A stretch of 64,000 bases of DNA from positions 1 to 64,000 of the forward strand of contig KZ478060.1 in assembly GCA_002837195.1 (NCBI GenBank). The letters run 5' to 3'. The position numbers and the translations under genes were made by a program. The stretch's first letter is position 1. Each line of letters starts with the position of its first letter. The DNA is from Enterobacterales bacterium CwR94 (GTDB lineage Bacteria; Pseudomonadota; Gammaproteobacteria; Enterobacterales; Enterobacteriaceae). This document shows positions 1 through 64,000 of this stretch, one piece after another. The notes under the pieces were generated by a model. That model did no database searches, had not been told where the DNA came from, and worked only from the letters and a program-made list of their open reading frames with translations.

Positions 1-50
1 CGATGGTAGTGTGGGGTCTCCCCATGCGAGAGTAGGGAACTGCCAGGCAT
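1..50 (+). rRNA. rrf: 5S ribosomal RNA, 3' end only
   Basis: The first 50 bases match the 3' end of enterobacterial 5S rRNA, including the conserved GGTAGTGTGGGGTCTCCCC hairpin and the closing TGCCAGGCAT. The remaining roughly 70 bases, and presumably the 16S and 23S genes, lie upstream of the window. It is the last gene of an rrn operon read on the plus strand, followed at once by two terminators. Confidence 0.96.
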
Positions 51-62
51 CAAATAAAGCAG

Positions 63-97
63 AAGGGCCCATACGCAAGTGTGGGCCCTTTTGTTTG
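63..97 (+). terminator. First rrn terminator
   Basis: A 12-bp stem (AAGGGCCCATAC with GTGTGGGCCCTT, one G-T mismatch) closes a GCAA tetraloop and is followed by a T-rich run. It lies 12 bases after the 5S rRNA end, so it should end the rRNA transcript. Confidence 0.9.
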
Positions 98-157
98 TCT
101 GTAATTCACCGGCAGCCGCCTCCGCAGCGGGCCCTCAGCCGCCGGACGTCAGACAAA

Positions 158-193
158 GCAAAAGGCCATCTCGCAGGATGGCCTTTTGCGTTT
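158..193 (+). terminator. Second rrn terminator
   Basis: A perfect 13-bp inverted repeat, GCAAAAGGCCATC / GATGGCCTTTTGC, encloses a 6-base loop. The arms begin with A-tracts and end with T-tracts, so it can work in both directions. Tandem strong terminators are usual behind rrn operons. On the minus strand it could also stop transcripts leaving malT. Confidence 0.85.
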
Positions 194-278
194 GGGCGAT
201 ATGGCCAAATACAGGGGGTTACATTGGCTTCGGAGGAGTGTCTTGCATCAGCACTGCCCTTACTGAATGAGCGTTTAC

Positions 279-2993
279 CTAAACACCCAATCCCATCATA
301 TGTAATAACTGATGCGCCTGTTGCACCGCTTGCTGCCGATGAGCCACACCCAGTTTCTGGTATAAATTACGAATATGGGTTTTGATAGTGGTTCCCGCGA
401 CATCCAGTTCACCAGCGATTTGATCATTACTGTATCCAGAATAGATTAACCCCAAAACCTGCCACTCTCGCTGCGTAAGTGGGCTGGTGCGAATCAGCTC
501 CGGGACTTGTGGATGCGTGAGCAGGCGGGCGACAAACGTCTCATCAAAATGCGCAAATTTGTGGCGATGATGCTGATTAATATCCCGCAGAATGCGCTGA
601 GCACGATGTTGTTCAAGTTCGGCCAGCGTATTCAGCTGCAGTAACTGACGCAATTGCTGCGCCATGGCTTCACCTTCAATCACAAAGTGGCTGATAAAGC
701 CGGTGCGATTGGCCAGTTGCAATGCTGCAATCAACGTTTGTTGTGCTTCGCTTTTTCGCTGGCTTTGCCAATAAAGGGTGTTTAATAACAATAAATTACG
801 GTTTAGATCGCTTTGTAGGTGAAGATGGCGGGCATTTTCATTTAACTCTTCGAGCACCACCTCTGCTTGCTCAAACTGACCAAGCAGAATTTGGGCGCGT
901 GCAATGTTGCGCCACTGACCTTGCAGGAAGTGATTATCGGCATGAGGCGGTTTCGTCGTGACCTGTAGCCAGTTCTCAGCGGCTTGTTTGTCTTGTGTCA
1001 TTTGCCAATAGAGGACGCGCGCTTTGTCGGCATTGGTCATCCAGTCGCTATGATATTGCCCATTACTCAGCAAGTTTTCACAACGGTGTAAATGACGCCG
1101 TGCATTGTCCATATCCCCACGAGCCAGTGCGCATTTTGCTAATAATGCGAGGCATTGTAATTGCTGCTGGGGTTGGAAGTTTGCCAGCACATGTAAGCCT
1201 TCACGTGCCGCTTTTTCGGCATCATCAAGACGTGACCATGACCAAAGCAATTGCGCGCGAACACGCAACAGGAACTCATGCATCGGCAACTGTTCAAGCC
1301 CTTCAGTGCGCACAAGTTCAAAGGCGTTATCTTGCACTTCATAAGCCGATTGCAAATAGCCCTGGGCAATCAAAATCTCGCTTTGCTGCAGCATCGCCCA
1401 TAAGGCGTAATGGCAGATATCATGATGGCGTGCCATGTGAGCGGTTTGCTGCATCAATGCCAGCGCCTGGTCCAATTCGCCCCGGCAGTGCAGCACTTCA
1501 CCTTTCACTGATGTGGCGACGATACGGCTGTAATAGTTTGCGAGGGGGAGTGCGTTCAAGGCTTCCGTTGCCAGAACTTCGGCTTCGTCAGGCTTGCCTG
1601 CATTGATCGCGACTTGTGCACGTAGCGCATTAAATTCAGCACTTAACACGCTGTCTTGCGCGACCTGCTGCTGATCCATCTCTTGCTCGGCGCGGGCCAG
1701 CAATTGATTCACTTCACTGTAACGGTGTTGGCTCTGTGCCAGCCAGGCTTGCAGTAAAATCAGTCTGGGGGATTCCAGCAGCAATGACCAGGGCAGCGCG
1801 CGCAGGCCTTCCTCCAGTAACATCAGCTCACTGTGATTAAACAGCGACCATGCATGCTGCAGCAAAATATCACGCAATAACAGCGTATCTTGCGCAGCCA
1901 GTGCGTGATGAATGGCTTCACCGGCATATCCCAAGGCCATCCAACCTTCGGCAGCCGCACGATGAATATCTGGCAACTCACTGGCAAGCTCCCACTGACA
2001 GCGCTGGCGCAGGAAACTGGCAAACAAAGGATGAAAGCGGAACCATTCACCACTGTCATCCATCCGCTGCAGGAACAAGCCCTGGCGCTCCGTCTCTTCC
2101 AGCCGGAGTTGACCGTTTTCTTCACCCGTAATACGGGCAATCAGTGTGTCATTCATTGAACGCAGTACGGCGCTGCGTAAGAGAAAATTACGCGTCGCAT
2201 CATCGACACAATCCAGCACTTCATCCACCAAATAGTCAGAAAGGTGGCTGGCGTTAATGCCTGCCAGACGCTGTGCAGACTGGTGGGTAGGCGTATTAGA
2301 TTGCCGTTCAGAAAGCGCGATCAGTTGTAACGCGGTTGCCCAGCCCGCCACTTCGTCGCACAGACGTCGCGAATCACTGTCGGCAATAGGCTGCTGCAGT
2401 CGGCAATCAAAAAACGTCTTTGCTTCGTCTGGCGTAAAGGCAAGCTGCTGGCTGTTAATTTCCAGCAACTGTTCACGCACGCGCAAATTTGCGATCCCCA
2501 ATGAGGGTAAGTTCCGCGACAAAATAATCAGTGTCAGATTATCGGGCTGATGACGTAAAAAGAAGCGCATGGCTTGATGGATCGCATCGTTCGTGAGCAG
2601 ATGGTAATCGTCAATCACGATAGAGAGTGCGTGCGGCCATTCGGCTAACTCAATAAATAGCTGTGAGAACAGTGCGTTCAGGCTGGCATATTGGCGCTTT
2701 TGCGCCAGCGATTCACTGCGAACACAATGTCCTTTCGACGCATGTTGAATAGCCGCCATAAAGTAGGTGGCAAAGCGTTCAGGGTAATTATCCCCTTCGT
2801 CCAGCGAATACCAACCAATGTTATTGTGGTCCGCTGCCCACTGCGCGACTAAGGTTGTTTTACCGTAACCCGCCGGGCTGGTAATCAGGGCCAATCTGTA
2901 ATGAGGCAAATTTGCCAGTCGCTGAATCAAGCGATCGCGCATTACCGTATTCTGCAGCCGTAACGGGCGGCTAAGCTTTGAAGGTATCAGCAT
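279..2993 (-). CDS. malT: Transcriptional activator of the maltose regulon MalT
   Basis: MalT activates maltose and maltodextrin genes when bound to maltotriose and ATP. The 904-aa product matches E. coli MalT (901 aa) from the first residues ([10 protein letters not shown]) to the last. Visible parts: a STAND-type ATPase with Walker A GYGKTT near residue 43 and a hhhhDDYH Walker B near 125; a long superhelical middle of TPR-like helices that binds inducer; and a C-terminal LuxR-type helix-turn-helix ([18 protein letters not shown] region, about residues 830-895). The start is the only one preserving the conserved N-terminus, though no strong ribosome-binding site precedes it. It is divergent from malPQ, sharing a 477-bp control region. 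Identification is secure. Confidence 0.97.
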
Positions 2994-3329
2994 GATGTTG
3001 GTTTCACGAAAAGTTTTAGAAAGATAAGAATTATTTTGCGCTGTGTAATTAAGACACCTTCCGCCACGCGTCAGTTGAATGCAAGCGGGAACCTTCCCGG
3101 AAACGCAGTAAGTTGCGCCCTATCACATTTCCTTACGTATTCTTTCAACTCAAAGACAGGTTTCAACATTTTCTGGCAGAAAAACGCACTTAGGCATGAC
3201 AAATGATGACATCTGTAAATCAATTTAGAGGTTGATGGGCCGTTGCCTGCAACATTACCTATAGAAGGATCTGTTTTTATCCCAAAACTGCGCAAAATGT
3301 CATCACAGCGTCTTAACTTGTTACTGGGA

Positions 3330-3351
3330 AAGTGTCGGTTTGATCACATCC
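3330..3351. promoter_or_regulatory. Candidate CRP site in the malT-malP control region
   Basis: TGTCG-N6-TCACA: one perfect TCACA half and a degraded left half; about 15 of 22 positions agree with the CRP consensus by eye. malT is CRP-dependent in E. coli, which makes the site plausible. The rest of 2994-3470 is AT-rich noncoding DNA with no convincing gene. Confidence 0.5.
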
Positions 3352-3367
3352 TCAGCTACGCCCTGAC

Positions 3368-3401
3368 TCTCCTCCCCATCCGGGCGTAAACAGGGAGGAT
3401 G
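3368..3401. promoter_or_regulatory. Candidate MalT boxes upstream of malP
   Basis: MalT binds decamers close to GGGGA(T/G)GAGG. The minus strand of 3368-3377 reads GGGGAGGAGA (9 of 10) and the plus strand of 3392-3401 reads AGGGAGGATG (8 of 10). They lie 70-103 bp upstream of the malP start codon, where activator sites would be expected. Orientation and spacing were not compared with a mapped promoter. Confidence 0.42.
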
Positions 3402-3470
3402 CTGGCAAACGCGCGAGCCTGCAGCATGTGCGCATTATTTTCGCGAAACCTCACAAATGGGATACACGGT

Positions 3471-5870
3471 ATGTCGCAGCAGAAATTTCATCCGGCACGT
3501 TTCGAAGCGGCGTTGACGCGCCAATGGCAGGGATTTGGAGTGACAGAGGCAAAGGCGATGTCGCCTCATCAATGGTGGCAGGCGATCAGTGGCGCTGTCG
3601 CGGAACAGTTGTCTGCCCAGCCAGCGATTAAAACGAAGTCACAGCGACACGTGAACTACCTTTCTATGGAGTTTCTGATTGGACGCCTGACAGGCAACAA
3701 CTTACTGAATCTCGGTTGGTATGATGAGGTGGCAAGCATCCTGTCCACCTATGGCGTTGAACTCAGCACGCTGTTAGAAGAAGAGATTGATCCGGCATTA
3801 GGTAATGGTGGCCTGGGGCGTCTGGCAGCCTGTTTTCTGGATTCTATGGCAACCGTGGGGCAATCCGCGATTGGTTACGGCCTCAACTATCAATACGGGT
3901 TGTTCCGCCAGTCTTTCCGCGAAGGCGCGCAGCAGGAAGCGCCAGACGACTGGCAGCGTCAGCATTATCCCTGGTTTCGTTATAACAGCGCGCTCGACGT
4001 TGATGTGCCGCTGGGCGGCAAACTGGTAAAAAACGCACAAGGTATCCCTGAATGGCATCCCGCCGTGACCCTCCGGGGCCAGGCCTGGGATTTGCCCGTA
4101 ATTGGATACCGAAACGGGATGAGCCAGCCACTGCGCTTATGGCAGGCGACGCACGTTCACCCGTTCGATTTTGAACTGTTCAACGAAGGCAAATTTTTGC
4201 AGGCGGAGCAGCAGGGAATTGATGCTGACAAACTGACGAAGGTGCTGTACCCGAATGACAACCACGAACCGGGCAAGCGCCTGCGTTTGATGCAACAGTA
4301 TTTCCAGTGTGCCTGCGCCGTCGCGGACATTCTGCGTCGTCATCAGCAAGCCGGGCACAGTATTCACAGCCTGCCTGATTTCGAAGTTATTCAGCTTAAT
4401 GACACCCACCCAACGATTGCCATTCCAGAAATGCTGCGTGCGTTACTGGATGATCACCAGCTCAGTTGGGATGAAGCCTGGCACATCACCAGTCGTACGT
4501 TTGCCTATACCAATCACACCTTAATGCCTGAAGCCCTGGAGCGTTGGGATGAGCGGTTGGTCAAAAGTTTACTGCCGCGTCATTTCACGCTGATTCAGGA
4601 AATTAATAAACGCTTTAAACGCCTGGTGGAAAAACAATGGCCTGGCGATGCTGCCGTGTGGGCAAAACTGGCGGTGATTCATGATAAGCAGGTACGCATG
4701 GCAAACCTGTGTGTGGTCAGCTGCTTTGCGGTAAATGGCGTTGCTGCGCTGCACTCGGCGCTGGTGGTGAAGGATCTGTTTCCTGAATACAGCCAACTTT
4801 GGCCCAAGAAATTCCATAATGTCACCAACGGTATCACGCCGCGCCGATGGCTAAAGCAGTGTAACCCTGCATTGTCCGCCTTGATCGATGAGACGCTGAA
4901 TGTCGAGTGGGCAAATCACCTGGATGCGTTAAAGGGGCTGGAACCGTACGCAGATGATGCTGCGTTCCGTCAGCGCTATCGCCAGATCAAGCATGATAAC
5001 AAGCTCCGCCTGGCGCATTACGTGAAACAGGTGACCGGAATTGAAATCAATCCTCAGGCGATCTTTGATGTGCAAATCAAACGCCTGCATGAATATAAGC
5101 GTCAGCATCTGGCGTTATTGCACATTTTATCCTGTTACCAGCGTTTGCGTGATAATCCAAAAGCCCCGATGGTACCGCGCGTTTTCCTGTTTGGTGCTAA
5201 GGCGGCGCCGGGTTACTACCTGGCGAAAAACATCATCTATGCGATCAATAAAGTCGCTGAAGTGATCAATAACGATCCGCTGGTCGCCGATCGCCTGAAA
5301 GTGGTGTTTATTCCTGATTATCGCATCACGGTGGCCGAGCAAATGATCCCCGCGGCCGATCTCTCTGAACAGATCTCTACGGCAGGTTACGAGGCCAGTG
5401 GCACCGGTAATATGAAACTGGCACTCAATGGTGCACTGACCATTGGGACGCTGGACGGCGCGAATGTGGAAATTGCTGAGCAGGTTGGCGAAGAGAATAT
5501 CTTTATCTTTGGCAACACGGTTGATGAAGTGAAAGCGTTGAAAGCCGGTGGCTATGATCCGCTGAAAATCCGCAAAAAGGATAAACATCTCGACCAAATT
5601 CTGAAATCGCTGGAGAAAGGCGAATTCAGTAACGGCGATAAGCAGGCCTTTGAACCACTGCTGCACAGCCTGACGAAAGGCGGTGATTTCTGGATGGTAT
5701 TGGCAGATTTTGCCGAGTATCTGCAAGCTCAGGCCCGTGTTGAGGCGTTATGGGAAGATCCCGAAGCCTGGACGCGCGCCACCATTTTAAATACTGCACG
5801 TACCGGCATGTTCAGTTCGGATCGTTCGATCCGCGACTATCAGCAGCGCATCTGGCAGGCCAAACGCTAA
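3471..5870 (+). CDS. malP: Maltodextrin phosphorylase
   Basis: Cytoplasmic glycogen-phosphorylase-family enzyme that removes glucose units from linear maltodextrins as glucose-1-phosphate, using pyridoxal phosphate. The 799-aa protein (E. coli 797) aligns throughout: [20 protein letters not shown] near residue 65, and the PLP-lysine signature [14 protein letters not shown] near residue 640. An upstream in-frame ATG at 3399 would add 24 residues with no counterpart in the family; the ATG at 3471 (MSQQKF) is chosen because it matches the known N-terminus and follows a GGGA-type ribosome-binding site. malQ starts 10 bp after the stop, so the two form the classical malPQ operon, likely MalT-activated. 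Confidence 0.97.
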
Positions 5871-5880
5871 GGAAGGAACG

Positions 5881-7977
5881 ATGGATAAACAGTGGGAGAA
5901 GGCTGCCAAAGCTGCGGGAATAGCGGAGAGCTATATCAACGCGAAAGGTGAGCGGCAGGCAATTGGTGAGCAGACTCGCCAGCATTTATTGCTGGCCATG
6001 GAAAACGGCAGGGTGGAAAGCGCATCGCCACTGCCTGCGGCAAAAGTGGTGACACAGGGGCAGCCTGCTGCCTTACCCGTGGCGGGAAAGGGCAGATGGC
6101 AGTGGTCACTGCAAAGCGAAGAGGGCGAGCTGTGGTCGGGTGAGGTGCACAGCGGCACATCGCTGAAATTGCCTGCGGATCTGCCGGTTGGCTACCACCA
6201 ATTGCAAGTGGCACAGGACAAGCAGCACTACTGCTGCCGTGTCATTGTTGCGCCGCAGCGCTGTTATGAGCCCGTGCCCTTGTTGCAAGGTGAAAAGCTG
6301 TGGGGCGCTTGTGTACAGCTCTATACGCTGCGCTCAGAAAACAACTGGGGCATGGGGGATTTTGGCGATTTACAGCAGCTTCTCACCCGCGTTGCAGAAC
6401 GTGGTGGGGCATTTGTCGGACTGAACCCGGTGCATGCGTTGTATCCCGCCAGCCCGGAAAGTGCCAGCCCTTACAGCCCATCATCGCGCCGCTGGCTGAA
6501 TGTTTTCTATATTGATGTGAATCAGGTTGAAGACTTCCAGAACAATGCGGATGCACAGGGATGGTGGCAGCAGTCCTCTACGCAGGCATCGCTCGCCAGT
6601 GCTCGCGAAAGCGAATGGGTGAACTATCAGGCGGTGGCCGCGCTGAAGTTGCAAGGGCTGCGGCTGGCCTGGGGCCCTTTCTCGCAGCGTGCGTCAACGG
6701 ACACACAAATGCGCGCCTTTGAGCGCTTCATTGTGAAAGGAGGCGAAAGCCTGTGGTATCAGGCTGCCTATGATGCTTTGCATCAGGCGATGTTGCAGCA
6801 AGATAGCGGACGCTGGGGATGGCCAGTATGGCCAGAGGCATTCCAACACGCACAAAGTGAGGCCGTTACCCGCTTTTGTCAGCAAAACCATCAGGAAGTG
6901 CGTTTTTGGTTATGGTTACAGTGGTTGGCGAGTGAGCAATTTGATGCCTGCTGGCAACTGAGTCAGTCGGTCGCCATGCCGATTGGTCTGTATCGCGACT
7001 TAGCCGTGGGTGTAGCAGAAGGCGGTGCGGAAACCTGGAGCGAGCGCGACCTGTATGCCATGACGGCCTCGGTGGGGGCTCCCCCCGATATTCTGGGGCC
7101 ATTAGGACAGAATTGGGGCTTGCCGCCCATGAATCCGCACACGCTGGCCGCTCAAGGTTATCAACCCTTTATTGACCTGTTACGCGCCAATATGGCCAGT
7201 TGCGGGGCGCTGCGTATTGACCATGTCATGTCACTGTTACGGCTATGGTGGATCCCGCGGGGGGAAACGGCGGATAAAGGCGCCTATGTGCAGTATCCGG
7301 TCGATGACCTGTTTGCTATCCTGGCACTTGAAAGCCAGCGCCACCGCTGCATGGTGATTGGTGAAGATCTGGGCACTGTGCCGCCAGAAATTGTTGGCAA
7401 ACTGCGTGATAGCGGTGTCTATTCCTGGAAAGTGCTCTACTTCGAACAAGACAGCGCGACGACCTATCGTGATGCCGATGCGTGGCCGTGGCAGTCGATG
7501 GCCAGTGCCACGACGCATGATTTACCCACGCTGCGTGGTTTTTGGGGCGCGGAAGATTTAACGCTGGGCGAAACACTGGGCCTGTACCCTGACAAACTGG
7601 TTCTGAGTGGCCTTTATCAGCAGCGAACGGTGCAAAAGCAGGCGCTGTTGGATGCATTGCGACGGGAAAAATGTTTGCCTGCCAATGCGCCTAAAATAGC
7701 CAGACGTCTGCAAATGACGCCACAACTGAACCGTGCCATGCATCGCTTTATCGCGCAAAGCGGAAGTGCGCTGCTCGGCTTACAACCCGAAGACTGGCTG
7801 GATATGGCGGCGCCAGTCAATGTGCCGGGGACGGTGGATCAGTATCGCAACTGGCGACGCAAGTTGAGCACCACACTGGAAGCCATGTTCGAGAGCGATG
7901 CCATCAATCTGTTACTGAAAGATGTGGATCGTCGCCGTTACACGACGGCGCCGGCCAGAACTCGCGGCAACAACTGA
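5881..7977 (+). CDS. malQ: 4-alpha-glucanotransferase (amylomaltase)
   Basis: GH77 enzyme that transfers maltosyl and longer dextrinyl groups between maltodextrins, releasing glucose and making chains long enough for MalP. The product has 698 aa (E. coli 694). Seen: ENNWGMGDFGDL near residue 155, GCGALRIDH-type catalytic aspartate region (ALRIDHVMSL, near 442), the acid/base glutamate in MVIGEDLGTVP near 493, and SATTHDLPTLRGFW near 545. AAGGAA precedes the ATG by a few bases. The last 74 bp overlap, tail to tail, the 3' end of the LysR gene on the other strand, so the MalQ C-terminal residues (TTAPARTRGNN) are the least certain part. Confidence 0.96.
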   Translation: MDKQWEKAAKAAGIAESYINAKGERQAIGEQTRQHLLLAMENGRVESASPLPAAKVVTQGQPAALPVAGKGRWQWSLQSEEGELWSGEVHSGTSLKLPADLPVGYHQLQVAQDKQHYCCRVIVAPQRCYEPVPLLQGEKLWGACVQLYTLRSENNWGMGDFGDLQQLLTRVAERGGAFVGLNPVHALYPASPESASPYSPSSRRWLNVFYIDVNQVEDFQNNADAQGWWQQSSTQASLASARESEWVNYQAVAALKLQGLRLAWGPFSQRASTDTQMRAFERFIVKGGESLWYQAAYDALHQAMLQQDSGRWGWPVWPEAFQHAQSEAVTRFCQQNHQEVRFWLWLQWLASEQFDACWQLSQSVAMPIGLYRDLAVGVAEGGAETWSERDLYAMTASVGAPPDILGPLGQNWGLPPMNPHTLAAQGYQPFIDLLRANMASCGALRIDHVMSLLRLWWIPRGETADKGAYVQYPVDDLFAILALESQRHRCMVIGEDLGTVPPEIVGKLRDSGVYSWKVLYFEQDSATTYRDADAWPWQSMASATTHDLPTLRGFWGAEDLTLGETLGLYPDKLVLSGLYQQRTVQKQALLDALRREKCLPANAPKIARRLQMTPQLNRAMHRFIAQSGSALLGLQPEDWLDMAAPVNVPGTVDQYRNWRRKLSTTLEAMFESDAINLLLKDVDRRRYTTAPARTRGNN

Positions 7978-8827
7978 TCCAGGCCTGGGCGCTGCGCGAC
8001 AGATAGCTGCCGTCGCGCCAGATAACGCCCAGGCGCCACTCCAGTTCAGATTCCAGTGGCATCCAGAGCAATGCGCTGGGATCGAGCCGCTGGCAGATCG
8101 GTTCAGGCAGAATGGCCACCCCCATACCTGCCTGCACCATCGCTGCTAAAAAATCCCACTGGCCACTGCGAACGGCAATTTGCGGTTGCAATCCGCGCTG
8201 CTGAAAAGCGCGCATAAGTTGACGATTAAGTGAGAACTCTTCGTTATAAATCAGCAAGGGATGGGCCGCCAGCTCCGCGAGTTTAATGCTGGTACGCGTC
8301 AACCATGCCGGAGTTCTGGGAACCAGCACGCACAAAGGGTGGCGCATCAACGGCAATGCATTGAGCTGCGGTTCTGCATCAGCGGGCAGTGCCGTCAATG
8401 CTAAATCCAGGGTGCCGTTTAACACGGCTTGTTGAACGGTTAAGCCGCCAAATTCAGAAATTTTCAGCTCAATACCGGGATAGCGTTGGCGAAATGCAGA
8501 GATTGACCCGGCGACTTGCATACCGACCATCGGCGGGATACCGAGACGTAATTCACCGCGTTTGAGATCCTGAATATCGGCAATCTCATTCTCCAACTGC
8601 GTAAATTCCTGCAATATCGTTTGCCCACGCTGGTACACCGCTTCACCTGCCGCCGTCAGATGCAATTTGCGTCCTTCGCGCAGCAGCAAGGGGCCGTTTA
8701 GTTCCTCTTCCAACTGACGAATCATTTTGCTGATGGTGGGCTGCGTAACAAATAATTTTTCAGCCGCGCGAGTGAAACTCTGCTGGCGAACGACTTCAAC
8801 AAAATAGCGTAGTGCTCTGACATCCAT
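7904..8827 (-). CDS. LysR-family regulator beside cidAB (CidR-like)
   Basis: A 307-aa LysR-type regulator: winged helix-turn-helix at residues 1-60 (MDVRALRYFVEVVRQQSFTR, then AAEKLFVTQPTISKMIRQLE) and a periplasmic-binding-protein-like effector domain from about 88 to the end. It is divergent from the cidAB pair, with 102 bp between start codons. In Staphylococcus and Bacillus, CidR-type LysR proteins control neighbouring cid/lrg genes in response to acetate or pyruvate metabolism, so local control is a fair inference. Two in-frame ATGs lie 6 bp apart; the second is chosen because AGGA is 7 bases ahead of it and abuts the first. The effector has not been identified from sequence. Confidence 0.85.
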   Translation of the reverse strand: MDVRALRYFVEVVRQQSFTRAAEKLFVTQPTISKMIRQLEEELNGPLLLREGRKLHLTAAGEAVYQRGQTILQEFTQLENEIADIQDLKRGELRLGIPPMVGMQVAGSISAFRQRYPGIELKISEFGGLTVQQAVLNGTLDLALTALPADAEPQLNALPLMRHPLCVLVPRTPAWLTRTSIKLAELAAHPLLIYNEEFSLNRQLMRAFQQRGLQPQIAVRSGQWDFLAAMVQAGMGVAILPEPICQRLDPSALLWMPLESELEWRLGVIWRDGSYLSRSAQAWISCCREFWPAPSCNGDDPHLSVTD

Positions 8828-8850
8828 AACCATTCCTTTTTGGCATGATT

Positions 8851-8867
8851 TGAATAATTTTAATTCA
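8851..8867. promoter_or_regulatory. Candidate LysR operator between the regulator and cidA
   Basis: TGAAT-N7-ATTCA is a perfect 5-bp inverted repeat in the middle of the 102-bp divergent gap, the usual position for an autoregulating LysR protein. A TATACT -10-like hexamer follows at 8893-8898, ahead of cidA. The assignment to this regulator is inferred from position only. Confidence 0.4.
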
Positions 8868-8929
8868 TTTTATTCACCCAGTGTCACCTCTTTATACTGT
8901 TTGCATTGAAAGTTTTCGGAGCATTCATC

Positions 8930-9352
8930 ATGGCTATCGCACTGCGTTCGGGGCTGAGCGCGTTGCAAATTCCCATACAATTGGCGCTGTATGGCGGGCT
9001 GTTTCTTCTTTCTGAACAATTGGTAGTGTGGTTCCATTTGCCGCTGCCCGGCAACATTGTCGGCATGTTGTTATTACTGCTGCTGATCGTGACACGCATC
9101 ATTCCACTCCATTGGGTGAAAGCCGGTGCCAGTTGGCTACTGGCCGAAATGTTGCTGTTCTTTGTGCCAGCCGTGGTCGCTGTCGTCAATTATGCGCCGT
9201 TGTTACGGGTGGATGGCTGGCGGATCTTTCTGGTGATCGGTATCAGCACGCTGCTGGTTTTAGGGGCGACTGCGCTGGTGGTGGATCGCGTGTATCGCCT
9301 GGAACTTTGGCTTGCGCAGCGCAAGACGCAAAAGCGGGGCAACCATGCGTGA
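8930..9352 (+). CDS. cidA: CidA/LrgA-family holin-like membrane protein
   Basis: Small polytopic inner-membrane protein of 140 aa with four hydrophobic segments (about 15-35, 40-60, 68-92, 100-122) and the family's LPLPGNIVGM motif near residue 40. The family has been described as holin-like in staphylococcal cell death and more recently linked to pyruvate or small-acid transport with its partner LrgB/CidB. A TTG at 8906 is also in frame, but the ATG at 8930 has GGAG 9 bases upstream and gives a normal length. The gene overlaps the next one by 8 bp, implying translational coupling. E. coli's YohJ is the related paralogue, so the symbol is by family rather than strict orthology. Confidence 0.85.
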   Translation: MAIALRSGLSALQIPIQLALYGGLFLLSEQLVVWFHLPLPGNIVGMLLLLLLIVTRIIPLHWVKAGASWLLAEMLLFFVPAVVAVVNYAPLLRVDGWRIFLVIGISTLLVLGATALVVDRVYRLELWLAQRKTQKRGNHA

Positions 9353-10043
9353 TCTCATGATTGGCGTCGCCTGCCTGCTGGTCACCGTGTTGGTGTATGG
9401 CATCAATAAAAGGCTCTACCGCCGCTGGCACAAACTGCTGCTGATGCCGTTGGTGATGACACCGATGGTGCTGGTCGCCCTACTGCTGGTGACACACGTG
9501 AGCTGGCAGAATTACATCAGCGAAAGCCATTGGTTACTGTGGTTGCTGGGCCCGGCAACCCTGGCGTTCGCCGTACCAGTGTATGAAAATATGGCGATCA
9601 TTCGCCGCCACTGGTTGTCACTGACGGCAGGCGTTATCACCGCGACCACCGTGGCGGTGGTCAGTTCGGTCTGGCTGGCCCGCTTGTTCACGCTGTCGGA
9701 AGAAATACAGCGCAGCTTAGCCGTGCGATCCATTACCACACCCTTTGCGTTAGCGGCCGCCCGACAGTTGGGCGGACAGCCCGATTTAGTGGCGCTGTTT
9801 GTGGTTATCACCGGAGTGTTTGGGATGGCGGTAGGCGACATGCTGTTTCTGCGTTTAGCGGTAAAGCAGGGGCTGGCGAAAGGTGCCGGTTTTGGTGCGG
9901 CCTCACACGGTGCCGGCACGGCGCGTGCGTATGAAATCGGTCAACAAGAGGGCGTGGTCTCCAGTCTGGTGATGATGCTGTCCGGGGTCGTGACTGTCAT
10001 CCTCGCGCCGGTGATTGGGCATATGATGTGGAGCCCATTATAA
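9345..10043 (+). CDS. cidB: CidB/LrgB-family membrane protein
   Basis: Partner of the preceding CidA-like protein: 232 aa, about seven hydrophobic helices, with the LrgB-family signatures SVWLARLFTLSEEIQRSL, RSITTPFALAAARQLGG (about residues 127-145) and GAASHGAGTARA near residue 187. The ATG at 9345 sits inside the last codons of cidA behind GCGGGG, whereas the upstream in-frame TTG lacks support. LrgAB/CidAB pairs act together in the inner membrane; their physiological substrate here cannot be told from sequence. No strong terminator follows before the yfaZ promoter region. Confidence 0.87.
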   Translation: MRDLMIGVACLLVTVLVYGINKRLYRRWHKLLLMPLVMTPMVLVALLLVTHVSWQNYISESHWLLWLLGPATLAFAVPVYENMAIIRRHWLSLTAGVITATTVAVVSSVWLARLFTLSEEIQRSLAVRSITTPFALAAARQLGGQPDLVALFVVITGVFGMAVGDMLFLRLAVKQGLAKGAGFGAASHGAGTARAYEIGQQEGVVSSLVMMLSGVVTVILAPVIGHMMWSPL

Positions 10044-10231
10044 CGTGCTTGTTGAGGCGGCATCTGTTGCTTTTTATGGAAGAAACACCGCAGAAACATT
10101 TGCTTACTGATTGAACTGTAATGTTAATTAAAGTTAAGCAATCTGCCGCCTTTCTCATATCAACCCCCCATTATTTCCGCTATCCTGCGCAGCCGTCCAA
10201 GACGGCGTGAGTTGATTTCAGGAGAAACGCA

Positions 10232-10777
10232 ATGAAAAAAATAGCAATGGTATGCGCAGGACTGTCCCTGTTGGCGGTCGCTGGCACAGCACAGGCAATT
10301 GAGGGCGGGGTTGATGTGGGCAAAAAGTTCACCCACCTGCGTCTGGGTTTAGGCACTGATTCTCCAGGTTTTGCACTGACCGGAGACTGGCTGCGTAGCG
10401 ACCACGACGGTAACGTGGAAAGTCTGGGTCTGAATTACAACGTCAGCGTAGGATCATTTATGCTCTCGCCTGGCGCGAAAGTGATGTCCACCAACCCGAA
10501 AGATTCAAAAGACGGTTATGCCGTTGCTGTGGGTGCTGGAGTGAAAGTGCCTGTCACCAATATGTTTAACGTATTTGGTGAGTACTACTGGTCACCTGAT
10601 TCATTCTCTTCTCACATCGACAATTATCAGGAAGCCGCTGCTGGCGTGAGTTTCCAGCCGATTTCTCTGGTTGATGTGCGTGTAGGTTACAAATACATGG
10701 CGATGAACGGCAAAGATGGCCGTAAAGACAACGTCGTGGCAGATGGCCCGTATGTCGGCGCATCCGTGCATTTCTAA
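10232..10777 (+). CDS. yfaZ: YfaZ-family outer-membrane protein
   Basis: A 181-aa protein with a clear Sec signal peptide (MKKIAMVCAGLSLLAVAGTAQA, cleaved after about residue 22) and a mature part of alternating amphipathic strands ending in VGASVHF, a C-terminal phenylalanine typical of BAM-assembled barrels. Length and pattern match E. coli YfaZ (180 aa), whose role is unknown. AGGAGAAACGC precedes the ATG. It stands alone, with its own upstream region at 10044-10231, and is followed by a bidirectional terminator shared with actP. Confidence 0.85.
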   Translation: MKKIAMVCAGLSLLAVAGTAQAIEGGVDVGKKFTHLRLGLGTDSPGFALTGDWLRSDHDGNVESLGLNYNVSVGSFMLSPGAKVMSTNPKDSKDGYAVAVGAGVKVPVTNMFNVFGEYYWSPDSFSSHIDNYQEAAAGVSFQPISLVDVRVGYKYMAMNGKDGRKDNVVADGPYVGASVHF

Positions 10778-10780
10778 AAG

Positions 10781-10809
10781 AAAGGGCCGATTATTCGGCC
10801 CTTTTTTCT
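10781..10809. terminator. Bidirectional terminator between yfaZ and actP
   Basis: Perfect 10-bp stem AAAGGGCCGA / TCGGCCCTTT with a TTAT loop, a T-tract on the plus side and A-tract on the other. It separates two convergent genes and begins 4 bp after the yfaZ stop codon. Confidence 0.9.
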
Positions 10810-12465
10810 TTAGTGCGCTTTCCCCTGATCGATACCAATACCCGTTTGTGAACGTACAAACTGCGAGCGGAAGCGCAGGCGCTCCTGCTGGCCTTCTGCC
10901 GAGTGATCGGTAATTGAGAATAACCAGGTGCCGACAAACGCGACAATCATCGAGAATAATGCGGGATACTCATACGGGAACACCGCCTGAGCATGCCCCA
11001 GTACCTGGACCCACACGGTTGGCCCCAGAATCATCAAAATCACCGCGGTAAGCAAGCCTGCCCAGCCACCAATCATGGCACCGCGCGTCGTGAGTTTTGA
11101 CCAGTACATGGACAGTAAAATGATCGGGAAATTACAGCTGGCGGCAATCGAGAACGCCAGACCGACCATAAACGCGATATTTTGATTCTCAAACAAAATA
11201 CCTAATCCAATCGCCACGGCACCCAACACCAGCACGGTGATTTTCGATACGCGCAATTCATCTTTCTCACTGGCTTCGCCTTTGCGAAACACGCTGGCGT
11301 ACAGGTCATGGGAAACTGCCGACGCGCCTGCCAGGGTTAAGCCTGCCACCACGGCTAAAATAGTGGCAAAGGCAACCGCAGAGATAAAGCCGAGGAAGAT
11401 ACTGCCACCCACGGCATCAGCCAGATGCACTGCGGCCATATTATTGCCGCCAATCAACTGACCTGCGGCATCTTTGAAGGCCGGGTTGGCACCCACCAGT
11501 AAAATGGCACCAAAGCCGATGATAAAGGTCAGGAAGTAGAAGTAGCCCATAAAGCCAGTGGCCCAAAACACACTCTTACGCGCTTCTTTGGCATCACTCA
11601 CTGTGAAAAAGCGCATCAGAATATGTGGCAGACCCGCCGTACCAAACATCAGGCCAAGACCCAGCGAAAGGGCGGAGATGGGATCTTTCACCAATCCTCC
11701 CGGACTCATGATCTCAATGCCTTTTGGATGCACTTTCATGGCTTCGCTAAACAGGGTATTGAAGCTAAAGCCCACGGTTTTCATTACCATGATCGCCATA
11801 AAAGAGGCACCAAACAGCAGCAGCACCGCTTTGATGATTTGCACCCACGTGGTGGCCAGCATGCCGCCAAACAGCACGTACATCACCATCAAGATGCCGA
11901 CCAGCACCACGGCAACGTGGTAGTTCAAACCAAACAGTAACTGGATAAGTTTGCCTGCACCGACCATCTGTGCAATCAGATACAACGCCACCACGACCAG
12001 TGAACCGCACGCCGATAACGTACGAATCGGTTTTTGTTTCAGGCGGTAAGACGCGACATCGGCAAAGGTATAGCGCCCTAAATTACGCAGACGTTCGGCA
12101 ATCAGAAACAGAATAATCGGCCACCCAACCAGGAAGCCCAGTGAGTAGATTAAGCCGTCGTAGCCAGAGGTGTAGACCAGTGCGGAGATGCCCAAAAAGG
12201 AGGCGGCCGACATAAAGTCACCGGCAATTGCCAGACCATTTTGAAAGCCGGTAATGTTGCCGCCCGCCGTGTAGTAATCGCTGCGCGAGCGTGTGCGTTT
12301 TGAAGCCCAGTAGGTGATACCCAGCGTGGCCACCACAAACACCAAAAACATAATAATGGCTTCGTAGTTGGTGGTGCGTTGTTCGACCGCACCACTGATG
12401 GCATCGGCAGCCAACACTGAAAGCGGGGCCGCTGCGGCAAGCAAGGCCAGAGTCAGTCGTTTCAT
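10810..12465 (-). CDS. actP: Cation/acetate symporter ActP
   Basis: Sodium:solute symporter-family permease that takes up acetate (and other small substrates such as glycolate in E. coli). The product has 551 aa (E. coli 549): an N-terminal hydrophobic segment with a signal-like end (LSVLAADA), then about 13 transmembrane helices; SSS-family stretches such as [17 protein letters not shown] near residue 80 and [15 protein letters not shown] near 280 are visible. Its ATG overlaps the yjcH stop codon in an ATGA, showing coupling within the acs-yjcH-actP operon. The stop codon lies right against the shared terminator with yfaZ. Confidence 0.95.
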
Positions 12466-12773
12466 CCTTTCACCTCGCTCAGGATCTGTTTGGTCAGGCG
12501 ATCAAATTCACCGTTGGCGCGCCAGACGTAAACCCCGGTCAGGAGAAAAGAAACCACGATCAGCCCAACACCAATAGGGATCCCGCGGGTGACGGTGGTG
12601 CCTGCGTGCAGAGGCGTTCCTAACCAGCCGGGTGCAAAAGCGATTAGCAGAATAAACCCGACATACAACACCAGCATAATCAGCGACAGGATGGCCGCGA
12701 AAGTCTGGCGTTTACGCACCAACTCCTGAAAGCGGGCACTCTTCTCTATGCGTTGATAAATGACATCATTCAT
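12462..12773 (-). CDS. yjcH: DUF485 membrane protein YjcH
   Basis: A 103-aa inner-membrane protein (E. coli YjcH 104 aa) with two hydrophobic helices around residues 25-47 and 62-82 and the DUF485 N-terminus [20 protein letters not shown]. An in-frame ATG 96 bp upstream is rejected: the ATG at 12773 follows CTGGAGACGC and restores the family length. It sits between acs and actP and is presumed to assist the acetate permease; its exact role is not established. Confidence 0.93.
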
Positions 12774-12887
12774 CACAGCGTCTCCAGAGGTAAGGGGAAG
12801 ATAACGGGGCAGGTAAACCCCGTGTGTAGGGCGTTTATAGTTATGGTGTTTTGAAATTGCCTCCCTCAACGTGAGGGAGGCACAGCC

Positions 12888-14843
12888 TTACGGCATTTTT
12901 ATGGATTGTTTCTCTTCCAGCAGTTTCTCGACAACGCCGGGATCGGCTAGGGTCGATGTGTCACCAAAATTGCTGGTATCGCCGGCGGCGATCTTGCGCA
13001 GAATACGGCGCATGATTTTGCCGGAACGCGTCTTCGGTAGGGCATCCGTCCAGTGCAAGATATCCGGCGTAGCAATCGGGCCAATCTCTTTTCGTACCCA
13101 GTTGCGTACTTCGGTATACAGCTCAGGTGACGGCGTTTCGCCGCTGTTCAGCGTGATATAGGCGTAAACGGCCTGGCCTTTCATGCTGTGCGGAATGCCC
13201 ACCACGGCTGCCTCGGCAATTTTGGGATGCGACACCAGCGCCGATTCAATCTCTGCGGTGCCCAGACGGTGTCCGGAAACATTGAGCACATCATCGACAC
13301 GGCCAGTTATCCAGTAATAGCCATCTTCATCACGGCGTGCGCCATCACCGCTGAAATACATATTCTGGAAGGTGGAGAAGTAGGTTTGCTCAAAGCGTTC
13401 ATGATCGCCAAACAGGGTACGTGCCTGGCCAGGCCATGAATCCACAATCACCAGATTGCCTTCAGTCGCACCCTCTTGCGGGTTTCCTTCATTATCCACC
13501 AGCGCAGGTTGTACTCCGAAGAACGGGCGTGTTGCCGAGCCGGCTTTCAATTCCGTGGCACCAGGCAGCGGCGTAATCATGAAACCACCGGTTTCGGTTT
13601 GCCACCAGGTATCCACGATAGGGCACTTGGCATTGCCAATCTTGTTGTAATACCACTCCCAGGCTTCCGGGTTAATGGGTTCACCGACCGACCCCATGAT
13701 GCGCAGTGAGGTGCGCTGGGTGCCTTCGATGGCTTTATCTCCCTCCGCCATCAGGGCGCGGATCGCCGTTGGTGCGGTATACAGAATGCTGACCTTATGC
13801 TTATCCACCACCTGGCTCATGCGGGCTGGCGTAGGCCAGTTCGGCACGCCTTCAAACATCAGCGTGGTGGCACCACAGGCCAATGGCCCATACAGCAAAT
13901 AGCTGTGTCCGGTAACCCAGCCAACGTCTGCCGTACACCAGTAGATATCTTCCGGATGGTAATCAAAGACATATTTAAAGGTTGTCGCCGCATACACCAA
14001 ATAGCCACCGGTGGTGTGCAACACGCCTTTGGGTTTGCCGGTGGAGCCCGAGGTATAGAGAATAAACAGCGGATCTTCTGCGCCCACTTCTTCAGGCTGG
14101 TGGTGAGGAGAGGCTTTCTCGGTTTGCTCGTGCCACCATAAATCGCGGTTATGCTCCCAGTGAATGGCCTTGCCAGTGCGACGGAATACCACGACGTTTT
14201 TGACGGTTTTCACATTGGGGTTGGCCAATGCATCATCAACGTTTTTCTTCAGTGGAATGGTGCGTCCGGCACGGATACCTTCATCGGCGGTGATCACCAG
14301 TTTGGCACTGGAATCAACGATGCGCCCGGCAACGGCTTCTGGCGAAAAGCCGCCAAAAATCACCGAATGCACAGCACCAATGCGCGCGCACGCCAACATG
14401 GCAACGGCTGCTTCTGGCACCATTGGCATGTAAATCGCGACCACATCACCTTTATTGATATCCAGAGATTTCAGCACGTTGGCAAAACGACACACTTCGC
14501 GATGCAGGTCGCGATAAGTCAGCGTTTTGCTTTCGTTGGCGTCATCTCCTTCCCAAATAATCGCGGGACGATCGCCGCGTTCGTGCAGATGGCGGTCAAG
14601 ACAGTTGGCCGCCAGATTCAGCGTGCCATCTTCATACCATTTGATTGACACATTGCCCGGTGCGAACGAGGTGTTTTTCACACGGGTGTAGGGTTTGATC
14701 CAGTCGATGATTTTGCCTTCCTCGCCCCAGAATGCCTCGGGATCTTGTACCGACAACTGATACTTCGACTGGTACTGCTCTGCATTAATCAGGGTGTTTT
14801 CTGCAATGTGCGCGAAAACAGGATGTTTATATATTTGGCTCAT
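12888..14843 (-). CDS. acs: Acetyl-CoA synthetase
   Basis: AMP-forming enzyme that converts acetate, ATP and CoA to acetyl-CoA through acetyl-AMP, for growth on low acetate. The 651-aa protein matches E. coli Acs (652): P-loop-like motif [11 protein letters not shown] near residue 265, the WWQTETGG core near 413, the DVLNVSGHR hinge near 517, and the acetylated lysine motif [11 protein letters not shown] near 607. The ATG at 14843 follows a perfect AAGGAG; an upstream in-frame ATG adds 13 non-conserved residues. It is the first gene of acs-yjcH-actP; lysine acetylation by Pat is the known post-translational control in relatives. Confidence 0.97.
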
Positions 14844-15160
14844 GGCTGGTCTCCTTGAAGATGTTAATAATATGTCAATCAAAGGTTAAGTGAAGAGACC
14901 CTACTGGCTTTGTTTCTTTTTTGCGCTACAGATCACGCGTTCAATTAAGACCGTGAAATGTCATTTTTTCTTAACAGAGTCTCTTTTCAAGCCCCGATGA
15001 ATTGCGGCAATTATGCCTTTAGGACAATTCAATGCTGTACAAAAATAAAGCAAACAGTTCGGCTGATTTTTTCAACAAAACAGGCCTTTTATGCATATCT
15101 ATGCGAAATTACGCGCAGATATACCTTTCTATAACAATAGTTTAGTAACCTCATAATTAA
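14844..15160. other. acs upstream part of the acs-gltP divergent region
   Basis: AT-rich noncoding DNA that must carry the acs promoter. I see no open frame with a ribosome-binding site or family resemblance. Only scattered half-sites resembling CRP targets (for example GATCACGCG near 14931) were found, none good enough to call. In E. coli the equivalent DNA binds CRP, Fis and IHF. Confidence 0.6.
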
Positions 15161-15177
15161 ACAGGATAAAATCCTGT
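15161..15177. promoter_or_regulatory. Perfect inverted repeat upstream of gltP
   Basis: ACAGGAT-AAA-ATCCTGT, a perfect 7-bp inverted repeat with 3-bp spacer, about 185 bp upstream of the gltP start. It has the form of a dimer binding site, but I recognise no regulator with this consensus. Confidence 0.35.
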
Positions 15178-15312
15178 CTTAATTAGGAAATTTCTCGTGA
15201 AAGCGCAAAGGGTTGCATTTCTGTGGTGGAAAATGGTACTTATCACCGCCCTGTTCATCAGGGCATACCACCAATTACTCCTCAAATTCTCATACTTTCC
15301 TTGGGTGTGACA

Positions 15313-15344
15313 TCTTCCGCTGATGTGTGCGGAAGAGGGGTTTT
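15313..15344 (+). promoter_or_regulatory. Leader hairpin in front of gltP
   Basis: TCTTCCGC and GCGGAAGA form a perfect 8-bp stem with an 8-base loop, followed by GGGGTTTTGTT and then the gltP ribosome-binding site AAGGA. A stable stem followed by T residues directly ahead of a start codon can act as a terminator-like attenuator or shield the leader; no competing structure was worked out. Confidence 0.4.
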
Positions 15345-15360
15345 GTTAAGGAACAAAAAT

Positions 15361-16671
15361 ATGAAAGGTTTTAAAATCAGCCTCGCATGGCAGATCCTCA
15401 TCGCACTCGCTCTGGGCATCGTTGTCGGCGCTATCCTGCATAACCAGCCAGAAAACCGTGAATGGTTAGTCGTTAACATTCTCAAACCGGCTGGCGATAT
15501 CTTTATCCATCTGATCAAAATGATCGTTGTACCCATCGTGATCTCAACCCTGATTGTCGGCATTGCCGGGGTGGGGGACGCGAAGAAGCTGGGGCGCATT
15601 GGCCTCAAAACCATCATTTATTTTGAAGTGATCACCACCCTTGCCATTGTTGTCGGCATTACGCTGGCGAATGTGTTCCAACCGGGACAAGGCATTGATA
15701 TGTCAACGCTGGCAACGGTGGACATCTCTAAATATGAAGCGACCACTGAACAGGTGCAGAATGCGCCGCACAGTTTGGTGGCGACCATTCTTGGCTTAAT
15801 CCCACAGAATATTTTCGCTGCCATCGCCAGTGGCGACATGCTGCCGATTATCTTCTTCTCGGTCCTGTTTGGTATGGGGCTTTCTGCCCTGCCGGGCGAG
15901 CAGCGTGATCCGCTGCTGAAAGTGTTCAGCTCTGTGTCTGCCACCATGTTCCGCGTGACACATATGATCATGCGTTATGCTCCGGTGGGCGTCTTTGCAC
16001 TGATCTCGGTGACGGTAGCGAGCTTTGGCTTTGCTTCCCTGATCCCGCTGGCGAAGTTGGTTATCCTGGTGTACGCCGCCATCGCGTTCTTTGCGTTTGT
16101 GGTGCTGGGATTGGTCGCGAGAATGTGTCAGTTACGCATCACCACGCTGATGCGCATCCTGAAAGATGAGTTGATCCTGTCTTTCTCCACGGCCAGTTCT
16201 GAAACGGTACTGCCGCGTATCATGGAGAAGATGGAAGCCTACGGTGCCCCGAAAGCCATCACGAGCTTTGTGGTGCCCACGGGATACTCCTTTAATCTGG
16301 ATGGCTCCACGTTGTATCAAAGCATCGCGGCGATCTTCATTGCACAGCTGTATGGCATTGAACTGTCGCTGGGACAAGAGATTGTGTTGGTACTGACGTT
16401 GATGGTGACCTCGAAAGGGATTGCTGGCGTACCGGGCGTCTCCTTTGTGGTGCTGCTGGCAACGTTGGGCAGCGTGGGGATCCCACTGGAAGGTCTGGCC
16501 TTTATCGCCGGTGTTGACCGTATTCTGGATATGGCTCGTACCGCGTTGAACGTGGTAGGTAACGCACTGGCTGTGCTGGTTATCGCCCACTGGGAAAAGC
16601 AGTTCGATCGTAAGCAGCAAGTGGCTTATGAGAGCCAGTTGAAGAAGCTGTCGACACAGTCCTCTTCCTGA
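15361..16671 (+). CDS. gltP: Proton/glutamate-aspartate symporter GltP
   Basis: Inner-membrane DAACS-family carrier importing glutamate and aspartate with protons. The 436-aa product (E. coli 437) is conserved throughout: SSETVLPRI (hairpin HP1 serine-rich motif) near residue 278, the NLDGSTLY motif near 316, and TSKGIAGVPG in HP2 near 356. The frame is open for another 46 codons upstream, but MKGFKISLAWQI at 15361 matches the family start and follows AAGGA by 8 bases. It is monocistronic and divergent from acs, as in E. coli where the two operons are close neighbours. A hairpin terminator follows. Confidence 0.95.
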   Translation: MKGFKISLAWQILIALALGIVVGAILHNQPENREWLVVNILKPAGDIFIHLIKMIVVPIVISTLIVGIAGVGDAKKLGRIGLKTIIYFEVITTLAIVVGITLANVFQPGQGIDMSTLATVDISKYEATTEQVQNAPHSLVATILGLIPQNIFAAIASGDMLPIIFFSVLFGMGLSALPGEQRDPLLKVFSSVSATMFRVTHMIMRYAPVGVFALISVTVASFGFASLIPLAKLVILVYAAIAFFAFVVLGLVARMCQLRITTLMRILKDELILSFSTASSETVLPRIMEKMEAYGAPKAITSFVVPTGYSFNLDGSTLYQSIAAIFIAQLYGIELSLGQEIVLVLTLMVTSKGIAGVPGVSFVVLLATLGSVGIPLEGLAFIAGVDRILDMARTALNVVGNALAVLVIAHWEKQFDRKQQVAYESQLKKLSTQSSS

Positions 16672-16680
16672 TAATGACTG

Positions 16681-16717
16681 GTGCCAGCGATGCCGTTCAG
16701 ACATCGTTGGCACTGTT
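16681..16717 (+). terminator. Probable gltP terminator
   Basis: GTGCCAGCGATG pairs with CATCGTTGGCAC (11 of 12 Watson-Crick, one G-T) around a 9-base loop. It begins 9 bp after the stop codon. The following T-tract is weak, so it may be a leaky terminator or a 3' stabilising stem. Confidence 0.65.
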
Positions 16718-17275
16718 CAATCTCTCTGGCGTGATGACAATAAAGTTGCTGCCTCCATCACATCTTTGTCACTTTTTATTCTCCGTTATTTCTAATTGAT
16801 TGTAATGATTTCCAGTGCAATATGTCCTCTGTGCTCGAGCTATTCCCGACAGACTTCTAAACCTGGTAATCTCTAATTATCTGTTTTTTCTCTTTTCCCT
16901 CTGCTTGTCTCGCTGTTTATTTTGCAAGCTCTCTGTTAAGTAAAAATAATAATTTAAAACGGAAGTGTAAAAAGCGTCTGTTGGGTTACGTTGCGTATTG
17001 ATAAGGCGCTGTCTATATAACATCAACGGCTTGTCGATGTGATAATCCGCGCAGAAACAGCAAACCAAAGAATAATAGTGCCAATTATTTATTGAATTAT
17101 TTTCTCTTATTGCGCCGAGCGTCATGTCCTCGGTGGTCCTTGTGACTGAACCATAAGTAATGGCAGTCGGGGTGGCTGGGGTTGTCTGCAATCAATAATC
17201 AATGACGCTTTCCATTCTCCCTTTTCCAATAGTGATATTGGCGATTGCCTGCTTTTCGTGACTTTTGGAGGGGAA
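16718..17275. other. Long noncoding region before the autotransporter
   Basis: About 560 bp of AT-rich DNA holding the promoter of the autotransporter gene. A 104-codon minus-strand frame (16877-17191) is present but has no ribosome-binding site, no hydrophobic or domain pattern, and rare-codon-rich content, so I do not call it. I see no tRNA, small RNA or clear operator. Confidence 0.6.
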
Positions 17276-20200
17276 ATGCGTTTTACATTAAATCCGGTCT
17301 TGTCGGCCTTACTGGTTTCTCAGGCTTTATTACTTCCCGTCAATCGATTGTGGGCGGCGACGTTAATAGAATTCGATCCACAACTTAACGATCAGCAGGC
17401 CAATAAACTTCAGGTGGGCAATGCCACTGAAACCTTGACCGGCAATGCGCGTTTTAAACCCGGTATTGATGGGGCGGTACAAACCACGCTCGGCGCAGTC
17501 AATATTGTTTCGGGCGCGGAGGTGCTTAATAAACCTCTTCTTGATCCCGGCCCTCAAAATCTGGGCATTACCGTGCCGGACAGCACGACGGGCGGCAATA
17601 CGATTTATCAGGTTTACAACTCAGCAAGTCTGGTCGCACAGGCTCCGGTGACCGAAAGCACCAGCGTGCCGGATGTTGAAAATGTAAACGGTGAGCAATA
17701 CATCAATACTCGCATTGCCGATGTGACGTCCGGTGGCACGCTGAACGTGGCGATCGGAGTGGAGAGTGCACGTTCTACGGCGGCAACCAATGGGTGGACC
17801 ATGGCCGCTAAACAGAGTGCCTTGTTCAATGTTGATGGAACCGGCGCAAGCGATGCCACCCTGAACTGGAATGGCAACAACCGCATCACCTTTACGGGCG
17901 CAGCAGCCACCCCGGTGGGCAATGAAGCGCAGCGTACTTTCCAGGTGCAGAACGTGGCCACATTTATGGGAGCGTTCTCCGTCACCACTCTGGATGGTAA
18001 ATCCAATGCGTTTACCGTGACGGATGCGGCCAGTTTGCAGCGGTATAACAATTGGCTTATCACGCAACTGCAAACCGGAAACCTCAGCACGGCCAGCTAT
18101 AACACCGAATTCAATAAAGCCTTCACGCGCACTAACGCCAACATTGTGTATGACGTTTCCGCGACCCCGCCGGATGAAGTGACGCAAGCGATAGGCAACC
18201 GCAATGTCATCAGCGCTCAGGGCAGTGGTGCCAAAGTCCATTTAGCGGCGGGTAAAACGCTGGAGGCGTCCGGGGCCAGCGGTGGTGCTATCCGCGCCAG
18301 TGACGGTGCAGACGTGGTGTTAGACGGCAAACTGGCAAGCCAGGGCAGCACGGCTGATGGCTCGGCACTGGTGTTAACCGGCAACAGCACGGGGACCAAC
18401 AATGGTGTGATCAACGGTGCGTTTCTGAATCGTGCTGATGGCACAGGGGTTGGCTCTACCAGCTTTGGTGCGCATGGTGTCAATGTACAGTCGGGCAGTC
18501 AGTTCAATAACACAGGCATTCTCAATATGGCCGCCACCGGCAGCAATGACGCTAACGGGGTGGCTGGCATCAATCTGGGGACCAACGCTTCAGCCAACAA
18601 CAGCGGTAACATTAACGTGGGTGTGAATGGTTCCGCTGCCCGGGGAACGACGTCGGGCGTCTTACTGACTGACAGCACATCACAATTCACCAATAACGCC
18701 AGCGGCCTGATTTATATCGGGCGCGGGCCGCAGAACAACAAGAGCGAAACCCCGGCCGATGTCTCCTTAAACCAAAGTGGCCTCACCAGCGGTATCGCGC
18801 TGATGGGCGGCGGCAGCGCGACCAACAACGGGGAAATCGTGATCGGTACACGCACGCAAAATGCGGCGGGTATGTCTGCCAACGGTGGAGACGCGACCAC
18901 GATGGTGAATAACGGCACCATTACCGTCAATGGCGCAGCCACTCGCACACCGCGTGAAAACATTGGTTTCTCGATTTTCAACAGCGGCAGCGGTGGCAAC
19001 ATTAACAATGCGGGCACCATTAACCTGAACGGCGTCAATGGCACCGGCGTAAAAGTTCTCGCCAGCAACGGTAACCAGGCGGCAGCGCGTTCGACAGGCA
19101 CCATCAATGTGGCTGGCAGTGCCGATCCGGCCAGCGGAACGCGTAACTTCGGCGTGTGGGTCGAAGGTCAGGGCAGCGGAACGGCCAGCGCTCTGGTAGA
19201 CGGCCCTGTGAATCTCAGTGGCAATGGCGCGATTGGTGTACATGCGCGCGGCAATGCCACGGTGGAGGTTGCCAGTGATGCTATTCCGCGTTTCAGTGCG
19301 GGCAGCAATCAAATCGGCTTTTTTGCCTTTGGCCCGAATGCCAAAATCAATGTCGCAGGCAACACGGCATTTGATGTCACTACCCAAGGTTCAACGCTGT
19401 TTCGGCTGGAACAGGGCGCGGATTTTGATGGGACAGGATTGGCGCTTACCGCCTCTGGTGAAAATGCAGTGGGGATTTTGGGCAGTGGCACTGGCGGGAC
19501 GCAAATCAATACGCAGAATGCGCGTATCGACGTCACCGGTAAAGGTGCCACCGGACTGGTGATTGAAGGCGGTGCCAACGGTGTGATCGATGCGGCGACC
19601 ACCATGAACTTGAGCGGTGAAAATGCCGTGGCCGGTATTGCCGATGGGCAAAAGCACACGTTGAGCGGGGCGAACAGTGGTGCGGCATCACCCGCGACGT
19701 CGCTGACCTCGGCTGCAGCGCTGACGTCTGCGCAAAATGGCCTGACAGGCTATATCGCCCGCAACCGGGCACAGTTAACCAACAGCGGGGATATCAATTT
19801 TAGCGGTGCTAACGCGACGGGGATCCGCGTTGAAACCGGGGCGACGGGAACCAATACGGGCAACATCACCATTAACAATGGCGGCAGTGGGCTGGTGGTC
19901 AATAGCGGGACGGGCACCTTAACCACCACCGCCAACAACAGTGGCAATATCAACGTCAATGGCGGCAGTACAACGGCCCGTACACGCGGCGTAAGTGCCA
20001 CGGGTGCCCGTGCCGTCGCGAATCTTACCGGCGGCAGCCTGAGCTTAAATGGCGTGGGTGCGATCGGTGCACAGGCGACGCAGGGAGCGACGGTCAATAT
20101 TGCCAATGGTGCCACGCCTGTTTTCAACAACAGCGATCAAATCGCCTATCACGCGGCGGGCGTGGGTTCTACGATTAACAGCGCCACTAACAGCAGTAAT

Positions 20201-23200
20201 GTGAATACCGCGCGGTCGTCGCTGTACCGTATTGATGAGGGGGCCGGGCTCAATTTTTCTGCACCGACACAAATCACGCTCAGCGGTACGCAAACCACCG
20301 GCGTGATTGCATCCGGGCCCAACAGCGTCTTTAACAGTGGCAGCAGCCAGTTCACGCTCACCGGTAATGGGGCGACGGCTGCGCGCGTTGAGGGGGGCGC
20401 ACGGGGCACGCTCAGCGCCAGCAGTCAGTTTGCGCTCAACGGTGCTAACAACGTTGGCGTGCTGGTGAGCAACTTGCGCACGGATTTGAGTAATGCACTC
20501 AGTGGTGAGCGTGCGCCTACCACGGTAACCAGCAACGCGAATCTGTCGGGCAGCGGCGCAGGAGCCATTGGCTTTGATGTCACGGAGGGCGCAACGCTTG
20601 CCAACAGTGGGGAGGTTTCCCTGAGCGGCGCGAATAGCATCGGTATCCGTTCACGTAATGGCAGCACACTGAGCAACGATGGCGAGGTCAATATTGCCAA
20701 CGGCACCGGCTTGGATGTCAGCGGCACGGGTACCACGCTGGCAAAAGGTGGCGTGATCAATGTGAACGATGGCTTAGCGGGGGTAAGAACTCACGCCGGC
20801 GCATCGCTGGCACTGACCGGCAGCGACACCATCGTCACGACGGGGGGCAGCGCACATGGCATTTTGCTGGATAGCGGCACCACCGGTTTGAGTGCGCAGG
20901 ATGCCACCATTAACACCAACGGAACCGGCAGCGGCATTGAGAATCGCGCGGAAACCCGCAATGTCTCGCTGAAAAATCTGACCCTGAATGTCGCCAATGG
21001 CAGCGGCATTCGCACCTCCGTGGCCTTTGATCCGGCCTCCACCGTGACCACTAACGTGTCCGGTAGCGGTATCGGATTGAATATCACCAATGCAGACGGT
21101 TCGCTAACGGATACCGACTTGTCGTTGGGCAGTGGCTATGTGTTTAACGTGAATGGCGCGGGTGGTACCGGGATCCGCGCCAATACCACCGGCGCCATTG
21201 ATAGCGCTGCCAACGTCAACATCAACGATGCAGCAGGCGGCTCGGCACTGGTCACCAGCACCGCCTCCACCGTGCGCAATACCGGTACGCTGACATCAAA
21301 CAGCCTGACCGCGCCGGTGGTGGATTTGCGCGGTGGAAAAACCCGGTTTGAAAATTTCGGTACCATCATCACCGCCGGACCGGGCGTGCAGGCCGTGGCG
21401 GGCAGTAATGCGGATGACAATATTCTGCTCACCGAAGGCGAAGTGGTGGGGGATATCGCGCCGGGCGGGGGGGCCGACCGTTTTCAATGGACGGGTGGCG
21501 CCCTTAACGGCAGTTTGACGATGGGCAATGACAACAACAACCAGGCGATAGTGCAGGGTGTTGATTTGGCGACCACCTACCATCTCACCAGCGGAACCGG
21601 TACGGGCAACACATTGACCTTTGCGGATATCACCTGGCGTGGAGGATCCTTTGCCGCCGATGATCTTCGCAAAGGGGTGAATCTGGGTACGGGCTGGAGC
21701 ACGATTAATTTCAATCGCACGCAATGGACACTGACGGACAACCTCCAGTTAGGCCACAGCACCGTAAATATCGACGGTGATTCAACGCTGTACGCAGGCA
21801 ATGGCGTGGATCCCACGTTGTCAGGCGGCAGTGCCAATTCACTGACGGTAAACAACGCCGGTATCATCGATTTGACCAACGGCAGTGGGTCGCCGGGTAA
21901 CACTTTGACGGTCGCCGGTTCCCTGGCGTCAGCAGGAGGCAGTGCGAAGCTGGTGACCACGTTGAATGAAGGCGGCGCATTAAATAATCAGTTCACCGAC
22001 AATCTGCGCGTAACGGGCAATGCCAGTGGGACCACGCTGTTGGATGTCACGTTGAGTGATGCCAGCGTGGGGGCATTATCCGATCTTAACCACAGCGCGT
22101 CGGTTGAAGCCTATGAGGGGATTTCGTTGACGCAGGTCGCAGGCAATGCTCAGGCGGACAGCTTTGCACTGCGTGACGGCTACCTTGCCGCAGGGCCGTG
22201 GAGCTATTCGTTGTATAGCTTTGCGCCGGGTGAAAGTGATGCCAACCAGCGCCGCGTCGCGGGCACGGGCAACACCTTCTGGGACTATCGGCTGGCCAAT
22301 ACTTACGTTTGTGAAGGGGGAAGCCCGTGTGCGCCGCAGATCTTTGTCAATGCACCCGCCGCTGAACCTGCCGCACCGGGCAGCCCGATTCTCAACAATC
22401 CGCCCGCAGACGGTTGTGTGGTCAATGGGATTGACCGTTGCCTGACGGGCAATGCGCGTCAGGCTGTGATTCCACAGGCGCCGTCTTATATCTCCGCTCC
22501 GGTTGGGCTGGCCTATTACACTGCCGCCATTATTGACGATCTGCATAAGCGCCTCGGTGAGCTGCGCCATGAACAGCAACGCCCAGAGGGGAACGGCGGG
22601 GAAATGTTCCTGCGTTACATCGGCTCAAACCTGACGTACAAAAGCAATGTGGGCTTCAGAGACTTTGGCTATGACTTTGACCTTGATTACAGCGCATTAC
22701 AGATTGGCGGCAATGTGCTGAAACTGGACGGTGAAAAAGACAGCCTGCGTGGCGGCGTCGCCTATACGCGCGGCAACACCCGTCTGCGCCCCAATGCGGC
22801 GGACGGTTACAGCTCCACCACCTTTGACAGTGACAGTCTGGCGCTGTATGGCAACTGGCAGCGTGAAAACGGCTTCTATCTGGATGGCGTGCTGTCGTGG
22901 GACTGGCACCGTGGTGCAACCGATATTGCAACGCAAAAAGAGGTAGGGAAGCTGCGCGGTAAAGGCTGGACGGCGTCGCTGGAAACGGGTTATCCGTTCC
23001 AGTTTGAAAACGGCGTCAAACTGGAGCCGCAAGCACAACTGATGTACATGCGTTTGAATATGGATGACTTTACCGACAAACAAGGGACCTCAGTACGTTA
23101 CGACAGCTATAACCAAACGATAGGCCGCGTCGGTGCGCGGTTGGATCGTACCTGGACCGACGACGCGAATCGACGCTATACGCCGTATCTGCGTGCTAAT

Positions 23201-23437
23201 TACTACAAAGGCTGGGGCGGTGAAGCCAAAAGCACCCTCGGTGCCGCCAATGATCCGCGTTTTGATAGCACCTTCAGCAGCGGAAAATTTGGGCAGATGT
23301 GGGAAGCGGGTGTCGGTGGCACCACGACCTTTAAAAATGATGTTTCACTGTATGCCGAGGCGGATTACCGCAAAGAGATTGACGGTAACGGAGCGAAAGG
23401 TTGGCGCTACAACGTCGGCGTACGCTGGCAGTTCTGA
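17276..23437 (+). CDS. Giant type Va autotransporter adhesin-like protein
   Basis: A 2053-aa surface protein. Residues 1-28 are a Sec signal (MRFTLNPVLSALLVSQALLL then PVNRLWAA). Residues about 30-1660 form a passenger very rich in Gly, Asn, Thr and Ser with short repeated turns (GxIN, NNGxI, SGNxA), the pattern of a right-handed beta-helix. Residues about 1660-1770 are a linker carrying four cysteines (C1679, C1685, C1714, C1722) and an alpha-helical stretch ending DDLHKRLGELRHEQQ, the usual pore helix. Residues about 1775-2053 are the 12-strand barrel, ending GVRWQF with C-terminal Phe. GGAGGGGAA precedes the ATG at 17276; a GTG 18 bp upstream is less likely. No protease or lipase motif is visible, so adhesion or aggregation is inferred, not shown. 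It is a single gene with a strong terminator. Confidence 0.9.
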   Translation: MRFTLNPVLSALLVSQALLLPVNRLWAATLIEFDPQLNDQQANKLQVGNATETLTGNARFKPGIDGAVQTTLGAVNIVSGAEVLNKPLLDPGPQNLGITVPDSTTGGNTIYQVYNSASLVAQAPVTESTSVPDVENVNGEQYINTRIADVTSGGTLNVAIGVESARSTAATNGWTMAAKQSALFNVDGTGASDATLNWNGNNRITFTGAAATPVGNEAQRTFQVQNVATFMGAFSVTTLDGKSNAFTVTDAASLQRYNNWLITQLQTGNLSTASYNTEFNKAFTRTNANIVYDVSATPPDEVTQAIGNRNVISAQGSGAKVHLAAGKTLEASGASGGAIRASDGADVVLDGKLASQGSTADGSALVLTGNSTGTNNGVINGAFLNRADGTGVGSTSFGAHGVNVQSGSQFNNTGILNMAATGSNDANGVAGINLGTNASANNSGNINVGVNGSAARGTTSGVLLTDSTSQFTNNASGLIYIGRGPQNNKSETPADVSLNQSGLTSGIALMGGGSATNNGEIVIGTRTQNAAGMSANGGDATTMVNNGTITVNGAATRTPRENIGFSIFNSGSGGNINNAGTINLNGVNGTGVKVLASNGNQAAARSTGTINVAGSADPASGTRNFGVWVEGQGSGTASALVDGPVNLSGNGAIGVHARGNATVEVASDAIPRFSAGSNQIGFFAFGPNAKINVAGNTAFDVTTQGSTLFRLEQGADFDGTGLALTASGENAVGILGSGTGGTQINTQNARIDVTGKGATGLVIEGGANGVIDAATTMNLSGENAVAGIADGQKHTLSGANSGAASPATSLTSAAALTSAQNGLTGYIARNRAQLTNSGDINFSGANATGIRVETGATGTNTGNITINNGGSGLVVNSGTGTLTTTANNSGNINVNGGSTTARTRGVSATGARAVANLTGGSLSLNGVGAIGAQATQGATVNIANGATPVFNNSDQIAYHAAGVGSTINSATNSSNVNTARSSLYRIDEGAGLNFSAPTQITLSGTQTTGVIASGPNSVFNSGSSQFTLTGNGATAARVEGGARGTLSASSQFALNGANNVGVLVSNLRTDLSNALSGERAPTTVTSNANLSGSGAGAIGFDVTEGATLANSGEVSLSGANSIGIRSRNGSTLSNDGEVNIANGTGLDVSGTGTTLAKGGVINVNDGLAGVRTHAGASLALTGSDTIVTTGGSAHGILLDSGTTGLSAQDATINTNGTGSGIENRAETRNVSLKNLTLNVANGSGIRTSVAFDPASTVTTNVSGSGIGLNITNADGSLTDTDLSLGSGYVFNVNGAGGTGIRANTTGAIDSAANVNINDAAGGSALVTSTASTVRNTGTLTSNSLTAPVVDLRGGKTRFENFGTIITAGPGVQAVAGSNADDNILLTEGEVVGDIAPGGGADRFQWTGGALNGSLTMGNDNNNQAIVQGVDLATTYHLTSGTGTGNTLTFADITWRGGSFAADDLRKGVNLGTGWSTINFNRTQWTLTDNLQLGHSTVNIDGDSTLYAGNGVDPTLSGGSANSLTVNNAGIIDLTNGSGSPGNTLTVAGSLASAGGSAKLVTTLNEGGALNNQFTDNLRVTGNASGTTLLDVTLSDASVGALSDLNHSASVEAYEGISLTQVAGNAQADSFALRDGYLAAGPWSYSLYSFAPGESDANQRRVAGTGNTFWDYRLANTYVCEGGSPCAPQIFVNAPAAEPAAPGSPILNNPPADGCVVNGIDRCLTGNARQAVIPQAPSYISAPVGLAYYTAAIIDDLHKRLGELRHEQQRPEGNGGEMFLRYIGSNLTYKSNVGFRDFGYDFDLDYSALQIGGNVLKLDGEKDSLRGGVAYTRGNTRLRPNAADGYSSTTFDSDSLALYGNWQRENGFYLDGVLSWDWHRGATDIATQKEVGKLRGKGWTASLETGYPFQFENGVKLEPQAQLMYMRLNMDDFTDKQGTSVRYDSYNQTIGRVGARLDRTWTDDANRRYTPYLRANYYKGWGGEAKSTLGAANDPRFDSTFSSGKFGQMWEAGVGGTTTFKNDVSLYAEADYRKEIDGNGAKGWRYNVGVRWQF

Positions 23438-23476
23438 TAATCACGCAATTGAAATATTATTTAATGGCGTTTAACC

Positions 23477-23517
23477 AAACAGGCCGCCTTGCCAAACAAG
23501 GCGGCCTGTTTCGTTTT
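23477..23517 (+). terminator. Autotransporter gene terminator
   Basis: A perfect 15-bp inverted repeat, AAACAGGCCGCCTTG / CAAGGCGGCCTGTTT, with a 5-base loop and following T residues, 39 bp after the stop codon. Confidence 0.92.
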
Positions 23518-23563
23518 TGATTCAACGCGGGATAAACAGGGCTCGGGTTGTGCGAAATAGTGC

Positions 23564-23591
23564 TAAAGCAAACCGGGCGCGATGCCGTTTA
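23564..23591 (+). promoter_or_regulatory. Candidate sigma-28 (FliA) promoter for aer
   Basis: TAAAGCAA followed after 12 bp by GCCGTTTA resembles the flagellar promoter consensus TAAAGTTT-N11-GCCGATAA, with one extra spacer base. E. coli aer is FliA-dependent, which supports the reading. It lies about 50 bp upstream of the aer start codon. Confidence 0.5.
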
Positions 23592-23639
23592 TATAAAAAA
23601 ACATCACGCTTCGCATCCTAATATCAGCGGACACTCACT

Positions 23640-25184
23640 ATGCGTAATAACCAGCCCGTTAGTCAGCACGAATATGTTTTTGACCACGATGCCACTTTGA
23701 TGTCCACCACCGATCCCAGCAGCCATATCACCTACGCCAATGATGCTTTCATCGAGGTGAGTGGATTTACGCCGGAGGAGATCAAAGGCCAGCCGCATAA
23801 TCTGGTGCGCCATCCCGATATGCCAGAAGCGGCGTTTGCCGATATGTGGTCAACGCTGAAACAGGGGGAGCCCTGGAGTGCGCTGGTGAAAAACCGCCGT
23901 AAAAATGGCGACCACTATTGGGTGCGCGCCAACGCGATTCCGGTGATCCGCCAGGGTAAAGTGAAAGGCTATATGTCGGTGCGCACCAAACCGAGTGCGG
24001 AAGAAGTGGCGGCCACTGAGGTGTTGTATCGCAAGTTCCGTCAGGGACAGGCCAAAGGACAGCGTTTTCATAAAGGGCTGATCGTGCGCACGGGCATCAT
24101 GCGCTGGCGTTCAATGTTTAAGACTTTACCGCTGCGTTGGCGGCTGCGTTCGGCGTTGATGATGACGCTGCCGCTCAGCGTGCTTGCGGCCTGGGCGTGC
24201 GGAATGGGATTGGGCCAAATCGGAATCTTTACTGGCGTGATGGCGGCCCTGTTGTTTGTTATCGCCAGTTGGCTAGAACTGCAAATTGCACGCCCCATGG
24301 AGCGCTTATGCCGTCAGGCATTGCAGGTGGCAAGCGGGGAAAGCCATCAGGTGGAGCAGATGGACCGCGTGGATGAAGTGGGAATGACGCTGCGTGCGAT
24401 TAGCCAGTTGGGCTTGATGTTTCGCTGGTTGGTCAATGACGTTAGTGGCCAGGCGGTGATGGTATTAAAAGCCTCAGATACCCTGCGCAGCGGCAATGAT
24501 GATCTGAGTCGGCGCACCGATCAGGCTGCGGCCAATGTGCAGCAAACGGCGGCCACCATGAATGAAATGACCGCCACGGTGAAGAGCAACACGGAAATGG
24601 CAGCCGAAGTCAGCTCACTGTCGCAAGTCACCCGCGATGCCGCGGAAAAAGGCGGCCAGGTGATGAGTGGCATGATTGATATGATGTCCTCGATTGCCGA
24701 CAGTTCGAAGCAGATTGCCAATATCACCAGCATCATTGACAGCATCGCTTTCCAAACCAATATCCTGGCATTGAACGCGGCGGTGGAAGCCGCGCGCGCT
24801 GGCGAACAGGGCAAAGGTTTTGCCGTGGTGGCCGGTGAAGTGCGTAGTCTGGCCCAGCGCAGTGCCAGCGCGGCCAGTGAAATCAAACATCTGGTGGAAA
24901 CCAGCGTGGCGCAGGTACAGTCCGGCAGCCAACAGGCGGATGATGCCGGAAAAACCATGCAGGAAATTGTTAATCGCGTACAAAATGTGACCTCGTTGAT
25001 TGCACAAATCAGCGCGGCGACCGAAGAGCAGTCCACGGCGTTGAGTGAAGTCAGTCTGGCGGTAGAAGATCTGGATAACATTACCCATCAGAATGCCGAG
25101 CGGGTTCAGGAAGGGGCGGAGGCGTCAGGCAGGATGAATCATCAGGCAACCAGGCTGGTGGAAGCGATATCGGTGTTCCGTTAA
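23640..25184 (+). CDS. aer: Aerotaxis receptor Aer
   Basis: Inner-membrane chemoreceptor that senses redox state through FAD and steers cells towards oxygen. The 514-aa protein (E. coli Aer 506) carries an N-terminal PAS domain (about residues 10-120, with VRHPDMPEAAFADMW and NRRKNGDHYWVRANA as in Aer), a membrane anchor around 168-212, a HAMP segment, and a methyl-accepting signalling domain from about 265 to the end with the hallmark hairpin tip AFQTNILALNAAVEAARAGE near residue 378. It is isolated from other chemotaxis genes, as in E. coli, and probably reads from a FliA promoter just upstream. Confidence 0.94.
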   Translation: MRNNQPVSQHEYVFDHDATLMSTTDPSSHITYANDAFIEVSGFTPEEIKGQPHNLVRHPDMPEAAFADMWSTLKQGEPWSALVKNRRKNGDHYWVRANAIPVIRQGKVKGYMSVRTKPSAEEVAATEVLYRKFRQGQAKGQRFHKGLIVRTGIMRWRSMFKTLPLRWRLRSALMMTLPLSVLAAWACGMGLGQIGIFTGVMAALLFVIASWLELQIARPMERLCRQALQVASGESHQVEQMDRVDEVGMTLRAISQLGLMFRWLVNDVSGQAVMVLKASDTLRSGNDDLSRRTDQAAANVQQTAATMNEMTATVKSNTEMAAEVSSLSQVTRDAAEKGGQVMSGMIDMMSSIADSSKQIANITSIIDSIAFQTNILALNAAVEAARAGEQGKGFAVVAGEVRSLAQRSASAASEIKHLVETSVAQVQSGSQQADDAGKTMQEIVNRVQNVTSLIAQISAATEEQSTALSEVSLAVEDLDNITHQNAERVQEGAEASGRMNHQATRLVEAISVFR

Positions 25185-25189
25185 GCAGC

Positions 25190-25214
25190 AGGGCGGCAGC
25201 AAGCCGCCCTTATC
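25190..25214. terminator. Short terminator between convergent aer and ridA
   Basis: AGGGCGGC / GCCGCCCT, a perfect 8-bp stem with a 5-base loop, lies in the 36-bp gap between the two stop codons. The T-tracts are short, so strength is uncertain. Confidence 0.65.
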
Positions 25215-25220
25215 GTGGTT

Positions 25221-25607
25221 TCAGCGGCGCACAGCGATCGCTTCAATTTCGATTTTTACGTCTTTCGGCAAACGTGCCACTTCCACGCAAGAGCGGGCAG
25301 GGAACGGGGCCTGGTGTTCGGTAAAGAAGGCTTCGTAGGTCGCATTCACCGTGGCGAAGTCATTTAAATCTTTGACGAACACCGTGGTTTTCACAATATC
25401 GGCCACTTTGAGGCCTGCCGCTTCTACGATGGCCTGCACATTTTCCAGCGACTGACGCGCCTGCGCGCTAATGTCATCGGCGACCGCGCCGGTTTTAGGA
25501 TCGACCGGGATTTGGCCAGAAGTGATGATCATGCTGCCGAGGTCAACGCCCTGAACATAGGGGCCGATTGCCGCTGGGGCGTTTTCCGTGCTGATTTCGC
25601 GAGACAT
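25221..25607 (-). CDS. ridA: Enamine/imine deaminase RidA
   Basis: Cytoplasmic YjgF/YER057c/UK114-family enzyme that hydrolyses reactive 2-aminoacrylate and related enamines made by PLP enzymes. The 128-aa product equals E. coli RidA in length and differs at few positions; the family core FPARSCVEVARLPKDVKIEI, containing the catalytic arginine (R105 region), is intact near the C-terminus. Start chosen at MSREIST, behind AGGAG; the open frame extends 8 codons further upstream. In E. coli ridA follows pyrBI in the same orientation, and that order is kept here. Confidence 0.96.
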   Translation of the reverse strand: MSREISTENAPAAIGPYVQGVDLGSMIITSGQIPVDPKTGAVADDISAQARQSLENVQAIVEAAGLKVADIVKTTVFVKDLNDFATVNATYEAFFTEHQAPFPARSCVEVARLPKDVKIEIEAIAVRR

Positions 25608-25626
25608 AGCTTCTCCTGAGTGTAAG

Positions 25627-25655
25627 GCCATTTCCCCTCACACGCGTAAGGGGAG
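25627..25655. repeat. C-rich palindromic unit between pyrI and ridA
   Basis: TTCCCCT and AAGGGGAGG arms flank ACACGCGT. It resembles the interspersed palindromes at 33672, 43405, 47172 and 53684 and lies in a 3' untranslated region, so it may be a REP-like unit or part of the pyrBI transcript end. Confidence 0.5.
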
Positions 25656-25691
25656 GCAATGTGCAGACCATTATAGGGGGCGATAATCGGA

Positions 25692-26156
25692 TTACCAGCT
25701 TCCCACCACCACTTGATGCGCAAAGCTTTTTTCACAGTATTTGCAGGTCAGGGCGACGCCATCCGGGCGCTGTTTTACTGCAAAACTGGAGTGCACGGGC
25801 TCATTGTGCGTGATGCAATTGCTGTTTGGGCAGGTCAGCACACGTTCAATGCGGTCCGGTAGCGTAGGGGAAATTTTGCCCACCACCTCGTAATCATCAA
25901 TGCGATTCACCGTGGCGTGCGGTGCATAGACCGCCAGCTGGTTGATCTGATCGTCGGTCAGAAAGGTGTTTTCGATCTTGATCAAATCTTTGCGCCCCAG
26001 CTCGCCAGAAGGCAGGTTCAGGCCAATGGTGATGCGCTGGTCAGTTTCGGTCAGGCGGAACAGCGTCAGCAACTTAAAGCCAATTTGTGCCGGGATATGG
26101 TCAATAACGGTGCCACGCTTGATGGCTTCAACCTGCAATTTGTTATCGTGCGTCAT
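25692..26156 (-). CDS. pyrI: Aspartate carbamoyltransferase regulatory chain
   Basis: Regulatory subunit of ATCase that binds ATP and CTP/UTP and transmits allosteric control to PyrB. The 154-aa product (E. coli 153) shows the N-terminal allosteric domain ([19 protein letters not shown]) and the zinc domain with four cysteines in CPNSNC and CKYCEKSF (about residues 110, 115, 139, 142). The ATG at 26156 follows AGAGGATC and restores the family N-terminus; 7 further in-frame codons lie upstream. It starts 13 bp after pyrB, giving the pyrBI operon. Confidence 0.96.
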
Positions 26157-26169
26157 GATCCTCTGCTCC

Positions 26170-27105
26170 TTACACAATCGCGTCTGCGTTTAATACCAGT
26201 GCTAATAACGCCTGGCGTGCGTAGATACCGTTGCCAGCCTGCTGGAAATACCAGGCGTGCGGCGTGTCATCGACATCGGTGGTGATTTCATCAATGCGCG
26301 GCAGTGGGTGCAGCACTTTCATATGCGCACGCGCGCCTTCCAGATCCGCGGCGCGCAGGACAAATTGCGCTTTGACATTGGCGTATTCCGACGGATCCAA
26401 ACGCTCTTTCTGCACGCGGGTCATGTACAGCACGTCAACTTCAGGTATTACCTCTTCAATCGATTCGTGGCGGCTCCAGACAATGCCTTTCTCGTCCAGC
26501 ATATCGAGGATATAGCCCGGCATTGCCAGCGCATCCGGTGCGATAAAGTAGAAGCGATTGCCCTCAAATTTCGCCAGCGCCTGGGTCAGTGAGTGGACGG
26601 TACGGCCATATTTCAGATCGCCCACCATCGCCACGCTCAGGTTCGATAAACGGCCCTGGGTTTCCTGAATGGTAAACAGGTCGAGCAAGGTTTGCGTTGG
26701 GTGCTGGTTAGCCCCGTCTCCGGCGTTAAGAATGGGCACACCGGCAGAAAACTCGGTGGCCAGGCGGGCAGCGCCTTCTTGCGGATGGCGCATCACAATG
26801 GCATCGACATAGGTGCCAATCACCGAAATGGTGTCGGCCAGCGTTTCGCCTTTTTTTCCCAGCGAGGTGTTGCTGCCATCGGCAAAGCCGACCACGGAAG
26901 CGCCCAGACGATGGATAGCGGTTTCAAAAGAGAGGCGGGTACGCGTGGAGGCTTCAAAGAAGCAACTGGCTACCACCTTGTGTTTGAGCAGTTCTGGCTG
27001 CGGGTGTGCTTTTAATTGAGCGGCGGTGCGTAACACCAACTCCAACTCATCACGGTTCAGATCGTTAATTGAAATGATATGTTTTTTGTACAACGGATTT
27101 GCCAT
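26170..27105 (-). CDS. pyrB: Aspartate carbamoyltransferase catalytic chain
   Basis: Catalyses carbamoyl phosphate + L-aspartate to N-carbamoyl aspartate, the committed pyrimidine step. The 311-aa product equals E. coli PyrB in length and carries the carbamoyl-phosphate signature [13 protein letters not shown] (near residue 50), [12 protein letters not shown] near 134 and [10 protein letters not shown] near 228. The start at MANPLYKKH follows GAGGGGATC; an upstream in-frame ATG would add 9 residues. Control by the attenuator and leader peptide immediately upstream is described separately. Confidence 0.97.
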
Positions 27106-27146
27106 GATCCCCTCCTGATAACAGCCAGACACAGTGAACGCCAGAC

Positions 27147-27175
27147 AAAAAAAAGCCCCTACAATGAGGGGCTTT
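27147..27175 (-). terminator. pyrBI attenuator terminator
   Basis: On the minus strand AAAGCCCCT pairs with AGGGGCTTT (9 bp, 6-base loop) and runs into eight T residues, a textbook intrinsic terminator, 41 bp before pyrB. The leader peptide's stop codon lies inside the stem, so a ribosome translating the leader closely behind RNA polymerase blocks hairpin formation. This is the known UTP-sensing arrangement of pyrBI. Confidence 0.92.
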
Positions 27176-27263
27176 CCTGACGATCGTTACAACGGAAGAA
27201 AACAGGCGCGCCGCCTGCGTTGAGGCGGGGATGAGCGTAAATGTGAATAATGCTCTGGCGCAT
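27159..27263 (-). CDS. pyrL: pyrBI operon leader peptide
   Basis: A 34-codon frame begins with ATG behind GGGAGGAACC and ends with TAG inside the attenuator stem. The peptide starts [18 protein letters not shown] and continues [16 protein letters not shown]. Compared with E. coli PyrL (44 aa) it keeps a His, then PRL, an Ala-Gly, and a Pro followed shortly by consecutive Phe; the phenylalanine codons form a T-rich run where RNA polymerase pauses when UTP is low. The peptide itself has no known function; coupled translation over the attenuator is what matters. It is shorter than the E. coli version. Position, ribosome-binding site and end inside the terminator make it convincing despite its size. 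Confidence 0.88.
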
Positions 27264-27275
27264 GGTTCCTCCCGG

Positions 27276-27316
27276 CAAATTGTGGCGCATTATACGCAAT
27301 CGTTACCGTCTCGCAA
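27276..27316 (-). promoter_or_regulatory. pyrBI promoter with UTP-sensitive start
   Basis: On the minus strand: -35 TTGCGA (27316-27311), 16-bp spacer, perfect -10 TATAAT (27294-27289), and an initial transcribed sequence AATTTG at 27281-27276. In E. coli pyrBI the start sequence AAUUUG lets polymerase slip and add extra U residues when UTP is plentiful, aborting the transcript. The same sequence at the same place implies the same control. Confidence 0.85.
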
Positions 27317-27346
27317 CCCAAACTTTACCGCTGTGTTGAACAGAGG

Positions 27347-28348
27347 TTAGGTTAATGTCGCCACCATCACTGCTTTAATGGTGTGCAGGCGGTTTTCGGC
27401 CTGATCAAACACCACGCTGTTGGCGGATTCGAACACCTCATCGGTCACTTCCATGCCGCCGTGTAAGCCATACTGTCCCGCCATCTGTTGGCCCAGCGTG
27501 GTTTGATCGTCATGAAAAGCGGGCAGGCAGTGGAGAAACTTCACCTGCGGATTGCCCGTTTTCTCTAACATCTGGCGGTTCACCTGATAATCGCGCAGCA
27601 AGGCAATACGCTCTGCCCACACAGATTTGGCTTCGCCCATCGATACCCACACATCGGTATAGATAAAGTCGGCGTTTTTGACACCCTCATCGATATCTTC
27701 CGTCAGCGTGATGCGGGCCCCGTTTTTCTCGCCGACGCGACGGCACTCTTCGACTAAACTCTCCTGCGGCCAGCAAGCTTTTGGTGCCACCAGACGCAGA
27801 TCGAGCCCGACCAGCGCGGCGGCTTCCAGCATGCTGTTGCCCATGTTATTGCGCGCATCGCCGACATACACAAAAGTCATCTCGCTGAGTTTTTTCGCGG
27901 GCAGGTGTTCCTGCATTGTGAGCAGGTCGGCCAGCAACTGAGTAGGATGGAATTCATCGGTCAGGCCGTTCCATACCGGCACGCCTGCGTGTTGTGCCAG
28001 CGTTTCAACGATCGTCTGGCCGTGCCCGCGATACTGAATCGCGTGATACATGCGGCCTAACACGCGGGCGGTGTCTTTAATCGACTCTTTGTGACCAATC
28101 TGACTGCCGCTGGGGCCGAGATAAGTCACACAGGCACCCTGATCGAAAGCGGCAACTTCGAAAGAGCAACGCGTGCGGGTAGAGTCTTTTTCGAAGATGA
28201 GCGCAATATTTTTTCCGATCAGTTGGCGTTGCTCGGTGCCGGACTTTTTGGCCTGCTTCAGCTCTGCAGCCAGTGTCAGAAGTGAATAAATTTCTGCGGG
28301 TGTAAAATCAAGTAATCTAAGAAAATGACGCTGAGTGAACTGTCCCAT
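27347..28348 (-). CDS. argI: Ornithine carbamoyltransferase
   Basis: Catalyses ornithine + carbamoyl phosphate to citrulline in arginine synthesis. The 333-aa product (E. coli ArgI 334) shows the carbamoyl-phosphate motif [13 protein letters not shown] near residue 53, [13 protein letters not shown] near 133, and the ornithine-binding [10 protein letters not shown] near 270. GGAGAACGCG precedes the ATG. It shares carbamoyl phosphate with PyrB next door and is transcribed the same way from its own promoter, with an ARG box at that promoter. Confidence 0.96.
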
Positions 28349-28365
28349 CGCGTTCTCCGTGTTTT

Positions 28366-28383
28366 TATGAATTTAAATTCAAT
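28366..28383. promoter_or_regulatory. ARG box (ArgR operator) upstream of argI
   Basis: The core TGAAT-TTAA-ATTCA fits the ArgR consensus WNTGAATWWWWATTCANW exactly, 18-35 bp upstream of the argI start. A second, much weaker match (TGAATATGC at 28391-28408) lies beyond it; ArgR normally uses pairs, so that may be a degraded partner. Confidence 0.8.
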
Positions 28384-28507
28384 TTATATGGGTGAATATG
28401 CAAATGCAACCCCGGGCGTCGGAATCTTTGCGCTCGACTATAGTGGTAACAGACGCGGTGTGTGAAAATAGCGGCATTTCTGCCACAGCTGATAAGAGGA
28501 ACCTGTC

Positions 28508-28930
28508 ATGGCATACGAAGAATTGCTGAAAGAGCAGAGTGAGGAAACTCGTCTGATCATTGAAGAGTTATTGGATGACGGTAGCGATCCTGACGCGCTA
28601 TACACCATTGAACACCATCTCTCTTGCAACAACTTTGACTCGCTGGAAAAAGCGGCGGTTGAGGCGTTCAAACTGGGTTATGAAGTGACTGAACCCGAAG
28701 AGCTGGAACTGGAAGACGGCACCACCGTGATGTGCTGCGATATTCTGAGTGAAAGCGCGTTGAACCCGGAACTGATTGATGCGCAGGTTGAGCAACTGGT
28801 CAATCTGATCGCGAAGTTTAACGTCGATTATGACGGTTGGGGCACCTACTTTGAAGATCCTGATGCGCAGGATGAAGAAGGCGAAGACGGCGATTATATC
28901 GATGAAGACGACGACGGTGTGCGTCACTAA
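28508..28930 (+). CDS. rraB: Regulator of ribonuclease E activity B
   Basis: Small acidic cytoplasmic protein that binds the C-terminal half of RNase E and changes which mRNAs it degrades. The 140-aa product (E. coli 138) is conserved in [28 protein letters not shown], the centre [14 protein letters not shown] and the acidic tail ending [18 protein letters not shown] precedes the ATG. It is divergent from argI, and miaE follows 43 bp downstream in the same direction, as in other enterobacteria with miaE. Confidence 0.95.
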
Positions 28931-28973
28931 GTAAGGACGGCATGCGGGCGGGGTTCTCTCGCCCTGAATCACT

Positions 28974-29738
28974 ATGGATTACTCTACACTCCTGCACCCC
29001 ATTCATCAGTTTCTGCACTGCCGAACACCGCAAGCCTGGATTGACGAAGCCCGCAAACCGGACAACTTACCGCTGTTATTGATTGACCACCTGGTGTGCG
29101 AACTGAAAGCCGCACAGACGGCGGTGTGGCTGATCCGCAAATATGTTGCAGACAAACCCAGCGGCGAGGCGATTCTGGCCTGGCTCAAGCCGTACGAAGA
29201 TTTTATTTTTCGCGAAGATCACGACAGCGACTTCATCAATGCCCACAAAAATCTGACCAAACGCGTGATTGTCCGCAATGCATTGCCCTGGGCTGATGCG
29301 CTGGTGGAAAAGATGGTGTTGTTGATCAAAGAGGAACTGCACCATTTTTATCAGGTGTGGGAGATCATGCAGGCGCGAGGCTTGCCTTACTACAAGATCA
29401 CGGCCAGTCGCTATGCCAAAGGCTTGTTACGTGAAGTCATCACGCATGAACCTGACACGCTGGTCGATAAGTTGATTTGCGGCGCCTATATTGAGGCGCG
29501 CTCTTGCGAGCGTTTTGCGGCGCTGGCACCGCATTTGGATGCTGAGCTGTCGCTGTTTTATTTGTCGTTGTTGCGTTCAGAAGCGCGGCACTATCAGGAT
29601 TACCTGGCGTTGGCCGCGCAAATTTCCCCGCGCGATATCACACCGCGAGTGCAGAAGATCGGCGAAGCAGAAGCCTGTTTAATTCGTGAGCCGGACGATG
29701 AGCTGCGCTTTCACAGCGGATTACCAGCCTGGATTTAA
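28974..29738 (+). CDS. miaE: tRNA 2-methylthio-N6-isopentenyl-adenosine hydroxylase
   Basis: Oxygen-dependent diiron enzyme that hydroxylates ms2i6A-37 of tRNA to ms2io6A, present in Salmonella and absent from E. coli K-12. The 254-aa product matches Salmonella MiaE through [44 protein letters not shown] and [16 protein letters not shown]; Glu and His of EELHH, EARSCE and SEARHY supply the ferritin-like iron ligands. No strong ribosome-binding site is visible, so translation may be coupled to rraB. Its TAA stop shares bases with the stop codon of yjgM on the other strand. Confidence 0.93.
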
Positions 29739-30250
29739 AGGGTGCGCAACATGCGCACTTCGCAATCGACGTGTCCGGTGCAACCCAGCGGGCCGTCAAT
29801 ATGTGCAAAGCCAAGCTGCTCATATAACTTGATCGCCTGCGTCAGCGTGCTGGTGGTTTCCAGATAGCAGCGTTTGAACCCCTGTTGACGCGCAAAAGCC
29901 ATCGCTTGCTCCGCCAAATGCCGTGCCAGCCCAAAACCGCGCACTTCAGGTAAAAAATACATTTTCTGCAATTCACAAATATCCGCCTCGCTGCCGACCA
30001 GCGGGGCAATACCGCCACCGCCCATCACGCGGCCTTGCCATTCCACCACCCAATAGGCGGCGCCTGGCTGCGCGTAATTCTCAAACAGCGTATCGAGGTT
30101 GGGATCGGCGACCGTGAAGCCCTTGTCTGCGGTAAGACCAAATTCAGCGGACACCAGGCGAATCACCTGGGCGAGATGCGGGTTATCTTGTGGGCGTACG
30201 GGACGCAGTTGCATGTCATCGGGAAGGGTGTGACGCATAGGTAAACTCAT
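29735..30250 (-). CDS. yjgM: GNAT-family N-acetyltransferase YjgM
   Basis: A 171-aa acetyl-CoA-dependent acetyltransferase; the substrate is not evident from sequence. It matches E. coli YjgM from [23 protein letters not shown] through [21 protein letters not shown] (the GNAT acetyl-CoA loop, R-G-x-G-L-A) to [13 protein letters not shown] at the end. The start is uncertain: ATG at 30250 (MSLPM) or 30238 (MRHTL) both fit, neither with a good ribosome-binding site; the frame extends further to 30295. Position between miaE and valS is as in E. coli, where yjgM neighbours valS. Function of the neighbours gives no hint of its substrate. Confidence 0.88.
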
Positions 30251-30295
30251 TATCTGAATACAACAGCCTGTGTCAGCACAAGTGCATGTGACCAT

Positions 30296-30320
30296 TAAAA
30301 AGGGCGGCTAGCGCCGCCCT
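30296..30320 (-). terminator. valS operon terminator
   Basis: On the minus strand AGGGCGGC-GCTA-GCCGCCCT forms an 8-bp stem followed by TTTTAA. It starts 5 bp after the valS stop codon and ends the pepA-holC-valS transcripts. Confidence 0.88.
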
Positions 30321-30325
30321 CTCAC

Positions 30326-33181
30326 TTACAGCGCGGCAATAACGCCTTGCTGCTCAATCAACTTCGCTTTGGCCTGCTCAAATTCGGCAATGCGCTCACG
30401 CTCTTTCGCCACCACGGCTTCCGGTGCGCGCGACACAAACCCTTCGTTTGCCAGCTTGCCTTCAATCTTACCGATTTCGATTTCCAGCTTGCCAATTTCT
30501 TTTGCCAAACGTTCCAGTTCAGCCGCTTTATCCACCAGTCCCGCCATTGGGATCAGCAGTTCAGCGCCTTCTACCAGCTTGGTAACGGAAACCGGGCCTT
30601 TGTCGCCTGCAGGCAGCAGTGTCAGGCTCTCTAAACGTGCCAACTTCTGCAGGAAGCTGCGGTTCTCTTCCACGCGGCGCTGAGCCGCTGGAGAACAATC
30701 ACGCAGCAAGACATCCAGCGGTTTGCCCGGAGAGATGTTCATTTCAGCACGAATATTACGTACCGCAGTGATGGCCTGCTTCAGCCACTCGGTATCCGCC
30801 AGCGCCGTTTCATCTGCCAGTGCCGCATCGTACTGCGGGAAAGACTCCAGCATGATAGTTTCAGCCGTAATGTCTTTCAGCACTTTGACGCGCTGCCAGA
30901 TGGTCTCGGTGATAAACGGAATGATGGGGTGCGCCAGGCGCAACAAGGCTTCCAGTACAGTAACCAGCGTATGGCGCGTGCCGCGCAGTTCTGCTTCGTT
31001 GCCGCTGGTCATCACCGGTTTGGTCAGTTCCAGGTACCAGTCACAGAATTGGTTCCAGGTGAACTCGTACAGCACGCTGGCGGCGAGGTCGAAGCGGTAG
31101 CTATCCAGCGCGTCGCGGTAGGCTTTCACCGTGTTGTTGAACTCTGCCAGAATCCAGCGATCGGCCAGTGACAGCACTTTTTCGCCGCCATTAAAGCCAC
31201 AATCCTGATCTTCGGTGTTCATCAGCACAAAACGGCTGGCGTTCCACAGCTTGTTACAGAAATTGCGATAACCTTCCAGACGCTTCATGTCCCAGTTGAT
31301 ATCGCGGCCGGTTGACGCCAATGCCGCCAGGGTAAAGCGCAGTGCGTCGGTGCCGGTTTGCTCGATGCCGTTCGGGAACTGCTTTTCGGTACGCTTGCGG
31401 ATTTTTTCAGCCAACTGCGGCTGCATCATGTTGCCGGTACGTTTTTCCAGCAAATCTTCCAGGCTGATGCCGTCGATCATATCCAGTGGGTCAATGACGT
31501 TGCCCTTGGACTTCGACATTTTTTGCCCTTCTTCATCGCGAATCAAACCGGTCATGTAGACGGTTTTAAACGGCACCTGCGGTTTGCCGTTTTCATCTTT
31601 GATGAAATGCATGGTCAGCATGATCATGCGGGCGATCCAGAAGAAGATGATATCAAAACCACTCACCAGCACGCTGGTGGGGTGGAAGGTACGCAGCGCT
31701 TCGGTATTTTCCGGCCAACCCAGTGTAGAGAACGTCCACAGGCCAGAAGAGAACCAGGTGTCCAGCACGTCTTCGTCCTGGCGCAGCGCAATTTCCGCGC
31801 CCAGGTTGTTCTCAGCACGGACTTCGGCTTCGTCACGACCCACGTATACGTTACCGGCGTCGTCGTACCAGGCCGGAATGCGGTGGCCCCACCACAGTTG
31901 GCGGGAAATACACCAGTCCTGAATATCGCGCATCCAGGAGAAGTACATATTCTCGTACTGCTTCGGCACGAATTGGATCTCACCTTGCTCAACGGCTTCC
32001 ACGGCCACTTTCGCCAGCGGCGCGGTGCGTACATACCATTGATCGGTGAGCATCGGCTCAATCACCACGCCGCCGCGGTCACCGTAAGGCACGGTGAGAT
32101 CGTGCGGTTTAATCTCTTCAAGCAGACCCAGTGCATCCACGGCGGCAACAATCGCTTTACGTGCGGCGAAGCGCTCCATGCCCTGGAACGCTGTCGGCAG
32201 AGTACCGTCATAGGCGTCAGAGACTTTGCCGTGGGTATCGAACACTTCTGCGGTGTCACGAATGTCACCGTCAAAGGTCAGCATGTTGATCATTGGCAAT
32301 GCATGACGACGGCCCACTTCGTAGTCGTTGAAATCGTGCGCCGGGGTGATCTTCACGCAGCCGGTGCCTTTTTCCATGTCAGCATGCTCATCGCCGACGA
32401 TCGGAATGCGACGATCCACCAGCGGCAGGACCACAAATTTGCCGATCAGATCTTTATAACGTGGATCTTCCGGGTTAACGGCGACACCGGTATCACCCAG
32501 CAAGGTTTCCGGACGCGTGGTGGCCACCACCAGGTAATCTTTACCTTCTGCCGTTTTCACGCCGTCCGCCAGCGGATAACGGATATGCCACATCGAGCCT
32601 TTCGACTCGCGATTTTCCACTTCCAGATCGGAAATCGCAGTGCGCAGTTTCGGATCCCAGTTTACCAGGCGTTTGCCACGGTAAATCAGGTCTTCTTTGT
32701 GCAGGCGAACAAACACCTCTTTCACCGCGTTGGACAGACCTTCATCCATGGTAAAGCGCTCACGCTCCCAGTCCACGGAGTTGCCGAGACGGCGCATCTG
32801 ACGGGTAATGGTGCCGCCAGATTCCGCCTTCCACTGCCAAATTTTGTCGATAAACGCATCACGACCGTAATCGTGGCGATTTTTACCTTCCTCAGCGGCG
32901 ATTTTACGCTCAACCACCATCTGCGTGGCGATCCCGGCGTGGTCAGTTCCCGCCTGCCACAGGGTGTTTTTGCCCTGCATACGCTGATAGCGAATCAGGG
33001 TATCCATGATGGTCTGTTGGAAGGCGTGACCCATATGCAAGCTACCGGTGACGTTCGGCGGCGGGATCATGATGCAGAAGCTTTCCTGGCTCGTATCGCC
33101 ATTGGGTTTGAAATAGCCCTGGTTTTCCCAGTGCTCGTAAAGCGGCTGCTCGATGTCTTGCGGGTTATATGTCTTTTCCAT
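30326..33181 (-). CDS. valS: Valyl-tRNA synthetase
   Basis: Class I aminoacyl-tRNA synthetase that charges tRNA-Val and edits misactivated threonine. The 951-aa product equals the E. coli length. Signature HIGH appears as HMGH in [13 protein letters not shown] (near residue 45) and KMSKS in [11 protein letters not shown] (near 555); the central editing (CP1) domain, the anticodon-binding domain and the C-terminal coiled coil (about 880-951, [19 protein letters not shown]) are all present. It starts 6 bp after holC, in the conserved pepA-holC-valS order. Confidence 0.98.
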
Positions 33182-33187
33182 TGTGTG

Positions 33188-33646
33188 CTATGTCGTTGGC
33201 GGCTGAGGTGGTGTGGCCGTATGCAAGTGGAAGCCAACGCTGCGATACGCTTTATAGCGGTCGCGCGCCAGCTGTTTCTGTGATTCTTCGTAAGGAACGA
33301 AGTCTATCACTTCATGGAAAGCAGTGGCAAAGTCTGCAAGCTGTGGCAGAAGGCTGATCAGCAGGTCGCGCGGCGCGTTACCGCGTCGTTGTGGCCATGC
33401 CAGTTCAACAGGTGCACCGTATTTGGGGCCTTCTCCCGCTAAATTGTGCGGAACAAAGCTGGCGGGTGGGCGTTGCCAGAGCGCTTCGTCCAGGCGAATC
33501 GCTTGTTGCTCGTCAGTACAGGCAATCAAAATGCGTTGACCCGCCCGCCAGCGTTCAGCGGCCAGTTCGCACACCAGGGCTTCTACCGTGCTCAGTTCGC
33601 CGCTTGGCGCGTCTGATTCGAGAAGGTAGAAGAGTGCGTTTTTCAT
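33188..33646 (-). CDS. holC: DNA polymerase III subunit chi
   Basis: Clamp-loader accessory subunit that joins SSB to the psi subunit. The 152-aa product (E. coli 147) keeps the N-terminal YLLESDAP, LVCELAAERWRAGQRILIAC, LDEALWQRPPASFVPHNLAGEG and FVPYEESQKQLARDRYKAYR. The C-terminus (HTATPPQPPTT) is a few residues longer and proline-rich. Located between pepA and valS, with 6 bp to valS, so it is co-transcribed with it. Confidence 0.95.
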   Translation of the reverse strand: MKNALFYLLESDAPSGELSTVEALVCELAAERWRAGQRILIACTDEQQAIRLDEALWQRPPASFVPHNLAGEGPKYGAPVELAWPQRRGNAPRDLLISLLPQLADFATAFHEVIDFVPYEESQKQLARDRYKAYRSVGFHLHTATPPQPPTT

Positions 33647-33671
33647 GCGTGCCCTTACTCAATAAACAGAC

Positions 33672-33693
33672 TCTCCCCTGCAAGCAGGGGAGA
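33672..33693. repeat. Palindromic unit between pepA and holC
   Basis: TCTCCCCTGC-AA-GCAGGGGAGA, a perfect 10-bp inverted repeat, in the 80-bp gap between two co-directional genes. Without a T-tract it is more likely a REP-like or mRNA-stabilising stem than a terminator. Its CTCCCC core is shared with the other C-rich palindromes of this window. Confidence 0.65.
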
Positions 33694-33726
33694 AGTCGAG
33701 GGGTCTGACGGGATCAATCCAGCGGA

Positions 33727-35253
<1,527 letters not shown>

Positions 35254-35493
35254 TTAAAGACAACGGCGTCCGCTACCGTTAGAATGTGTCGCTTAAAAAC
35301 CTAGCGCACGAAAAAATGTCAAACGGACGTCAGGGTTAGTTTTGGGAATATTGCATACGTTTACACCCCAAAACGCGAATCTTGTCATACCATTTTAGCT
35401 ATGACGGCGGCCATTGATGAGAATAAATGGCGAATAAGCGATGAAACTAGCGATTTTCCTGCAAAAAGACAAGTTTTCACAGGCGTACTCAGC

Positions 35494-36594
35494 GTGATCA
35501 TCATTAGATATCTGGTTCGGGAAACCTTAAAAAGCCAGCTGGCAATACTGTTTATCCTGCTACTGATCTTCTTTTGTCAGAAGTTAGTCAGGATCCTCGG
35601 GGCTGCCGCGGACGGTGAAATTCCCACAAATTTAGTTCTGACATTATTAGGGTTGGGTGTGCCAGAAATGGCGCAGTTGATCCTGCCTTTAAGCCTGTTT
35701 TTGGCCATTTTGATGACCTTAGGCAAGCTCTACACCGATAGTGAAATAACGGTGATGCACGCCTGCGGCCTGAGCAAGGCCGTGCTGGTCAAAGCGGCAG
35801 GTGTTTTGATGTTGATCACTGCTGCCGTCGCTGCCGTTAATGTGCTGTGGCTGGGGCCCTGGTCAGCGCGTTATCAAAACGAAGTCACTGAAAATGCCAA
35901 AGCGAACCCCGGCACGGCAGCGTTGGCGGCAGGGAAGTTCACCACCTCCGGTGACGGTAATTCAGTGCTCTTTATCGAGCGCGTGCGCGGCAGTCAGTTT
36001 GAAAATGTTTTCCTTGCACAACTCCGCCCCAACGGCAATGCACGCCCTTCGGTGGTGTTGGCTGACAGCGGTCATATGTCGCAGCGAGCCAATGGATCAC
36101 AAGTGGTGACACTGGATAAAGGCACGCGTTTTGAAGGCACGGCGCTGCTGCGTGATTTCCGCATCACTGACTTTGTCAATTATCAGGCGATTGTGGGCCG
36201 TCAAACGGTCACTCTGGATCCGAACGATGCCGCTCAAGCCAGCTTCAATACGCTGCTGAGCAGTGATACGCAAGATTTTACCAGTGAGTTGCATTGGCGT
36301 TTAACGCTGATTGTCTCTGTGATCATCATGGCTTTGATGGTGGTGCCATTGAGTGTGGTCAATCCGCGGCAGGGCCGCGTGTTGTCGATGTTGCCTGCGA
36401 TGTTGCTGTACCTGGTGTTTTTCCTGCTGCAAAGCTCTTTGCGCTCAAATGGCGCAAAAGGGAAACTGGACCCGGCAATCTGGATGTGGGTGGTTAACGT
36501 CAGTTATCTGGCACTCGCGGTGCTGCTTAACCTGTGGGATACCGTCCCGATGCGTCGCTTCCGCGCGCGCTTTACTCGCGGAGGATCGCTGTAA
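35494..36594 (+). CDS. lptF: LPS export ABC transporter permease LptF
   Basis: One of the two transmembrane subunits of LptB2FGC, which pulls lipopolysaccharide out of the inner membrane for export. The 366-aa product equals the E. coli length: six helices (about residues 15-35, 55-80, 98-120 and three after 270) around a periplasmic beta-jellyroll (about 135-265). I choose the GTG at 35494 because VIIIRYLVRETLKSQ aligns with the E. coli start, also GTG; an ATG 93 bp upstream is in frame but adds 31 unmatched residues. Its TAA overlaps the ATG of lptG (TAATG), so the two are translationally coupled. Confidence 0.94.
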   Translation: MIIIRYLVRETLKSQLAILFILLLIFFCQKLVRILGAAADGEIPTNLVLTLLGLGVPEMAQLILPLSLFLAILMTLGKLYTDSEITVMHACGLSKAVLVKAAGVLMLITAAVAAVNVLWLGPWSARYQNEVTENAKANPGTAALAAGKFTTSGDGNSVLFIERVRGSQFENVFLAQLRPNGNARPSVVLADSGHMSQRANGSQVVTLDKGTRFEGTALLRDFRITDFVNYQAIVGRQTVTLDPNDAAQASFNTLLSSDTQDFTSELHWRLTLIVSVIIMALMVVPLSVVNPRQGRVLSMLPAMLLYLVFFLLQSSLRSNGAKGKLDPAIWMWVVNVSYLALAVLLNLWDTVPMRRFRARFTRGGSL

Positions 36595-37670
36595 TGTTTG
36601 GCGTATTAGACCGTTACATCGGTAAAACCATCTTCAATACCATCATGATGACGCTCTTCATGCTGGTATCGCTGTCCGGCATCATTAAGTTTGTCGATCA
36701 GTTACGCAAAACCGGGCAGGGGGATTATTCTGCCCTGTCCGCCGGGCTGTACACTATCTTGAGCGTGCCGAAAGATATCGAAATTTTCTTCCCGATGGCC
36801 GCGCTGTTAGGTGCACTCTTGGGGCTGGGCACCCTGGCACAGCGCAGCGAATTGGTGGTGATGCAGGCATCGGGTTTCACCCGCATGCAAATTGCGGCCT
36901 CGGTGATGAAAACGGCAATTCCTCTGGTGCTGCTGACCATGGCGATTGGTGAATTCGCCGCGCCACAGGGCGAGCAGTTCGCGCGTAATTACCGCGCGCA
37001 GATGCTGTCTGGTGGATCACTGATCTCCACGCAAAGCGGCCTGTGGGCGAAAGACGGCAACAACTATATCTATATTCAGCGCCTGAAAAGCGACAACGAA
37101 GTCACGGGTGTCAGTATCTACACCTTTAACGATCAGCGTCGCTTACAAACCGTGCGTTACGCTGCTTCTGCTAAGTACGATGCAGAGGAAAAGCAGTGGA
37201 AACTGTCGCAGGTTGATGAATCCAACTTGACCAATCCGCAGCAGGTGACCGGTAGCCAAACGCTAACCGGCGTGTGGAAAACCAATCTGACACCGGACAA
37301 ATTGGGCGTGGTGGCACTGGATCCCGATGCCTTATCGATTACGGGGCTGTACAACTACGCCAAGTATTTGAAGCAAAGTGGGCAGGAGTCAGGCCGCTAT
37401 CAGCTCAATATGTGGAGCAAAGTGTTCCAGCCGCTGTCGGTGGCCGTGATGATGCTGATGGCACTGTCGTTTATCTTTGGGCCGCTGCGTAGCGTCTCTA
37501 TGGGTATGCGTGTGGTCACAGGCATCAGTTTTGGTTTCTTGTTCTATGTGCTGGATGAAATCTTTGGGCCGCTCAGCCTGGTGTATGGGCTGCCGCCGAT
37601 TCTCGGTGCCTTACTGCCGAGCGCGGCCTTTATGGCGATTAGCGTTTGGCTGCTGCTGAAGCGGCGCTAA
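36594..37670 (+). CDS. lptG: LPS export ABC transporter permease LptG
   Basis: Second permease of LptB2FGC. The 358-aa product (E. coli 360) starts MFGVLDRYIGKTIF and has the same six-helix plus periplasmic jellyroll plan; the coupling-helix region around FFPMAALLGALLGLGTLAQRSELVVM (about residues 64-90), which contacts LptB, is intact. The first base of its ATG is the last base of the lptF stop codon. A strong terminator follows, so lptFG forms a two-gene operon. Confidence 0.95.
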   Translation: MFGVLDRYIGKTIFNTIMMTLFMLVSLSGIIKFVDQLRKTGQGDYSALSAGLYTILSVPKDIEIFFPMAALLGALLGLGTLAQRSELVVMQASGFTRMQIAASVMKTAIPLVLLTMAIGEFAAPQGEQFARNYRAQMLSGGSLISTQSGLWAKDGNNYIYIQRLKSDNEVTGVSIYTFNDQRRLQTVRYAASAKYDAEEKQWKLSQVDESNLTNPQQVTGSQTLTGVWKTNLTPDKLGVVALDPDALSITGLYNYAKYLKQSGQESGRYQLNMWSKVFQPLSVAVMMLMALSFIFGPLRSVSMGMRVVTGISFGFLFYVLDEIFGPLSLVYGLPPILGALLPSAAFMAISVWLLLKRR

Positions 37671-37681
37671 GTTAAATCAGC

Positions 37682-37709
37682 AAGGGCGGAGGAGACTCCG
37701 CCCTTTTTA
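37682..37709 (+). terminator. lptFG terminator
   Basis: AAGGGCGGAG-GAGA-CTCCGCCCTT, a perfect 10-bp stem with a 4-base loop followed by T residues, 12 bp after lptG. Confidence 0.92.
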
Positions 37710-37812
37710 CGTCAGTGCATTGTCTTATCCCTGCCCGTCAGGACTGGTTCATTAGCACGCTCACTGTTACAGTGCCTTATCCCTCTTCAGCGATTGCAGC
37801 GGCACGGAAATC

Positions 37813-38778
37813 ATGACCGGCGTACTGGATACTCTGCTCCACCAAATCTATCTTTCGACCCCGTTATTTATTGTGCTTTTTCTGGGCTGGAGTCTGATCC
37901 GGTTTTTTGGGTGGCCAACCGACGTCAGCACGGGGTTGAATCGCTTTGTGTTTAAAATCGCCTTGCCTTGCATGCTGTTCAAGGTGATGAGTGATTTTTA
38001 TAAAAGTCCGCCGGTGGATTTCCGTCTGCTGTTTGCCTTCTTTGGCAGTTGCCTGATTGTCTTTATTGTTGGACGCATCATTGCCGCCCGCTTTTTTCAG
38101 CTGGACGGCGTCTCAGGCTCTATCTTCGCGCTGGGCGGTATTTTTTCTAATAACGTGATGTTAGGGATCCCCGTGGCGACCCTGCTGTTGGGCGAACGCG
38201 CATTGCCTGCCGTGGCGTTGGTACTGGTGTTCAACAGCCTGATTTTATGGACGCTGGTGACCGCATCGGTGGAGTGGAGTAAGTCAGGCTCTCTCTCCTT
38301 ACAAGGTATCGTCAACACGTTGCTGAACGTGTTCAAAAATCCTCTGATTATCGGCATCTTATCTGGCTTTGCCTGGAGCCTGCTGGAGACGCCGTTGCCC
38401 TTTGTCATTGACCAACCAGTCAGTATGTTGGCGCAAATAGCCGCGCCTTTATCACTGGTCACGCTGGGCATGAGTTTGGCGCAGTACAAAATCCGCGAAG
38501 GATTGCGCGAAAGTTATACCATTTGTTTCTTAAAGCTGGTGGCTCAGCCGCTGGTCATCTGGGGGCTGGCAGTGCTACTGGGATTGCCGCCGCTGGAGAG
38601 TCATGTGGTGGTGTTGTTGGGATCGATGTCGGTGGGGGTCAATGTTTACCTGATGTCGCAACAGTTTCAGGCGTTGACCGGACCGGCCGCCAGCAGCATG
38701 CTGTTTTCCACGCTGCTGGCGGCAATCACTACGCCATTATTGATGATGTTAATGGATCTCTCGATGCCGATTCCCTAA
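37813..38778 (+). CDS. AEC-family carrier (auxin efflux carrier-like)
   Basis: A 321-aa inner-membrane protein with about ten hydrophobic helices in two inverted halves, as in the bile/arsenite/riboflavin transporter superfamily. Landmarks: NRFVFKIALPCMLFKV near residue 43, GGIFSNNVMLGIPVATLLLG near 112 (the family's N-x-x-x-L/M-G-I-P signature) and the matching NPLIIGILSGF and SLVTLGMSLAQY in the second half. Bacterial members such as MdcF or YfdV export or import small organic acids; substrate cannot be assigned here. The start overlaps no gene, and the mak gene converges on it with only 1 bp between stop codons. Confidence 0.85.
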   Translation: MTGVLDTLLHQIYLSTPLFIVLFLGWSLIRFFGWPTDVSTGLNRFVFKIALPCMLFKVMSDFYKSPPVDFRLLFAFFGSCLIVFIVGRIIAARFFQLDGVSGSIFALGGIFSNNVMLGIPVATLLLGERALPAVALVLVFNSLILWTLVTASVEWSKSGSLSLQGIVNTLLNVFKNPLIIGILSGFAWSLLETPLPFVIDQPVSMLAQIAAPLSLVTLGMSLAQYKIREGLRESYTICFLKLVAQPLVIWGLAVLLGLPPLESHVVVLLGSMSVGVNVYLMSQQFQALTGPAASSMLFSTLLAAITTPLLMMLMDLSMPIP

Positions 38779-38779
38779 G

Positions 38780-39691
38780 TTACAGCGTTAAGCGTGGCAG
38801 CCAGGCCGCGCCGCGAACCCCGCTGGAATCTCCGTGTATCGCTTTGCGGATCGGGGTATGGCACTCGCCGCCAAACACCCATTTCGGCAGCAGTTCGGGC
38901 AGCGATTGGTATAAGCGATCAACGTTGCTCATGCCACCGCCCAGTACAATCACGCCGGGATCCAATGTGTTGATCATGCCTGCCAGCGCTTTTGCCAGAC
39001 GGGCTTCGTACAAGGCGAGTGTTTTTTCTGCGCGGGCATCACCCTGCTCAGCCAGCGCCATGATATCGCGCCCTTTCAGGGCTTCTCCGCCCAGCCGCCG
39101 CCAGGTGGTTTCAAAGCCAGAGCCAGAAATAAACAGCTCATTACAGCCCGCTTTGCCGCAATAGCAGGGCACATCGCGGGCAAACTGCTGTTCTTCGTCA
39201 TCTTGCCAGGGCAAGGGATTATGGCCCCATTCACCCGAAACGCCGTTGCCACCGACCCAAACACCGCTGTTGAGGGCCACTCCGCCGCCGCAGCCGGTGC
39301 CAATAATCACCGCAAACACCACTTTCACACCGGCACCCGCACCATCGGCCGCCTCGGATATCGCGAGGCAGTTAGCATCGTTGGCAATCGACACCGAGCG
39401 GCCCAGGCGTTGTTCTAAATCCTGCTGCAAGGGCTGCCCATTCAGCCAGGTTGAATTGGCATTTTTCACACGTTGCGTGAACTGGGAAATCGTCCCTGGA
39501 ATACCGACGCCCACAGTGCCGGTTTGGCCGACGCGCTGCTCTGCCAGCAGCACGAGGTCGGTAATGGTTTGCAATGTGCCTGCGTAATCGTTCTTTGGCG
39601 TGGGGACGCGATGGCGGAAGTGCTCCACACCCTGGTCATCAAGGGCGATCACCTCGGTTTTGGTGCCGCCTAAATCAATGCCAATCATCAT
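38780..39691 (-). CDS. mak: ROK-family fructokinase Mak-like
   Basis: ATP-dependent sugar kinase of 303 aa, closely like E. coli Mak (YajF), which phosphorylates fructose and, weakly, mannose at C6. Seen: the nucleotide-binding start [16 protein letters not shown], the sugar-contact [11 protein letters not shown] near residue 78, catalytic Asp in [13 protein letters not shown] near 104, EWGHNPLPW near 155, the zinc cluster CYCGKAGC near 172 and [10 protein letters not shown] near 246. Its ATG overlaps the stop of the upstream permease gene in ATGA, so it is the last cistron of the sugar ABC operon here, unlike E. coli. The natural substrate may therefore be the transported sugar or its isomerised form. 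Confidence 0.88.
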
Positions 39692-40710
39692 GATGACTTC
39701 TCCCGGTTATTCAGACGTATTTTAAGTTGCGAGAATAACCCGCGGAACACCACGATAGCGATAATAATGGCCCCCCAGGTGGCGGTAATCATAAAGGGAT
39801 CCATGCGCATCAGGTTCAGGCCGCTGGAAATAATCTGCAAGATAATGACTGCCAACACCACGCCGGAGACCCGGCCAAAGCCGCCAAAGGGGCTGACTTT
39901 ACCGAGAAAGGCGGCTAACACTGCGACCAACAGATAGGAGTCGGCATAACTGGCTTTCACCGAGTTAAGCTGGCCCATCATCACCAGTGAGGTGAGGGCG
40001 GCAAACGCTGAGGAAAAGACATATTGCATGACGGTGATTTTCACCAGACTCACATTGGCATAGCGAGCGGCTTCAGGATTCGACCCCATCATGTACAGGC
40101 TAAAACCAAATCGCGTTTTGTTGAGGATTACCGAGGCGACAATGGCGGCAACGATAAACAAAATCAACGCGTTGGGTACGCCGAAGCTGGCACCATTGCC
40201 AATATTTAACAAGGCATCCGGGAAACCTGACAGCGTATAGCCTTTGGTGAACACCACATTCAGCCCGGCAATCAGCGTCATGGTGCCAAGTGTGACCAGA
40301 ATATCGGGAATTTTTAGCAGTGAAATCAGCAAGCCATTCACCACACCGACCAGCACGCAGGCAAGAAAACCCAGTAGCACAGCCATTATCACCAGTTCGC
40401 TACTCGCCGTTTTCATACCGCCAGCGGCAAATTGCTGTAGGCAGAGGGCGATGATAATGCCGTTCAGATTCGCGGTGGCGATAATCGACAGGTTAATGCC
40501 GCCGGATAACATCGAAATCATCATGCCAATCGCCAGTAAGCCAACAATCGGCAACTGATAGGCCATGGAGATCAGGTTTTGACTGCGGATAAACCGTTCG
40601 CCGTTCATGAAAAACATCAGCGCAAAGACCGCAATCAGCACGACATACAGCGACAGGTTCTCTGTCACCATCGCGGAAAAGCGTAACCGCGCGGGCGTAT
40701 GGGTTTTCAT
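39688..40710 (-). CDS. Sugar ABC transporter permease, second copy
   Basis: A 340-aa integral membrane subunit of the BPD_transp_2 (RbsC-like) family with eight to ten hydrophobic helices and the family region NILVTLGTM-like ([20 protein letters not shown], about residues 140-160). Two in-frame ATGs exist: the first (40725) overlaps the stop of the upstream permease, but AGGAGC lies just inside it and 7 bases before the second, so I place the start at 40710 (MKTHTPARL). Two different permease genes rather than one suggest a heterodimeric channel, as in LsrCD. The gene ends in an ATGA overlap with mak. Confidence 0.88.
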
Positions 40711-40721
40711 TGTTTTGCTCC

Positions 40722-41729
40722 TCATTGTTCCACCACTACGCGAACTTGCGCCCGTTTCTGCCGCAGGATTTGCACGGCATTGGCGACCACGCTGAACAGA
40801 ATGACTAATCCCGTGAAGACGTTGTAGTAGTACGGTGACACCTTCAGCAGCGTCAGGCTGTTGCTCAAGATGGCGAACAGCAACACGCCAAGCAGAGTAC
40901 CTAATACGGTGCCGCGTCCCCCGGTCACAGAGGCGCCGCCCAATACCACCGCCGCGATCACTTGTAGCTCCGATCCCACAATTGAGTTAGGGATCACGGT
41001 TTGCACGATCGACACCTGAATGATGCTGGCAAAACCCGAGATGGCACCGACAAAAGTGTAGATAAACAGCGTGGTACGGCGCAGGTTAAACCCTACCCGT
41101 TCTGCCGACAGTGGATTGCCGCCCACCGCATAGATACTGCGACCCAGCACGGTGTGTTTCAGGAAGTAGTGCAGGAAAATAGCCAGCGCAAACCACAGGC
41201 AGGTAATCAGGCTCAAACCGTACCAGGCGCCGTTTGCAGCCTGCAGGGGGAAGATTTTGATCTCGGCCAGACTCAGCAGGGAAGGCGGGATGTCGTACAG
41301 CAAATCCCCTTTGGTTATCACATACAGCGCGCCATAAAACAGGCTATTGGTGGCGATGGTGACGATAATGGCGGTGATTTTGAAATAGTAGATAATGACG
41401 CCATTCACCAGCCCCATTAGGGCACCGAGGATCAGGCTGCACAGGATTGCCAGCCAAATGCTGTCGAGGCCAGCCTGCAGGAACCAGAACACCACGGCAT
41501 ATTGCACCACCTGGGCAATGGCGGTGAAGGAGACATCAAAGCCACCAGACAGCAACACCAGCAGCACGCCCAGCGCAAAAATGCCCAGCACCGTCCAGGA
41601 TTTCAGCAGACTGGTTAAGTTATCAAACGTCATGAAGGCAGGGTTGATACTGGTAATCGCAATCGACAATGCGATGATCAGCACCAGCAGCAGGGTTTCC
41701 CTCGCCTTCAGTATCTTCATCAGATCCAT
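40722..41729 (-). CDS. Sugar ABC transporter permease, first copy
   Basis: A 335-aa RbsC-like permease with an N-terminal helix (ETLLLVLIIALSIAIT), the VLLSGGFDVSFTA motif near residue 60, typical of this family (LSGGIDLSV), and VLGGASVTGGRGTVLGT near 270. GGAGG sits 8 bases ahead of the ATG. It shares fold but limited identity with the next permease, so they are paralogues forming a heterodimer with the ATPase upstream. Confidence 0.9.
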   Translation of the reverse strand: MDLMKILKARETLLLVLIIALSIAITSINPAFMTFDNLTSLLKSWTVLGIFALGVLLVLLSGGFDVSFTAIAQVVQYAVVFWFLQAGLDSIWLAILCSLILGALMGLVNGVIIYYFKITAIIVTIATNSLFYGALYVITKGDLLYDIPPSLLSLAEIKIFPLQAANGAWYGLSLITCLWFALAIFLHYFLKHTVLGRSIYAVGGNPLSAERVGFNLRRTTLFIYTFVGAISGFASIIQVSIVQTVIPNSIVGSELQVIAAVVLGGASVTGGRGTVLGTLLGVLLFAILSNSLTLLKVSPYYYNVFTGLVILFSVVANAVQILRQKRAQVRVVVEQ

Positions 41730-41750
41730 AAGATTATCCTCCGGCAGCGG

Positions 41751-43232
41751 TTACTGACGCTCCATTTCATGTTGTAAGGCGTCATTATCAATCTCTTCAG
41801 TGAGCCAGCTTTTGCCGAGACGTCCACGGCGCATCATGATGATGCGATCGCAGTTAGCGAGCAGCTCTGGCAATTCATCACTGATAAAGATGATCCCCAT
41901 CCCTTCTTTGGCTTTTTCTTTCACGGTTTTGTAGATGTAACTTTTCGCCCCGACATCGATGCCCACCGTGGGGCTGTCGAGGATAAACACCTGCGGCTTC
42001 ATCGCTAACCATTTCGCCAACACCACTTTCTGTTGATTCCCGCCGGACAACATGCGAATCGGCAGATCCTGACTGCCGTATTTCACCTGCATGCCTTTCA
42101 GGAGTCCTTCCACGGTGTCGCGCATTTTGCTGCCATTTAGCAGCTTAAACGGGGTCAGATAGTGATCGAGGGTGCAAATCGCGGCGTTGGCGGCAATGCT
42201 TTGCTCCATGACCAGCCCTTGTGCGAGCCGGTCTTCGGGAACATAGGCGATGCGGTTTTTCACGGCGGCACTGATGCTATCGATGTTGACCGGTTTCCCG
42301 TTGAGCCAGATTTCGCCGCTTTGTGCGGGCTCCACGCCAAACAGGGCCATCGCCAGTTCGGTACGCCCGGCGCCCAGCAAACCGGCGATACCCAGCACTT
42401 CGCCTTTGTGCAGGTCGAAGCTGACATCCTGGAAGCTGTTGCGTTTGCACAGGTTTTTCACGCTGAGCAGCACATCTTGTGTGGCGTGAGACTCACGCTC
42501 ATCAAACGTCAGTGCGTAGCCGAGCATCAAGGATTCGATATCACTGCTGGTGAGCTGCGACGTCGGCTGGCAGTCAATCACCTTGCCATCGCGCATCACC
42601 GTGACGCGATCGCAAATTTCCAGCAGTTCGTTGAGTTTGTGGCTGATAAAGATAAAGGCGATGCCTTCCGCTTTTAGCCGATTAAGAATGTTGAACAGAT
42701 TGGTGATTTCACTGCGGGTCAGCGCGGTGGTTGGCTCATCAAGAATGATTAGCTTAGATTCGTTAATTAACGCGCGAGCAATTGCCACTAACTGTTGTTT
42801 GGCAATCGGCAATGCGTCGACGGTGGCTTCCAGATCGAGCGATATCCCCAATTGTTGAATAATATGCTCCACCTTTTGCTGATAGGCACTGGCGCGCACC
42901 AGCGGCTTTTTATCGTTCAGCATCTGGCTGATATAGATGTTTTCCATCACCGTGAGATTGGGAAACAGTGACAAGTCCTGATAGATAATACCGATGCCGT
43001 TTTTCACGGCTTCCATCGCGTTATAGCGGTTTTGCGGCTGGTTTTTGATACGCAGTTCACCGCGATCGCGAGGTAAAACGCCCGCGATGATTTTCATCAA
43101 CGTGGATTTTCCGCAACCGTTTTCACCCACCAGACCGTGTACTTCTCCCTGGTTGATATCAAAACTGACGTTATTGAGGGCGGTGACACCGCCGAATTTT
43201 TTGGTGACATTTTCAACGGCAAGGAACTGCAT
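41751..43232 (-). CDS. Sugar ABC transporter ATP-binding protein
   Basis: A 493-aa protein of two tandem ATPase domains (RbsA/MglA/AraG type). Domain 1: Walker A GENGCGKST near residue 40, signature LPIAKQQLVAIARAL near 140, Walker B LIILDEPTTALT near 160. Domain 2: degenerate Walker A GLLGAGRTEL near 288, signature LSGGNQQKVVLAKWL near 395, Walker B VFILDSPTVGIDVG near 418. In domain 2 the usual catalytic Glu after Walker B Asp is Ser (DSPT), so one ATP site is likely inactive. The frame runs 19 codons further upstream, but the ATG at 43232 follows AAAGGTGAACC and begins MQFLAVENV as expected. Confidence 0.93.
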   Translation of the reverse strand: MQFLAVENVTKKFGGVTALNNVSFDINQGEVHGLVGENGCGKSTLMKIIAGVLPRDRGELRIKNQPQNRYNAMEAVKNGIGIIYQDLSLFPNLTVMENIYISQMLNDKKPLVRASAYQQKVEHIIQQLGISLDLEATVDALPIAKQQLVAIARALINESKLIILDEPTTALTRSEITNLFNILNRLKAEGIAFIFISHKLNELLEICDRVTVMRDGKVIDCQPTSQLTSSDIESLMLGYALTFDERESHATQDVLLSVKNLCKRNSFQDVSFDLHKGEVLGIAGLLGAGRTELAMALFGVEPAQSGEIWLNGKPVNIDSISAAVKNRIAYVPEDRLAQGLVMEQSIAANAAICTLDHYLTPFKLLNGSKMRDTVEGLLKGMQVKYGSQDLPIRMLSGGNQQKVVLAKWLAMKPQVFILDSPTVGIDVGAKSYIYKTVKEKAKEGMGIIFISDELPELLANCDRIIMMRRGRLGKSWLTEEIDNDALQHEMERQ

Positions 43233-43273
43233 AGGTTCACCTTTGTCATTGTTTTTGCGGATAAAGAATGGGA

Positions 43274-43408
43274 GCTGTTTGTCCCCCACCTAGTTTGTGT
43301 CATAGGTAGGCGCTGTTTGTCCCCCTCCCAGTTTGAGTCACAGGTAAGAGCTGTCTGCCCCCCTCCCAGTTTGGGTTACAGGTAGGCGCTGTCTGTCCCC
43401 CTCCCAAC
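43274..43408. repeat. Tandem direct repeat, 38-bp period, within the sugar operon
   Basis: Four units begin at 43274, 43312, 43350 and 43388, exactly 38 bp apart; each starts GCTGT(T/C)TG(T/C)CCCCC and ends CA(T/C)AGGTA or ACAGGTA, with the fourth cut short at CCCTCCCAACC. They fill the gap between the binding-protein gene and the ATPase gene. Confidence 0.85.
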
Positions 43409-43520
43409 CCTCCCCCGTAAACGGGGGAGGGCTTGTTTTTTATCCCCTTGCAAGCAAGGGGGAGGGCTTCTTTTTTATTCCCCCTCCCGCGAGCGGGTGG
43501 GGGTTAGGGGGAGGGACAGA
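43405..43520. repeat. Cluster of C-rich palindromes
   Basis: Three inverted repeats follow the tandem units: CCCTCCCCCGT-AAA-CGGGGGAGGG, CCCCTTG-CAAG-CAAGGGG(GAGG) and CCCCCTCCC-GCGAGCGGGTGGGGGTTA-GGGGGAGGG. They could form strong RNA stems on both strands. Similar sequences occur at 47172 and 53684. They resemble REP elements between cistrons, which in malE-malF raise the level of the upstream binding-protein mRNA. Confidence 0.75.
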
Positions 43521-43543
43521 CAACTCAGAACCACACAACAAAC

Positions 43544-44530
43544 TTAAAAATCGTACTTGCTGAAGTTTTCTTTGGTCACGGTTAACGGCTTATCAAAAAT
43601 GATGTTCTCACCGTTGATTTCAGGCACGCCCAGCGTCGGAATTTCCAGACCCTGTTTGATTTGATCGCGCTTACCATCCAGTACCATTTTGGCGATATAG
43701 GCCATGGCATAAGAGGCTTCACCCGGACTCCACAGGATAGATTCGGTAATTGAGCCGTCTTTCAGAAACGCGGCGCTCTCTTTCGGTGACGTAGTACCAA
43801 TCACCGTGAGTTTGCCCACCAGTCCTTTCTCGCGCAGTGCCTGGGCTGCCCCTGGCGCACCCTGGCTACCAAAGGCCAACACACCTTTCATATCTGGGTA
43901 GGTAGAGAGTAATTCCAGCGTTTTCTGACGCGCTAAATTACGGTCTTCGCTGACCGGGAAACGTTCCGCAATCAGTTTCATCTCCGGGTATTTGGCTTTC
44001 ATCTGCTTAAGTGCAGCATCCGCCCATACGTTATGTGCGGGCACGGTCAGCGAGCCAACAAAAATAGCGAACTCGCCTTTGCCGCCTGCGTGTTTGGCAA
44101 ACTCATCCATCATGTAGTTGCCAAATTTTTCATTCTCGATCATTTCCACGTTGTAATCCGCACCCGGTTGGTTCACGGATTCATGGGTAATCACCACAAT
44201 GTTCTGCTTACGCGCCTGATTAAATACCGGCTCTACGGAGCTGGCGTTGTTCGGTACCACCAGCAACGCATTGTTTCCCTGACTGATACTGTCCTGGATA
44301 ATACGCACTTGCTGTGCTTCATCCGCAGAGGCGGGTGCCTGGTAATACACTTTAAGGTCAAAATCTTTCCCGGCTTTATTCAGACCCGTTTCGTAGTCAT
44401 TAAACCAGGCAGAGCGCAGTTTTGGGATGCCGACCATCGAGTATTGTTCGGCGGCCAGGGTATAACTTGCCGTGCACAGGGTGCTGACGCCCAGCAGGAT
44501 TGCCAGCGCCAAATTTTTACGCGTTTTCAT
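43544..44530 (-). CDS. Periplasmic sugar-binding protein of the ABC transporter
   Basis: A 328-aa protein with a Sec signal (MKTRKNLALAILLGVSTLCT then ASYTLAA, cleavage near residue 27) and two Rossmann-like lobes of the Peripl_BP_4 family. The start VGIPKLRSAWF and end TKENFSKYDF resemble LsrB/RhaS-type proteins. However, the LsrB residues that hold autoinducer-2 are not kept: the VTDQNQW segment of LsrB corresponds to VPAHNVW here, losing the Asp-Gln pair. An AI-2 label would therefore be misleading; the ligand is unknown. It starts 27 bp after the VOC gene and is followed by the repeat cluster. Confidence 0.9.
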   Translation of the reverse strand: MKTRKNLALAILLGVSTLCTASYTLAAEQYSMVGIPKLRSAWFNDYETGLNKAGKDFDLKVYYQAPASADEAQQVRIIQDSISQGNNALLVVPNNASSVEPVFNQARKQNIVVITHESVNQPGADYNVEMIENEKFGNYMMDEFAKHAGGKGEFAIFVGSLTVPAHNVWADAALKQMKAKYPEMKLIAERFPVSEDRNLARQKTLELLSTYPDMKGVLAFGSQGAPGAAQALREKGLVGKLTVIGTTSPKESAAFLKDGSITESILWSPGEASYAMAYIAKMVLDGKRDQIKQGLEIPTLGVPEINGENIIFDKPLTVTKENFSKYDF

Positions 44531-44557
44531 TGTAAGCGTTCCTTATTGCAGTAGGGA

Positions 44558-45031
44558 TCAGGCGGGGTAGCGCCGTTCTGGTTCGGGAATTGAGCCGGCA
44601 TTACCGATCTCAATGACAGCACCCTGAAAACGTTCTTCGGTATCCAGGTAATAAAACACGTCATTACCAATGTTGCCGCTTTGCACCACTTCGTAACCGC
44701 GCGCGATATAGGTTTGCAGCGCTTTTTCGCAGTCTTCAAAGTAGAGCTTCATGTGGTGCAGGCCATAGCCGTGCTTTTCGATGTATTCGTTATAAATGCT
44801 GTAGCCGGAAACGGGCTGCATCAGCTCCATTTGAATGCCGTTAATCCAGCACACGGCAATTTTATAAACGTGCTGAGCCGGTTTTCCGCGATACAGCGAG
44901 TTATTGACGCTATCTGGGCCATAGGTGTAGATATCCCACGGGCCAATATCAAAGGCTTCCCAGTAGTGCTTCATCGCAGCATCGAGATCTTCCACCAAAT
45001 GCGCGATTTGAATGATTTCACCGTCTTTCAT
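44558..45031 (-). CDS. VOC-superfamily (glyoxalase-fold) protein
   Basis: A 157-aa protein with two beta-alpha-beta-beta-beta modules: IIQIAHLVEDLDAAMKHYWEAF at the start and YGLHHMKLYFEDCEKALQTYI in the second half. The four metal ligands expected in VOC enzymes can be placed at H11, E69 (in QMELMQP), H92 or H93 (GLHHMK) and E141 (AVIEIGN), the pattern of methylmalonyl-CoA epimerase and glyoxalase I. It is therefore likely an active metal-dependent isomerase, epimerase or lyase acting on the imported sugar or a derivative. GGAG lies 9 bases before the ATG. The specific reaction is not known. Confidence 0.85.
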   Translation of the reverse strand: MKDGEIIQIAHLVEDLDAAMKHYWEAFDIGPWDIYTYGPDSVNNSLYRGKPAQHVYKIAVCWINGIQMELMQPVSGYSIYNEYIEKHGYGLHHMKLYFEDCEKALQTYIARGYEVVQSGNIGNDVFYYLDTEERFQGAVIEIGNAGSIPEPERRYPA

Positions 45032-45046
45032 ATTAAGCGCTCCGCA

Positions 45047-45619
45047 TCAGGCAAATTTATGGGGTAAGCCTTCCAGATTGGTATGGCTGGCTTTCATCGC
45101 ATCCATATCAATTTTCTTTTTCTCAATCAGCATCAGCGTGACGATATCGGTAAACAGGAACAGCGCTTGTTCCAGTAAGGTCGACATTGGCTGCATGGAC
45201 GGCACTTCATGCTCGCCACCAAAGATTTGGCCCGGCACGCGCACGGCGAGATCGGCATATTCGCCATGGGCATTTTCAGGGTGTGCGGTCAGCAGCACGA
45301 TGCGTGCGCCTGCTTCTTTCGCCAGTTTGATGATATTGAGTTCAACGTTGGTCACCGCGCAGTGAACAATCAACAGGTCACCTTTACCGAGGTAGGGGGT
45401 GGTGGTGTCGTACACCAAGTAGCTGTCAAAGCCCATATGCTTCAGGCGCATGGCAAAACCGCGCACCGAAAGTTGCATACGGCCCATGGCATACAGTTGG
45501 ATGGTTTTTGCGTTACAAATCTCCTCCATCAACTGTTCAATTTGCGCAGGATCAACCCTTTCTAACGTCTCGCGGTTTTCAGCCAGCACTTTATCGACGA
45601 GTTCCTGGTACTGTGACAT
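45047..45619 (-). CDS. SIS-domain protein, phosphohexuloisomerase-like with altered loops
   Basis: A 190-aa single-domain SIS-fold protein whose length and ending resemble 6-phospho-3-hexuloisomerase (STLLEQALFLFTDIVTLMLI, residues 146-165, with Glu150 in the catalytic position). The phosphate-binding loops differ from the family: the usual GAGRSG reads AMGRMQLS (residues 44-51) and the usual SGSGET reads HCAVTNVE (86-93). Loss of these serines suggests that the substrate is not a standard sugar phosphate, or that the protein is a sensor. It is the first cistron of the operon, with GAGG ahead of ATG. Confident on fold, not on reaction. Confidence 0.82.
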   Translation of the reverse strand: MSQYQELVDKVLAENRETLERVDPAQIEQLMEEICNAKTIQLYAMGRMQLSVRGFAMRLKHMGFDSYLVYDTTTPYLGKGDLLIVHCAVTNVELNIIKLAKEAGARIVLLTAHPENAHGEYADLAVRVPGQIFGGEHEVPSMQPMSTLLEQALFLFTDIVTLMLIEKKKIDMDAMKASHTNLEGLPHKFA

Positions 45620-45670
45620 ATGAGCATCCTCGGTCTGGTCCTGCGATATTGCAGGTTAGGGTTATTATTT

Positions 45671-45684
45671 TTACAAATTTGTAA
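45671..45684. promoter_or_regulatory. Perfect palindrome in the divergent sugar-operon region
   Basis: TTACAAATTTGTAA, a perfect 14-bp palindrome 52 bp upstream of the SIS gene start. Its TTACA/TGTAA halves recur at 45874-45904, suggesting operators for the divergently encoded GntR/LacI-type regulator. Confidence 0.6.
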
Positions 45685-45784
45685 TTTAATTTGCTTGATA
45701 ACTGAACATAACCTTACGCAATATTTTGACAATTTCTTTTGGTTTTGATCACATTTTCATCACGAGTTCTGCTTTCAGGATGTG

Positions 45785-45806
45785 AAAAGCGATCTAAATC
45801 ACAAGT
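45785..45806. promoter_or_regulatory. CRP site in the divergent sugar-operon region
   Basis: The 22-mer has the symmetric core GCGATCTAAATCACA and agrees with the CRP consensus (AAATGTGATCTAGATCACATTT) at about 17 of 22 positions by eye. It lies near the middle of the 406-bp gap, about 165 bp upstream of the SIS gene, fitting catabolite control of a sugar operon. Confidence 0.7.
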
Positions 45807-45873
45807 TTTCACCCTTTTAATGGGCTATCTTGCATTCAGCAAAGGGAAGAAGAAAAAATGGCTGCGATTATTC

Positions 45874-45904
45874 TGTAAATTATAAATTTTACAACTTGGT
45901 GTAA
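45874..45904. promoter_or_regulatory. Paired inverted repeats near the regulator gene
   Basis: Two overlapping perfect inverted repeats: TGTAAA-N8-TTTACA (45874-45893) and TTACA-N6-TGTAA (45889-45904). They share half-sites with the palindrome at 45671, about 200 bp away, so a looping or bipartite operator is possible. The rest of 45620-46025 is AT-rich and noncoding. Confidence 0.55.
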
Positions 45905-46025
45905 TATTCACTCGCTTGATTTTACTTATTATCTCCCTTAATGTGTTCCAGCGTTGCCTGGCAGGCCAGGTAGCGCCATCGTGCGCCGGATGAGGACGGG
46001 CGCGTAGAAGGCGGAATAACCAACT

Positions 46026-47150
46026 ATGGCGAAATCAGGCAAGCTGGAACGGGTCTACCAGGATCTGGAAAAACGTATTCGTGGCGGCGCCTATTCATTG
46101 GGTGAGCGGCTGCCAACAGAAGTGACTTTGTGTCAGGAATTTGATGTTTCACGACCGACATTATCGCGCGCCTTATTACGCTTGCGTGAAGAGGGGTTGA
46201 TCAGCAGTACGCAGGGTTCCGGCCACTACATCACCTTTGATGCCGGAGATATCACCCCAACGCGCTATAGCGAACCGATGGCGCTGGGCATTTTATCGCC
46301 GCGCATGGAGGCCAATGAAAGCGGCTTTTTGTTTGAGCAAATCTTCAAATCTATCGCCGCATTGTCACAAACTTTTAATTTCGATTTGGTGTGGAATGGC
46401 GTCATGACGCTGGGTGCGGGGGCTACTCGGCAGGCTATTCTGGCTAAAATTGATCATGTTATTGAGCGCTATCTGCGCAGTGATGTTCGCGGCGTGTTTT
46501 TTATTCCGGTGGAATTTCATCCCTATGCAACTGAGATCAACGAACTGATTCTCAGCAAATTAGATCGCTATGGCATTGGCGTGGTGCTGCTGGATGGCGA
46601 CGTTGCCCGCTGGCCACAACGCAGCCGCTGGGATTTGATTGGGATTGATAATGTTGCTGCGGGATTAGAAGTGACGCAGCATCTGATGGGCCATCAGCCG
46701 CGGCGTATTGATTTTCTCTGCGAGCAGTTTTCGGCGAATACCGTCAATATGCGCATGATGGGCTACCGTTTGGCTTTATTGGAAGCTGGTATCGCGCCGT
46801 TGCCTGCGTGGGTGCATGAAGGTGAACTCAACGATCGCGACTTTGTGATGCAACTGTTGGAAGGCGGTGCGCAGGATATTGTTTGTGCCAACGACTTTAC
46901 CGCGATGAAACTGCTTTCTGTCTGCACGCAGCAAGGGGTGAAAGTCAACGTCGTGGGCTTTGACGATAACGAATATTCTGCGTTATTGGGTATTCCGCTT
47001 ACCACTTATAAGCAGCCGTTCAGCGATATTGCGCGCAATGCCGTCTTAACATTGCTGAATCGCCTGACCTGGCCGCAGGACAGCGCCCGCCATCTGGTGT
47101 CTTATGGCGAGCTGATTGTGCGCGCCTCCTGTACCGCACGTGACCGTTAA
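46026..47150 (+). CDS. GntR/LacI hybrid regulator of the sugar operon
   Basis: A 374-aa regulator joining an N-terminal GntR-type winged helix (residues about 5-72: VYQDLEKRIRGGAYSLGERL, PTEVTLCQEFDVSRPTLSRAL) to a LacI-type periplasmic-binding-like sensor (about 84-370: DLIGIDNVAAGLEVTQHL near 205, VNVVGFDDNEYSALLGIPLTT near 310). This is the architecture of AraR. It faces away from the SIS-VOC-ABC-mak operon across 406 bp that hold palindromic operator candidates and a CRP site, so it very likely controls that operon, with the imported sugar or a product as inducer. GGCGGAA precedes the ATG. Confidence 0.88.
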   Translation: MAKSGKLERVYQDLEKRIRGGAYSLGERLPTEVTLCQEFDVSRPTLSRALLRLREEGLISSTQGSGHYITFDAGDITPTRYSEPMALGILSPRMEANESGFLFEQIFKSIAALSQTFNFDLVWNGVMTLGAGATRQAILAKIDHVIERYLRSDVRGVFFIPVEFHPYATEINELILSKLDRYGIGVVLLDGDVARWPQRSRWDLIGIDNVAAGLEVTQHLMGHQPRRIDFLCEQFSANTVNMRMMGYRLALLEAGIAPLPAWVHEGELNDRDFVMQLLEGGAQDIVCANDFTAMKLLSVCTQQGVKVNVVGFDDNEYSALLGIPLTTYKQPFSDIARNAVLTLLNRLTWPQDSARHLVSYGELIVRASCTARDR

Positions 47151-47171
47151 TCCGCAGACCTGCCTTAAAAA

Positions 47172-47189
47172 CCTCCCCCGCAGGGGAGG
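47172..47189. repeat. Palindrome between convergent regulator and gcd
   Basis: CCTCCCC-CGCA-GGGGAGG in the 48-bp gap between two stop codons. It can serve as a bidirectional terminator, having AAAA on one side and TTGGC on the other, and belongs to the same C-rich family as the intergenic repeats elsewhere in the window. Confidence 0.6.
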
Positions 47190-47198
47190 CTTGGCTAT

Positions 47199-49577
47199 TT
47201 ACTGACTATCCGGTAAGGCATAGGCGACCAGAGCGTCACCCATTTTTGTTCCGAATGAACCATGACCGCCGGCCATGATCACCACGTACTGTTTCCCGTT
47301 TACTTCATAGGTCATTGGCGTAGCCTGACCGCCTGCTGGCAGCCGTGCTTGCCACAATTGCTCACCGGTGTTGGTGCTGAACGCACGCAGATAGTTATCG
47401 GCGGTTGCGCCAATAAAGAACACGTGGCCCGCAGTGGTCACCGGACCACCGAGCATTGGCATACCCATTTTGAACGGCATCGGCACGGGTGCGCTGTCAC
47501 GGACAGTACCGATACGTTTCTTCCAGACAATGTCATTGGTTTTTAGATCGACGGCAGAGATATACCCCCAGGCCGGTTGCTTACAAGGTAAGCCAAAGGG
47601 CGACAGGAACGGGTTCAACTCAACGCCATAGGGCACACCGTATTGTGGCTGGATACCCGATTCTGTGCCTGTACCTCCTGCGGCACCTTCTGGCGGCTCA
47701 ATCGGATTGCCAGGGCCGCGAGGCACCAGCTTAGAAACGAACGGCAGCGCAATCGGGTTAGCAATTGCGATCTGACGATCGGTATCCACGGCAAGGCCGC
47801 CCCATTCAAACATGCCAAGGTTGCCAGGGAAGACCAGCGTACCCTGCTCGGAAGGCGGAGTGAAAATGCCCTCATAGCGCAGCTTGTGGAACATGACGCG
47901 ACACACCATCTGGTCGAACATTGTCGCGCCCCACATATCTTTGCCGCTCAGATTGTCACGCGGACGGAAGCTCAGCTCAGAGAATGGCTGGGTTGGCGAT
48001 AAGTGATCACCTTTTGCCGGGCCTTGTGGCACATCGCGCTCGGGAGCGGGCACCACCGTTTTACCGGTGCGGCGGTCCAGCACAAAGATATTGCCGGTTT
48101 TCGCGGGGGCATATACCACGGGCACGGTATGGCCGTTTTTATCGGTAATATCCGCCAGGGTGGGTTGCGCAGGTAAGTCCATATCCCACAGATCGTGGTG
48201 CACGCTTTGATAGAACCACGCCAGCTTGCCGGTGGTGGCATTCAGCGCCAGCAAGCCGCTGGCAAAGCGCTCTTGTTCGGGTGTGCGGTTGCCACCCCAA
48301 ATATCAGGCGTTGTCACACCCATTGGCAGGTACACCAGATCCAGTTTGGCGTCATAGGCTGCCGGTGCCCAGGAGTTGGGGGAATTATGCGTATAGCTTT
48401 TACCGTCGACCGGGATGGCGTTGGGATCTTTGGCACCAGGATCGAATGCCCACAGCAGTTTGCCGGTGTTGACATCAAATCCACGGATCACGCCAGAAGG
48501 CTCGCGGGTTGAGTAGTTATCCGTAACGGCACCTGCCACCACAATGGTGGTATCGGTGATGATTGGCGGAGACGTCGGCTCATAGCCGCCCGGCGTTTGT
48601 ACTGGCTGCAGGTGTTGCAGATCCAGCTCACCGTTATTGGCGAAGGTGCTGCAGCGCTCGCCCGTGTTGGCATCCAGCGCAAACAACCGCCCATCGTTGA
48701 CAGGCAGGAAAATACGACGTGAACACATTGCAGCCTGTGAAGAATCTTTCAGATTTTTGGCGGCTGCGGTTTCGTGATATGACACACCACGACAGGTCAC
48801 ATGTTGGAAAGTGGGATCGGTTTTGAGTTGTGGATCGAACGACCACTTCTCTTTGCCCGTCGCGGCATCGAGGGCGTGCAACACCTGATGCGGCGTACAA
48901 AGATACAGCATGTCGCCCACTTTAATTGGCGTCACCTCATTGGTGATTTCACCCGGATCGCTTTCGCGTTTCAGATCGCCCGTGTTAAACGTCCACGCCA
49001 GTTGCAGGTCTTTAACGTTGCTTTCATTGATCTGTTTCAGTGGCGAGTAGCGTGTGCCTTCCCGAGTACGTCCGTAAGCCGGCCAGTCGCTGTCCGTTGC
49101 CGCCGGTGTCACCGTGCTGCTGTCGGCAGACAGTGTTCCGTTAATTTCCTGCGGGTCGTTGAAGGATGCCCAAGTGAGCACGGCCGCACTGGCCAGCAAT
49201 GCAACCCACAGCAGGCGCAGGCCCCCTTTGCGGGGCGCGGTAAACTGGCGATAGACAAAGGGTAAAATTAACCACACGCCAAAGATCACCAGCACGTCAG
49301 TACGGGGTGCCAGCGCCCAGAAATCAAAACCCGCCTCCCAAACAGACCAGGCCAGAGTGGCTAATAAGAGCAGTGCGTAAAGGGTGAGGGCGCTGCTGTT
49401 ACGACGCCACATTAACAGAGCGATAGCCAGCATCACCACGCCGCCAAGCAGGTAGTAGAGACTGCCACCCAGCGTGACGAGCCAGATACCACCCATAAAC
49501 ATGTAGGCACCGGTTAGCGTGGCGAACAATGCCGTCAGCACGCCAATGATGCGCGAAGGAGAGGAGTGTTCTCCCAT
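47199..49577 (-). CDS. gcd: Membrane-bound PQQ glucose dehydrogenase
   Basis: Oxidises glucose (and other aldoses) to the gluconolactone in the periplasm, passing electrons to ubiquinone. The 792-aa product (E. coli 796) has five N-terminal membrane helices (residues about 10-140) and a periplasmic eight-bladed PQQ propeller: DWPAYGRTREGTRYSPLKQI near residue 165, the Trp-docking motif repeats such as TGKLLWAFDPG, and FVLDRRTGKTVVP near 505. The ATG follows GAGGTTGATATT. PQQ itself must be made elsewhere; no pqq genes are in the window. In plant-associated relatives this enzyme drives gluconic-acid release and phosphate solubilisation. Confidence 0.96.
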   Translation of the reverse strand: MGEHSSPSRIIGVLTALFATLTGAYMFMGGIWLVTLGGSLYYLLGGVVMLAIALLMWRRNSSALTLYALLLLATLAWSVWEAGFDFWALAPRTDVLVIFGVWLILPFVYRQFTAPRKGGLRLLWVALLASAAVLTWASFNDPQEINGTLSADSSTVTPAATDSDWPAYGRTREGTRYSPLKQINESNVKDLQLAWTFNTGDLKRESDPGEITNEVTPIKVGDMLYLCTPHQVLHALDAATGKEKWSFDPQLKTDPTFQHVTCRGVSYHETAAAKNLKDSSQAAMCSRRIFLPVNDGRLFALDANTGERCSTFANNGELDLQHLQPVQTPGGYEPTSPPIITDTTIVVAGAVTDNYSTREPSGVIRGFDVNTGKLLWAFDPGAKDPNAIPVDGKSYTHNSPNSWAPAAYDAKLDLVYLPMGVTTPDIWGGNRTPEQERFASGLLALNATTGKLAWFYQSVHHDLWDMDLPAQPTLADITDKNGHTVPVVYAPAKTGNIFVLDRRTGKTVVPAPERDVPQGPAKGDHLSPTQPFSELSFRPRDNLSGKDMWGATMFDQMVCRVMFHKLRYEGIFTPPSEQGTLVFPGNLGMFEWGGLAVDTDRQIAIANPIALPFVSKLVPRGPGNPIEPPEGAAGGTGTESGIQPQYGVPYGVELNPFLSPFGLPCKQPAWGYISAVDLKTNDIVWKKRIGTVRDSAPVPMPFKMGMPMLGGPVTTAGHVFFIGATADNYLRAFSTNTGEQLWQARLPAGGQATPMTYEVNGKQYVVIMAGGHGSFGTKMGDALVAYALPDSQ

Positions 49578-49824
49578 AATATCAACCTCGTAAATTTGCC
49601 ATAGAAAGGGCGACCCTCCCAGCGAGAAGGCGTCCCAGAAAAAAGGGTGAGGAGCAGAAAAAGAGTGTTATAGGCGTCTCTTCCGTGAACGCCATGCATC
49701 CTTAACACTGAATTTTATATGATGCGTTACACGTTTTTGTGATTTTTTGCGGGGTTCGTCACAAAAAATCAACTTTATGTGTGACTTTTGACAGCAAGGT
49801 TAGCGGGTTATGCTGGAAAGGAAC

Positions 49825-49847
49825 AAGGCGGGAGAAGATCCCGCCTT
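49825..49847 (-). terminator. glpD terminator
   Basis: AAGGCGGGA and TCCCGCCTT form a perfect 9-bp stem with a 5-base loop, 7 bp after the glpD stop; the minus-strand tail is TTGTTCC. The remaining DNA up to the gcd start (49578-49824) holds the gcd promoter region. Confidence 0.82.
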
Positions 49848-49854
49848 AAGGTTA

Positions 49855-51363
49855 TTAAGAAGCTAATGACAGGGCTGGATTAGTGACGTGCTGGGCCAGC
49901 CAGTCGGCAATGCGCTGCTGTTGTTCAGACGTCAACCACATGCCTTGCTTGGTTCGACGCCAGATGGCGTCGTCTAACTCGCGCACCCACTCATTTTCAA
50001 CCAGATAGCGCAGTTCGGCTTCGTAAAACTCGTGGCCAAAATGTTCACCTAATGCATCCAGGCTGCTGGCGTTGGCGAGTATTTTTTCACTGTTACTGCC
50101 ATAGGTGCGTGCAAAGTGTCTCGCCATGCCTTCGCTGATAAAGCCATAGCGACGACGCAGACTGGCAGCGTAATCTTCGCGGCTGCCGCCGATTTCGCCA
50201 CCGGACAGCACGGCATTTTTGGTCCATGCGGCTTTGATGCCTGGATAATATTGCGTGAGCTTTTCCATGGCATGTTCCGCCAGCTTGCGATAAGTGGTGA
50301 GCTTGCCGCCAAAAACCGACAGCAAAGGGGCCTGGCCGTTTTCGTCACGCACATCCAGCGTATAGTCGCGGGTGATCGCTTGCGGGGAATCGGATTCATC
50401 ATCACACAGAGGACGCACGCCTGAGTAGGTCCACACCACATCGTCACGGTTCAGCGTCTTGTTAAAGTGCGCGTTATACACCTTCAGCAGATACGCAATC
50501 TCGTTTTCATCGATATGCACGGCTTTTGGATCGCCTTTGTATTCAACGTCCGTGGTACCAATGATGGAAAATTCATCCATCCACGGAATCACAAACACAA
50601 TGCGGTTGTCTTCATTTTGGAGGATGTAAGCCTGTTTTTGAGCATGTACGCGCGGCACCACAATGTGGCTGCCTTTGATCAAGCGAATGCCATACGGCGA
50701 TTTAAGTTTCAGGCCGTCGTCAAACAATTGCTTCACCCAGGGGCCCGCGGCATTCACCAGCCCTTTGGCACGCCAGGTGTAAGACTCACCGGTGTCAACG
50801 TTCTGCGCCTCTACCATCCACAGGCCGCCTTCACGCCAGGCGCGGGTCACTTTCGTGCGCGTACGCACTTCGCCGCCTTGCTTCACCACTTCTTGCGCAT
50901 TCAGCACCACCAGACGTGCGTCATCCACCCAGCAGTCTGAATATTCGAAACCGCGCACGATTTCAGGTTTTAATACTGAGCCTGCGCCAAAACGCAAACT
51001 TTTGCTGCCTGGCAGGCTGGTACGTTTGCCCAAATGGTCGTAAAGGAACAAGCCCATGCGGATCATCCACGCCGGGCGCAGATGGGGACGGTGCGGTAAG
51101 CGAAAGCGCATTGGGAAGGCAATGTGCGGTGCCATTTTCAGCAGGACTTCACGCTCCGCCAGGGCTTCGCCCACCAGGCGAAATTCATAATGTTCGAGAT
51201 AGCGCAGGCCGCCATGAATCAGCTTGGAACTGGCGGAGGAGGTGGCACAGGCCAGATCTTGCGCCTCCAGCATCAGCACCGACAGGCCGCGTCCCGCAGC
51301 ATCGGCCGCGATGCCTGCGCCATTGATGCCGCCGCCGATTACGATCAGGTCTTTGGTTTCCAC
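49855..51363 (-). CDS. glpD: Aerobic glycerol-3-phosphate dehydrogenase
   Basis: FAD-dependent peripheral inner-membrane enzyme that oxidises sn-glycerol-3-phosphate to dihydroxyacetone phosphate and reduces quinone. The 502-aa product (E. coli 501) begins with the FAD dinucleotide fold IVIGGGINGAGIAADAAGRG and keeps SKLIHGGLRYLEHYEF near residue 47 and KGSHIVVPRVH near 230; it ends LSLAS exactly as in E. coli. The start codon is GTG, with GGAGGAAGTAAA ahead. Two tandem GlpR operators overlap its upstream region, and glpEGR is divergent from it as in E. coli. Confidence 0.97.
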   Translation of the reverse strand: METKDLIVIGGGINGAGIAADAAGRGLSVLMLEAQDLACATSSASSKLIHGGLRYLEHYEFRLVGEALAEREVLLKMAPHIAFPMRFRLPHRPHLRPAWMIRMGLFLYDHLGKRTSLPGSKSLRFGAGSVLKPEIVRGFEYSDCWVDDARLVVLNAQEVVKQGGEVRTRTKVTRAWREGGLWMVEAQNVDTGESYTWRAKGLVNAAGPWVKQLFDDGLKLKSPYGIRLIKGSHIVVPRVHAQKQAYILQNEDNRIVFVIPWMDEFSIIGTTDVEYKGDPKAVHIDENEIAYLLKVYNAHFNKTLNRDDVVWTYSGVRPLCDDESDSPQAITRDYTLDVRDENGQAPLLSVFGGKLTTYRKLAEHAMEKLTQYYPGIKAAWTKNAVLSGGEIGGSREDYAASLRRRYGFISEGMARHFARTYGSNSEKILANASSLDALGEHFGHEFYEAELRYLVENEWVRELDDAIWRRTKQGMWLTSEQQQRIADWLAQHVTNPALSLAS

Positions 51364-51375
51364 TTTACTTCCTCC

Positions 51376-51415
51376 GATGTTCGGAATAGTTCATTAATGT
51401 TCGTTTTCGAGCATG
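51376..51415. promoter_or_regulatory. Tandem GlpR operators upstream of glpD
   Basis: Two adjacent 20-mers fit the GlpR consensus WATGTTCGWTAWCGAACATW. The distal one (51396-51415), AATGTTCGTTTTCGAGCATG, is near perfect; the proximal one (51376-51395), GATGTTCGGAATAGTTCATT, is weaker. They lie 13-52 bp upstream of the glpD start and would give repression in the absence of glycerol-3-phosphate, the repressor being encoded in this same cluster. Confidence 0.85.
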
Positions 51416-51470
51416 AGTGTAATCATAAACCAACATTGATGCTAGCGGTAACAGAATAAAAACAACTTTG

Positions 51471-51486
51471 CGTGACGCAGATAACA
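51471..51486. promoter_or_regulatory. Candidate CRP site between glpD and glpE
   Basis: CGTGA-N6-TAACA matches the CRP core TGTGA-N6-TCACA at 8 of 10 positions, about 110 bp upstream of glpD. E. coli glpD has a CRP site in a comparable position. Confidence 0.45.
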
Positions 51487-51609
51487 TTATTGTGACGATT
51501 AGGCTAAAAGCCCCAAGTTTTATTGGGTTATTGTTCGGCGGCTTCGGGTTACAATGTTGGCGTATTCGGGCTGTTGCCCGCTGATCAGTTTGTTTTTCCG
51601 GGGAAATCG

Positions 51610-51939
51610 ATGGAACAGTTTGAATGTATTTCTGTGCAGCAGGCGCAGCAGTTAATCGCAGAGAAAAAAGCCTTGCTGGTGGACATTCGCGATCCGCAAA
51701 GTTTTGAAGCAGGCCATGCCACTGGCGCATTTCATCTGACCAACGGTACGTTAAACACCTTTATGGCCGACGCCGATTTCGCCACGCCTGTACTCGTGAT
51801 GTGCTACCACGGTAACAGCAGTAAAGGGGCGGCACAGTACCTGATCAACCAGGGTTTTGATGAAGTGTACAGTGTTGATGGTGGCTTCGAGGCCTGGCGT
51901 CACGCCTGGCCACAGCAGGTCGACACGGAAGCATCCTGA
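51610..51939 (+). CDS. glpE: Thiosulfate sulfurtransferase GlpE
   Basis: Single-domain rhodanese moving sulfane sulfur from thiosulfate to cyanide or thioredoxin. The 109-aa product (E. coli 108) keeps the active-site loop [15 protein letters not shown] with catalytic C65 at the E. coli position. The frame is open 29 codons upstream, but the ATG at 51610 (MEQFECISV) is the conserved start, after GGGGAAATCG. First gene of glpE-glpG-glpR. Confidence 0.95.
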
Positions 51940-51963
51940 GTTCACGGCTAACGGAAATCACCC

Positions 51964-52806
51964 ATGCGCATTACAGAATTTACTCATCCCCGACTGGCAC
52001 AGGCCTTTGTGGACTATATGGCGACGCAGGGAATCCACTTGCGCTTAGAGCGTGAAGAGAACTCGCTCTCTTTATGGCTGGATGATCCGGCGTGGCAGGA
52101 AAAGGTCGAAAACGAGCTTGAACAGTTCCAACGCGATCCTCTGCATCCTCGCTATCAGGCTGCCAGTTGGCAATCCGGTACCACGCAAAGCGGGCTGCAA
52201 TACGCGCGTGCGCCAAACTCCTTTCTGGATAATCTTAAGGCGCGGGCCGGTACGCTAACCCTGAGCCTGATGGCGGTGTGTGTGCTGGTGTTTATCTGGC
52301 AGCAAGTTGCGGGCGATCGTGAAGTGATGAGCCTGTTGGCCTGGCCATCAGGTCCGGAGCAATATTTTCAGGTTTGGCGTTGGGTTTCGCATGCATTGCT
52401 GCATTTTTCACTGATCCATATTCTGTTTAATCTGCTGTGGTGGTGGTATCTCGGCGGGATGGTCGAAAAGCGGCTGGGCGCGGGCAAACTGGTGGTTATC
52501 GCCGTGATTTCAGCGCTGCTCAGTGGCTGGATGCAGGCCAAGTACAGCGGCATCTGGTTCGGTGGTCTTTCGGGGGTGGTGTATGCACTGATGGGCTATT
52601 GCTGGCTGTACGGCGAGCGTCGACCTGAAGCGGGCGTTTTCCTTGAGCGTGGATTAATGGCGTTTGCCATTGTGTGGTTAGTGATTGGCTACTTTGGCGC
52701 CTTTGGCTTGTCTATCGCCAACGCCGCGCATGTGGCTGGCTTAGTGGTCGGGTTGGTGATGGCCTTTGTGGATACGCGTGGGCAATCGGTCAGGAGAGAC
52801 AGGTGA
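51964..52806 (+). CDS. glpG: Rhomboid intramembrane serine protease GlpG
   Basis: Cleaves transmembrane substrates in the inner membrane with a Ser-His dyad. The 280-aa product (E. coli 276) has a soluble N-terminal domain (1-65), six membrane helices from about residue 95, the L1-loop and first-helix motif [20 protein letters not shown] near 138, catalytic S203 in [10 protein letters not shown] and H256 in ANAAHVAGL. Its TGA overlaps the GTG start of glpR by four bases, so the genes are coupled. Confidence 0.96.
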
Positions 52807-53561
52807 AACAAACACAACGTCATGACGCCATTATTGATTTGGTGCGTCGCCAGGGCTATGTCAGTACGGAAGAGTTGGTCGAGCATTTTGACGTCAGCCC
52901 GCAAACCATTCGTCGCGATCTGAATGACTTAGCCGAACAGAATAAAATCCAGCGCCACCACGGCGGTGCCGCACTGCCCTCCAGCTCGGAAAATACCGCC
53001 TGGCAAGACCGTAAAATGATGTGGTCGGCAGAGAAAGCGCGCATCGCGCAGCGGGTTGCCAGTCAGATCCCGGACGGTGCGACACTTTTTATCGATATCG
53101 GCACCACGCCTGAAGCCGTGGCCCATGCGCTGATGAATCACAACGACCTGCGTATCGTCACCAACAATTTAAATGTCGCTACGTTGCTGATGTCAAAACC
53201 GGACTTCCGCTTGATTCTGGCCGGTGGCGAAGTGCGCACGCGTGATGGCGGCATCATGGGGGAGGCGACGCTGGACTTTATTTCTCAATTCCGTCTTGAT
53301 TACGGCATCCTCGGGATCAGCGGCATTGATATGGATGGCTCTCTGCTGGAGTTTGACTACCACGAAGTGCGTACCAAACGGGCGATTATTGAAAACTCGC
53401 GCTGCGTCATGTTGGTTTGCGATCATTCAAAGTTTGGGCGTAACGCGATGGTGAATCTCGGCAATATGAGCCTGATTGATTATATGTTCACCGATGCCTT
53501 GCCTCCGGCCAGCGTCATGCAGGTGATTGAGCAGCATGAAGTGCATTTGGAGTTGTGCTGA
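52803..53561 (+). CDS. glpR: Glycerol-3-phosphate regulon repressor
   Basis: DeoR-family repressor of glp genes, released by glycerol-3-phosphate. The 252-aa product equals E. coli GlpR in length. The DeoR helix-turn-helix ([20 protein letters not shown], about residues 19-38) and the effector domain ([15 protein letters not shown] near 98) are intact. The start is GTG (VKQTQRH aligned to MKQTQRH), overlapping the glpG stop; the frame is open 43 codons further upstream inside glpG. In many E. coli K-12 strains this gene is mutated, but it is complete here. Confidence 0.95.
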
Positions 53562-53575
53562 CGTTTGGGTTCAGC

Positions 53576-53730
53576 GTTGTTTGCCCCCCTCCCAACTCTC
53601 CCCCGTGTAGGGACTATGTTGGGTTTGGAGTTGTTTGCCCCCCTCCCAACCCTCCCCCGTGTAGGAGCTATGTTGGGGTTGGAGTTGTTTGTCCCCCTCC
53701 CAACCCTCCCCCGTGAACGGGGGAGGGCCT
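53576..53730. repeat. Tandem direct repeat, 54-bp period, between glpR and yhdZ
   Basis: Units start at 53576, 53630 and 53684, exactly 54 bp apart, each opening GTTGTTTG(C/T)CCCCCTCCCAAC and continuing C(T/C)CTCCCCCGTG. The third ends in the palindrome CCCTCCCCCGTG-AA-CGGGGGAGGGC. It is related in sequence to the 38-bp repeats at 43274. Because the period divides by three, it gives a spurious repeating open frame. It lies between convergent genes and may also stop transcription from both sides. Confidence 0.85.
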
Positions 53731-53735
53731 GTTTG

Positions 53736-54488
53736 TTAGTGGATCACCTGTGACAAAAAGGCGCGTGTGCGTTCCGACTTCGGATGTGCAAAGAACTCTT
53801 CGGGCGGCGCCTGTTCAACAATCTCCCCGCGATCCATAAAAATCACCCGATCGGCCACGGTACGTGCAAAGCCCATTTCATGGGTAACGCACAGCATGGT
53901 CATCCCGTCTTCAGCCAGCCCAATCATGGTGTCCAATACCTCCTTCACCATTTCCGGGTCCAGTGCTGACGTCGGTTCATCGAATAACATGATTTTAGGT
54001 TTCATACACAGGGAGCGCGCAATAGCCACGCGCTGCTGCTGGCCGCCGGAGATTTGGCCGGGATATTTGTGCGCGTGCTCGGCAATGCGCACGCGTTGCA
54101 GATAGTGCATGGCGAGCTCTTCCGCTTCCTTTTTGGCGGTTTTCCGCACCCACATTGGGGCCAGCGTGCAGTTCTGCAACACCGTTAAGTGTGGAAACAA
54201 ATTGAAGTGCTGAAACACCATTCCGACTTCGGTACGGACTTTTTCAATATTGCGCACGTCCTGATTGAGGTGAATGCCATCGACCACAATACGGCCTTGC
54301 TGATGCTCTTCCAGATGGTTAATACAGCGAATGGTGGTGGATTTTCCCGAGCCAGATGGCCCACAGAGTACGATGCGCTCGCGCGGTTTAACCTGCAGAT
54401 TAATGTCTTTCAACACATGGAACTGGCCGTACCATTTGTTGACATTTTCGAGCGTAATCATCATCGCGTTGGTTTCTATTGTGTTCAT
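53736..54488 (-). CDS. yhdZ: Polar amino-acid ABC transporter ATPase (AapP/YhdZ)
   Basis: A 250-aa ATPase almost identical along its length to E. coli YhdZ. Walker [10 protein letters not shown] near residue 43, signature [14 protein letters not shown] near 148, Walker [15 protein letters not shown] near 166, and the switch histidine in CVTHEMGFA near 206 are all seen. GAGG precedes the ATG, and the gene starts 8 bp after the permease YhdY. It energises the YhdX-YhdY channel fed by the binding protein YhdW, for polar or acidic amino acids. Confidence 0.95.
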
Positions 54489-54496
54489 GGTCAGCC

Positions 54497-55597
54497 TCAG
54501 TGCGGTGCTCGCCCGGTGTTAAAGCGCTTTTCCAAATGTTGGCTGTAGCGCGACATGCTAAAACAAAAAATCCAGTAAACGAGGGCCGCGAAAACGTATC
54601 CCTCGGTCGACATGCCCAGCCACGTGGGGTCCACGGTGGCTTGTTGCACGCTACTGAACAGATCAAACAGGCCGATAATGATCACCAAACTGGTGTCTTT
54701 AAACAGCGCGATAATGGTATTCACCAGACCTGGAATGGTCATTTTTAACGCCTGTGGCAGGATAATCAGCCCCTGCGTTTTCCAGTAACCCAGCGCCAGT
54801 GATTGGGCGGCTTCATATTGGCCTTTGGGGAGCGCCTGTAACCCACCGCGTACCACTTCCGCCACATAGGCAGACTGGAACAAAATAACGCCCACCAGGG
54901 CACGTACCAGCTTATCGATAGTGGTGCCTTCCGCCATAAACAGCGGCAGCATTACCGAGGACATAAACAGCACCGTGATCAACGGTACACCGCGCCAGAA
55001 CTCAATAAAGACCACGCTGAGCGCACGTACCACCGGCATATCCGAGCGACGCCCCAGCGCCAGCAAAATGCCCAGCGGCAGTGCGCCAGCAATCCCTACG
55101 GATGCAATAATCAGCGTGAGCGTTAAGCCGCCCCATTGACGTGTTTCAACGCGATCCAGGCCAAAGTAACCGCCGTACAGCAAAAACCACACCACCAGGG
55201 GATACACCACCGCCCAACAGGCAATGTAGCGGCCGCGGCGCGGCAGGGCGCTGAAAAACATCGGGATGATGCTGAACAGGCCAATAACGAGCGCCAGATT
55301 AATGCGCCAGCGTGATTCGTGCGGGTATAGCCCATACATAAACTGGCCAAAACGTTCATGGATAAAAACCCAACACGCGCCCTCTTTAGTGCAATCGGCA
55401 CGCGTGCTACCAATCCAGTTCGCTTGAAAAATAAGCCAGTTTAATGCCGGGGGGATCACCGTCCAGATTACCCATAAGCAGAGCAGGGTAAGCAGGCTGT
55501 TTGACCAACTGGAAAACAAATTTTTTCGCGCCCAACGCACCGCGTTACTTAGCGGATTACTGGCCATCGGGGGAGCGTCCTGTGTCGTCATGCTCAT
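54497..55597 (-). CDS. yhdY: Polar amino-acid ABC transporter permease (AapM/YhdY)
   Basis: A 366-aa permease of the HisM/GlnP type with an unusually long N-terminal part, as usual for AapM. The ATPase-contact loop [28 protein letters not shown] lies near residues 250-277. A periplasmic insert with two cysteines ([12 protein letters not shown], near 85-96) is present. It begins just after YhdX and ends 8 bp before YhdZ in a four-gene operon. Confidence 0.93.
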
Positions 55598-55609
55598 CGG
55601 CGTGCTCCC

Positions 55610-56788
55610 TTAGCGCTCAACCAGCGCAATTTTGCGGTTGTAGAGATTCATCAGCAGTGAAATCGACAGGCTGATAATCAAGTAGACGGCCATGGTGATC
55701 GCAATGGTTTCGATAGCCTGTCCGGTTTGGTTCAACACCGTACCCGCAAACAACGACACCATATCGGGATAGCCAATGGCCGCGGCCAATGAAGAGTTTT
55801 TCACAATATTCAGGTACTGGCTGGTCAACGGTGGAATGATGACGCGCATCGCTTGCGGAATAATCACCTGACGTAGCGTGACCGGATTGGGTAATCCCAG
55901 CGAACGTGCGGCTTCATGTTGCCCCTGAGGTACAGACTGAATACCCGAGCGAATCACTTCGGCAATAAACGACGAGGTGTAGATCGACAGCGCCAGTGTT
56001 AACGCGGCCAACTCAGGGATCAGCACAAAGCCGCCCCGGAAGTTAAACCCACGCAGTTCTGGTACATCCCAATGCATTCCCGCTCCAAACAGCAGGTGCG
56101 CGACGGCGGGGAAACCCACCAGCATCAGCACGATCCACGGCCAACTGCGACGTAGTTGACCCGTTTTTAGCTGGTGCTGTCGGTGATAGCGAAACACGCC
56201 AATCGACGCCACGATAGCGATGACCAATGCCACCAGTAATGCCAGTGAGCCTTCAGACCACTGCGGTGAGGGAATATATAAACCGCGGTTGCTGACAAAG
56301 GCGATATCAAAGGCACTCACGGCCTGGCGCGGGCCTGGCAGATTGCGCAGCACAGCGAAATACCAAAAGAAGATTTGCAGCAACGGTGGGATGTTGCGGA
56401 ATATCTCGATATACACGTTGGCGATTTTGCGCAGTAACCAGTTGTCAGACAGGCGTGCGAGACCGATGGCAAAACCCAGTATTGAGGCAAAGACAATACA
56501 GAGTGCAGAGACCAGCAGCGTGTTGGTCAGGCCGACCAGAAACACGCGGGCGTAAGTATCACTCTGGCTGTAATCAATCAGGTGTTGGACAATACCAAAG
56601 CCAGCACTGCGATCCAGAAAGCCAAAACCGGATGTAATGCCACGATTGGAAAGATTAATGATGGTGTTATGTACCAGGTAACCGATCACCGCTGCGACGG
56701 CACCGATGGCGATGATTTGGTACACCCACGCACGCACCGTGGGATTAGCGAACGAAAAATCCCTTTTTACGGTTGGGCGTTGAGACAT
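55610..56788 (-). CDS. yhdX: Polar amino-acid ABC transporter permease (AapQ/YhdX)
   Basis: A 392-aa permease of the same family; about eight hydrophobic helices, with the coupling loop FIAEVIRSGIQSVPQGQHEAARSLGL near residues 278-303. Longer than simple HisQ-like permeases, as in AapQ. It is separated from the binding-protein gene by 68 bp that include a stable hairpin. E. coli has the same yhdW-X-Y-Z order. Confidence 0.94.
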   Translation of the reverse strand: MSQRPTVKRDFSFANPTVRAWVYQIIAIGAVAAVIGYLVHNTIINLSNRGITSGFGFLDRSAGFGIVQHLIDYSQSDTYARVFLVGLTNTLLVSALCIVFASILGFAIGLARLSDNWLLRKIANVYIEIFRNIPPLLQIFFWYFAVLRNLPGPRQAVSAFDIAFVSNRGLYIPSPQWSEGSLALLVALVIAIVASIGVFRYHRQHQLKTGQLRRSWPWIVLMLVGFPAVAHLLFGAGMHWDVPELRGFNFRGGFVLIPELAALTLALSIYTSSFIAEVIRSGIQSVPQGQHEAARSLGLPNPVTLRQVIIPQAMRVIIPPLTSQYLNIVKNSSLAAAIGYPDMVSLFAGTVLNQTGQAIETIAITMAVYLIISLSISLLMNLYNRKIALVER

Positions 56789-56819
56789 GTTCTAACCTCA
56801 GCTACGAGAACTCTGACGT

Positions 56820-56840
56820 GGGCACTGCAACGCAGTGCCC
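56820..56840 (-). promoter_or_regulatory. Intercistronic hairpin between yhdW and yhdX
   Basis: GGGCACTGC-AAC-GCAGTGCCC, a perfect 9-bp stem with a 3-base loop, without a T-tract. Such stems between a binding-protein gene and its permease usually protect the upstream mRNA or thin out read-through, giving more binding protein than membrane subunits. Confidence 0.7.
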
Positions 56841-56856
56841 AGTAGTACAGCGGGAA

Positions 56857-57882
56857 TTAACGAACCGGCGGGGCGTACTGAATACCACCATCTTTCCACA
56901 ATGCGTTCTGACCACGATCGATTTTTAGCGCGCTGTCTTTACCGACGTTGCGATCAAAACTTTCCTGATAGTTACCGACTTGTTTGATGATGTGGTAGGC
57001 CCATTGATTATCCAGTTTCAGATCTTTACCAAAATCGCCCTCTGCGCCGAGCAGATGCGCCATATCTGGGGTGGCCGGGCTGGCTTTTTTCTCATCCACG
57101 TTTTTAGAGGTAATGCCCATCTCTTCCGCGTTCAGCATGGCGTTGAATGACCATTTCACAATGGTGAACCAGTCATCATCACCACGACGCACCACCGGCC
57201 CCAGAGGCTCTTTGGAGATCACTTCTGGCAGCACCACAAATTCATCCGGTTTGCCCAGTTTGATACGCAGTGCGTAGAGCTGAGACTGGTCAGAGGCGAG
57301 GGTATCGCAGCGACCGCTGTCCAGCGCTTTAGCGGATTCATCAGAACGGTCGAAGGTCACCGGGGTGTACTGCATTTTATTGGCTTTGAAGTAGTCAGCC
57401 ACGTTAAGTTCGGTATCGGTACCGGCCTGGATACACACGGTGGCGCCGTCCAAATCTTTTGCACTTTTCAGACCGGCTTTCTGGTGGGTCAGGAAGCCGA
57501 TACCGTCATAATAGTTAACGCCTGCGAACATAAAGCCCATGCCGCCATCGCGCGCAGAGGTCCAGGTGGTGTTGCGTGACAGAATGTCCACTTCACCCGA
57601 CTGCAGCGCGGTAAAACGCTCTTTAGCGGTCAGCGGGGTGTATTTGACTTTGGTGTCATCGCCAAAAATGGCAGAGGCGGTTGCACGACAAATGTCCACG
57701 TCCAGCCCGGTGAACTTACCGTTAGCATCGGCATAAGAGAAACCTGGCAGGCCATCACTGATCCCACATTGTACGAATCCTTTCTTTTTAATCGCGTCCA
57801 GCGTAGCACCAGCATGTGCCTGATTAGCAACAGCAAATAAACCTGCAGCCGCAACCAAAGTAGAAAGCATCATCTTATTCAT
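56857..57882 (-). CDS. yhdW: Polar amino-acid binding protein (AapJ/YhdW)
   Basis: A 341-aa periplasmic binding protein with a Sec signal (MNKMMLSTLVAAAGLFAVAN then QAHA, cleavage near residue 24), longer than typical HisJ-like proteins as expected for AapJ. Ligand-domain landmarks: GFVQCGISDGLPGFSYADANG near residue 35, FTGLDVDICRATASAIFGD near 58, and VDILSRNTTWTSARD near 98, where Arg and Asp-type residues bind the amino-acid carboxylate and amine. The frame runs 38 codons further upstream, but the ATG at 57882 follows AGGATGCTTT and begins the signal peptide. Confidence 0.94.
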   Translation of the reverse strand: MNKMMLSTLVAAAGLFAVANQAHAGATLDAIKKKGFVQCGISDGLPGFSYADANGKFTGLDVDICRATASAIFGDDTKVKYTPLTAKERFTALQSGEVDILSRNTTWTSARDGGMGFMFAGVNYYDGIGFLTHQKAGLKSAKDLDGATVCIQAGTDTELNVADYFKANKMQYTPVTFDRSDESAKALDSGRCDTLASDQSQLYALRIKLGKPDEFVVLPEVISKEPLGPVVRRGDDDWFTIVKWSFNAMLNAEEMGITSKNVDEKKASPATPDMAHLLGAEGDFGKDLKLDNQWAYHIIKQVGNYQESFDRNVGKDSALKIDRGQNALWKDGGIQYAPPVR

Positions 57883-58238
57883 AAAGCATCCTGTGTGACG
57901 TGATTTATTTGTTATTCGTGCGCATATCGCGATGCACTTTTCGGTCTTTGGCATTTCGCCATCCACGACATTGCAAAGGCGATGCCAATTTTGCAAAGAC
58001 GCGAATTTCTTCGAAAGGATTACTTATATTGCGTTGTGAGATGAAAGTTTCGCTAATATGCCGCACTACATTGAGGCAAAAATAGGTGGTCCGATCACAT
58101 TTGGTGCATCAGCAATCACTTTATTAACGCAATGTGAATACGCGCAGACTTTTTAAATAAACCGAGGAATAATGCCGAGGGTGATTATAATGATGTGAAG
58201 CGTAAAGCGCGTCAGCCGCAGCCAACGCGCGCAAGCGA
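57883..58238. other. Noncoding region upstream of yhdW
   Basis: About 356 bp between two co-directional genes, holding the yhdW promoter region. It contains a possible weak GCGCG/CGCGC hairpin near 58208-58232 that could end the glycosyltransferase transcript. No open frame with a credible ribosome-binding site, tRNA or repeat was seen. Confidence 0.6.
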
Positions 58239-59099
58239 TTAACGCGATAAGGAGGATAAAGCGTAACGCAGCCACCAGCTCATTTTCCAGAGCGGACGCG
58301 GAGTAGGCAGAGTGCGCGCCACGCGGATTTGACGCGACAACAATTGCCAGGTGAAATTCAGGAATATACGGCTGTGACCATTCTCTGCGCCATATTTATC
58401 GCACTCTTGCTTCTTACGTAAATCTATTGGCGTATTATTGGTTAAATCACGATTCAGTGAGTGATAACTTTTTTCACGATCGAGAATACGTTCCTGACAA
58501 CGAATGTTTTTCGGTAAATAGCCTTGGCGAGAACCATGGTATTTATGATATTTAACGAAACGATAATCTTCGGCGCCGTAATTACCTGAATACTCTTCAT
58601 CATATCCAAAGAAACGCATAAAGCGCGCGCGTGACATAAAGAAGAGATTAGAGTGGCCCTTCTTGAATTCACCCGTGTCTGGATCATTGCGATATATTTT
58701 ATAAAAGTTACGGCCCGGATTTTTGGCCTTAATCATATAACGCAATGTCTCAACAGGGAATTCATGATCGAGATCAGAAATGACGATTTTATCCGAGCGC
58801 GCATAGGTCACGCCAAGATTGCGTGCGCCAGCCTGGTTCCAGCGGATATCTTCGTTAATTTTCAACCAGGTAATATTCAGGTCAAAGGCTTCAATCTGGT
58901 AATCAATCGGCGAGCCATCATCGACAATCACAAACTCAACGGCCTCTTTGACGTCATCGGGATAGCTTTCATATTTCCGTAGTAAAGAGGTCACAGAATT
59001 AATATTGCCCTGATTGCAATAGAAATGCGTGATATAGCTGAGCTTGATATGCTGTTTATCCAGCATATGCCGAGCGTTAAACAGTGCCAGATTGTCCAC
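58239..59099 (-). CDS. Glycosyltransferase family 2-like protein
   Basis: A 286-aa GT-A-fold glycosyltransferase. Seen: EFVIVDDGSP near residue 55 (nucleotide-sugar site), a DxD-type ISDLDHEFP near 108 for metal, and GNYGAEDYRFVKYHKYHGSR near 172, the acidic GxED motif of galactosyltransferase-like family-2 enzymes. There is no membrane anchor, although the basic aromatic C-terminus (RPLWKMSWWLRYAL) could associate with the membrane. The start is GTG behind GGCGGGGA; an ATG 33 bp inside lacks a good site. Base composition looks lower in G+C than its neighbours and no partner genes for a polysaccharide are nearby, so it may be an acquired orphan. Acceptor and donor are unknown. Confidence 0.8.
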   Translation of the reverse strand: MDNLALFNARHMLDKQHIKLSYITHFYCNQGNINSVTSLLRKYESYPDDVKEAVEFVIVDDGSPIDYQIEAFDLNITWLKINEDIRWNQAGARNLGVTYARSDKIVISDLDHEFPVETLRYMIKAKNPGRNFYKIYRNDPDTGEFKKGHSNLFFMSRARFMRFFGYDEEYSGNYGAEDYRFVKYHKYHGSRQGYLPKNIRCQERILDREKSYHSLNRDLTNNTPIDLRKKQECDKYGAENGHSRIFLNFTWQLLSRQIRVARTLPTPRPLWKMSWWLRYALSSLSR

Positions 59100-59264
59100 G
59101 ATTTTCCCCGCCGTGCATTCAATAATTATGAAATGAAAAAGTGTCGCAATTGACGCAAAGTGCCGCTGGCGTCAGAAGAGTGCGATAAGGTAAGTGGGCG
59201 TTATAATAAAACTGTCAGCCAGCCAGGGCAACAGGAATGAGAGTTTTCTGATAGAGATGGGGCT

Positions 59265-59305
59265 AAAAAAACAAAAAAGCGCCAGCTGTTTCCAGCAAAG
59301 CGCTC
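59265..59305 (-). terminator. dusB-fis terminator
   Basis: On the minus strand an imperfect stem with AGCGC...GCGCT outer arms and CTGG/CAG inner pairs ends in a run of T residues broken only by one G. It lies about 25 bp after the fis stop codon. Confidence 0.82.
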
Positions 59306-59329
59306 TTTGTGCAGAACAAGGGCGAACCC

Positions 59330-59626
59330 TTAGTTCATGCCGTACTTCTTCAATTTCTTACGCAGAGTACCGCGGTTGATGCCCATCATCTGGGCTGCAC
59401 GGGTCTGGTTGCCACGGGTGTACTGCATCACCATGTCTAAAAGTGGCTGTTCAACTTCAGCCAATACCAGCTCATACAGCTCACTAACATCTTGACCATT
59501 CAGTTGAGCAAAATAGTTCTTCAGTGCCTGTTTGACCGAATCACGAAGTGGCTTTTGGGTCACCTGATCCTGTGAATTTACGGTAGAAACGGTTAGTACG
59601 TCAGAATTTACGCGTTGTTCGAACAT
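59330..59626 (-). CDS. fis: Nucleoid-associated protein Fis
   Basis: Homodimeric DNA-bending protein that activates rRNA and tRNA promoters and helps site-specific recombination. The 98-aa product equals E. coli Fis in length and is nearly unchanged: flexible N-terminal beta-hairpin (residues 10-26), helix B, and the C-terminal helix-turn-helix [20 protein letters not shown] (about 74-94). Only a few substitutions (for example SELYEL, AAQMM) are seen. It is the second gene of dusB-fis, 24 bp after dusB. Confidence 0.98.
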
Positions 59627-59650
59627 AGTTCTGTCAGCTCTTTATTTCGT

Positions 59651-60616
59651 TTACGCAAGATTTTCGAAGTATGCCTCCAACGCCTCCAGCTGTACGCTGG
59701 CATCCTCAATGGCGTTGAATGTGCGCCGAAACTGGTCGTTAGGGGCGTGTTCCTGGAGATACCAGGAAACGTGTTTTCGCGCAATACGGTATCCCTTGCC
59801 TTGACCATAAAAGTCGTGCAGCTCACGTATGTGCGCGATGAGCAAACGCTTAACTTCTGCCAGTGGCAGTGGGTCAAGCAGCTCCCCTGTGTCCAGATAG
59901 TACTGGATTTCCCGGAAGATCCACGGTCTTCCCTGAGCAGCGCGGCCTATCATAAGGGCATCCGCCCCTGTGTAGTCGAGTACTGCTCTGGCCTTATGCG
60001 GGTCAGTTATGTCGCCATTCGCAATAATGGGAATGGAGACATTCTGCTTAACTGTCCGAATGCTGTCGTACTCGGCTTCTCCATTGAATAAACAGGCGCG
60101 TGTGCGTCCGTGTATCGTCAGGGCCTGAATGCCACAGCGTTCAGCCAATTGGGCAATTTCTACGCAGTTCCGATGTTCTGGATCCCAGCCCGTGCGAATC
60201 TTCAAGGTGACCGGCACATCGACCGCATTCACTACCGCAGAAAGGATGCGTTGCACCAACTCTGGATACTGAAGCAGTGCGGAGCCTGCCATCTTCCGAT
60301 TCACTTTCTTGGCAGGGCAACCCATATTGATGTCGATAAGCTGTGCACCCGCTTCGACATTAACTTTGGCTGCCTGCGCCATATCATCGGGATCGCAACC
60401 GGCAATTTGCACGGCGCGAATGCCTGGCTCATCGTTATGCACCATACGCAATCGAGACTTGTCGCTGGCCCAGACTTCCGGGTTTGACGACAGCATCTCG
60501 GAGACCGCCATTCCTGCGCCCATTTCATGACACAGCGTTCTAAATGGCCTGTCGGTAATCCCGGCCATAGGCGCTGCAATCAATCGATTTTTCAGCTGGA
60601 GGTGTCCAATACGCAT
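59651..60616 (-). CDS. dusB: tRNA-dihydrouridine synthase B
   Basis: FMN enzyme that reduces uridine-17 of tRNA to dihydrouridine using NADPH. The 321-aa product equals E. coli DusB in length. TIM-barrel landmarks: [16 protein letters not shown] near residue 13, the catalytic cysteine in [20 protein letters not shown] near 101, and the FMN phosphate site [18 protein letters not shown] near 218. The ATG at 60616 ([10 protein letters not shown]) is chosen although the frame opens 43 codons earlier. First gene of dusB-fis. Confidence 0.97.
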
Positions 60617-60654
60617 GAAGTTGAGATGGCCATACTCTGTCTGCAAGGCGGCGT

Positions 60655-60683
60655 ATATTACGCATTTTTTACGGAAGATGAAA
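60655..60683 (-). promoter_or_regulatory. Probable dusB-fis promoter
   Basis: On the minus strand a TAATAT -10 hexamer (60660-60655) is preceded after 17 bp by TTTCAT and followed at once by a G+C-rich ACGCCGCC discriminator, the kind that makes growth-rate and stringent control of fis possible. It lies about 40 bp upstream of the dusB start. The call is by eye. Confidence 0.55.
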
Positions 60684-60835
60684 GGCCAAACTTTGAACAA
60701 TTTACCGCGAAAGATCAAGGAAATCGGGGGCAGCACATGCTGCAAATAATTTTTCTCTTTCTAAACAGTATGTTGAGTTAAAACGATGAAAAAACAAGCA
60801 AAAAAATTTCTTTTTTGTGACGAAGTTAACAACAT

Positions 60836-60875
60836 AAAAAACGCCACAGAGCGTATTCCGCGCTACATGTGACGT
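60836..60875 (-). terminator. Terminator after the carbonic anhydrase gene
   Basis: A long imperfect stem, ACGTCACATG...AGCG on one arm and CGCT...TGTGGCGT on the other, ends on the minus strand in TTTTT. It lies 28 bp after the cah stop codon and insulates the dusB-fis promoter. Confidence 0.7.
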
Positions 60876-60902
60876 TAAAAAAACACCGCTTTTTGCTTGT
60901 TT

Positions 60903-61637
60903 TTACTCGACTATCATACGGCCGTGCAAAGGTTGTACAGGGCGGTTGTTACTGTGTCTCAGCGCTTTTTGGAATACGGCGAGTTGTTCAGCCGACAATG
61001 TGACGGGTTTTTTTAGCACCAGCCAACGCAGACCCTCTGTGCAAGGCGGTGTCGTCAGCGAACCACTGAAGCGATAGTAGCTGAGATTATCAGGGAACAG
61101 GGGTTTGAGATCATAACGTGCGCCGACATCCACCGTTTTATTCTCTTCATCTGGCAGGGCTTGCAGAATGGGCTTCAAGGCGCTGTTTTCCGCCCCGACC
61201 TCAAACATCACCGCCACTACCGCCAGTTCACCTTGTTCATTGCTATGCACGAAGTGAGCTTCTAAAGGAAAGGACTTACCGTTGATCAGATTTTCGCTGG
61301 GTGTATGGAAGTGGTATTGCATTAACGCAAAGGTTTCACCATCCAGCGGAAAGTCAGCTTCATCATTGACTGTCACCTGAAGGGTATGGCCGTTGTTTAC
61401 AATTTTCTCTGCTGCGCTGTGAAATGACAGCTTCAACGCAGGAAGTTGTGCATCGATCGGCATACGGATATCGATTGGCGACTGAAATTTCCCGCTGTGG
61501 CAGGTGGCAAATTCTGGGCTGAGATCGGCCCAATGTTCAGGCCCGGCCTTGCCTTCATATGTCCAGTGGGCGGGCGGAGCAGAAAACACGGGCAGGCTGA
61601 AGCTCAATAACAGAGCGAAAGAGGCGACTTTTTTCAT
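60903..61637 (-). CDS. cah: Periplasmic alpha-class carbonic anhydrase
   Basis: Zinc enzyme that interconverts carbon dioxide and bicarbonate. The 244-aa product has a Sec signal (MKKVASFALLLSFSLPVFSA, cleavage near residue 19). The alpha-class zinc ligands are seen as the two His of QYHFHTPSEN (near residues 108-110) and the His of EAHFVHSN (near 127); the substrate-pocket segment FSGSLTTPPCTEGLRW is intact near 190. Two cysteines (ATCHSGKF and PPCTEG) could form the usual disulfide. It lies between prmA and dusB, where E. coli has no gene. Confidence 0.94.
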   Translation of the reverse strand: MKKVASFALLLSFSLPVFSAPPAHWTYEGKAGPEHWADLSPEFATCHSGKFQSPIDIRMPIDAQLPALKLSFHSAAEKIVNNGHTLQVTVNDEADFPLDGETFALMQYHFHTPSENLINGKSFPLEAHFVHSNEQGELAVVAVMFEVGAENSALKPILQALPDEENKTVDVGARYDLKPLFPDNLSYYRFSGSLTTPPCTEGLRWLVLKKPVTLSAEQLAVFQKALRHSNNRPVQPLHGRMIVE

Positions 61638-61696
61638 TGCGATTATCCTTAATCTACACAGTGGGTTGAGAATTTGGTGCTAATTGTTTTCAAATG

Positions 61697-61741
61697 GCGC
61701 GAAAACCACCTTAAAAACCCTTTTTTAGGCGGTTTTCGCGC
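61697..61741. repeat. Long inverted repeat between prmA and cah
   Basis: GCGCGAAAACCACC (61697-61710) and GGCGGTTTTCGCGC (61728-61741) pair at 13 of 14 positions; the inner TTAAAAA / TTTTTTA extends the stem to about 20 bp around a short CCC loop. It starts 8 bp after the prmA stop codon. There is no T-tract outside the stem. It may be a processing site or a strong 3'-end stem of the panF-prmA transcript. Confidence 0.75.
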
Positions 61742-61748
61742 GGACGAA

Positions 61749-62630
61749 TTATACAGCGACGCCGGTAATACGGCACCACTCTTCTTTAACGGCGACAGGA
61801 TCCAAGCTGAATTTATCCTGGTAGGCTTCACAGACGCTATCAGCCTGGCTTTCCAGAATGCCGGACAGGCCTAAATGCCCGCCTGATTTTGGCAGCACGC
61901 CAATCAAAGGGGCCAGTTCCCGCAGCGGGCCAGCCAGAATATTGGCGACTACAACGTCCGCCCGCAGGTTGTCGGGTTGCTGATGCGGCAAATACAGTGA
62001 CAACTTTTCGGAGACACCGTTTCGCTCTGCATTATCACGGCTGGCTTGGATGGCTTGCGGATCGATATCAATACCGATGGCCTGTGCGGCACCGAGCTTA
62101 AGCGCTGCAATTGCCAGAATGCCGGAGCCACAACCAAAATCAATCACGGTTTTCCCCGCCAGATCAAGGCCATCCAGCCAGGCCAGGCACAGGGCCGTTG
62201 TGGGATGTGTACCTGTACCAAACGCCAGACCGGGGTCAAGCATCACGTTGACGGCATGCGGATCGGGCACATCGCGCCAGCTTGGGCAAATCCATAAACG
62301 TTTGCCAAACTGCATAGGGTGGAAGTTGGCCATCCACTCACGTTCCCAATCTTTGTCTTCCAACTGTTCGATTTTATGGTGAAAACCGACGCCGAGTAGC
62401 GGATGCGGTTCCAGAAGCGCAACCACGTCGTGCATATCGGTCTCTGCATCAAACAGGCCAATCACATCGGTATCGCCCCACAGTCGCGTTTCACCGGGTA
62501 GCGGTTCAAACACTGGCGTGTCGTTCGTGTCCTGAAAGGTAACAGACACCGCGCCGCTCTCCATTAGCGCATCGCCCAGGTTTTCCGCATCGGCGCCAGT
62601 GGTGTTTATTTTCATTTGTATCCAGGGCAT
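61749..62630 (-). CDS. prmA: Ribosomal protein L11 methyltransferase
   Basis: SAM-dependent enzyme that trimethylates several amino groups of ribosomal protein L11. The 293-aa product equals the E. coli length: N-terminal substrate domain [20 protein letters not shown], a flexible linker, and the methyltransferase domain with motif [21 protein letters not shown] (about residues 163-182) and [13 protein letters not shown] near 231. It starts 11 bp after panF, giving the conserved panF-prmA operon. Confidence 0.97.
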
Positions 62631-62641
62631 AGCAAGTCTCT

Positions 62642-64000
62642 TTATTTCACAGATTCAGTGTCAAACGACAGGGGGTCTACCGACTTACCAAACAGGTTGC
62701 CCGTCAGGAAGGCCAGTAAGCTCAGGGTTAATGCAGGAACAATGGGATGAAAACCCCACAGATGCCAGTCAAAACTGGCGAATACAGTATAGACACCCGC
62801 GCCAACAATCATGCCGCTGAGGGCACCCGTTGCATTGGCGTTGTTCCAGTAAAGTCCCAGGATCAGCGGCCACAGGAAAACGGCTTCTAAGCCGCCAAAG
62901 GCCAACAGATTTAACCAGATCAGCATCTCCGGGGGGCGCCAGGCGGCGAGCAACAGTAACAGGCCCAAAATCAATGTAATCAGCCCGGACATGCGCTTCA
63001 GTAAAGTTTCATTGTGAAGTTGTTCAGGGCGCACGCGCAGATAGAGGTCTTTGACTATCGTCGCTGATGATTGCAGCAGTTGTGCATTGATCGTCGACAT
63101 GATCGCCGCCATTGGCGCGGCCAGAAAAATCCCGGCGGCAAATGGCGGCAGCACCGTAATCATTAATGTGGGGATCACCTGGTCGGGGATGGCGAGATCG
63201 GGGAGCACGGCACGGCCTAAAACACCCGCCAAATGCATGCCCAGCATCAAAATCACCACCACAATGGTGCCGATAATAATGCCACGATGAACGGCTTTGC
63301 TGTCTTTATAGGAGATGCAGCGCACCGCAGTGTGTGGCAAACCAATCACACCGAAGCAGACCAAAATGGAAAACGAGGCCAGGAAGGTGGGTGTAATAAT
63401 GTCATCAACGCCGGTCACCGTCAGTAAACGCGGATCGATAGCGTTCAGCTTTGCCACGGCGGGTTGCATGCCGCCGGCGGCGTGAATAATCGCAAACAGC
63501 AGTAAGAACGTGCCGATCAACATCACCAGACCTTGCATCGCATCGTTCAAGACACTGGCACGAAAACCGCCAAACGCCGTATACAGCGCAATGGTGCCGC
63601 CAAAGATCAGCAAACCAGTGTCATAAGGGATGCCTGCCGCGGTTTCTAACAGGCGGGCACCGCCAATAAATTGAACCGTCATCGCACCGATAAAGGCCAC
63701 CAGCAAGCTGAGACTGGCAAGCCAGACGAGCAGTGCACTGCGATAGCGGGCGTAAAGCATATCATTGAGTGTGACCGCGTTATAACGGCGCGCCAGAATG
63801 GCGAATTTTTTGCCCAGTAGCCCAAGCGATAGCCACACGGCGGGCACTTGTATCATCGCCAACAAGACCCAGCCTAACCCGTATTTATAAGCCGCGCCGG
63901 GCCCGCCAATAAAGGAACTGGCGCTGATATAGGTTGTGGTGAGTGTCATGGCCAGCACAAATCCGCCCATCGAGCGGCCGCCCAGGAAATACTCGTTCAG
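62642..64000 (-). CDS. panF: Sodium/pantothenate symporter, N-terminus outside the window
   Basis: Sodium:solute symporter importing pantothenate for coenzyme A synthesis. The window holds 452 codons and the frame runs unbroken to its last base ([10 protein letters not shown] precedes the internal Met at 63970), so about 30 N-terminal residues are missing compared with E. coli PanF (483 aa). About twelve helices are visible, with [18 protein letters not shown] near the start, [18 protein letters not shown] in the middle and [20 protein letters not shown] later, all as in PanF. It is co-transcribed with prmA. Confidence 0.95.

Follow-up and report, generated by a model that had tools for sequence, protein, structure and literature searches.

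The allose operon of Escherichia coli (alsRBACEK) encodes an ABC importer, an isomerizing or epimerizing enzyme, and a ROK kinase, and its epimerase acts on a 6-phosphate. Isomerases of the SIS fold generally bind sugar phosphates, with the phosphate giving affinity, as stated in the excerpt of PMC5705639 used here. In NagS, as in MurQ, the phosphate ligands are serines (Ser54, Ser119, and Ser121), and single replacement of the phosphate-binding serines of NagS by alanine left in vivo function intact, according to the part of PMC12680351 on which we draw. The PHI (6-phospho-3-hexuloisomerase), SIS, and VOC families are already known. Among the papers listed in a literature search that covered few subscription journals, none described the altered-loop clade presented below, its uptake operon, or a free-sugar SIS isomerase.

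The window (the whole stretch of 64,000 nucleotides analyzed here) contains an operon that resembles the allose operon in combining an ABC importer, an isomerizing or epimerizing enzyme, and a ROK kinase; whereas the E. coli operon has a 6-phosphate epimerase, this one has a VOC protein alongside an SIS protein of the PHI type. All of its genes lie on the minus strand. The SIS gene (45047-45619) is followed by genes for a 157-aa VOC/glyoxalase-fold protein (44558-45031), a periplasmic sugar-binding protein (43544-44530; Peripla_BP_4), a sugar ABC transporter ATPase with two ABC_tran stretches (41751-43289), permease 1 (40722-41729; named by position and resemblance), permease 2 (39688-40725; BPD_transp_2), and a fructokinase-type ROK kinase (38780-39691). 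The nearest solved chains to the sugar-binding protein are 9i1m, 3d02, and 5bra. A divergent regulator gene is found at 46026-47150 on the plus strand. Past the regulator lies a gene for a PQQ-domain dehydrogenase (47199-49577, minus strand; Pfam PQQ, 798 bits), probably glucose dehydrogenase, which had no match in the clade loci, and a gene for a membrane transport protein (37813-38778, plus strand; Pfam Mem_trans) is convergent to the operon end. No near DNA match to 41700-47200 was found in E. coli genomes.

The open reading frame at 45047-45619 is a real gene that starts with ATG and encodes a product of 190 aa. Pfam analysis of this product returned the SIS domain (PF01380) at 26.2 bits, against a gathering score of 25. 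Its best family model was TIGR03127 (PHI), at 145.6 bits over residues 9-183, which is below the curated cut-off of 160 bits. Of the 31 clade members, 11 were scanned one by one, this protein included, and all stayed under 160 bits, with a range of 144.4 to 159.0; a standard PHI-like protein encoded at one of the clade loci (L051) scored 170.0 bits. Because the Pfam SIS model gave no match at an E value of 1e-5 for four of the five other members tried (those of L040, L044, L051, and L052), domain annotation easily misses this clade. A match in the PDB was YckF (E value, 1.2e-27; identity, 35%). An AlphaFold2 model made from 28 sequences, one of them standard PHI-like, had a pLDDT of 92.5. Comparison of this model with known structures gave Z scores of 25.2 for YckF (1m3s), 24.5 for AF1796 (1vim), 23.2 for MJ1247 (1jeo), and 23.0 for the PHI domain of 9lj9. 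PHI-type structures ranked above other SIS proteins among the matches listed, and MurQ structures gave Z scores of 15 to 16. The SIS protein is thus predicted by the model to have the PHI fold. The initial annotation proposed a match to PHI in length and C terminus; the protein aligns with PHI along its length and, in addition, carries a C-terminal tail that continues past the point where PHI stops (window sequence, EGLPHKFA).

Two loops set the protein apart from PHI. Loop 1 (residues 44-51; 45467-45490, minus strand) reads AMGRMQLS where PHI mostly has GAGRSG, with Met48 in place of the usual Ser; in the alignment with YckF, GRMQ stands where YckF has GRSG. Loop 2 (residues 86-93; 45341-45364, minus strand) reads HCAVTNVE and aligns as HCAV--TNVE opposite the GSGSGET of standard PHI rows, and so is two residues shorter. 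Both loops are exactly as first annotated, and so is the retention of Glu150 (codon at 45170-45172, minus strand). We take Glu150 to be the catalytic base, a role known from SIS isomerases, and His179 (codon at 45083-45085, minus strand) presumably is catalytic, as in PHI. Both residues are invariant in the 32 clade rows of our alignment and in the 30 other PHI-like rows, and the PHI signature (the Glu of QPMxSLxEQ and a His before NLE) was present in all 32 clade rows.

The serines at three loop positions have been replaced throughout the clade. Residue 48 is Met in 31 clade rows and Cys in 1, compared with Ser in 23 and Val in 7 of the other rows. Residues 87 (30 Cys, 1 Ala, and 1 Gly) and 89 (30 Val, 1 Leu, and 1 Ala) are both Ser in 30/30 other rows; Ser occurs at 48, 87, or 89 in none of the 32 clade rows, every one of which also has the two-residue shortening of loop 2. 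Residue 116 is Asn in 30/32 clade rows versus Ser in 25/30 others. Ser51 is kept in all 32 clade rows, and residue 90 is Thr in 29, Ser in 2, and Asn in 1. By analogy with NagS and MurQ, with which the SIS fold is shared, the altered loops are probable counterparts of the phosphate-holding loops found elsewhere among SIS enzymes. NagS binds phosphate by serines in the part of its description cited above, whereas the window protein has lost the serines of the comparable loops. Since single exchanges of the NagS serines are tolerated, as reported in that same part, the loss of the loops is an argument for a lost phosphate substrate but no proof of one. Another PHI-like group (L006-L010, L012, and L080) has GVGRV, with Val for Ser48, and a loop 2 with serines (GSGSGES).

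Close relatives with altered loops were found at 31 distinct loci in five phyla (the window, L032-L058, L082, L083, and L084). The 27 scanned loci, which come from named genomes and are 59 to 89% identical to the window protein, were chosen by six peptide patterns, one of which was the loop HCAVTNVE, so this set is partly selected for the trait. Searches free of patterns recovered few close relatives: the window and 2 others among 295 genomes of the window's family (72 of which gave weaker matches of some kind), the window and 1 other among 398 genomes of its phylum at an E value of 1e-30, and 4 among 296 genomes of the phylum of spirochaete G306, with G306 included. A fifth match in the spirochaete phylum (L080) has 40 to 41% identity and a standard loop 2. 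All seven loci reached without loop patterns (L033, L050, L055, L058, L082, L083, and L084) have altered loops. Orthologues with standard SGSGET loops, which the initial annotation had suggested looking for, were absent from the clade, in which 31/31 loci are altered. A second SIS copy in planctomycete genome G300 was found through the VOC search; this second copy of the system (L082:6775-8392) has two successive VOC genes in tandem and a loop 1 that reads SMGRCQLS.

In a tree of 62 rows from which the loop columns were omitted, the 32 altered rows formed one branch with support of 100/99.9. These rows represent the 31 loci, L004 and L058 being one locus retained as both rows, and 13 rows were removed as repeats of loci already included. 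The clade was delimited at more than 55% identity to the window protein, and no row falls between 40% (L080) and 59%. The L058 record is named Martelella alba (Aurantimonadaceae), yet its locus is the same as L004 from the window's family, and the name looks doubtful. A candidate second PHI-like partner at L045:3336-3992 aligned as an SIS protein of a different type, with 19% identity, and we removed it from the alignment. The tree indicates that the altered-loop clade has a single origin from a PHI-like ancestor. A single loop replacement that has been kept ever since favors function over decay. Sporadic presence in distant phyla suggests that the SIS-VOC-ABC unit spread by horizontal transfer.

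Standard PHI proteins in some of the same genomes serve as natural controls. The window genome carries a standard 3-hexulose-6-phosphate synthase (HPS) gene directly 5' of a standard PHI gene (C10:22565-23772; L002 and L088), on a different contig from the operon; this HPS scored 273 bits against a cut-off of 200. At L053 (188-7667, plus strand), the altered SIS protein, sugar-binding protein, ATPase, two permeases, a ketohexose 3-epimerase, HPS, and a standard PHI are encoded in one run, and the standard PHI, which follows HPS, carries GAGRSG and GSGSGET. The L051 cluster combines the altered SIS-VOC pair with adjoining genes for a standard PHI-like protein, another VOC protein, and a psicose 3-epimerase. 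The occurrence of the altered SIS protein and standard PHI together at L051 and L053 makes it unlikely that they are interchangeable. The retention of both PHI-like kinds in one cluster suggests that they act on different substrates, of which perhaps only one is phosphorylated. Linkage of HPS to the SIS gene was not a property of the clade: tblastn with the window genome's HPS, with the window represented by the 3.6-kb locus L001, matched 1 of the 31 loci (L053), and HPS matches above 40 bits were absent from 16 of the 27 clade genomes, several of which are incomplete metagenome-assembled genomes (MAGs). At L057, the gene at 3287-4099, which lies upstream of those for the ABC and SIS proteins, encodes a member of the OMPdecase/HUMPS family (Pfam, 105 bits), possibly orotidine decarboxylase, and had no tblastn match to that HPS. 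In summary, the clade has in common with PHI the fold (Z scores of 23.0 to 25.2 for YckF, MJ1247, and 9lj9), the length, and the presumed catalytic Glu and His; it differs by the lost phosphate serines, the shorter loop 2, the C-terminal tail, the scores below the cut-off in all 11 members scanned, the sugar ABC importer alongside, and the lack of a window-type HPS in 30/31 loci.

These data bear on whether the kinase might act first, in which case the SIS protein would isomerize a sugar phosphate by means of a remodeled site (Ser51, Thr90, Asn91, His113, and Asn116). The conservation of Ser51, Thr90 (29/32), and other clade-specific polar residues is what such a site would require, the operon includes a kinase, and SIS is a phosphosugar-binding domain by the title of Bateman 1999; the single dispensability of the NagS phosphate serines, in the cited part of PMC12680351, also would allow it. 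We nevertheless regard this reading as unlikely, given that three Ser positions were lost jointly with a two-residue deletion in 31/31 loci and that the window genome, L051, and L053 also encode a PHI whose loops are intact. The preferred reading is that the substrate of the SIS protein is a free, nonphosphorylated sugar, which we consider rather probable because the phosphate serines are lost, the presumed catalytic Glu and His are kept, and the gene belongs to a sugar-uptake operon among partner families that handle free sugars. The free sugar would probably be a ketose. Of the roles that the initial annotation had offered, a nonphosphorylated substrate is therefore the best reading of the data, and a sensor function gained little from them.

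The order SIS-VOC-sugar-binding protein-ATPase-permease-permease, with SIS first, was found at 21 of the 31 loci, window included (tblastn with an E value of 1e-8 and 40% coverage, or an E value of 1e-5), and spans Enterobacterales, Planctomycetota, Verrucomicrobiota, and Spirochaetota. ABC genes adjoin the SIS gene at L048, L052, and L057, with no VOC gene there, and L053 has the SIS, sugar-binding protein, ATPase, and permease genes with VOC missing. L049 stops at a contig end; like it, L047, L050, L053, and L054 are on contigs that are short or that end nearby.

The VOC protein scored 52.8 bits with PF13669 (cut-off, 27), and its model (pLDDT, 95.6) also has the VOC fold. The nearest structure was 3gm5, a putative methylmalonyl-CoA epimerase, and methylmalonyl-CoA epimerases appeared lower down. 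With the methylmalonyl-CoA epimerase family the protein has in common the fold and, likely, metal-assisted proton transfer; it differs by its score with the family model (38.8 bits, the cut-off being 114.95), by a Gln-Glu-His-Glu set, and by its sugar operon context. This set (Gln8, Glu69, His93, and Glu141) is invariant in the 22 sequences aligned, 3 of them paralogues, and we take it to be the set that binds the metal in human glyoxalase I. By that analogy, the VOC protein likely moves a proton adjacent to a carbonyl with the help of a metal. That the VOC protein is an epimerase of the same pathway is a serious candidate role, with a chance somewhat short of even. Since a VOC search of 14 clade genomes gave no match in 6 (those of L041, L042, L043, L048, L054, and L057), the SIS protein appears to have no strict need of it.

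Upstream of the SIS operon of L044 (750-6592; Verrucomicrobiota) lie genes for enolase-family, Gluconate_2-dh3, GMC oxidoreductase, and short-chain dehydrogenase proteins. In this one lineage, these oxidoreductase and enolase-family genes, together with the VOC partner, suggest oxidized sugars. The SIS enzyme of the clade might catalyze another reaction (lyase, dehydratase, or deglycase), with an unusual derivative of a sugar as substrate, as is the case for NagS and other SIS enzymes. SIS enzymes are chemically diverse, according to the cited parts of PMC5705639 and PMC12680351; with PHI-type Glu150 and His179 retained, and PHI closest by both sequence and fold, we think such a departure from isomerization improbable.

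The divergent regulator has a GntR DNA-binding domain and a LacI-type sugar-sensing domain (Peripla_BP_3), and a divergent GntR-type regulator gene was present at 10/10 enterobacterial loci, a total that includes the window and L058. The intergenic region contains a palindrome, TTACAAATTTGTAA (45671-45684), which we presume to be the operator of this regulator, and a second, imperfect palindrome, TTACAACTTGGTGTAA (45889-45904). TTACAAATTTGTAA is unique in the 64 kb at no more than one mismatch (0.12 expected) and follows the pattern TTACAA-N2-TTGTAA. Of the 10 distinct intergenic regions from enterobacteria, window included, 8 carry the palindrome with at most one mismatch, whereas 300 Markov control sets gave 0.04 on average and never more than 1; at this threshold, it was absent from the intergenic regions of L038 and L058. 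The recurrence of the palindrome suggests that the GntR/LacI-type regulator binds it.

SIS proteins can have noncatalytic roles, DiaA being comparable as a sensor or scaffold. The loss of the phosphate loops would suit such a role here, as would the flanks of L041, L042, L043, L084, and L054, in which tblastn found no further gene of the operon. The two residues presumed to be catalytic never vary, however, and the operon already has a regulator with a sugar-sensing domain and a conserved palindrome, so a sensor or scaffold is very unlikely. Weakest is a role as PHI in the ribulose monophosphate (formaldehyde) pathway, to which TIGR03127 as the closest family model and the HPS gene in the same run at L053 would point: the HPS searches (no tblastn match in 30/31 loci, and none above 40 bits in 16/27 genomes, incomplete MAGs among them), the scores of 11/11 scanned members below the PHI cut-off, and the separate standard HPS-PHI pair of the window genome led us to reject it as exceedingly improbable.

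To judge by the kinase and epimerase partners, what is passed on is a free ketose. The window ROK kinase scored above the cut-off of the fructokinase Mak model NF007108 (490.4 versus 443 bits) and was the sole gene of the window genome to do so. A ROK kinase lies inside the operon at 8 of the 10 enterobacterial loci; at L034 and L035, the operon has none, and a copy is found elsewhere in the genome. A fructokinase-type kinase above the cut-off was present in 9/9 other enterobacterial genomes tested (L058 counted) and in none of three Commensalibacter genomes. With the fructokinase model, operon copies scored 477 to 495 bits and separate copies in five genomes scored 540 to 572 bits; because the separate copies score higher, the kinase of the operon is possibly a paralogue of different specificity. 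D-Psicose 3-epimerase, by its model name an enzyme of free ketohexoses, was found above the cut-off in clusters L045, L051, L056, and L053. It was present in 12 of 27 clade genomes versus 0 of 14 controls, which were not phylogenetically matched, and in just 1 of 9 enterobacterial clade genomes. FGGY kinases were found at L046 (XylB-type, xylulokinase), L048 (ribulokinase-type), and L045 (type uncertain). Given these xylulokinase and ribulokinase types, the substrate possibly depends on lineage or is not a hexose.

Taken together, the parts fit an inducible unit for the uptake and isomerization of a rare free sugar. The ABC importer would take the sugar into the cell. The SIS enzyme would then move the carbonyl by proton transfer via Glu150 and His179, the likeliest shift being one between the C2 and C3 positions of a ketose. 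It would need no 6-phosphate handle, Met48 and the shortened CAV-TN loop replacing the phosphate serine loops. The assignment of a C2/C3 keto shift as such is taken from PHI ancestry and is tentative, with the chances leaning against it. The metal-type VOC protein may epimerize a carbon adjoining the carbonyl. In enterobacteria, the fructokinase-type ROK kinase would act downstream of the SIS step and phosphorylate the ketose produced, and the GntR/LacI-type regulator would govern the unit through the TTACAA-N2-TTGTAA palindrome. As a whole, the proposal of a free-sugar isomerase of single PHI-like origin, placed ahead of the kinase in an uptake operon, is one that we hold at somewhat better than even.

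A more specific and doubtful extension is that the SIS and VOC proteins form a phosphate-free and NAD-free ketohexose epimerase route, in which the keto group would move to C3, the VOC protein would invert C4, and the keto group would move back, for example, converting tagatose to fructose for the fructokinase. We think this improbable as it stands; it would explain the pairing of the unit both with fructokinase and with the 3-epimerase.

If the proposal is true, this phylum-spanning clade would be a natural example of the SIS fold converted to free sugars. The clade marks out a sugar-uptake operon that is undescribed in the literature searched, and its genes should not be annotated as PHI. 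Its enzymes could serve in the production of rare ketoses.
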